NCBI GenBank assembly: GCA_030835085.1
Contig: JAUQWQ010000039.1
Location: forward strand, 1-32,070
Direction of reading: 5' to 3'
Length of the DNA: 32,070 nt
DNA from: Ignavibacteria bacterium
GTDB taxonomy: Bacteria > Bacteroidota > Ignavibacteria > Tepidaquicellales > OLB5
Part shown: positions 1 to 32,070 of the stretch, one piece after another
Position numbering within the stretch: position 1 is the first letter of the stretch
Layout: each line of letters begins with the position of its first letter
Program-made: the position numbers and the translations under genes
The notes under the pieces: model-generated
The model's database searches: none
Told to the model about the DNA's origin: nothing
What the model saw: only the letters and a program-made list of their open reading frames with translations

Positions 1-525
1 TCTATCAACAGCGGGCTTGATCTTTGCCAGCATCTGGGTTATGTTGCCAAGCTGCGCGTCATCAATGGTACTTTTAATTGCACCGCATTCTGTGTGTCCC
101 ATAACCAATATAAGCCTTGCGCCAACAACTTTGCAGGAATATTCCATACTGCCTAAGATATCATCATTTACAAAATTACCAGCTATCCTCGCGTCAAAGA
201 TATCGCCAATTCCCTGGTCAAATGTAATCTCAGGCGCTACGCGCGAATCAATACAGCTTAGTAAAACCGCATACGGGTATTGACCCTTTGAAGTAGCCAA
301 AACCTGTTTGGTTAAATTACGCTGAATCATTTTGCCATCCAAAAATCTTGAATTGCCGTCTTTCATCATCTGAAGAGCATCTGCGGGAGTGAGTTTTGAT
401 TGTGATTCTTTATTCTGAGTTACTGTTGAATCCTGCGCTGAAAGATATACATTTGATGATGTTAAAAAACAAACCAAGGCTGTAATTGCGAACAGTACCT
501 TAAAGCTGTATCCGGATGTTTTCAT
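1..525 (-). CDS. Exported beta-class carbonic anhydrase (3'-truncated by window edge)
   Basis: This would interconvert CO2 and bicarbonate. The reading frame starts at ATG 525 and runs off the left edge after 175 codons. The N-terminus is a typical signal peptide (MKTSGYSFKVLFAITALVCF...), so the enzyme is probably periplasmic. The beta-CA zinc motif CIDSR (Cys, with the Asp/Arg dyad) and the second zinc half-site in GHTECGAI are both visible, as are the family landmarks RNLT, DARIAGN and GSMEY. The C-terminal helices lie outside the window. No partner gene is visible; the next gene diverges from it across about 127 AT-rich bases. Family assignment is firm; location is inferred from the signal sequence. 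Confidence 0.93.
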   Translation of the reverse strand, partial: MKTSGYSFKVLFAITALVCFLTSSNVYLSAQDSTVTQNKESQSKLTPADALQMMKDGNSRFLDGKMIQRNLTKQVLATSKGQYPYAVLLSCIDSRVAPEITFDQGIGDIFDARIAGNFVNDDILGSMEYSCKVVGARLILVMGHTECGAIKSTIDDAQLGNITQMLAKIKPAVDR

Positions 526-652
526 TTGGATGAAGTTTGGTTATTTGAAATTTTACGAAACTAAACATATGTTTTATAATTTGATAGGGGAAAAATATAT
601 AGTTTTATTTAATCTAGAAATTACTAAATTTTAAAAACAACTCGTATATTAA

Positions 653-2509
653 ATGAAGACAATTATGGATAAAGAAGTAATGGCCTTAATTGGAGCTTTT
701 AAAGCTCCATTATTGGATTTATTGAAGGATGCAAAAGATGAAGCCAAATATTTTTTAGATAATGGACTCCCCGCTTATTTGAATTCTCACAGACTAAAGT
801 TCCTTTTTACTAAAACCTTTTTATTTAGAACTGAGAAAGTAAACTTCTTGGATATTTATTTTCCCACTACTATTCAAAGTAAAAATAATATCAACTATAA
901 AGTATTACTTGAGAAAAATTTTGAAGAAATATTTTATAATTCGAGATATGCAACTATTATTGGTAGTGCAGGAAGTGGAAAGAGTATGCTCCTTAAGTAT
1001 ATTTTTCTAAAGTCAATTGAGCTAAAATTTAAGATACCAATTTATTTTGAGTTGAGAAATTTTAATGACTTTGACGGAAGTATTATGGACTATATTTACA
1101 AGGTTATCTTCAATAACAAGCTAGCGCCAAATAAAAGAATATTAGAAAGATTGTTAACGAAAGGTGAATTTTTATTCTTAATTGATGGATATGATGAAAT
1201 ACAAAACACGAAATTGTCCATGTGTACAAGTGAAATAGAAACATTTATAGACGTATACGATCAAAATTATTTTGTTATCTCGTCACGCCCGGGTGTTAAT
1301 ATAGAAACTTTCCCAAGATTTGATAATTTCAGTATTCAACCTTTGAGTAAAGATGAAATAGAAACATTTATTAAACTTGAGTTAAAGGAAGCCGAAGATG
1401 ATCAATTAGCGTCAAAAATTATAGAGGCTATTCGAAATAGTAAAGTTTATGAATCATATATAAGCAATCCATTATTATTATCTATGTTTATTCTAGTTTT
1501 TGCCACACATCCTGTGTTACCAACATTAAAAAGTAAATTTTATTGGAATGTATTTGATACATTATGTACAAGACATGATAGCATTACAAAAAGGGGGGGC
1601 TATCAACATGAAAGAAAAACAGGTTTACAAAATGATGAAATTCAGAAAATAATAGAATGGTTCTCGTATATTTCTTATTTCGAAGATAAGTATAGCTTTG
1701 ACTTAGAATATCTTTCCAAGAAGCTATTAATAATCAAAGAAAAGTTCGATTATGCTTTTGATGTAAATGACATAATCCAGGACTTGACTGTATCGGTTCC
1801 AATAATTTTACAAGACGGAATAGAATATAATTTTATACATAGGTCATTGCAGGAATATTTTACAGCATTGTTAATAAGTCAGCAATCTGAGAATATAAAG
1901 CAAAAAATATATAATGATAAGGTGCAAAAAATCTATATGGGTTGGGGCTTTTCAGAATTATGTTCAGAGATTGACAAAATTTCTTTCAATAAATATTATT
2001 TAATAGTTGCTTTTAAGGGATATTTGTTAGCTTTTGATGGTATAAATGAAAAAGAAAGAATATATAATTATATTAAAAAGCAAAAAATAAATCTCGATTT
2101 ATCAATCTCAGAAGGAGAATTGAGAATTAACGGAATGGGCTCAAGTTATGGCTCTGAAGATGAAATAGATTTTTATAGTATTGCAATAACAAATATGTAT
2201 ATACAAACTAAATTGCATATGTTTTACTTTGATTGTATGTTTTATAAATTAAAAAATAAAAAACCCGAGATATTTGATAAATTGTTGAAAAAAAACATTA
2301 TAGTGTCTAATGATGACAATAGGGGACGCACAAGATATAATTTGAAGATTTCAGAATATTGGAGCGATGAAGTTTATGAATTTTTAGAATATATCAATTT
2401 CGATGTTTCTATTCTGAAAATCTTGAAGAAGATTAAGGATGAGATTATAGAAATGGAGCGATTTATTGAAGATGAAGAAAAAAATAAGGAACTATTGTTA
2501 TGTATTTAA
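653..2509 (+). CDS. NACHT-domain STAND NTPase, candidate antiphage sensor
   Basis: 618 aa. A helical N-terminal region (about 1-90) precedes a NACHT module. Walker A is GSAGSGKS at 104-111; the NACHT-type Walker B is LIDGYDE at 176-182, with the extra acidic residues typical of the family; the sensor-like segment is SSRPG at 210-214. Near residue 400, FIHRSLQEYFTA matches the winged-helix 'H..LQEYF.A' signature of STAND proteins. The last ~200 residues are Lys/Tyr/Phe-rich and show no repeats I recognise; they could be the ligand-sensing part. No nuclease, TIR or protease effector is evident. Start ATG 653 has no clear Shine-Dalgarno; ATG 665 is an alternative. Base composition is far more AT-rich than the flanking genes, suggesting transfer. 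Related bacterial NACHT proteins sense phage and trigger abortive infection; that role here is inference. Confidence 0.88.
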   Translation: MKTIMDKEVMALIGAFKAPLLDLLKDAKDEAKYFLDNGLPAYLNSHRLKFLFTKTFLFRTEKVNFLDIYFPTTIQSKNNINYKVLLEKNFEEIFYNSRYATIIGSAGSGKSMLLKYIFLKSIELKFKIPIYFELRNFNDFDGSIMDYIYKVIFNNKLAPNKRILERLLTKGEFLFLIDGYDEIQNTKLSMCTSEIETFIDVYDQNYFVISSRPGVNIETFPRFDNFSIQPLSKDEIETFIKLELKEAEDDQLASKIIEAIRNSKVYESYISNPLLLSMFILVFATHPVLPTLKSKFYWNVFDTLCTRHDSITKRGGYQHERKTGLQNDEIQKIIEWFSYISYFEDKYSFDLEYLSKKLLIIKEKFDYAFDVNDIIQDLTVSVPIILQDGIEYNFIHRSLQEYFTALLISQQSENIKQKIYNDKVQKIYMGWGFSELCSEIDKISFNKYYLIVAFKGYLLAFDGINEKERIYNYIKKQKINLDLSISEGELRINGMGSSYGSEDEIDFYSIAITNMYIQTKLHMFYFDCMFYKLKNKKPEIFDKLLKKNIIVSNDDNRGRTRYNLKISEYWSDEVYEFLEYINFDVSILKILKKIKDEIIEMERFIEDEEKNKELLLCI

Positions 2510-3273
2510 TGGGTAGACAAAATGGTATAAAATCCTTTACCTGATAGGTCACTATCATTTATTTTTTTGAAAAATCCCCATTTGTTTAAAATAGATAACA
2601 TCTCTGAGCCTTTGTCTGTTAAACAATAAAATGCTAAAATAATCCGTTCATACTTTGAAAGTTGTGAATTTAATCTCTTCATATATTTCTGTTTATTTGA
2701 AAAATCTAACTTATTAATATCGCTCAATAAATTACTGAAAATATCGAAATATGCATCCATAGGGTAATCATTATTTACAGTTTCTAATGATGTATGTATA
2801 TGGTTTCTATATTCATCTTTTTTTATGTCAAAAGGTAAATCTAGCTTTGGGTGTAAGTAGTTTAAGAATTTCCCAATGATTTTTTGAATAGCATCTTTTC
2901 CTTTTCGTTCATATGTAACACCTGCTCTATACACAATCGAGTTTAAAATATTATTATAGTCTCCAAACAATTTCTCAATATCTTCAATTAGTGATTTATA
3001 ATCTTCTTTTCCAATTGCAGTTTCTTGTAATTGAATTTGCTTTTGCTGGCTAAGAAAACCTAAATATACAAACAGAAGTCCAGCAAGTGACCAGAAAGCA
3101 ACAACAGTTCCGCTCCAGAAATCACCTAATAATGCAAGCCGTTCCAACCAAATTTTGTTACCTTGATAACCACAAATAGTTTCAAATAGTCCATAACATC
3201 CAATAAGGAATCCCAAAAATACAAGGCTAATTGCAATTCTTCGAACTTTAGTTATTTGTTTGTCTATATTCAA
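2506..3273 (-). CDS. Two-TM protein resembling the putative AbiC phage abortive-infection family
   Basis: 255 aa. Two hydrophobic segments (about 13-31 and 53-74) are followed by a Gln-rich juxtamembrane stretch (LSQQKQIQLQE) and a cytoplasmic helical domain. The pattern 'two TM, QxxQ, LFxDYNNILNSI, later LNSQLSKYERIILAFYCL' resembles my recollection of the putAbiC family (PF16872), where a late 'LS.YE...FY' block is conserved. The start is TTG at 3273, immediately preceded by an in-frame TAA, so no longer form is possible and no ATG lies near. It converges on the NACHT gene and shares its stop tetranucleotide. AT-rich like its neighbour, so probably co-acquired. If the family call fails, it is a membrane-anchored helical protein of unknown function. 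Confidence 0.6.
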   Translation of the reverse strand: MNIDKQITKVRRIAISLVFLGFLIGCYGLFETICGYQGNKIWLERLALLGDFWSGTVVAFWSLAGLLFVYLGFLSQQKQIQLQETAIGKEDYKSLIEDIEKLFGDYNNILNSIVYRAGVTYERKGKDAIQKIIGKFLNYLHPKLDLPFDIKKDEYRNHIHTSLETVNNDYPMDAYFDIFSNLLSDINKLDFSNKQKYMKRLNSQLSKYERIILAFYCLTDKGSEMLSILNKWGFFKKINDSDLSGKGFYTILSTH

Positions 3274-3392
3274 ATTAATTTAGTTTTATTTGTTTGATAT
3301 AATAAGATTATATTAATTAGTCAAATCTGTCTAATCTGTGTTCTGCTTTTATGACTGTTCCAAGAGCCGACGCTACAGTATTGCTTTATTAT

Positions 3393-5975
3393 TCACCCGC
3401 CGCCGCCGGTATCGGTATCTACATAAAGATCTTCGACAGTTGCAATGCCGGGCTCTATTTCAGCATTTAGGTCGGGCTGGACCCACTCAAAAATATTAAC
3501 TGCAAGCGGCGGCAGCGTAAGCTTAACTGAATTATCCCAATTCCTGCACTTAACCGGTTCAGATTCCTTACCGCCCATGTTGCCGATTCCTGAGCCGCCG
3601 TAAATTTCAGCGTCACTATTGAATATCTCTTTCCAGTAACCGGCTTCAGGTACACCGAATGAATAGTCATACCTTACTGTCGGCGTCATATTGAAAGTAA
3701 ACAGCAGAATTTGTTTTTTATCCCTTGATATCCTGTAAAAAGAAAGTACACTGTTCAGTGCATCTGAAAAATCAACCCACTGGAATCCCTCGGAACCGAA
3801 ATCGACTTCATACAGCGCAGGGGAGTACCTATACAGGCGGTTAAGATCTTCGGCATAAATATTCAGCTGGCGGTTAAGCTCAACTTTTTCTATCAGTTCC
3901 CATTCAAGTGATACCTCGCTGTTCCATTCATTATACTGCGCAATATCTGTTGTCATAAAGTTCAGCTTTTTTCCCGGGTGTCCCGTCATGAATCCAAGGA
4001 ACAATCTGAGGTTGGCGAATTTTTGCCAGTTATCGCCCGGCATTTTTTCAAGCAGTGACTTCTTACCGTGTACGACTTCATCATGAGATACAGGCAGCAC
4101 AAAATTTTCGCTGAAAGCATACCAAAGTGAAAATGTAATTTTCCCCTGGTGATATTTCCTGTGAATAGGATCTTTGCTGAAGTACAGAAGTATATCGTTC
4201 ATCCAGCCCATGTTCCATTTCATATCAAATCCAAGTCCGCCTGCTTCCACAGTATGCGATACTCCCGGCCAGCTTGTGGATTCTTCCGCTATCATTAAAG
4301 CATGCGGGTAATATTCATGTATCGTATTATTCAGGTGTTTTAAAAACTCAACTGCTTCAAGGTTTTCCCTGCCGCCGTGAATGTTAGGCTCCCACTCGCC
4401 CTGGTCACGGGAATAATCCAGGTAAAGCATCGATGCGACAGCATCGACCCTTAAGCCGTCAATGTGGTATTTTTCAAACCAAAACAGCGCGCTTGAAATA
4501 AGGAAATTCCACACCTGGGGACGGGAATAATCAAACACGTAAGTGTTCCAGTCTTTGTGGAAACCTTTTTTATAATTTTCATAACCGTAAATTTGTTTGC
4601 CGTCATAATAAGCAAGCGCATGCTCATCAGCGGGGAAGTGTGCCGGCACCCAATCGAGAATAACTCCAATATTATTTTGGTGGCAGTGATCGACAAAATA
4701 CATAAAATCATCAGGCGTGCCGAAGCGGCTGGTTGGCGCGTAGTAGTGTGTGACCTGGTATCCCCATGAAATATCCAGAGGGTGCTCCATAACGGGCATA
4801 AGCTCGATATGGGTGTATCCCATTCGTTTTACGTAGTCTACAATATCATGCGCAAGCTGGCTGTAACTTAAGTAACCCCATTCATTGGGGAACTCAGGAT
4901 TGTTGTAATTCCTTTTCCACGAACCCAGATGAAGTTCATAGATATTGATAGGAGAATCTTTGTATGATATGGCGGAACTGCCGTTTGTTTTTGTATGTCC
5001 ATCCATCCACTCTGAATCTTTCCATTCATACTTACTTATATCATGCACTACACAGGCGTTCTTAGGTCTGTGTTCACTCCGGAAAGCATACGGGTCGATC
5101 TTTCTTCTGGGGATACCATCAACATTGCTGGTAATTGTAAATTTATATGTATCACCTTCTTTTAAACCGGGGATAAAGACTGACCAGAGTCCCGAATCAT
5201 GGACTTTTTCCATTACATTAATACCTTCACGCCAGCCGTTGAATTCACCTATAACGCTAATGGAGCCGGCATTTGGCGCCCATGTTGTAAAACGTACTCC
5301 GTTCGCACCGCTTTCAACTGTTATCTGTGCGCCGAACTTATCGTACACTTTGTAATACGTACCGTTACTGAACAAATGCGCGTCAAAATCTGTGATGAGC
5401 TTTGATCCTTCTTCTGAATTTTCGGTTTTGTTAATTATTTCTGCTTTGGTTTCAGCAGGAATAATATCATCAGGCTCTTCTGCTATGATAGTTTCAATGG
5501 TTATATCAGGCGGTCCGATGGTTTCATCGGTGATCATGTTTTCCGGTGTGAATGTTTCATTGTAAAAACTGCCTGTTTCAACAAGCTTTATATCTGATCC
5601 TATTATCGGGGGTATATCAATTCTCTGTATCGGTTCTACAGGGGTTTGTACTTCTTCTGCTTCTATTTTTTCAACAGGCTCTTCATGTTCAATAGATTCG
5701 ATTTTTTCCACAAGCTCTGATTGTTCAACAAGTTCAGTTTTTTCAGCAGGCATTGTTTGTTCAACCAATTCTGTTTGTTCAACCAATTCTGTATGTTCAA
5801 CCAAATCTGTTTGTTCAACAGGTTCAGAAGTTTCTTTTGTTTCTTCTTTTTCTATTTCTCTAGCCTGTTCAGGATGAAGCTTTGCTTCAATTTCTTTCCT
5901 GCGAAGCGCCGCAAGCACTTCAATTGAAAGCCTGTTGCTTTCTTCCGGATTTTCGCTGTTATCAAAATTGCTCAT
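3393..5975 (-). CDS. glgB: 1,4-alpha-glucan branching enzyme with long acidic N-terminal extension
   Basis: 860 aa. Makes alpha-1,6 branches in glycogen. Residues ~205-300 form the CBM48-like domain ([17 protein letters not shown]), followed by the GH13 barrel. Catalytic residues are visible: nucleophile Asp511 in DGLRVDAV, acid/base Glu564 in IAEEST, and Asp632 in SHDEVVHG. Their spacing (53 and 68 residues) equals that remembered for E. coli GlgB D405/E458/D526. Residues 1-~195 are an extra Glu/Thr/Val-rich segment with tandem ELVEQT-like hexapeptides, absent from standard GlgB (~630-730 aa), and probably disordered. The protein ends in four glycines. It starts 8 nt after the LVIVD lipoprotein gene, so the two are probably cotranscribed. 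No other glycogen gene is in the window. Confidence 0.95.
5704..5829 (-). repeat. 18-bp tandem repeat within glgB N-terminal coding region
   Basis: Seven consecutive 18-nt units, in phase with the codons, encode variants of the hexapeptide ELVEQT. On the + strand the best-conserved units read tgttcaaccaattctgtt (5758-5775, 5776-5793, 5794-5811); flanking units at 5704-5757 and 5812-5829 are degenerate. The unit length is a multiple of three, so copy-number change would alter length without shifting frame. Confidence 0.85.
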
Positions 5976-5983
5976 ATGCTTTA

Positions 5984-7006
5984 TTACCTGTTATCTAAAC
6001 TGCTTGTTGGCTGATATATTCCCAGCCCGCCTTCGGCTGCTGCTAAGAAAATATATCCGCCGGAATAAAAAATATTATTTGCAGAGCTGTTAGTCTGTAT
6101 ATACCCAACCTTATTTGGTGAAGACGCGTTTGATACATTCACATTTTCAATGCCGTAAGTATTATCAGCGCAAAAAACATTATTGTTGTTTGCATAAAGA
6201 CCGAGTATCTGGCCGGTACCCGTGAATTTTGATTTGTAAACCGGGGACTGGGGGTTAGTTACATCAAGTATCAGCATACCGTTGTATGAATCAGCCACAT
6301 AGGCGAAGCCGCCGTTAACAGCCACATCGCTTGCTATACCCGTAGTATTAAAAACATTGTTCAGCTGCGGGTTTGCGGGATTGGTAACATCTATCACGGC
6401 CAGGCCGTTATTACCCGCCGCCGCATACAGGTAATTGCCGGATAGATACAAACCGTTAATTCCTGATGAACCAACGGGAATTGAAGAAACAAATGTCGGT
6501 TCATCCGGCAGCTGAGAGATATCGTAGACCTGAATCTGTCCTGATTCCATAGCAATATAGGCAAGCTTATTACTTTGATCTATAAATGAAGTATTTACAA
6601 AACCTGTAACAATTATAGTGCCGATCAAAAATGGATTCGAAGGGTCATCGATATCAACAACAACAAAACCGTTAGCATAATCACTGATAAAAGCATAAAG
6701 GTCGCCGTTAATATAAGCGGCAGTAACATCATTGGCGTTGCCGTCGGTATCATAAGATGAAACTGAATCAGGATGGTTGATAATTGTAATATCAACTATC
6801 TGCATACCGTTTGTGCCATCTGCTATAAGTGCGTAATCCCTCAGATTAATCGGCAGAACATACACACCGTTTGTTGATGCATTAGTGCTGTAAACGCTTA
6901 CTAAATTTATGTTTGACTGGTCCACCGGTGTGACAATACCGCTATCTTTGCAAGCCTGAAATGCAGTTAAGGATATCAATATTAATGCGAATAATAATGC
7001 TCTCAT
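5984..7006 (-). CDS. LVIVD-repeat beta-propeller lipoprotein
   Basis: 340 aa. The N-terminus MRALLFALILISLTAFQAC is a lipoprotein-type signal peptide with Cys19 as the likely lipidated residue; the lipobox FQAC is atypical but of the kind tolerated in Bacteroidota-like organisms. The rest consists of LVIVD-type repeats, each with a 'YAyVAD..nGl.ilDVTNPqsP' pattern (for example YAAAGNNGLAVIDVTNPANP and YVADSYNGMLILDVTNP). These build a beta-propeller on the cell surface or in the periplasm. No catalytic motif is seen. It lies 8 nt upstream of glgB on the same strand, but a functional link between an exported propeller and a cytoplasmic branching enzyme is not obvious. Confidence 0.85.
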   Translation of the reverse strand: MRALLFALILISLTAFQACKDSGIVTPVDQSNINLVSVYSTNASTNGVYVLPINLRDYALIADGTNGMQIVDITIINHPDSVSSYDTDGNANDVTAAYINGDLYAFISDYANGFVVVDIDDPSNPFLIGTIIVTGFVNTSFIDQSNKLAYIAMESGQIQVYDISQLPDEPTFVSSIPVGSSGINGLYLSGNYLYAAAGNNGLAVIDVTNPANPQLNNVFNTTGIASDVAVNGGFAYVADSYNGMLILDVTNPQSPVYKSKFTGTGQILGLYANNNNVFCADNTYGIENVNVSNASSPNKVGYIQTNSSANNIFYSGGYIFLAAAEGGLGIYQPTSSLDNR

Positions 7007-7101
7007 AAATAAAATTAATTTGTTATTACCTGTAATTTATGAGAATATTATCAAATTATTTATGCAAATAATGAGCCTTTTTGTAAATAATTGTTTTCAA
7101 T

Positions 7102-7674
7102 TTAGGCTATTTTAATATCATATTTATTCAGCAAGCCGATTACAGATGGCAGGGAAAATTGTGCTTTTTTTATCTTATTCAGCTCCGGGTCAATAGAATA
7201 ATTAAATGCTGTCCTTAAATCCGCTTTATCAAGTGTAGTTCTGTTAAATACTGCACCTTTGAGGTCGCACTTATCAAAAACGCCGGCTGATAAGTCAGCC
7301 TCGCTGAGGTCTGTATCATGCATCCGGCATTCCTTAAATATAGTTTTCTTGATTCTGATCTTATAAAACGAACTGTCATTCAGTATGCAGTTATCAAATG
7401 TAAATGAAAGCCCGAATTCATTACAATTTTCAAACCGCAATCCCAGCATTTTACAGTCAATAAAAATTGCATCACGGATAGCAGTATTACCCAGTTTCGC
7501 AAGACTCAGGTCACATGCGTTAAATCCGCAATCCGCAAATACAGAATCTGATAAATCGCATTTAGCAAAATTACAATTATTAAATGTACATTGGTCATAT
7601 TCAGCAGGATGAAATCCTTCAACAGAAAAATCAATTCCTTCGAAGGTCTTTTCAGTAATGTAGTTCTTTTCCAT
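7102..7674 (-). CDS. Pentapeptide-repeat protein, Qnr/McbG-like size
   Basis: 190 aa. Tandem A(D/N)LXX-type pentapeptides run from about residue 25 to 155 (CTFNNCNFAKCDLSDSVFADC; later TDLSEADLSAGVFDKCDLKG). They should fold as a right-handed quadrilateral beta-helix, broken around residues 85-100 (NEFGLSFTFDNC). The C-terminal tail 'SIDPELNKIKKAQFSLPSV' plus a final LLNKY segment matches the capping tail of Qnr-like proteins, some of which mimic DNA and protect gyrase. Whether this one does is unknown. It is the last gene of a same-strand run beginning at 11149; the 41-nt gap to its upstream neighbour suggests cotranscription. Confidence 0.88.
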   Translation of the reverse strand: MEKNYITEKTFEGIDFSVEGFHPAEYDQCTFNNCNFAKCDLSDSVFADCGFNACDLSLAKLGNTAIRDAIFIDCKMLGLRFENCNEFGLSFTFDNCILNDSSFYKIRIKKTIFKECRMHDTDLSEADLSAGVFDKCDLKGAVFNRTTLDKADLRTAFNYSIDPELNKIKKAQFSLPSVIGLLNKYDIKIA

Positions 7675-7715
7675 TTATTGATTAATGATTCAAAAATTTG
7701 TCAGTTGGGTTTTTG

Positions 7716-8213
7716 TTATGGATGGTCGCGTCCAATGAATCTTTGTTTACCGAGTAAAAAATTTATTGCTTTGGTAACATTCCGTTCAATACTTTCTTCA
7801 GTTTTAAGGAATGAAATATATCGGACTATCTCAAGCCTTAAAGAAGGGGAGAGGCTATCGAAAATTTTCTTCGCTTGTTTGTTCTCTTTAAGTGCTTTGC
7901 CCAGCTTAGGGTGTACCGGAATGACTCTTTTAATATTATCATACGCAACTTCAAAAAGCGCCTTATCTCCAACATCTTTTTTCGCTGCTTTGCGCATTGG
8001 GGTATTAAGATACAGCCGCCAGTCTCCGCTGTATTTAACGAGCGTCTGTGTGAATTCGTGTCCATCAATTTTTATCCGTACGGGAATTTTTCCTTTATCC
8101 TTTTTTGCCTGTTCAAAGATATGCTTCAATACTTTCACCGGCAAATAGACGAATGGATTAACACCGATTATATCAATTTTAGCGGTGAATTTTATTGAAC
8201 CTTTCTTTGGCAT
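7716..8213 (-). CDS. DUF1905 + YdeI/OmpD-associated (OmdA) family protein
   Basis: 165 aa. The N-terminal part (about 6-95) shows the DUF1905 pattern: FTAKI..., PFVYLPVKV, then PVRIKIDGHEFTQTLVKYSGDWRLYLNTPMRKAA. The C-terminal part (about 100-160) has the YdeI/OmdA helical signature with LSPSLRLEIVRYISFLKTEE and IERNVTKAINFLLGK. Members are small cytoplasmic proteins of unclear biochemical role, sometimes labelled bacteriocin-protection proteins. ATG start; the stop lies 15 nt downstream of the methyltransferase stop region within the same operon-like run. No catalytic residues can be assigned. Confidence 0.82.
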   Translation of the reverse strand: MPKKGSIKFTAKIDIIGVNPFVYLPVKVLKHIFEQAKKDKGKIPVRIKIDGHEFTQTLVKYSGDWRLYLNTPMRKAAKKDVGDKALFEVAYDNIKRVIPVHPKLGKALKENKQAKKIFDSLSPSLRLEIVRYISFLKTEESIERNVTKAINFLLGKQRFIGRDHP

Positions 8214-8228
8214 TATTACTCAGATCCT

Positions 8229-9029
8229 TCACTTAACAGCATAGAACATTATTCTCGAAAGCCTTTTTTCAGATGAAAGTGTATGAACGATTTTAAAGAA
8301 TTTCTGCAGGCCATTGTAATTATCTTCCTCTTCAATTTTAAGCAGATCGACTTTCCTTTTTTCGCGGGCATTATACCATTTCAGTGAAACAGAGGACATG
8401 TTTTCGGTAACATCATTTGAGCGGATATCCTTAAATCCCGCAGCTGAAAGCAATTTTTCATTTTCGCCTAAGGGAGTGAACAAAAAATAACCTATTGAGC
8501 TTCTTACTGCAATTTCTTCATTGGTTAATATTCCTGAAACTACAATAGGGTCAGTATACAGCAGCCTTCCGCCGGACTTAAGTACACGGTAAAATTCCTT
8601 CAATACATTCTCCCTGTTTTTCAGGTGATTGATAGCATCAATAGTGCAAACCGCATCAAATGAATCATCTTCAAACGGCAGTTTTTCAGATGCATCACCA
8701 TGCAGGAATTTTGTTTTCCCTGTTAGTCCGTTTGCTTCTGCCAGCTTCAGGGAATTATCCACTCCATTTTTATCGTACTCCAAACCGGTCAAACTGCAAC
8801 CGGTTTCTTTTACCATGAATACAGCGGGTCCGCCTGAACCCGAAGCAATTTCAAGTACTTCAGATTTTCCGGTTAAGCCAAGAAGTGAAAACATTTCACG
8901 GTATTCATCTGCTGTAAGCCAGCTGTTCTGCCCAATATCTTCGCCGAATGTTTCATGCCTGATAGCCTTATATATCTCATCAGCATAATTCTTATACGTG
9001 CCGGGATACAATTTTACTTTTGATGTCAT
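8229..9029 (-). CDS. Class I SAM-dependent methyltransferase (Methyltransf_11 type)
   Basis: 266 aa. Motif I VLEIASGSGG (around residues 60-69), an acidic residue ending strand 2 (GLEYDKN), motif II/III region HGDASEKLPFEDDSFDAVCTIDAINHLKN, and LKEFYRVLKSGGRLLYTDP are characteristic of UbiE/Coq5-like small-molecule methyltransferases. The substrate is not predictable; overall shape recalls glycine/sarcosine-type N-methyltransferases. It sits 7 nt downstream of the GNAT gene, so they are probably cotranscribed. ATG start. Confidence 0.88.
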   Translation of the reverse strand: MTSKVKLYPGTYKNYADEIYKAIRHETFGEDIGQNSWLTADEYREMFSLLGLTGKSEVLEIASGSGGPAVFMVKETGCSLTGLEYDKNGVDNSLKLAEANGLTGKTKFLHGDASEKLPFEDDSFDAVCTIDAINHLKNRENVLKEFYRVLKSGGRLLYTDPIVVSGILTNEEIAVRSSIGYFLFTPLGENEKLLSAAGFKDIRSNDVTENMSSVSLKWYNAREKRKVDLLKIEEEDNYNGLQKFFKIVHTLSSEKRLSRIMFYAVK

Positions 9030-9036
9030 TTTGAAA

Positions 9037-9504
9037 TTACTTTTTATCTGAATTATTTAAATCCTTAAGGAAGCAAACACTGTTTTCAATTCCTATATAT
9101 TGCCCGTAATTGGGAATTATTTTATAACCGTTCTTTTTGTACAAAGCTATCGCTTCAGGCTGTCTTTTACCTGTTTCAAGAATGCATTTGACGTAACCAA
9201 GCTCAAGTGTCCACTTTTCAAGTTCATTCAAAACCATTGAGGCTATGCCTCTTGAGCGAAATTTAAGGGGAGTAAACATACGTTTTACTTCCATTGTATC
9301 ACCGGAAAAATGTTTTATAGCGCCGCACCCGGCGGGGATATCATTTTCATAAGCAAGAATTACATGTTTTATAACATCCAGCGTATTGTACTGATTGTAA
9401 AAAGCACGATCACTGCCATCACGCTCGGCCAAGTCAGCATCAAGTTCATTTACAAGCTTAAGGAAATCTTTGTTTGCTGAATCTATTCTGACGCAGTTTA
9501 TCAT
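9037..9504 (-). CDS. GNAT-family N-acetyltransferase
   Basis: 155 aa, the usual size of a single GNAT domain. The acetyl-CoA pyrophosphate loop is RSRGIA (motif A, near residue 100), preceded by strand 4 (MEVKRMFTPLKFR) and followed by the helix SMVLNELEKWTLELG. The C-terminal half has ILETGKRQPEAIALYKKNGY, typical of the MarR-associated/YbfA-like small-molecule acetyltransferases. Substrate unknown. The gene begins 1 nt from the end of the DinB gene, indicating tight coupling. Confidence 0.9.
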   Translation of the reverse strand: MINCVRIDSANKDFLKLVNELDADLAERDGSDRAFYNQYNTLDVIKHVILAYENDIPAGCGAIKHFSGDTMEVKRMFTPLKFRSRGIASMVLNELEKWTLELGYVKCILETGKRQPEAIALYKKNGYKIIPNYGQYIGIENSVCFLKDLNNSDKK

Positions 9505-9505
9505 G

Positions 9506-10012
9506 TTATGGCTGCTTATCCTTCATAACATTATAAAAGTTATAATCAGTATTTGATGCGTCTGTAATTCCAATGTTCCTGCCAATAGTTACAATTTGCC
9601 CCCTGTGGTATGTACCATGATTAACAGCATGCAGCAGGTATTCGTATTTGGGAAGTTCACACTCAAACCATGGACTCACAACTTTCAGTTTAGTTTCAAG
9701 CTCTGCATCTGATAATGAATCTATATGTTTTTTAAGTAACTCAGACCTGTTTAATAATCCTTTAAACACCTCATCGGTTACCAGGTTTTCTGCATCATAT
9801 CTTTTTTCGAAATCGGGGGTTTCGGCAATAACAGAATACCAGTATTCTTCGGTAGCCCAAATATGGTTGAGCGTTTTTATAATACTTGAAAAGCTGGATG
9901 GTAATTCTTTATGCAAAAGTTCACCCGGTTTAGCTGAAAGCCACTTTACGAACTGCCGGTTTGCCCATAAATTATACGCTGCGTAATTTGAAGCAAGTTT
10001 TTGTACACTCAT
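9506..10012 (-). CDS. DinB-like four-helix metalloprotein
   Basis: 168 aa. A DinB/YfiT four-helix bundle is suggested by YAAYNLWANRQFVKWL at the start, LNHIWATEEYW in helix 2 and HAVNHGTYHRGQ in helix 4. His50, His132 and His136 form the expected metal triad. Family members include bacillithiol- and mycothiol-dependent transferases, which would fit the YtxJ encoded near 29775, but many have no known function. The gap to the upstream membrane-protein gene is 22 nt. Confidence 0.87.
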   Translation of the reverse strand: MSVQKLASNYAAYNLWANRQFVKWLSAKPGELLHKELPSSFSSIIKTLNHIWATEEYWYSVIAETPDFEKRYDAENLVTDEVFKGLLNRSELLKKHIDSLSDAELETKLKVVSPWFECELPKYEYLLHAVNHGTYHRGQIVTIGRNIGITDASNTDYNFYNVMKDKQP

Positions 10013-10034
10013 AATGTTTTATGTTTATATATTA

Positions 10035-10379
10035 TTAAGTATTGCTGCTCAACCGGTAAACTAAAATTACCAGTGCTATTAAAACTATTACTGTGTATAT
10101 TCTTTTGTTATACTTTGCCAGCCAGTGAGGCAGGTAAATATCAAAGTTCGCCCGGTCGGAATTTGAATATCTTTCCGCCAGCAATGTGACGGGGCAAACG
10201 CTTCTGAAGATGAGCAAAATAATTACCTCAAGCGCTATGAGTCCAAGGCAAACCCATACCCAAATATCAATTTTATTTTGTATTACAGCATACAGCAGGT
10301 AGAAAATTACCACGTTGAAAAAGACCCAGATGACCGTGTGAAGGAGCTTAACCAGAACTAATTTTTTACTGTCAGTCAT
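10035..10379 (-). CDS. Small integral membrane protein, three predicted TM helices
   Basis: 114 aa. Hydrophobic segments at about 8-30, 38-60 and 93-110. Between the second and third is a polar loop with recognisably conserved-looking residues: CPVTLLAERYS and YLPHWLAKYNKRIY. I cannot name the family with certainty; it has the look of a DUF2784-type small membrane protein. It lies inside the seven-gene run, 8 nt downstream of the methyltransferase gene, so it is probably cotranscribed with it. Confidence 0.75.
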   Translation of the reverse strand: MTDSKKLVLVKLLHTVIWVFFNVVIFYLLYAVIQNKIDIWVWVCLGLIALEVIILLIFRSVCPVTLLAERYSNSDRANFDIYLPHWLAKYNKRIYTVIVLIALVILVYRLSSNT

Positions 10380-10387
10380 TTGGTATA

Positions 10388-11149
10388 TTATTTTACTGCA
10401 ATCACCAGCATCTCATAGTCATCAGTTGTTAATTTATCATTTCTGCTGAATGCGCCAAGCTTCGCGCCGAAAATATCTATCTGTTTGAAGCCAAGTGAAG
10501 TTAAGAGCCATGTTATTTCAGAAGGAACGTAGTATCTTTCATTGCAGTTCAATACTTTATCATTCCCCGCATCATCTTTAACTGTTGTAGTATTAAAATC
10601 GCGAAATGTCATTAAGTCAAATGAATTCTTACCATACTCCGCGCTTCCTTCTTTCTTGTTTGAATCGAAGAAATCTTTAACCGAGTGAAACAACGGGAAC
10701 AACCCATTTAAAGTCGTAAAAATAAGCTTCCCGTTTACTTTAAGCGCATTAGCCGCACCCTGTAATATCCTGAAATTCATTTCATCGGTTTCCATTAATG
10801 AAAAAGCTCCTTCGCATAACATTATCGCCAAATCAAACTCATTAGCAAACGGCAAATTGCGGGCATCGTGTTTTTGAAAATCTATGGTAAGTTTTTCATT
10901 CAGCGCTTTTTCTTTCGCTCGTTTCAGCTGTGAATCCGAGAGATCAACCCCGGTAACATTGTATCCTCTTTTTGTAAGTTCAATTGAATGCCTGCCTGTG
11001 CCGCAGCCGATATCAAGTATCCTTGTTTGTTTATTAAACCCGCATTCTGATTCAATAAAATCACACTCGCCAAATGTGCCCTGAGTGAAATTTTCCTGAT
11101 CATAAGTTAATGCGTAATCTTCAAATAATGTTTCATACCATTGCCGCAT
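10388..11149 (-). CDS. Class I SAM-dependent methyltransferase (Methyltransf_25 type)
   Basis: 253 aa. Motif I ILDIGCGTGRHS (about residues 44-55), strand-2 acidic residue in VTGVDLSDSQ, motif II HDARNLPFANEFDLAIM, and the post-motif ANALKVNGKLIFTT. The N-terminus WYETLFEDYALTYDQE is common in small-molecule methyltransferases of this group. Substrate unknown. It appears to be the first gene of the leftward run that ends at 7102; the ATG at 11149 lies about 130 nt from the convergently placed end of the radical SAM gene. Confidence 0.88.
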   Translation of the reverse strand: MRQWYETLFEDYALTYDQENFTQGTFGECDFIESECGFNKQTRILDIGCGTGRHSIELTKRGYNVTGVDLSDSQLKRAKEKALNEKLTIDFQKHDARNLPFANEFDLAIMLCEGAFSLMETDEMNFRILQGAANALKVNGKLIFTTLNGLFPLFHSVKDFFDSNKKEGSAEYGKNSFDLMTFRDFNTTTVKDDAGNDKVLNCNERYYVPSEITWLLTSLGFKQIDIFGAKLGAFSRNDKLTTDDYEMLVIAVK

Positions 11150-11278
11150 TGTAGTATTTTATTTTTGGTATCATTAAAAAAAATGTGTTTAACAAAATTA
11201 CAAATTACGAAATTTATTTACTATGGATTTATCAGGCTAATGAAATACTATTGGCTGTTGGGATATCGCAGTATTGTT

Positions 11279-12376
11279 CTATTGCTCTATAAACAGTTCA
11301 CCCTGCATTTTATCTATTGGCGGAACGCGGAATAAGTCTTTTCGAGTATGCTGAATATCTTTATTCAACCCGTACCTGAGGCAGCAGGTTTTGAACAGGT
11401 TATGAATATGCTGCGCATATTCGCCTTCGCCGCGCATGCGTGTGCCAAACTGTGGACTCGACATTTCACCACGCCTGATATCCTTAATGCGATTAATTAT
11501 CTTTGATGCTTTTTCGGGGTAAACGCGCCTAAGCCATTCATCAAACAATTCCTTTACGGAGTGGGGGAGCCGCACCATAACTTTCCCTGCGGATTTCGCG
11601 CCGCACTCCGCTGCGGCTTTGAGGATTGCGGGAATTTCCTCATCATTCAGCCCCGGAATTATCGGCGCAGCATTTACACCTACGGGAATTCCCGCAGATG
11701 ATAATTTGTAAACAGTATCCAATCTTTTTGCGGGAACAGATGTCCTTGGTTCCATTTTCCGTGAAAGCTCACGCTTTAATGTAGTTATGCTTATCACAAC
11801 ATTAACCAGATTTAGCTTTGCAAGCTCACTGAGTATATCGATATCCCTTTGAATGAGCGCATTTTTAGTTATCACGCCAACGGGATTCCGGAAATTGAGG
11901 AATACCTTCAGGCATTCACGGGTAATTCCAAGCTTGCGCTCAATTGGCTGATAACAATCCGTGTTGCCGCTGAACATAATTGTCTGCGGCACCCATGATT
12001 TTTTGCGGAACGCTACTTCGAGCAGCTTAGGAGCATCACGTTTGACCATTATTTTGGTTTCGAAATCCAGCCCCGCAGAAAAACCCAGGTATTCGTGCGT
12101 GGGTCTGGCGTAGCAATAAATACAGCCATGCTCACAACCGCGGTATGGATTTATACTATAATCAAACCCAAGGTCAGGGGAATCGTTTTTGGCAAGTATT
12201 GATTTACTGTTATCATTGTAGAATTTAGTTTTAATTCTCACAAGCTCGGGGTCTGAATCAAAGTACTCATCAAACGTGCTCAGGTCGTAATCTATATCCA
12301 ATTGCTCAAACCGGTTCTTTGTATTAACACCAGAGCCTCGTGATTTAAGATCGATATGTTTTTGTGATTCATTCAT
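11279..12376 (-). CDS. PA0069-family radical SAM protein (spore photoproduct lyase-related)
   Basis: 365 aa. The radical-SAM 4Fe-4S motif is Cys81-x3-Cys85-x2-Cys88 in YRGCEHGCIYCYARPTHEY. The surrounding FDYSINPYRG lead, IMFSGNTDCYQPIERKLGITR and the VGVNAAPIIPGLND segment are hallmarks of the COG1533/PA0069 group. The biochemical role of the group is not well defined; its relation to spore photoproduct lyase suggests chemistry on nucleic acid. The C-terminus is QGELFIEQ. Stand-alone gene: a repeat-bearing intergenic region lies upstream and ~130 bases without a gene lie downstream. Confidence 0.92.
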   Translation of the reverse strand: MNESQKHIDLKSRGSGVNTKNRFEQLDIDYDLSTFDEYFDSDPELVRIKTKFYNDNSKSILAKNDSPDLGFDYSINPYRGCEHGCIYCYARPTHEYLGFSAGLDFETKIMVKRDAPKLLEVAFRKKSWVPQTIMFSGNTDCYQPIERKLGITRECLKVFLNFRNPVGVITKNALIQRDIDILSELAKLNLVNVVISITTLKRELSRKMEPRTSVPAKRLDTVYKLSSAGIPVGVNAAPIIPGLNDEEIPAILKAAAECGAKSAGKVMVRLPHSVKELFDEWLRRVYPEKASKIINRIKDIRRGEMSSPQFGTRMRGEGEYAQHIHNLFKTCCLRYGLNKDIQHTRKDLFRVPPIDKMQGELFIEQ

Positions 12377-12736
12377 GTATATTTTCCCGCATCCCTTTTT
12401 CCCTCACCCCCTAACCCCTCTACTTAGAAACAAGTCCTTCGGCCCATAGGGAGAGTGGAGCAATGTTCTAAAGTTTGAGGTTTAGCTCTCATTCGTTACA
12501 GGCGAGGGGAGAGATACCCAAAAATTTCCGGGCTTTTCCCCCCTCTCCTTTAAGGAGAGGGGCAGGGGGGTGAGGTTGCCTTTTATCATTAACTGAATTT
12601 AATATGCATATTGCTTTTATGCAAATCATTGCATGATACTTTTTCATAAAGGCTGTAAAATCACTTCTGAAAAATATTTTCAGAGCTATATAAAAAAAGG
12701 GATTGAATGAAATTGATAGAAAATGCATATTTGTGG
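12377..12736. other. Gene-free region between the radical SAM gene and tRNA-Lys
   Basis: 360 bases with no supportable gene. They hold the imperfect inverted-repeat element at 12402-12575 and, closer to the tRNA, a small perfect hairpin with arms tctgaaaa at 12666-12673 and ttttcaga at 12677-12684. The tRNA promoter must lie in the last ~100 bases, but I see no convincing consensus. The open frame at 12489-12740 (-) is repeat DNA and is not a gene. Confidence 0.7.
12402..12575. repeat. Imperfect inverted-repeat intergenic element with GC-rich hairpin
   Basis: The outer ends are inverted copies: cctcaccccctaacccctct at 12402-12421 and, on the opposite strand, a near match at 12556-12575 (about 18 of 20 positions). 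Inside the right end is a strong hairpin with 10-bp arms cccctctcct (12540-12549) and aggagagggg (12553-12562) around a 3-nt loop. The style matches C/G-rich dispersed intergenic repeats common in Bacteroidota/Ignavibacteria genomes. No coding capacity. Mobility or origin cannot be judged from one copy. Confidence 0.65.
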
Positions 12737-12809
12737 GCATCCTTAGCTCAGTTGGTAGAGCAAATGACTCTTAATCATTAGGCCTGGGGTTCGAGTCCCC
12801 AAGGATGCA
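12737..12809 (+). tRNA. tRNA-Lys (anticodon CTT)
   Basis: A full cloverleaf can be folded by hand. Acceptor gcatcct/aggatgc; D stem gctc/gagc with loop agttggta; anticodon stem aatga/tcatt around loop ctcttaa, giving anticodon CTT, which reads AAG (Lys); T stem tgggg/cccca with loop ttcgagt; discriminator A. The 3' CCA is not encoded. A terminator-like hairpin follows at 12889-12921. No integrase or attachment-site duplication is seen next to it. Confidence 0.96.
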
Positions 12810-12856
12810 CTAAGATTTCACCAAAATCCATCATTTCTTTAAATAATTAGCAGATT

Positions 12857-14545
12857 ATTAAAAAGATAATACCAATCAAAAGCCTTTTAACAGCGGGAAG
12901 CATTCTTCTCGCTGTTTTTTTATCATTTTCGGGTACTGGGTGTACTAAAAAGGACTCCACCGAGAAAATTTTCAGGTATAACGAGCCGAACGGTATCGAG
13001 AGCCTTGATCCTATTACCTGTAACAACTATCCCGCATTGCATGTGCTTATTAATACATGCGAGGGACTTGTTGAGTACGATAAAGAGGCAAAGCTTCAAC
13101 CACTCATTGCCAAAAGCTATGAAGTTTCGCCAGATGGAAAGACTTATACATTCCATTTGCGGAGCGATGTGTACTTCCACGATGATAAATGTTTCCCGGG
13201 CGGTAAGGGCCGTAAGGTTACCGCAAGTGATTTTAAATACTGCTATGAGCGTGTTTGCGACCCGCGTGCAAAAACGCGAGGTTTGTGGGTCTATAGAGAT
13301 AAAGTCGAAGGCGCGGAAGAATTCGCAGCAGCTCCCGACAAAGTGAAAGGTATATCTGGATTCATTGTGCAGGATGACTCGACATTCATAATTAAGCTTG
13401 TTCAGCCATTTGCGCCTTTCCTTAGCATACTTACAATGCCGTACGGCTATGTTTATCCCCGTGAAGCAGTTGAAATGTATAAAGATGATTTTGGATTCAG
13501 GATAGTTGGAACGGGACCATACAGATTTGTAAAATGGGAAGTTGATAAAGAGCTTGCCTGTGCCAAGAATGAAAATTATTGGGCTAAAGATAACGAGGGG
13601 AATGTGCTGCCAAAGATAGACGGTTTTAGTGTATCGTTTATACGGAGTCCCGAAACGGAGTTCCTGGATTTCAAAGAGGGCAAGCTTGATTTCCAGAAGC
13701 CTTCAATTGATGTGTTTGGATTGATAACTGATGATAAGGGCGAGCTTAAACCGGAATATAACTTTGAGCTCATAAAGCAGCCGTATCTGAATACGGTATA
13801 TCTTGGCATAATGCTTAATGTAAAGATGGAGGGCGGCAAGGATAATCCCTTAGCGGAAAATAAAAATCTGCGCCAGGCGCTAAACTACGCAATTGATAGA
13901 GAAAAAATTTGTAAGTTTGTACTTAAGAATAAAGGAACCCCGGGCATTAACGGTCCGTTGCCTATTGGAATGCCGGGATACTCAGCGGATGTAAAAGGGT
14001 ACAGCTACGATAAACTTAAGGCTGTTCAATTGCTTAAGGAAGCAGGTTACCCTGAAGGTAAAGGGTTAACATTAAAGTTGGTTTATCACAACGATGAATC
14101 ACAGCGTGAGCTGTGTGAGGCTTTACAGGCGCAGATGAAGGAAATAGGTGTGAATCTGCAAATTGAAGAGATGCTCGGTGCTACGCACCGCTCAGCGCAG
14201 AATGAAGGTAAGCTGGGCTTCTGGCGCGCCAACTGGGGCGCTGATTACTACGACCCCGAAAATTATTACGCGCTGTTTTACAGTAAGAATGAGACTCCAG
14301 TTGGACCGAATACATCTCATTACAAGAATCCGAAGGTTGATTCATTGTACGAACTGGGATTAAAGCTAACCGATTTTAATGAACGCATGAAGGTATATAA
14401 CGAAATTGATAAACTGATATTTGAAGATTCGCCCTGGATAATTGTGTATTATAATAAGTATATTTACCTTAAGCAGAAGCGTGTTTCAGGAATGTACGTT
14501 GACGGGCTGGGAATTATTAATTTGAAGTATTGCGAGATAAATTAG
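12857..14545 (+). CDS. Oligopeptide-type ABC transporter solute-binding lipoprotein (SBP family 5)
   Basis: An OppA/DppA-like extracytoplasmic binding protein. Family marks: NGIESLDPI near the mature N-terminus, LAxSYEVSPDGKTYTFHLRS-type segment, VTASDFKYCYERV, GTGPYRFVKWE, NENYW, LRQALNYAIDREKI and the RANWGADYYDPENYY block. Canonical starts give only TTG 13037, which would begin inside the mature protein. Upstream in the same frame is a complete lipoprotein signal (KKIIPIKSLLTAGS..., hydrophobic core, lipobox SGTGC), and no ATG, GTG or TTG exists between the in-frame stop at 12848-12850 and that signal. The best start is ATT at 12857, giving 562 aa. No permease or ATPase gene is adjacent, so it is an orphan receptor in this window. 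A terminator-like hairpin overlaps its first 25 codons. Confidence 0.85.
   Translation: MKKIIPIKSLLTAGSILLAVFLSFSGTGCTKKDSTEKIFRYNEPNGIESLDPITCNNYPALHVLINTCEGLVEYDKEAKLQPLIAKSYEVSPDGKTYTFHLRSDVYFHDDKCFPGGKGRKVTASDFKYCYERVCDPRAKTRGLWVYRDKVEGAEEFAAAPDKVKGISGFIVQDDSTFIIKLVQPFAPFLSILTMPYGYVYPREAVEMYKDDFGFRIVGTGPYRFVKWEVDKELACAKNENYWAKDNEGNVLPKIDGFSVSFIRSPETEFLDFKEGKLDFQKPSIDVFGLITDDKGELKPEYNFELIKQPYLNTVYLGIMLNVKMEGGKDNPLAENKNLRQALNYAIDREKICKFVLKNKGTPGINGPLPIGMPGYSADVKGYSYDKLKAVQLLKEAGYPEGKGLTLKLVYHNDESQRELCEALQAQMKEIGVNLQIEEMLGATHRSAQNEGKLGFWRANWGADYYDPENYYALFYSKNETPVGPNTSHYKNPKVDSLYELGLKLTDFNERMKVYNEIDKLIFEDSPWIIVYYNKYIYLKQKRVSGMYVDGLGIINLKYCEIN
12889..12921 (+). terminator. Rho-independent terminator-like hairpin downstream of tRNA-Lys, inside a signal-peptide coding region
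   Basis: Arms aacagcgggaag (12889-12900) and cttctcgctgtt (12905-12916) pair over 12 positions with one G-U, loop catt, followed by seven T (12915-12921). This is a textbook intrinsic terminator for the tRNA transcript. It lies within the reading frame of the oligopeptide-binding lipoprotein that begins near 12857. Confidence 0.7.
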
Positions 14546-14577
14546 AAGTATTATAAAAGAGTTGAAGTGAAAATAGC

Positions 14578-14632
14578 TACCCTCCCATGTCAAAGTCAGG
14601 TCTGCGACTTTCTAAAAGAAGGGGGCTCAAAA
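14578..14632. repeat. Dispersed intergenic hairpin repeat, copy 1
   Basis: C-rich start (accctccc), then atgtcaaagtcaggtctg and cgactttctaaaagaag, ending in ggggg. Inner arms AAAGTC (14592-14597) and GACTTT (14606-14611) form a perfect 6-bp hairpin. The element closely resembles the one at 15464-15513. It lies between the binding-protein gene and the MarC gene. Confidence 0.65.
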
Positions 14633-14675
14633 AGATTCATTGTTATATCATAACCGGAAACATCATTTATATAAA

Positions 14676-15302
14676 ATGTCCATAACAGATCTGCTATCAT
14701 TTACAGGAGTCGCGTTCAGCGTGTTATTCCCGCTGATAAATCCAATCGGGGGAGTGCCCGCATTTTCGGGGTTGACCGCACATGATACACCGGATTTCCG
14801 CAAATCACAAGCGCGGAAGGTCGCAATAAATGTGTTTATTATTCTCATAACCTTTCTGCTTATCGGTAAGCTGCTGCTTGAGTTATTCGGAATTTCGCTG
14901 GGAGTTTTGCAGATAGCAGGCGGACTCATTGTAGCGAACACCGGCTGGCAGATGGTGAATTCCAAAGCTGATGATGAGAAAGAAAAAGCTTCGAAAGTGG
15001 AAAATGTTGATATATCATTTATGCCAATGGCAATGCCGATTCTAAGCGGTCCCGGAGCTATAGGTGCTGTTATAGGCTTATCAACCAACGCAAAGCACAT
15101 ATTTGATTATGTCGGATTAGTTATCGGGATATTCCTGATAGGTATAGTAACATATTTGTTCCTCGTACTATCAATTCCTTTGATGAAAAAACTCGGTTCA
15201 ACCGGAATAAATGTGCTAACGCGTATGATGGGATTTTTTATACTGGCAATTGCGGTGAATCTGGTTTACCAGGGGATACTGGCTTTGACGAAGGCACATT
15301 AA
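14676..15302 (+). CDS. MarC/NAAT-family integral membrane protein
   Basis: 208 aa, the usual family length, with about six hydrophobic helices. MarC marks: FPLINPIGGVPAF in helix 1 (the NP motif), GxxxLxxFGISLGVLQIAGGLIVANTGW in the middle, and PMAMPILSGPGAIGAVIGL (second NP-like/PGAI motif). The start was set at ATG 14676 (MSITDLLSF); an earlier TTG would only add a hydrophilic leader. The family is named after a locus once linked to multiple antibiotic resistance, but its transport substrate is not established. Flanked by dispersed repeats on both sides, so probably a single-gene transcript. A palindrome follows the stop codon. Confidence 0.92.
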   Translation: MSITDLLSFTGVAFSVLFPLINPIGGVPAFSGLTAHDTPDFRKSQARKVAINVFIILITFLLIGKLLLELFGISLGVLQIAGGLIVANTGWQMVNSKADDEKEKASKVENVDISFMPMAMPILSGPGAIGAVIGLSTNAKHIFDYVGLVIGIFLIGIVTYLFLVLSIPLMKKLGSTGINVLTRMMGFFILAIAVNLVYQGILALTKAH

Positions 15303-15306
15303 ATAC

Positions 15307-15327
15307 TATCGAAACGGCGTTTCGATA
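15307..15327. terminator. Perfect palindrome just after the MarC-family stop
   Basis: Arms tatcgaaac (15307-15315) and gtttcgata (15319-15327) around loop ggc, starting 5 nt after the stop codon. The position suggests transcript end formation or mRNA 3' stabilisation, but no T-run follows, so a classical intrinsic terminator is doubtful. Confidence 0.4.
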
Positions 15328-15463
15328 TACAGAGTTACCCCGTTGTTGAAAATCAGAAGACAAACCTTCCAGCCACAAAGTGGTGTAAGGCGCAGCCCCC
15401 ATCTTGGATCTTTGGAATTCAAAATATAAGTTTAATTGTGGATAAATTAATACTAAAGTTCTT

Positions 15464-15513
15464 CATCCCCCCAATGTCAAAGCCAGTTCTTCGATTTAAA
15501 AACAAGGGGGGAC
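15464..15513. repeat. Dispersed intergenic hairpin repeat, copy 2
   Basis: Six C (15467-15472) and six G (15506-15511) flank atgtcaaagccagttcttcg and a short A-rich segment. The order and spacing match copy 1 at 14578-14632, sharing atgtcaaag, c-ag-tct-cga and the terminal G run. The outer arms can pair as a hairpin; the inner arms of copy 1 are degenerate here. Confidence 0.65.
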
Positions 15514-15540
15514 GTTTTCTAACTAAATCATAAATCTTTT

Positions 15541-15564
15541 CTTTGTGTCTTTGAGTCTTTGTGG
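15541..15564. repeat. Triple 8-bp intergenic repeat
   Basis: ctttgtgt, ctttgagt and ctttgtgg in direct succession, followed by a T-rich tail. This 'ctttg.gt' pattern recurs between genes in many bacterial genomes; function unknown. It lies just 24 bases after the end of the leftward Ppx/GppA frame. Confidence 0.5.
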
Positions 15565-15588
15565 CAGTCTTTTTGTTTTGTTTTTATT

Positions 15589-16527
15589 TTAAATAACATC
15601 CCTCAAAAACACGCCATACCTTAAGCCTTTTGTACTGACCTTAACATTATCAAATCCGAATTTTCTCATAAAACATTTTAGTATCAGTATACCCGGAATG
15701 ACTATATCAGCTCTGCCTGTCATATAATCACCCATGCCATACAATTCTTCAATGGGCATTGGAATCAGGCGGTTCAGCACACTTTCAATCTCAGTGATTG
15801 AAATGTTCAATCCATCAACTTTGTTTGCATCAAATTTATCAAGTCCAAGTACTATTGCACCAAGCGTTGTGACTGTACCCGCAACACCGATAAGTTCAGT
15901 ACCTGCAATATCGAAATCAATTTCCTTTAAATGTTCATTAATGAATTTCTCTGCGTTCATTATATCATCAAAAGCAGGGGGGTGGTTATTTAAATATTTT
16001 TCGTTTAATCTGACTGAACCGATATTCATGCTTTTTCCGGTTATCTGCCCGGCCAGCAGATCGTTTAATGTGTTAATCGGGTTTGCTGAAGTTGTAATTT
16101 CCGTGCTCCCGCCCCCGATATCAATTGTTGTTAGTCTTGAATTACTTCCAAGTTTATCGTACACGCCTCCGGCATAGGTCCATTTAGCTTCATCACTTCC
16201 GGAAAGAATCTCGATTTCAATTCCCGTATTAAGCTTTATCGCGCTGATGAATTCATCCCTGTTATGTGAATCCCTGATAAAGCTTGTAGCGGTAGCCGTA
16301 ATTTTATCAGAATCATGGTCTTCGCTGATATCGTTATACTCTTCAAGTATATCTATTGCTTTCTGTATGGATTCAGGCAGTATATTACGGTTTGAATCAA
16401 CCCCTTTTCCAAGCCTTGGTACCCGCTGTATATCAAGTATTGTTTTAATATTTCCGGTTTGTTCATCGTACTCTGCTATAAGCATTAGGATGGTATTTGT
16501 ACCTATATCGATTGTAGATCTTATCAT
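15589..16527 (-). CDS. Ppx/GppA family phosphatase (exopolyphosphatase / pppGpp phosphohydrolase)
   Basis: 312 aa from ATG 16527, the short ~300-residue single-module form. The actin-like ATPase fold is visible: phosphate-1 loop IDIGTNTILMLIAEY at the very N-terminus, TATSFIRDSHNRDEFI, ILSGSDEAKWTYAGGV, phosphate-2 loop IDIGGGSTEI, and VAGTVTTLGAI. Such proteins hydrolyse polyphosphate or pppGpp; which is preferred cannot be read from sequence. ATG 16527 was chosen over 16554 because the IDIGTNT motif normally lies at the start and because it gives a 4-nt ATGA overlap with the prmA stop, indicating translational coupling. Confidence 0.92.
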   Translation of the reverse strand: MIRSTIDIGTNTILMLIAEYDEQTGNIKTILDIQRVPRLGKGVDSNRNILPESIQKAIDILEEYNDISEDHDSDKITATATSFIRDSHNRDEFISAIKLNTGIEIEILSGSDEAKWTYAGGVYDKLGSNSRLTTIDIGGGSTEITTSANPINTLNDLLAGQITGKSMNIGSVRLNEKYLNNHPPAFDDIMNAEKFINEHLKEIDFDIAGTELIGVAGTVTTLGAIVLGLDKFDANKVDGLNISITEIESVLNRLIPMPIEELYGMGDYMTGRADIVIPGILILKCFMRKFGFDNVKVSTKGLRYGVFLRDVI

Positions 16528-17378
16528 TGTTTTATAGCGTAAAAAGCTGACCATTCAGCCCTTTGTTTCAGTTCTTTCATCAAAAAATTGTGTTTAGTCA
16601 GCTCATTTATAAGTGTTTCGGTTTCTTCTTTCAGAATACCGGTAACAAAAAGCTTGCCGCCTGTTTTCAGCTTGACATATATGTTCCCAAGATTCGGGAT
16701 AATTACATTACTTGTAATATTAGCTGCAATAACATCAAATCCTGTTTCTGTAATATCAGCAATATCAGCCTGGTGCAGAACAATATCACCTGAAACACCG
16801 TTTTCGCTCATATATTCAACAGCGTTTACAATTGAATCTTCATCAATTTCTATTGCCACTGCACTCTCAACTCCGAGCTTAATTGCTGCAATGCTTAGAA
16901 TTCCGGTTCCGCTGCCAAAATCAAGCAGGTATTTGTCTGAATCAGGGGTAATGAACATGCTCATCTGTTCAAGTATAAGCTGGGTTGTTTCATTGTGACC
17001 GGTACCAAAGGACATTTTAGGGTCTATTTCAATTGGAATATTACCTTTCGAAAGGTCCAATTCATCCCTTTTCCAGGATGGATATATTACAAGTTTATCC
17101 AGAATATAAACAGGCTCAATGGTTTTTTCCCATTCCGTATTCCAGTCCTTATTTTCAAATCTGCCTGTGAAAATGTTATTTTCGGGGATTTTATCTTCTG
17201 CGATCAGCTCACTTTTGAGTTTATCTGCCAATTGTTTATCTGATTCAGGAAGGTACACTTTCAATGTACCATTTTCTTCAAGAATTGTGGTTAAGCCATT
17301 GAGGTAAAGTCTGTTATAAATAAGGTCATAAGTGGATTCATTAAATGCAATTTCCAGCTCAATGTAGGATTTTTCCAT
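16524..17378 (-). CDS. prmA: Ribosomal protein L11 methyltransferase
   Basis: 284 aa from ATG 17378; a TTG two codons earlier is possible. PrmA trimethylates ribosomal protein L11. The N-terminal ~100 residues form the L11-recognition domain (IELEIAFNESTYDLIYNRLY; KDWNTEWEKTIEPVYI). The catalytic domain shows FGTGHNETTQLILEQM, motif I LLDFGSGTGILSIAA, AIEIDEDSIVNAVEY and DVIAANITSNVIIP, all diagnostic of PrmA. It overlaps the downstream Ppx/GppA gene by ATGA. A ~97-nt gap separates it from folD on the same strand, with a small hairpin (accctt/aagggt near 17456-17471). Confidence 0.94.
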   Translation of the reverse strand: MEKSYIELEIAFNESTYDLIYNRLYLNGLTTILEENGTLKVYLPESDKQLADKLKSELIAEDKIPENNIFTGRFENKDWNTEWEKTIEPVYILDKLVIYPSWKRDELDLSKGNIPIEIDPKMSFGTGHNETTQLILEQMSMFITPDSDKYLLDFGSGTGILSIAAIKLGVESAVAIEIDEDSIVNAVEYMSENGVSGDIVLHQADIADITETGFDVIAANITSNVIIPNLGNIYVKLKTGGKLFVTGILKEETETLINELTKHNFLMKELKQRAEWSAFYAIKQ

Positions 17379-17475
17379 ATTCAATATTTTGCGGTAAAAT
17401 TATGAGATTAATTCCTATTTCAATAAAGCAGGTACCGTGGGAGTGCTGTATCATTTTACCCTTAAAAAGGGTTCT

Positions 17476-18366
17476 TTATCCGTAAATTCTCTTCATAGCT
17501 GAATCAAGGGTGTTTTTCATCAGCATGGCAATTGTCATGGGTCCAACCCCGCCCGGGACAGGTGTTATAAGTGATGCTTTTTTGCTGCATTCATCAAAAT
17601 CCACATCTCCAACAACTCGGTACCCTTTTTTACTCTCAGGGTCATCAATTCGGTTAATTCCAACATCAATTATCACTACGCCTTTTTTAATCATGTTTGC
17701 CTTAAGGAACTCGGGTTTCCCGATCGCTGCAATAATAATATCAGCTTTTTTAGTGAATTCGCTTATGCCAGCGGTTGCGCTGTGTGTAACTGTAACAGTG
17801 CAGTTAGCTCCTTTTGTCTTTTGCAGCAATATATTGGCAATAGGTTTTCCGACGATATTGCTTCTGCCAATAATAACTGCGTTTTTACCCGAAGTAATGA
17901 CATTATATCTTTTCAGCAGCTCGTGAATTCCCGCCGGTGTACATGGAGTGAAACATTTTTCGCCTATCATAAGCCTGCCGGCGTTTACAGGGTGGAAACC
18001 GTCAACATCTTTCCTGTAATCAACTGCTTCAAGTATATTCATTTCATTTATATGCTTCGGCAGGGGAAGCTGTATGAGTATGCCGTGTATCTTGCTGCTG
18101 TTATTGTATGAACGGATATGAGCCAGCAATTCTGCTTCGGTAATTTTTTCAGAAAGCCTGTTTACAATAGAATGATAACCAAGCTCAGCGCATTTTTTTT
18201 CCTTCATCTTAACATATATTTCGCTTGCCGGATTATTGCCAACAAGTATCAGTGCAAGGCCCGGTTTAATGTTATTATGAAGGCTTAATTCTTTTTTTAT
18301 CTCATCAGTTATCTGTGATGCTATAAATTTGCCGTCAATTAATTTATTTATTGCTGTTTTTGCCAA
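17476..18366 (-). CDS. folD: Bifunctional methylenetetrahydrofolate dehydrogenase / methenyltetrahydrofolate cyclohydrolase
   Basis: 296 aa. Interconverts 5,10-methylene-, 5,10-methenyl- and 10-formyl-tetrahydrofolate in the cytoplasm using NADP(H). Catalytic Tyr51 and Lys55 lie in YVKMKEKKC. Other marks: QLPLPKHIN, KDVDGFHPVNAGRL, CTPAGIHELL, the dinucleotide motif VIIGRSNIVGKPIA, DVGINR and TPVPGGVGPMTIAMLMKNT. The start is TTG at 18366 directly after an in-frame TAA; no ATG is available before the catalytic region, so TTG is the only canonical choice. Confidence 0.95.
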   Translation of the reverse strand: MAKTAINKLIDGKFIASQITDEIKKELSLHNNIKPGLALILVGNNPASEIYVKMKEKKCAELGYHSIVNRLSEKITEAELLAHIRSYNNSSKIHGILIQLPLPKHINEMNILEAVDYRKDVDGFHPVNAGRLMIGEKCFTPCTPAGIHELLKRYNVITSGKNAVIIGRSNIVGKPIANILLQKTKGANCTVTVTHSATAGISEFTKKADIIIAAIGKPEFLKANMIKKGVVIIDVGINRIDDPESKKGYRVVGDVDFDECSKKASLITPVPGGVGPMTIAMLMKNTLDSAMKRIYG

Positions 18367-18406
18367 TTATTTTTTAAATTATTACTTTTTATTATGATTT
18401 ACTTGA

Positions 18407-20254
18407 TCAGTTCAAATGTTTCTTCAGGAAACCGGTTATCATGTTCCATACAAGAATCTGGTTTGAAACCTTGCTGAACCCGTGACCTTCATCTTCAAGA
18501 ACTTTATATTCCACTTCCTTGTTCCTGCTGCGGAGCTTTTCCACCATCTGGTCTGACTCAGCCTGCACAACCCGCGGGTCATTTTTACCCTGTATAATAA
18601 GCATTGGCGCTGTGATATTATCAATATAATTAACCGGTGAGCGTTCCATCAGGAACTCTTTATCTTTTTCAACATCACCAACCAGTTCAACAACACCGGG
18701 TTTCCAGTGTTCAGGCACTGAGTTGCAGAATGTTATCAGGTTGGAAGGTCCGAAAATATCAACAGCGCATTTCCATAGCTCAGGCGCTTTTGTAACGCAT
18801 GTTAGCGTCATAAATCCGCCAAAGCTGCCGCCAACAACCGCAATTTTATTTTTATCAGTGTAACCGGTAGCAAGTAAATAGTCATAGGCTCCAATTACAT
18901 CTTTGAATTCATTTCCGCCCCAGTCCTTATAGATCTTGCTCTGGAAAGTTTTACCGTAGCCGGTACTTCCGCGGAAATTAGGAGCTATAACGATGTAACC
19001 ACGGTTATTCAGTATCTGGAAGTATTTATTGAAAAGGTTCTTTTCCTGCCACTCCGGTCCGCCGTGCGGCCAGACTATTGCCGGATTTGTTCCGTCTTTC
19101 TTTGCGCTTTTTGGAATGTAGAGGAAACCGTTAATTTCCAGCCCGTCAAAACTTTTGTACTTTATACTCTGGGGAACAGTAAAATCACTTTTCGGGATCC
19201 CGCCGATCATCGAAAAAGTTACCTGTTTCATCTTTTCTTTTTTAATATCGTAAACATAAATATCATTCGGGTTTTGGGGTGAATCAAAAATAAGCACAAT
19301 TTTTTTATCATCCTTTGTGAACTCAATTGAATTGCAGTTACCTTTCGGGATCTTTAGGGTTTTTATTTTTCCGGATTTAAGATTTTTCATCTTAAGTTTT
19401 GTTGTACCGCTATCATTAACTGCATAAAGCAGGTGTTTCTCATCATGAGAAAGCAGGTAATTTGTTATATCCCATTTTTCAGTCTGAAACCATCCAATTT
19501 CACCTGTCCTGATCTTATAGTATGCAAGCGCTAAGAATTCTCTTTCATAATCTGATACGAAATATATTGTATCAGCTTTTTTGTTGAACATACCGCCTGT
19601 ATTTTTCATGTTCCCTTTGTGTCCGGTTACATTTTTCATCTCTTCGGTTTTTGTATCGTAGAGCAGCAGGTCGTGATTGGAGTTACTGTAAAACTTCTGG
19701 TAAAGGATATATCTTTCATCAGCGCTCCAGCCAATTGCTGAAATCGGGGAGGGTTCGCTGAACTCTGTGACACATTTTTCAATTCCTGTATTAATATCAA
19801 GCATATACGTATCAAAATACCTGGGGTCACGTTTGTTTGAGCTGAATAATATCTTATCACCTTTTTTATTAAATGAACAGAACGTAACCTGGGAACCTTT
19901 GTGGCCCGGGGTTAAGGCTTTTACTTCTCCGCCTTTAGCAGAAATAAGATATAACATGTGATTTTCATCACCCATGTTATCAGATGAAAATAATATTTCA
20001 TGGGTTTTGGGTGAATAATGCAGTGATGAAACAGCGTTATCTTCCAGTGTAATCTGGCTGGCCCAGCCGCCATCTGTTGGAATTGTCCATACATTAGGCA
20101 ATCCGTTCGTATTGGTTATATATGCTATGGTTTTTCCGTCCGGTGAAACTGAAAATCCGGTAATTGCCCTTATTGCGAAATATTGTGCAATTGAATATTG
20201 TTTGTTTGAGGTTTGCGTGCTTTTTTGAGTTTTATTGGTTTTTGGCGGAGTCAT
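18407..20254 (-). CDS. S9-family (prolyl oligopeptidase-like) serine peptidase
   Basis: 615 aa. The N-terminal ~340 residues form a TolB/DPP-like beta-propeller with repeats of the 'SPDGKTIAYITN', 'FNKKGDKILFSSN' kind. The C-terminal alpha/beta-hydrolase has the triad Ser477 in GGSFGGF, Asp559 in GKNDPRV and His591 in EGHGF; the S9 landmark NFRGSTGYGKTF is also present. No signal peptide, so the enzyme is probably cytoplasmic and cleaves short peptides. ATG start. It is transcribed divergently from deoC; a TAnnTTTG match sits about 30 nt upstream. Confidence 0.93.
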   Translation of the reverse strand: MTPPKTNKTQKSTQTSNKQYSIAQYFAIRAITGFSVSPDGKTIAYITNTNGLPNVWTIPTDGGWASQITLEDNAVSSLHYSPKTHEILFSSDNMGDENHMLYLISAKGGEVKALTPGHKGSQVTFCSFNKKGDKILFSSNKRDPRYFDTYMLDINTGIEKCVTEFSEPSPISAIGWSADERYILYQKFYSNSNHDLLLYDTKTEEMKNVTGHKGNMKNTGGMFNKKADTIYFVSDYEREFLALAYYKIRTGEIGWFQTEKWDITNYLLSHDEKHLLYAVNDSGTTKLKMKNLKSGKIKTLKIPKGNCNSIEFTKDDKKIVLIFDSPQNPNDIYVYDIKKEKMKQVTFSMIGGIPKSDFTVPQSIKYKSFDGLEINGFLYIPKSAKKDGTNPAIVWPHGGPEWQEKNLFNKYFQILNNRGYIVIAPNFRGSTGYGKTFQSKIYKDWGGNEFKDVIGAYDYLLATGYTDKNKIAVVGGSFGGFMTLTCVTKAPELWKCAVDIFGPSNLITFCNSVPEHWKPGVVELVGDVEKDKEFLMERSPVNYIDNITAPMLIIQGKNDPRVVQAESDQMVEKLRSRNKEVEYKVLEDEGHGFSKVSNQILVWNMITGFLKKHLN

Positions 20255-20283
20255 ACTTTAAAAATTATATATTCAGTAATCAA

Positions 20284-20291
20284 CAAAGATA
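20284..20291 (-). promoter_or_regulatory. Candidate Bacteroidota-type -7 element for the S9 peptidase gene
   Basis: On the minus strand this reads TATCTTTG, an exact TAnnTTTG match, 30 nt from the ATG. No clear -33 TTTG is seen at the usual distance. The same octamer occurs upstream of the histidine kinase at 25342. Moderate evidence only, as the spacer region is AT-rich. Confidence 0.4.
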
Positions 20292-20371
20292 ACATTTTGC
20301 AGTAACAGATATAATCCATAAAATTCTGAATTTATTAACTGAAATTCGTTTTTATTAAACAAATATATGCG

Positions 20372-20379
20372 TAAATTTG
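20372..20379 (+). promoter_or_regulatory. Candidate Bacteroidota-type -7 element for deoC
   Basis: TAAATTTG is an exact TAnnTTTG match ending 7 nt before the deoC ATG. If used, transcription would begin within a few bases of the start codon, giving a leaderless or nearly leaderless mRNA. No Shine-Dalgarno is present before the ATG, which is consistent. Confidence 0.45.
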
Positions 20380-20386
20380 CCAAAAT

Positions 20387-21301
20387 ATGAATATCAACTC
20401 AGCAATAAACAGCCTTGAATCGTTTCACCTTGCAGTAGATGAAACAGGCGCAAAAGAGAGAGCAGCCTCTATTGCGGGAAGAAGCATCAAAAAAGAAAGT
20501 AAAGTTCACGCAATAAAACTGGCTGTATCAATGATAGACCTGACAACCCTTGAAGGAAAAGACTCAGAAGGAAAAGTTCACGCATTGTGCCAAAAGGCTG
20601 TAAGACCGCTTGATGGAAGTGATGAAATACCTCACGTAGCGGCTGTTTGCGTTTATCCAAATATGGTAAAAACTGCCAAATCAGCGCTTATGGGCAGCGG
20701 CGTTTTTGTCGCATCAGTTGCAACTGCTTTTCCAAGCGGACAATCACCCCTAAAGCTGAAAATTGAAGAAGTGAAAAGAGTAGTAAATATGGGTGCCGAT
20801 GAGGTTGATATGGTTATCAGCAGGGGAGAGTTCCTTGAAGGCAATTACCGGTATGTTTATGATGAAGTCAAAGCCATTAAAGAAGCATGCGGCGAAGCTC
20901 ATTTGAAAGTAATACTTGAAACCGGTGAGCTTGAAACATATGATAATGTGAGGAAAGCAAGCTTGATTTCAATGCTTGCAGGTGCCGACTTCATAAAAAC
21001 TTCGACCGGTAAAGTACAGCCTGCAGCTACGCTGCCTGTGACACTGGTGATGCTTGAGGCAATACGGGATTTTTACAATGAAACCGGAAAAATTATCGGG
21101 ATGAAACCTGCCGGCGGTATTAAGACAACTAAGGACGCAATTGCTTATCTTTGTTTAGTGAAAGAAACACTTGGTGATATGTGGCTGACACCTGATCTTT
21201 TCAGGATGGGAGCATCATCATTATTAAACGACCTGTTAATGCAGTACAGAAAAGAACAGACAGGCGTATATCAATCAGCGGAATATTTTACAAATGATTA
21301 G
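20387..21301 (+). CDS. deoC: Deoxyribose-phosphate aldolase
   Basis: 304 aa, cytoplasmic class I aldolase. Splits 2-deoxyribose-5-phosphate into glyceraldehyde-3-phosphate and acetaldehyde. The Schiff-base Lys204 lies in FIKTSTGK and the second active-site Lys240 in MKPAGGIKT; ADEVDMVISRG carries the conserved Asp. CVYPNMV and FPSGQSPLKLKIEE are also typical. An N-terminal ~45-residue extension precedes the barrel, as in the longer DeoC forms. First gene of a rightward operon: the next gene overlaps it by 8 nt, and an aldehyde dehydrogenase that could oxidise the acetaldehyde lies downstream. Confidence 0.95.
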   Translation: MNINSAINSLESFHLAVDETGAKERAASIAGRSIKKESKVHAIKLAVSMIDLTTLEGKDSEGKVHALCQKAVRPLDGSDEIPHVAAVCVYPNMVKTAKSALMGSGVFVASVATAFPSGQSPLKLKIEEVKRVVNMGADEVDMVISRGEFLEGNYRYVYDEVKAIKEACGEAHLKVILETGELETYDNVRKASLISMLAGADFIKTSTGKVQPAATLPVTLVMLEAIRDFYNETGKIIGMKPAGGIKTTKDAIAYLCLVKETLGDMWLTPDLFRMGASSLLNDLLMQYRKEQTGVYQSAEYFTND

Positions 21302-22079
21302 ACATGCTTTTTTAATAATTCTTGTATATTTGGTATTTGCACCGGCTTCTTCATATTCGGCAGGGAATGCTGATACCAGCTTCAGTTTCAGGTATTATGA
21401 TTATGATGTGAATATCAGCAGCTCCGGATCGGAATTTTTCAGGGGAAGACTAAGTATAACAGAAAAAGGTAAAGAACTTTTTTCAATGGATAGTTCATTT
21501 ACTGATTATGTTGAACATAAATTCATAGATCTCAACGGTGATGGTTCCAATGAAATGCTTTTGTATTTAACAGAAGGAGCATCACCTTATGTATTTCATT
21601 TTTTGTATATATTTGATCATACAAAGAGTGCAAAGCCGCTATACATGCTTCAAAACGGTGAGGTTGATACATCAGTTTTCGGGAAACCCCTGTTATCAGT
21701 TAATTCAAGAATGTCGCCTGCAGTACTTGGTTTATGGTACAGCTGGTTCCTGAAATATGAAGATAACAAACTGAAATACATTAAACCGGAGGACAGCAGG
21801 AGAAGCATGCTTGGACCGGACCTGGTTAACATCAAAGAAAATCTTAATGAACTCCAAAAGAGCAACCAGGTTTGTGATGATTTTGCTTACAATGTTTTTT
21901 TTGAATATATTTTTATAACATCAAAAATTTCAGGTGAAGAATCTGAAGCTGAAAGATTTTTTGAAGAAAACTATAAGTGCGAAAATAAAACTGCATCTTT
22001 AAAACAGTTCAAAACTACTGCTGCTGAGAATTATACATGGATAAAAGACGAAGAAAATTATAAGTATACAGATTATTAA
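21294..22079 (+). CDS. Exported hypothetical protein with a DxNxDG calcium-type motif
   Basis: 261 aa, family not recognised. A cleavable signal peptide spans about residues 1-23 (MIRHAFLIILVYLVFAPASS). The mature part is rich in aromatic and acidic residues, and DLNGDGSNEMLLYL near residue 75-88 resembles the Ca-binding loop found in FG-GAP/VCBS or dockerin-like proteins. The C-terminal third (VCDDFAYNVFFEYIF, ESEAERFFEENYKC) is helical. It overlaps deoC by 8 nt and precedes the 67-aa gene by 18 nt, so it is probably cotranscribed; the reason for an exported protein in a deoxyribose operon is unknown. Confidence 0.8.
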   Translation: MIRHAFLIILVYLVFAPASSYSAGNADTSFSFRYYDYDVNISSSGSEFFRGRLSITEKGKELFSMDSSFTDYVEHKFIDLNGDGSNEMLLYLTEGASPYVFHFLYIFDHTKSAKPLYMLQNGEVDTSVFGKPLLSVNSRMSPAVLGLWYSWFLKYEDNKLKYIKPEDSRRSMLGPDLVNIKENLNELQKSNQVCDDFAYNVFFEYIFITSKISGEESEAERFFEENYKCENKTASLKQFKTTAAENYTWIKDEENYKYTDY

Positions 22080-22097
22080 CTAACCAAACAAAATACA

Positions 22098-22301
22098 ATG
22101 CCAGAAATCTCAGAATACAAAGGAAACAAACTTATTTGCCTGAACCCCGGTTCAAAATTCACATTTTCATTCGGCTTAAGCAAAGCCAAGATGATCCTCG
22201 AAAATCTTGATGCAATCAAGAAGTTCGTTGATACAAATGGCGAGAGCTGCGGCGATGAAGCTCCGGCAGGCGGCGAAGGCTCATCCGCAGAACCATTCTA
22301 G
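22098..22301 (+). CDS. 67-aa conserved-looking small protein of unknown function
   Basis: Begins MPEISEYKGNKLICLNPGSK, followed by a compact basic helix (SKAKMILENLDAIKKFVD) and an acidic Gly/Ser/Ala-rich tail with one Cys. No signal peptide or TM segment. Located 18 nt after the exported hypothetical and 44 nt before the aldehyde dehydrogenase. The coding pattern is the same as its neighbours, so it is probably a real gene. No family recognised. Confidence 0.7.
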   Translation: MPEISEYKGNKLICLNPGSKFTFSFGLSKAKMILENLDAIKKFVDTNGESCGDEAPAGGEGSSAEPF

Positions 22302-22345
22302 TTCTGCGTTTAAATTTTGTTTCCCAATTTTAATTTAATGTAATT

Positions 22346-23866
22346 ATGACATTCAGGGAAAAATCTTCATCTGCTTCAGCACGTAATGCCATTAATGGTA
22401 ATGGCAGTTCAAAAAGCAGCTCCCCGGTTTCCAAAAAGCCGGTGTGGGAGTATGCGCCCTCACCCGAAGCAAAAGATCATATTGAAATTAGATCGCAGTA
22501 TGATCTTTTTATAGGCGGCAAATGGCAGAAAGCAAAAAAATATTTTGCCACTGTAAATCCCGCAACAGAAGAAAAGCTTTCTGAAGTCGCTTCGGCATCA
22601 AAAGATGATGTGAACAGGGCAGTACTATCAGCTGAAAGAGCGTATAATAAGGTATGGAGCAAAACTCCGGCAAAGGAGCGCGCAAAATATATTTTTCGCA
22701 TTGCAAGGATAATGCAGGAAAAGGCCAGAGAATTTGCTGTCATTGAAACTATGGATGGCGGTAAGCCCATTAAAGAATCAAAATCTGTTGATGTTCCTTT
22801 GGCCCTGGCTCATTTCTTCTATTATGCAGGGTGGGCAGATAAACTCAAATATGCGTTTCCAAATCAGGTGTTTGCACCTGTAGGTGTTGTGGGACAGATC
22901 ATACCATGGAATTTTCCTTTGCTGATGGCAGCTTGGAAAATTGCTCCGGCCCTGGCGTGCGGGAACACAGTTGTTATTAAGTCCGCTGAAACAACTCCGC
23001 TAACACTATATAAATTAGCAGAAGTAATTCAGGAAGCCGGTTTGCCGGATGGTGTTGTGAATATAATCAGCGGCGCAGGTGATACCGGTGCAGCAATTGT
23101 TAATCACCCTAAAGTAAAAAAGATAGCATTTACGGGCTCAACCGATGTTGGCAAGCTGATAATGCGTTCAATTGCAGGCACAGATAAAAAAGTTACACTT
23201 GAGCTTGGCGGTAAAGCCGCAAATATAATTTTTGAAGATGCTCCTATTGACCAGGCAATAGAAGGTATTATAAACGGAATATATTTTAACCAGGGACATG
23301 TATGCTGTGCAGGTTCCAGATTATTCGTACAGGAAAGCATAAAAAACACTGTAATTAAGAAACTTAAACACCGCTTAAAGAGTTTAAGAGTAGGAAACCC
23401 GCTTGATAAGAATACTGATGTTGGTGCTATAAACTCAAAAATGCAGCTTAAGAAAATTACTGAATTGGTGAATTCAGGAATTGAAGAAGGCTGCAGTATT
23501 TACCAGCCTGAGTGCAGTCTGCCTGAGCGCGGATATTACTTCAAACCTACATTTTTTACAAATGTAGCTCAATCTAACCGCATAGCACAGGAAGAGATCT
23601 TTGGGCCGGTACTTTCGGTTTTAACTTTCAGAACTCCCAAAGAAGCGATTGAAAAGGCTAATAATACTCAATACGGACTATCAGCCGGTATTTGGACTGA
23701 TAAAGGCTCAAAAATTTTTAAAATGGTGGGTCAGTTAAAAGCAGGTGTAGTATGGTCCAATACCTACAACAGGTTTAACCCGGCCTCTCCTTTTGGCGGC
23801 TACAAAGAAAGCGGTTTTGGCAGAGAAGGCGGCCTTCAGGGCTTAAAAGAATATCTGAATTTTTAA
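22346..23866 (+). CDS. Aldehyde dehydrogenase (NAD(P)+-dependent), full length
   Basis: 506 aa. Oxidises an aldehyde to the acid; acetaldehyde from DeoC is a plausible substrate. Active site visible: Asn189 in PWNFP, the NAD-binding Lys in VIKSAETTP, FTGSTDVGK, general base Glu286 in LELGGK and nucleophile Cys320 in GHVCCAGSR. The Glu-Cys distance (34) is that of classical ALDHs. C-terminal EEIFGPVLSV and the NRFNPASPFGGYKESGFGREGG segment complete the fold. The first ~35 residues are a low-complexity Ser/Lys-rich leader not found in most ALDHs. It lies 23 nt before the TPR gene. Confidence 0.95.
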   Translation: MTFREKSSSASARNAINGNGSSKSSSPVSKKPVWEYAPSPEAKDHIEIRSQYDLFIGGKWQKAKKYFATVNPATEEKLSEVASASKDDVNRAVLSAERAYNKVWSKTPAKERAKYIFRIARIMQEKAREFAVIETMDGGKPIKESKSVDVPLALAHFFYYAGWADKLKYAFPNQVFAPVGVVGQIIPWNFPLLMAAWKIAPALACGNTVVIKSAETTPLTLYKLAEVIQEAGLPDGVVNIISGAGDTGAAIVNHPKVKKIAFTGSTDVGKLIMRSIAGTDKKVTLELGGKAANIIFEDAPIDQAIEGIINGIYFNQGHVCCAGSRLFVQESIKNTVIKKLKHRLKSLRVGNPLDKNTDVGAINSKMQLKKITELVNSGIEEGCSIYQPECSLPERGYYFKPTFFTNVAQSNRIAQEEIFGPVLSVLTFRTPKEAIEKANNTQYGLSAGIWTDKGSKIFKMVGQLKAGVVWSNTYNRFNPASPFGGYKESGFGREGGLQGLKEYLNF

Positions 23867-23889
23867 ATTATAAATTATTTATACCGGGA

Positions 23890-25242
23890 ATGAGAATTAA
23901 ACTCCTTTTATTAGCAGCAGCGTTAATATTTGTTTCTAATCTCACCTACTCATTTGATTCAACCCGCGTTACTTTTGCTGAAGCAATGGATGCGCTGAAT
24001 GCTGAAGAATACGAAACAGCAGTAGATCTCTTTACAAAATATTTAAAGGTCTCAAGCGGCCACGATGAAGGATATTACCAGCGCGGCAACGCTTATTATG
24101 AATTAAAGCAGTATGATAAAGCTCTTACGGATTACTCATATGCCTACAACATGGGTTTCCAGAAGGATGAAGTTATGTTCTTCAGAATGGGGATGATATA
24201 TAAAAACAATAAAGATTATCTGACCGCGCTGGAGTATTTTAATACTGCTGCAGATTTAGACAAAAAATATACTCAGGCATATCTTGAAATGGGAAATCTT
24301 GCCATGCTTGCCGAAGATTACAATAAAGCATCTGAATATTATAACACAGCATTAAGCCTTGACCCAAACTACCCGGAAGTCTATTTTTCACTGGGAGAAA
24401 TAAATATGCGTTCAGCTAACTACGGAGATGCCGTTACCAATTACGAAAAGGCAATAAAACTTGATTCAGCAAACCTGAAGTATTATTATAACCTTGGAAT
24501 GGCATATAATAGCTTAAAAGATACTCTTAATACAATTAGTAATCTCAATAAAGCTCTTAAATTAGATCCCGGTTACGGTCTGGCGTATTACGGTCTTGCA
24601 ACTGTTTATAATTCTCTCGGTGACTATCCCAAATCAATTGAAAATTATACTAAAGCCATTAATTCTAAAGGTTCAGGTTTAATGCCTTACTTTGTATATA
24701 CCGAACGCGGTATGGTATACCTTAAGATGAAGGAACTGAGCAGTGCAATGAAAGACTTCGACTTTGCTATAAAGCTTAATGTAAATGATACAGATTCATA
24801 TCTTGAAAGAGGTAAGCTTCTGCTTTTTTCAGGTCAGGATACAGCGGCATTTGAAGATTTTTCGAAAGTGATCTCACTTGATGAACAGAATTCACAGGCT
24901 TATGCTTACCGCGGTAATTTATATCTTGAAAGGGGGCAGATAGACCTGGCCGAGGCTGATTTAAGAAAAGCTGTAACATTTAATCCAAATGATACTCTTG
25001 CATTATTCCAGTTAGGAAATGTACTTTATGCAAAAGATGATTACCAGAATGCTTTAAATTATTATATCAAAGCTCTAAATGTGAATCCAAAATACAGTGA
25101 TGTTTTTGAAAACAGGGGAATATGTTACTATAATCTCGGGTTTTATAAACTAGCTGCCGCTGATTTCGAATCTGCAATGAAATTTAAACCGGAACTTAAG
25201 GAAAAATTACAGCCACTTTATATTGATGCAAAATCCAAGTAA
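23890..25242 (+). CDS. Exported TPR-repeat protein
   Basis: 450 aa. N-terminal signal peptide (MRIKLLLLAAALIFVSNLTYS). The rest consists of roughly eleven to twelve tetratricopeptide repeats with the W/Y-G-Y-A-P consensus, for example EGYYQRGNAYYELKQYDKAL, AYLEMGNLAMLAEDYNKASE and VYFSLGEINMRSANYGDA. A periplasmic or surface protein-interaction scaffold; partner unknown. Last gene of the deoC operon, followed by a terminator at 25281. Confidence 0.9.
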   Translation: MRIKLLLLAAALIFVSNLTYSFDSTRVTFAEAMDALNAEEYETAVDLFTKYLKVSSGHDEGYYQRGNAYYELKQYDKALTDYSYAYNMGFQKDEVMFFRMGMIYKNNKDYLTALEYFNTAADLDKKYTQAYLEMGNLAMLAEDYNKASEYYNTALSLDPNYPEVYFSLGEINMRSANYGDAVTNYEKAIKLDSANLKYYYNLGMAYNSLKDTLNTISNLNKALKLDPGYGLAYYGLATVYNSLGDYPKSIENYTKAINSKGSGLMPYFVYTERGMVYLKMKELSSAMKDFDFAIKLNVNDTDSYLERGKLLLFSGQDTAAFEDFSKVISLDEQNSQAYAYRGNLYLERGQIDLAEADLRKAVTFNPNDTLALFQLGNVLYAKDDYQNALNYYIKALNVNPKYSDVFENRGICYYNLGFYKLAAADFESAMKFKPELKEKLQPLYIDAKSK

Positions 25243-25280
25243 GTGTTTTAATTAAACAAGATTACCCGGATTTTAACTAT

Positions 25281-25315
25281 AAACCGGCATTTTTTAATAA
25301 AATGCTGGTTTTTGT
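25281..25315 (+). terminator. Intrinsic terminator after the deoC-TPR operon
   Basis: Arms aaaccggcatttt (25281-25293) and aaaatgctggttt (25299-25311) pair over 13 positions with one G-U, loop ttaat, followed by a T-rich tail. Confidence 0.8.
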
Positions 25316-25341
25316 TTATTTACTATTTCATATATGTTGTT

Positions 25342-25349
25342 TATCTTTG
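25342..25349 (+). promoter_or_regulatory. Candidate -7 element for the PAS histidine kinase operon
   Basis: TATCTTTG, an exact TAnnTTTG match, lies in the 213-nt gap between the terminator and the kinase. A TTTG occurs at 25311-25314, but its 27-nt spacing is longer than the usual 17-23. The predicted leader is about 80-100 nt. Confidence 0.4.
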
Positions 25350-25455
25350 GAAATCCTTAAATGTTCCGGTTCATTAATTTTAGAACATTTTATTTTCTAT
25401 TCTGATTTGGCAGCTCACTCCTTAATTTTTCTATCAATGAATAAATTAAAAAAAT

Positions 25456-28400
25456 TTGAAGCGGCTTCCGGAAAAAAAATACATTAATATTGGCTTTATT
25501 GCAGCATTGCTGATATTAATATCTGTCAACATAGTTATTTATTTGAACATCAGGTTTAATTTTGAAGATGAAGAAATAGTAACAAAGTCTCTCCGCATCA
25601 TTCAGTCATCTGAATCCCTGTACTCAAATATTATAGAAGCAGAAACAAACCGCCGCGGATACATTATAACCGGCAATGAGGAATTTATGAAGGAATATTA
25701 CCCTTCAGTAAATTCAATTGACAGCGCATTTTCAGTTCTGAGTTCTATTGTTACTGATCATGGTGAGAAAATGACACTTGATACCCTGCAGAAATTAATT
25801 TTTAACAGAAAAGATATGCTGCAGGAGTCTGTTGAACTGCAGGAAAAAAGATTAAAAGATTTCAAAGCTCAGGTGGAATTTACAAAAAAAGGTAAAATTT
25901 ATGTTGACAGGATAAAAGCATGTATAGAAAATATTCAGTCTAAGGAAAGAACAACACTGAATTTGAGGCTTCTTGAAGCTGAAAAAAGCTCTTCTTATAC
26001 TTTGATGAACCTTGTTTTGGGGAATATTATAGCATTCGCACTTTTGATCGTTGCTGTAATTCTTCTGAACAGAAGTATCAATAAACGCAAACTGGCCGAG
26101 AGCTCCCTGGAAGAGAACCGTAACTGGCTGGCTACTACGCTTGAAAGCATAGGGGATGCTGTAATTGTTACCGGCAAAACAGGCGAAATTTTATTCATTA
26201 ATAAGACTGCTGAACTGCTTACAGGCTGGAAAATATCTGAAGCCAAAGGGTTGTTAATAGACCATGTATTTAATATTTACAATGAAGATACCGGTAAGAA
26301 AGCGCCTGACCCGATCCAAAATGTTGTTATAAGCCGTAAAGTGGTAAACCTTGATGATCATACTGTCCTGATCACTAAAAATAATACGGAAATTCCGATC
26401 GATGACAGTGCGGCTCCCATTATAAATGCCAACGGTGAGCTGATCGGGGTGGTAATGGTATTCAGGAATATTTCAGACCGCAGAAAAGCGGAAAAAGAGA
26501 TTCTTGACAGCCAGAAATTCATTAAAAGAATTGCTGACTCACTGCCAAGCGTATTGTATATTTATGATCTTAAAGGACCGAAAATTACTTTTACAAATTA
26601 TAAAATTGCAGAACTGCTTGGCTATGATGCAGATGATGTAGTAAAACACGGTGAAAAGTTCTTTGAAAAATATATCCATCCTGATGATAATAAAAAGCTG
26701 AGAGCAAACATTGCCAGGTATAATGAAGCAAAAGATAATGACATTGTGACATTTGAATACCGGATACTTAATGCAGAAGGCAAATACAGATGGTTCAGAA
26801 GCCATGAGGTTGTTTTTTCAAGAAATGATGACGGATCAGTGTACGAGATTCTTGGTTCAGCTTTTGATATTACTACCAGGAAACTGCTCGAGCAGGAGCT
26901 ACAGAAATACAGCGGACACCTGGAGGAGCTTGTAGATATGAGAACAAGCGAACTTCAGGCAGCTAATGTAAAGCTTAAACAGGAAATCCATGAACGGGCA
27001 AGGGCTGAAGGCTTTATCATAGATGCTGAAGAAAAATTCCGGAGCCTGGTAGAAAATGCACTGGTAGGAATTTATATTCTGCAGGAAGATATTTATGTAT
27101 ATGTAAATCCTAAATACGAAGAAATTTTCGGTTACGCAAGAGGTGAAATGACAGGAATGAATTCCCGGGAAGTAGTACTTGATGATCACAGGGGATTGGT
27201 AGTAGAAAATATCAGGAAGAGGCTTGATAATGAAGTTAATACTATTCAATATTCCTTTAAAGCGGTTAAAAAAGATAATACGGTTATTGATGTGGAAGTT
27301 AAGGGTTCAAAAATGCTGTATAACGGAAAACTTGCTATCATTGGTACGCTGCAGGATATCACAGAAAGGCTGAAAGCTGAAGAGGAGTTGAGGAATTCAC
27401 GCCAAAAACTGCTTTTGCATGTGGAAAGAACTCCGCTGGGTGTTATAGAATGGGGTATGAATTTCGATATTGTAGAATGGAACAATTCAGCAGAAAATAT
27501 TTTCGGCTGGAAAAAGTCCGAAGTACTGGGGAAAAGAGCCGGGATAATTATTCCGGATGAATCCAAACAGCATGTATCGGATATTTGGAAAAGTCTTACC
27601 GGAAAATCCGGGGGTGATAGAAGTACAAATGAAAATATTACCAAAGATGGCAGAAAGATATTATGTGAGTGGTACAATACACCACTTATCAATGAAAATA
27701 ATGAGGTCATAGGTGTTGCATCCCTTGTTGAAGATATTACCGAGCGTGTAAAGGCTGAAGAACTTCTTCGCGCACAGCGCGAATACCTGAGAACCGTAAT
27801 TGATACTGACCCTAATTTTGTTTTCGCAAAGGATTGGGACGGAAGATTTACTCTGGTTAATAAGGCTGTAGCTGAAAATTACGGAACTACAGTTGAGAGC
27901 CTTATAGGAAAAACCGATGCAGATTTTAATACAAATATCCATGAAGTTGAGCATTTTTGGAATAATGACAGGGAAGTCATTTCAACCGGCCATCCCAAAT
28001 TCATCCCGGAAGAGCGGGTAACTGATTCAAAAACCGGAGATACTAAATGGTATCAGACAATTAAGGTACCTTTAAAGGGCTCTGACGGTTCATTACAGGT
28101 ACTGGGAGTTGCGGCAGATATTACGGCAAGAAAGCTTGCAGAGGAAATTACATGGAAATCTTTAAAAGAAAAAGAACTTTTACTTAAAGAAATTCACCAC
28201 AGGGTAAAAAATAACCTGCAGATAATAGTAAGCCTGCTTAAGCTGCAGTCAAAATATGTATTTGATCCCCGTGACCTGGAAATATTCAATAAAAGCCGTT
28301 CCAGGGTTGAAACTATGTCATTAATTCATGAGAAATTATACAAATCTGCCGATATATCACAGATAGATATAGGTAATTATCTTAATGACCTGGTAAAACA

Positions 28401-28788
28401 TTTATTAAAAGCTTATAATATCAGCACTGCAAGAATTGAATTTTCAATTAACGCTGAAAATATACTTATGTCTATTGATACAGCAATACCATGCGGCCTG
28501 ATAGTTAATGAACTGATCAATAATATTCTTAAGCATGCATTCCCGGATGGTTACAATGGAAAAATTGAGTTAAATTTGCGCAGGTCTGATGAAAATGTCA
28601 TTCTTGAAGTTAATGATAACGGAATCGGGATACCCGATTCTTTTAATATGGATAAAAATGATACTCTTGGCATGCAGCTGATTGATACGCTGGTAAGACA
28701 GCTTGATGGTGTAATTGAAGTAAACCGGATAAACGGTACCAGGTTTTCAATTGAATTCAGGGAATTAAAATATAAAGAAAGGATATGA
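25456..28788 (+). CDS. CHASE3 / multi-PAS sensor histidine kinase (HisKA_2 type)
   Basis: 1110 aa from TTG 25456. TM1 (about 10-32), an extracytoplasmic CHASE3 domain (about 38-175; IIEAETNRRGYIITGNEEFM), TM2 (about 182-205), then five PAS/PAC units (about 220-340, 350-480, 525-640, 645-765, 770-890) with a coiled coil near 480-515. The transmitter has the HisKA_2 motif EIHHRVKNNLQII with phosphoacceptor His914/915, followed by an HATPase with N-box VNELINNILKHAF and G1 box DNGIGIPD. It senses an unknown external ligand plus redox/light/small-molecule inputs via PAS. No response regulator gene is adjacent, so it is an orphan kinase here. The N-terminus is uncertain: an ATG at 25439 lies one frame away, separated by eight A (25472-25479). 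Confidence 0.9.
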   Translation: MKRLPEKKYINIGFIAALLILISVNIVIYLNIRFNFEDEEIVTKSLRIIQSSESLYSNIIEAETNRRGYIITGNEEFMKEYYPSVNSIDSAFSVLSSIVTDHGEKMTLDTLQKLIFNRKDMLQESVELQEKRLKDFKAQVEFTKKGKIYVDRIKACIENIQSKERTTLNLRLLEAEKSSSYTLMNLVLGNIIAFALLIVAVILLNRSINKRKLAESSLEENRNWLATTLESIGDAVIVTGKTGEILFINKTAELLTGWKISEAKGLLIDHVFNIYNEDTGKKAPDPIQNVVISRKVVNLDDHTVLITKNNTEIPIDDSAAPIINANGELIGVVMVFRNISDRRKAEKEILDSQKFIKRIADSLPSVLYIYDLKGPKITFTNYKIAELLGYDADDVVKHGEKFFEKYIHPDDNKKLRANIARYNEAKDNDIVTFEYRILNAEGKYRWFRSHEVVFSRNDDGSVYEILGSAFDITTRKLLEQELQKYSGHLEELVDMRTSELQAANVKLKQEIHERARAEGFIIDAEEKFRSLVENALVGIYILQEDIYVYVNPKYEEIFGYARGEMTGMNSREVVLDDHRGLVVENIRKRLDNEVNTIQYSFKAVKKDNTVIDVEVKGSKMLYNGKLAIIGTLQDITERLKAEEELRNSRQKLLLHVERTPLGVIEWGMNFDIVEWNNSAENIFGWKKSEVLGKRAGIIIPDESKQHVSDIWKSLTGKSGGDRSTNENITKDGRKILCEWYNTPLINENNEVIGVASLVEDITERVKAEELLRAQREYLRTVIDTDPNFVFAKDWDGRFTLVNKAVAENYGTTVESLIGKTDADFNTNIHEVEHFWNNDREVISTGHPKFIPEERVTDSKTGDTKWYQTIKVPLKGSDGSLQVLGVAADITARKLAEEITWKSLKEKELLLKEIHHRVKNNLQIIVSLLKLQSKYVFDPRDLEIFNKSRSRVETMSLIHEKLYKSADISQIDIGNYLNDLVKHLLKAYNISTARIEFSINAENILMSIDTAIPCGLIVNELINNILKHAFPDGYNGKIELNLRRSDENVILEVNDNGIGIPDSFNMDKNDTLGMQLIDTLVRQLDGVIEVNRINGTRFSIEFRELKYKERI

Positions 28789-28794
28789 TGTTTA

Positions 28795-29520
28795 ATGAGG
28801 AATAATTTCCTTGCAGGATTTAGTTTTTTGATTTTGTTTACAGCATTTGTTTTTTCACAAAGTTCATACCTGCAGTTATCACTGCATGATGACGGCAATT
28901 TTACCGTAACTTTGGATAATTCCTCGCTTAGTGCGGGTAATTACGCTGAGTTTGATAATTTACCTGCAGGCGAACATTCACTTAAGGTTATCAGGGTAAA
29001 CAGCGATCCTAACCTTCAGGGTGATGTAATATTTGACGGAAAAATTAAGATACCTTCCGGCAGTGACCTTTATGCGGTCATTGATGAATATAATACCTTT
29101 CTTATCTATAAAAAGAAAAAATATGGATTCAACAGGCTTATTCCTTTAGGTGAAAATGTACTGAGATGCGGTGACAGCGGAAGAGATTATAAGGATAAAG
29201 ACCAGTATACAACCACAGATGAATGCCGGTACAAGGTAATGAAAAAAGACGATTTCAAAGATCTTAAAAGTACTATTAATAACAGGAATTTTGAATCTTA
29301 TAATTCATCTATCGTAAAAACCGCAATAGACGGTAACTTCTTTACAGCTGAACAAATTGTTGAATTATTGAGATATTTTACCTTTGAAGATTCTAAACTT
29401 GATATTGCGAAATATTCATATAAAAAAGTGTGCGATACCGGGAATTTTTTCAAGGTTTATGATGCGTTTGATTTTGAATCAAGCGTTACTGAATTAAAGA
29501 ATTACATTTCTGGAAAATAA
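28795..29520 (+). CDS. Exported DUF4476-domain protein
   Basis: 241 aa. Signal peptide with core FLAGFSFLILFTAFVFSQ. The N-terminal half (about 22-110) is a PEGA-like beta domain (YAEFDNLPAGEHSLKVIRV). The C-terminal ~95 residues match the DUF4476 pattern: FKDLKSTINNRNFES, FFTAEQIVELLRYFTFED, SKLDIAKYSYKKVCDTGNF and VYDAFDFESSVTELKNYI. Function of the family is unknown; members are usually secreted in Bacteroidota. The ATG lies 6 nt after the kinase stop, so the two are probably cotranscribed and may share a signalling role. Confidence 0.85.
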   Translation: MRNNFLAGFSFLILFTAFVFSQSSYLQLSLHDDGNFTVTLDNSSLSAGNYAEFDNLPAGEHSLKVIRVNSDPNLQGDVIFDGKIKIPSGSDLYAVIDEYNTFLIYKKKKYGFNRLIPLGENVLRCGDSGRDYKDKDQYTTTDECRYKVMKKDDFKDLKSTINNRNFESYNSSIVKTAIDGNFFTAEQIVELLRYFTFEDSKLDIAKYSYKKVCDTGNFFKVYDAFDFESSVTELKNYISGK

Positions 29521-29536
29521 TTGTTAAATTGCATCT

Positions 29537-29665
29537 ATGAATAATGATAATGAAGTAATTTATCCTTCAACAGGCGCAAGCGCCGGTTTCGCTGTTGGAT
29601 TTTTGATTTTCTACATTGTAGTTGTATTTTCAGTGTTAGGAATATTCTTCAGGATACCGTTTTAA
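29537..29665 (+). CDS. 42-aa single-TM small membrane protein
   Basis: ATG 29537 to TAA 29663-29665. It starts MNNDNEVIYPSTGASAGF and continues with one long hydrophobic helix (about 16-38) ending RIPF. The hydrophilic N-terminus and single TM fit a small membrane peptide or regulator subunit. It follows the DUF4476 gene by 16 nt and precedes the terminator at 29691, so it would be the last gene of the kinase operon. Too short for a family call. Confidence 0.6.
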   Translation: MNNDNEVIYPSTGASAGFAVGFLIFYIVVVFSVLGIFFRIPF

Positions 29666-29690
29666 ACGGTGCCGGCCGGAATTTTAACGT

Positions 29691-29727
29691 AAGGTTTAGT
29701 TATTGAATAACTAAACCTTTATTTTTA
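29691..29727 (+). terminator. Intrinsic terminator after the histidine-kinase operon
   Basis: Perfect 14-nt arms aaggtttagttatt (29691-29704) and aataactaaacctt (29706-29719) followed by tattttta. The physical loop will be larger than the single central G. It would work for the kinase operon; the symmetric arms could also form on the other strand. Confidence 0.8.
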
Positions 29728-29774
29728 TATTTTGTACAAACTATTAAATATTTATAACGAACGGAATTTAATTA

Positions 29775-30110
29775 ATGAACTGGATCAAAGCAGATTCCAT
29801 TGATAAGATCAATGAGATCAAAGCACTTTCGGGCAGCGAAAAAGTTTTAATATTCAAATTTTCTACCAAATGTTCAATCAGCTATGTTGTTCGCTCACTA
29901 TTGGAACGCGAGTGGAACGAAGGCGAAATGCAGATGAAAACTTATTTTGTGGATGTTATTTCCAACAGGGAGCTCTCTGATAAAATTGAAAATGAATTCG
30001 GTGTGACCCATGAAACTCCGCAGGCAATAATACTGAAAGATTCAAAACCAGTATTCACAGCTTCACACGGCAAGGTGATTTTTTCTGAATTAAGGAAATA
30101 TGCAAACTGA
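29775..30110 (+). CDS. ytxJ: YtxJ-like bacillithiol-system thioredoxin-fold protein
   Basis: 111 aa, the usual family length. The active-site segment FKFSTKCSIS (Cys33) matches the FKHSTRCPIS pattern of the YtxJ (BrxC-type monothiol bacilliredoxin) family; the cis-Pro region HETPQAIIL and the C-terminal FTASHGKV strand complete a thioredoxin fold. The family reduces bacillithiolated proteins or related thiols in the cytoplasm. Its presence implies that the organism makes bacillithiol, but no bshA/B/C gene is in the window. It lies 40 nt before the half-length ALDH gene on the same strand. Confidence 0.85.
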   Translation: MNWIKADSIDKINEIKALSGSEKVLIFKFSTKCSISYVVRSLLEREWNEGEMQMKTYFVDVISNRELSDKIENEFGVTHETPQAIILKDSKPVFTASHGKVIFSELRKYAN

Positions 30111-30150
30111 ACATAATAGTGCATTCTTGAAATTATAATCTAAGAAAAAT

Positions 30151-31032
30151 ATGTCTACAAGAATAGCAGTTCCCAAAATGTACAAGCTTTATATTGGCGG
30201 TAAGTTCACCCGCACTGAATCAGAGCGATATACTTCCATCAAATATGCTAAGACCGGCAAAAAAATATGCAACATCAGCCGCGCTTCGCGCAAAGATGTA
30301 AAAAATGCTGTTGTAGCCGCGCGCAGCGGGTATAACGCTTGGTCAGCCAAAACCGGGTATGAAAGGGGACAGATACTCTACCGTTTGGCCGAAATGCTTG
30401 AAGGCAGAAAAGAACAAATTGCACACGAGATAACACTTACTACAACCAACAGCAAAGCACAGGCATCAAAGGAAGTAATGAAGGCTATTGACAGGATTAT
30501 CTGGTACGCGGGACTTGCCGATAAATACGGTCAGCTTATAGGCACAGTAAACGATGTACAGAACGGTTACTTCAATTTTTCTATTGCTGAACCAACAGGT
30601 GTTGTTGGAATATTGCTGCCAGAAGAGCAGCCATTTCTGGCACTGGTAAGCAGATTGTGTGTTGTAATTACCAGCGGCAACTCATGTATAATTATTGCTT
30701 CTGAAAGATCACCGCTCCCCGCATTGACATTTTCAGAAATTGCAGCAACGAGCGATATTCCCGGGGGAGTCATAAATATTCTAACCGGCAGCAAAAAGGA
30801 ACTGATTCCACACTTAGCTTCGCATATGGATGTGAATGCATTTGATTATGCTGAAAGTAATACCGCTTTCAAAAAGGAAGTAATGACAGCTTGCGCAAAT
30901 AATGTAAAACGGTTTGTATACTCCGCCTTCAAAGATAAAAGCGAATATTACAATGACGACAAGAATGAGAACATACTGCAGGTACAGAATTTTACAGAAC
31001 TGAAGACAGTTTGGCATACCATGGGGCTTTAA
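30151..31032 (+). CDS. Half-length aldehyde dehydrogenase-like protein lacking the catalytic domain
   Basis: 293 aa against ~480-500 for a full ALDH. Residues ~10-255 align with the NAD-binding half (LYIGGKFTRTESERYTSIKY, VVAARSGYNAWSAKTGYERG, ILYRLAEMLEGRKEQI, GVVGILLPEEQPF, GGVINILTGS). The substrate/catalytic half is missing: no LELGG Glu and no GxxCxxxxR Cys. The catalytic Asn site PWNFP is PEEQP and the NAD-binding Lys of VIKSAE is replaced (IIIASER). It ends with a coherent tail (NFTELKTVWHTMGL) followed by a normal stop. No ALDH-like remainder follows, because the DinB gene starts 48 nt on. Probably a structural partner or pseudoenzyme, not a simple frameshift. Confidence 0.85.
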   Translation: MSTRIAVPKMYKLYIGGKFTRTESERYTSIKYAKTGKKICNISRASRKDVKNAVVAARSGYNAWSAKTGYERGQILYRLAEMLEGRKEQIAHEITLTTTNSKAQASKEVMKAIDRIIWYAGLADKYGQLIGTVNDVQNGYFNFSIAEPTGVVGILLPEEQPFLALVSRLCVVITSGNSCIIIASERSPLPALTFSEIAATSDIPGGVINILTGSKKELIPHLASHMDVNAFDYAESNTAFKKEVMTACANNVKRFVYSAFKDKSEYYNDDKNENILQVQNFTELKTVWHTMGL

Positions 31033-31079
31033 TAAAATGTCCATCTTCCTCATAAGCGGACTAAGTCAGGAAATTAAAA

Positions 31080-31619
31080 ATGACAAATATGCATGAAGGC
31101 TATTTCATTACGGATGTGGAAGGATATACTCCGCAAATTGGACGGCTGGTATCAATGATGAATTATGCCCGAAGCGTGACAATTGATTCCGTAAAGAACT
31201 TAACACCCCCTCAACTGGATTTCCTGCTTGATAAAAAAGCAAATTCAATTGGCGCTCTGCTGATGCATATTGCATCAACTGATTTCTTCTTTCGTATACT
31301 AAGTTTTGAAAAGCGGGAATTGACCACAGAGGAAGATAAAGAATGGGAGGCGGCTTCTTATTTGGAAGAGCCTGCCAGAAAACTCATCAAGGGCAACAAA
31401 GTGGAATATTATCTTGAAGTGTTAAAAAACGAACGCAATAAAGTGCTTGAAAGTCTTAAGTCAGTAAATGACGATTGGCTCAATGAACAAATGCCTCTTT
31501 GGGATAATAAACCTGCAAATAATTATTTCATGTGGTTTCATGTCATTGAAGATGAGATTAATCACAGGGGACAAATTAATCTCATCAGAAAGAGAATTCC
31601 AAAGGATTTACAGCCGTAA
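31080..31619 (+). CDS. DinB/DUF664-like four-helix protein
   Basis: 179 aa. The helix-2 metal His is His63 in LLMHIASTDFFF and the helix-4 motif is MWFHVIEDEINHRGQ with His144 and His152; the position held by a metal His in the other DinB protein of this window (HxxxHRGQ) is Asp148 here. ATG 31080 is preceded by aggaaat, one of the few Shine-Dalgarno-like sequences in the window. DinB proteins include thiol-dependent transferases, and its closeness to ytxJ would fit a bacillithiol link, but this is inference. Confidence 0.85.
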   Translation: MTNMHEGYFITDVEGYTPQIGRLVSMMNYARSVTIDSVKNLTPPQLDFLLDKKANSIGALLMHIASTDFFFRILSFEKRELTTEEDKEWEAASYLEEPARKLIKGNKVEYYLEVLKNERNKVLESLKSVNDDWLNEQMPLWDNKPANNYFMWFHVIEDEINHRGQINLIRKRIPKDLQP

Positions 31620-31641
31620 AATAGTATTTGGTGAACTAAAA

Positions 31642-31667
31642 CTTGTTAGTATTTGTTCTTGTTAGTA
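31642..31667 (+). promoter_or_regulatory. Direct repeat upstream of the TspO-family gene
   Basis: cttgttagta occurs at 31642-31651 and again at 31658-31667, 16 nt apart, ending 15 nt before the TspO-family ATG. It could be an operator or part of the promoter; the spacing is not diagnostic. Confidence 0.3.
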
Positions 31668-31681
31668 CTTAAGACTATAAT

Positions 31682-32070
31682 ATGGGAAAACTATTAAAGC
31701 TTGTTGTTTCAATAGTTGTATGCCAGTTAGCCGGTGTAATTGGTTCAATTTTTACGGTAAGTAATATTGCATCATGGTATTTAGATTTGAATAAACCTTT
31801 GCTTAACCCTCCCGGATGGGTATTCGGACCTGTATGGATCACTTTATATTTTTTGATGGGTATTGCGTTATTTTTGATATGGAATAAAGGACTTGACTCA
31901 CGCTTCAACAGAAATGCTTTTATCCTGTTTATCATACAGCTTGTATTTAACGCATCATGGAGTATTGTTTTTTTCGGAATGCATCAGCTGATGATATCTG
32001 TATTTGTTATCATAATTTTGTGGCTTCTGATATTCGCTAATATTGCCCAGTTTGGAAAGATATCAAAGCC
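31682..32070 (+). CDS. TspO/MBR family protein (3'-truncated by window edge)
   Basis: 129 codons are present of the usual ~155-160. Integral membrane protein binding tetrapyrroles or isoprenoids. Four of five TM helices are visible. Signature residues WYLDLNKPLLNPPGWVFGPVW followed by TLYFLMGIALFLIW match TspO (LxKPxxxPPxWxFGPVW), and the third/fourth helices carry LVFNASWSIVFFG. Start ATG 31682. The reading frame runs off the right edge. Confidence 0.92.
   Translation, partial: MGKLLKLVVSIVVCQLAGVIGSIFTVSNIASWYLDLNKPLLNPPGWVFGPVWITLYFLMGIALFLIWNKGLDSRFNRNAFILFIIQLVFNASWSIVFFGMHQLMISVFVIIILWLLIFANIAQFGKISK

Follow-up and report, generated by a model that had tools for sequence, protein, structure and literature searches.

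A putative tRNA-Lys terminator within the signal-peptide codons of a solute-binding lipoprotein gene in Ignavibacteria, with a possible role in ribosome-gated expression

Can one stretch of DNA end the transcript of a tRNA gene and at the same time encode the signal peptide of the protein that follows, and if so, how does the mRNA of that protein get past the stop? The question is raised by a locus in the window, i.e., the whole stretch of 32,070 nucleotides from an Ignavibacteria bacterium (contig JAUQWQ010000039.1) that was analyzed. On its forward strand, a tRNA-Lys gene with the anticodon CTT (12737-12810; ARAGORN, Rfam tRNA score 74.3 bits) is preceded by promoter-like boxes identified by eye, TTG at 12703-12705 and TATTTG at 12728-12733, which we take to resemble the Bacteroidota-type consensus, and the sequence just 5' of the tRNA is largely conserved in most genus genomes compared. 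The tRNA is followed by a 3' trailer (12811-12888), the last part of which is also the 5' end of a lipoprotein frame, and by a hairpin (12889-12916) that also supplies signal-peptide codons 12 to 21, approximately. The gene in question codes for a SBP_bac_5 solute-binding lipoprotein (12854-14545; Pfam PF00496, E 9.5e-84, 282 bits vs. a cut-off of 32.4), and a gene for a MarC-family membrane protein (14640-15302; Pfam PF01914) lies next to it.

The stem-loop, AACAGCGGGAAG-CATT-CTTCTCGCTGTT on the + strand, consists of 12 pairs, six of them G-C, and a 4-nt loop, and a T7 tract (12915-12921), which encodes Val-Phe-Leu, lies directly behind the stem, so that a G+C-containing stem-loop followed by a U-tract, the form of an intrinsic terminator, extends over 12889-12921. 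The initial annotation had described a 12-bp hairpin with seven T at this place, inside signal-peptide codons and 80 nt after the tRNA; hairpin, T-run and position were all recovered, with a measured gap of 78 nt. Its codon numbers, about 11 to 22 for hairpin plus T-run, agree with a count from an ATT at 12857 and become 12 to 23 if the ATT at 12854 is used. The region 12811-12925 folds with z = -4.7, and none of 200 shuffled sequences was equally stable. A simple terminator scan of 11000-16000 yields 4 sites where 4.9 are expected, so that a match per se means little, and the focal hairpin has the longest stem among these four. A repeated element was ruled out, because the hairpin pattern occurs once in its own genome (allowing up to 3 mismatches), and so was a known Rfam element, since only the tRNA reached the gathering score.

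The lipoprotein frame runs from a stop codon, TAG at 12848-12850, to 14545 and contains no in-frame ATG, GTG, or TTG before 13037. Translated from the ATT at 12854-12856, it shows a Lys-rich start, a hydrophobic core, and a putative lipobox Cys (TGT, 12941-12943), assigned by eye. The first ATT is invariant in 6/6 lipoprotein orthologues, and we take it as the probable start, with the ATT at 12857 as a second candidate. Between stop and hairpin, five of the six, the window included, have no ATG, GTG, TTG, or CTG, the exception being genome G004 with one in-frame ATG. In G002 and G006 the stop codon immediately precedes ATT ATT, and in G006 ATT is the sole near-cognate codon (ATN or NTG) between stop and hairpin. 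The weak ATT start proposed earlier is thus supported as a putative site of AUU initiation. An attenuator reading the Lys codons near the start, with tRNA-Lys upstream, seems unpromising, as Lys is ordinary in that region.

The comparison of genomes indicates to which gene the terminator belongs. tRNA-Lys(CTT) and its upstream stretch are present at 99-100% identity in 11 of the 13 genus genomes, and a terminator-like hairpin follows tRNA-Lys in 11/11 genus genomes with the locus, those of G011, G007, and G008 being different hairpins. In the five genus genomes with the hairpin directly after the tRNA, it starts 77-79 nt behind it, while other genes lie between in G005, G002, and G010 (distances of 1015, 521, and 608 nt, respectively), namely a glyoxalase-like gene and/or a ParE toxin pair according to domain calls made on the G005 copy. 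G009 and G012 are without the lipoprotein gene, and MarC is the next gene there, but trailer, hairpin, and T-run are kept; G009 has lost 1 nt, which shifts the frame, and has a G-C pair in place of a G-U. In the rpoB tree, G012 groups with G000 and G005 (support 100) and G009 stands next to G002, which suggests that the lipoprotein gene was probably lost twice, separately. Retention of the hairpin behind the tRNA in genomes without the lipoprotein gene, together with the 11/11 loci, argues for its being the terminator of the tRNA-Lys unit, as the initial annotation had claimed, and we infer the extent of the transcription unit that it would end.

The inserted glyoxalase-like gene and/or ParE-type toxin pair correspond to L002:151-1025 with matching places in L003, L004, and L007, other relatives being without them, and similar joints near the 3' end of tRNA-Lys hint at a possible tRNA-side hot spot for insertion and deletion. 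In G013 (L007/L103), an ATG of the lipoprotein gene overlaps, by eye, the end of the toxin gene, suggesting that tRNA-Lys, toxin pair, and lipoprotein gene form one operon there.

An orthologue of the lipoprotein is encoded in 6/13 genus genomes (81-100% identity) and in both sister-genus genomes (77 and 75%). Among the six genus orthologues, the same codon is used in 115/118 same-residue comparisons within the hairpin, vs. 69/83 before it and 3584/6666 after it; across the deeper split, 67/70 codons are identical in the hairpin vs. 1934/3892 in the rest. Of 553 gene segments compared for synonymous codon conservation, that of the hairpin comes first, although its residue identity is 0.72 vs. 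an average of 0.85. Comparison of sequences thus indicates that the hairpin is conserved at the RNA level beyond the needs of the protein, that purifying selection on the mature lipoprotein is strong (dN/dS of 0.028-0.049 in the 6/15 orthologue pairs for which dS is finite, with saturation in the remaining nine), and that signal-peptide residues change more freely. The same dN/dS values rule out a decayed gene. Synonymous drift in relatives, which the initial annotation had named as the observation that would speak against its proposal, has not destroyed the stem, and T7 is kept in 8/8 homologous hairpins, those of G009 and G012 included. Folding of codon-shuffled sequences gives a clear signal in G000, G005, G002, and G006 (93, 87, 54, and 161 of 5000 fold as well), not in G010 and G004 (1082 and 1160 of 5000), the stems of which are weak (-7.8 and -9.8 kcal/mol). 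Covariation at the focal hairpin is weak, with one pair changed on both sides, a number reached by 81/500 shuffles, and the case for this hairpin is founded on synonymous conservation. The earlier claim that one sequence is both terminator and signal-peptide code is, in our judgment, well supported by these comparisons.

The order radical-SAM gene, tRNA-Lys, binding protein, and Ppx is common to G013 and G014, and a focal-type hairpin was not found at the syntenic locus of these two sister genera. Since the binding protein follows tRNA-Lys in two sister genera without the hairpin, we favor an origin of the hairpin within an older operon rather than the birth of a signal peptide from a tRNA terminator. 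Inheritance of the hairpin along with the binding-protein family was discarded, as 27 of 30 other homologues show not even a loose hairpin around the signal peptide, and the hairpins of the other three are different ones.

The arrangement recurs at other loci, a point missed by the initial annotation. Two species were scanned, G002 over 0.8 Mb and G009 over 1.2 Mb (2.0 Mb in total), with strict terminator criteria on the sense strand of the first ~35 codons and a simple, purpose-made signal-peptide predictor, and this blind scan retrieved the arrangement behind gyrB, secG, and a PpiC-type gene. Strict sense terminators were present in 4/489 predicted signal-peptide genes vs. 1/892 soluble genes without a signal peptide. 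The focal gene was entered by hand, because the start finder does not read ATT, giving 5/490 vs. a codon-shuffle mean of 0.35 (maximum 2 in 60 rounds), i.e., about 14 times more than codon shuffling predicts, where the five matches represent four families, since one occurs in both genomes and was counted twice. For genes that lack a signal peptide, the count was 1/1036 vs. 0.27. In terms of density, 5 strict terminators in 51,450 nt of signal-peptide codons compare with 1 in the remaining 533,567 nt of these genes, a difference of about 50-fold; other genes had 1 in 92,820 nt of their starts and 3 in 748,512 nt of the rest. On the antisense strand of signal-peptide codons, 0/490 were found. 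With loose criteria, counts exceed the null in both classes (20 vs. 5.2 in signal-peptide genes, 18 vs. 6.6 in other genes), and part of the excess is therefore not special to signal peptides.

Family a encodes a beta-barrel-like protein (Pfam match below the cut-off) about 83 nt behind the PpiC-type gene. Its hairpin is present in 13/13 genus genomes, with 94.2% of cells paired vs. 19-45% when slid and five pairs changed on both sides, a number reached by 0/500 shuffles; the homologue in G013 has no hairpin. In family b, a DUF5683 protein is encoded 30 nt behind secG, and the hairpin is present in 11/11 homologues read (a count that excludes G013, L269), 96% paired in the 10 counted, and also in G014. 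Both partners of one pair are changed in three sequences, and covariation is modest, because 413/500 shuffles reach that number. Family d, a protein without a Pfam match encoded 3 nt behind gyrB, has the hairpin in 8/12 genus homologues, those of G006, G010, G007, and G011 being without it, as are G013 and G014; in the seven counted, 98.8% is paired and three pairs are changed on both sides (4/500 shuffles). Judged from these alignments, compensatory base-pair changes are clear at families a and d and weaker at b. Assigned by eye, the start codons are TTG in a and d, ATT in the focal gene, and mostly ATG, with TTG in two, in b; the non-ATG starts at these loci are suggestive only, since 73/490 signal-peptide genes have one. 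In all four families, 26-35 nt separate the assumed start codon from the base of the hairpin.

A candidate family e, with the protein start MLS[IT]HKI[TP]VLITVLLL... and a hairpin of 13-14 bp with TTTT behind it, was seen in G002 and G009 only (script coordinates G002:C11 at 229125, +, and G009:C2 at 627215, -) and is possibly a fifth family with a shorter U-tract. In G002, codons 43-70, approximately, of the DUF5683 gene (L181, G002:C13), close to where the mature protein begins, contain a tandem repeat that codes for IAALTPFARKDVG; further matches to this region elsewhere on the same contig (L193) suggest that a mobile repeat may have entered the coding sequence here.

How might the lipoprotein be made? 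In the reading that we prefer, with a probability of roughly 0.6, a default terminator of tRNA-Lys lies within the signal-peptide core, and production of the lipoprotein is gated by its own translation initiation. By default, transcription begun at the tRNA-Lys promoter would end at the hairpin, the DNA of which would, as codons, specify the hydrophobic core of the signal peptide. The lipoprotein mRNA must start upstream of the ATT at 12854 and therefore must pass the terminator. A ribosome that initiates on the weak AUU and moves about 4-7 codons would cover the 5' arm; the terminator then could not form and polymerase would pass, so that expression of an exported protein would be gated by initiation of its own translation. 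The footprint of a ribosome is such that the hairpin base is outside an initiating ribosome and is covered after about 4-7 codons. The size of the ribosome is also drawn from the portion of PMC3894217 used here. Ribosome-blocked terminators described elsewhere (in the parts of PMC3894217 and PMC5021804 that we draw on), combined with the 26-35 nt geometry, suggest a rule of stop by default and go if translated. Termination in the cell, initiation at AUU, and ribosome-gated read-through are what we infer. The ORF runs into and over the terminator, as in ribosome-mediated attenuators, and a trp-type antiterminator, i.e., a mutually exclusive fold, was present neither in the MFE nor in the centroid structure of the one stretch folded, 12811-12925; an attenuator, as first suggested for this hairpin, is plausible on the sequence features described.

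The main rival to ribosome gating is constant leakage, in which a plain overlapping terminator with steady read-through would hold the export gene at a constant low level, a matter of compact packing and not of regulation. We regard it as unlikely, if well short of negligible. In its favor, the hairpin persists in genomes without the lipoprotein gene, the fold of 12811-12925 offers no antiterminator, and in 0.8 Mb of G002 a strong terminator stands 1-5 nt behind 5/17 tRNA genes, so that the genus seems to employ U-tract terminators for its tRNAs. However, leakage leaves unexplained why such terminators are concentrated in signal peptides (5 in 51,450 nt vs. 1 in 92,820 nt of other starts) and why families a and d and the focal gene have non-ATG starts, as judged by eye. 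An RNA structure other than a terminator, which delays the ribosome or stabilizes the mRNA during emergence of the signal peptide, would agree with the position of the hairpin over the hydrophobic core and with RNA-level conservation, but each of the eight homologous hairpins has T7 behind its stem, even where the gene is gone, which makes such a role improbable. Chance, i.e., accidental palindromes in T-rich hydrophobic codons, might be invoked for G010 and G004, where about one fifth of codon shuffles fold as well, and for the loose scan, which exceeds its null in genes without signal peptides too (18 vs. 6.6). It is contradicted by the synonymous conservation (115/118 vs. 3584/6666), by the 5/490 genes observed vs. 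0.35 after codon shuffling, and by the compensatory changes at families a and d; a chance hairpin is rejected by the codon-shuffle and conservation tests, and we consider it extremely improbable.

If ribosome gating is correct, initiation of translation on an export gene could switch that gene through a terminator in its signal-peptide codons, requiring neither leader peptide nor regulator. More tentatively, and with the odds somewhat against it, signal-peptide terminators might constitute a recurrent regulatory class in Ignavibacteria, in which a housekeeping gene (tRNA-Lys, gyrB, secG, or the PpiC-type chaperone gene) has its terminator in the signal-peptide codons of the envelope gene that follows, which often has a weak start, and transcription of the envelope gene is granted by a ribosome on the new mRNA. 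Envelope synthesis would then be tied to translation capacity without a regulator protein, and the class would be directly testable by Term-seq in bacteria of the FCB group. It also serves as a warning that RNA signals can lie behind conserved codons and unusual starts in signal-peptide regions.

Among the genes known to start with AUU are infC and pcnB, and the lipoprotein gene would share this start codon with them; to our knowledge, a signal-peptide terminator has no role in either. Attenuators of the pyrL type work through a leader peptide and respond to a known metabolic signal, whereas no metabolic signal is known for the focal locus. PMC5021804 employs a pyrL-type attenuator as a reporter; according to the part of that article drawn on here, its terminator hairpin is blocked by a coupled ribosome, and we propose the same blockage for the lipoprotein gene. 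RNA 3' ends inside ORFs are described for E. coli, those followed up being attributed mostly to processing or Rho (PMC7815308, in the sections used), and the end predicted here would likewise fall within coding sequence. The terms 'signal peptide' and 'signal sequence' are absent from the main text of PMC7815308, and 'signal peptide' is not used in the passages of PMC12207403 considered; our literature search, mostly outside subscription journals, found no paper on terminators in signal-peptide codons or in downstream coding starts. A close parallel is pil1 of Streptococcus gallolyticus, where, in the portion of PMC3894217 considered, the mRNA carries an intrinsic terminator at its 5' end that is read through because a translating ribosome prevents its folding, as may happen here. 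In contrast, pil1 uses a separate leader peptide of variable length (same portion of PMC3894217), whereas the focal locus would use the gene's own signal peptide, and its terminator would also end the upstream gene. We call the arrangement a variant of ribosome-mediated attenuation rather than a proven new class.
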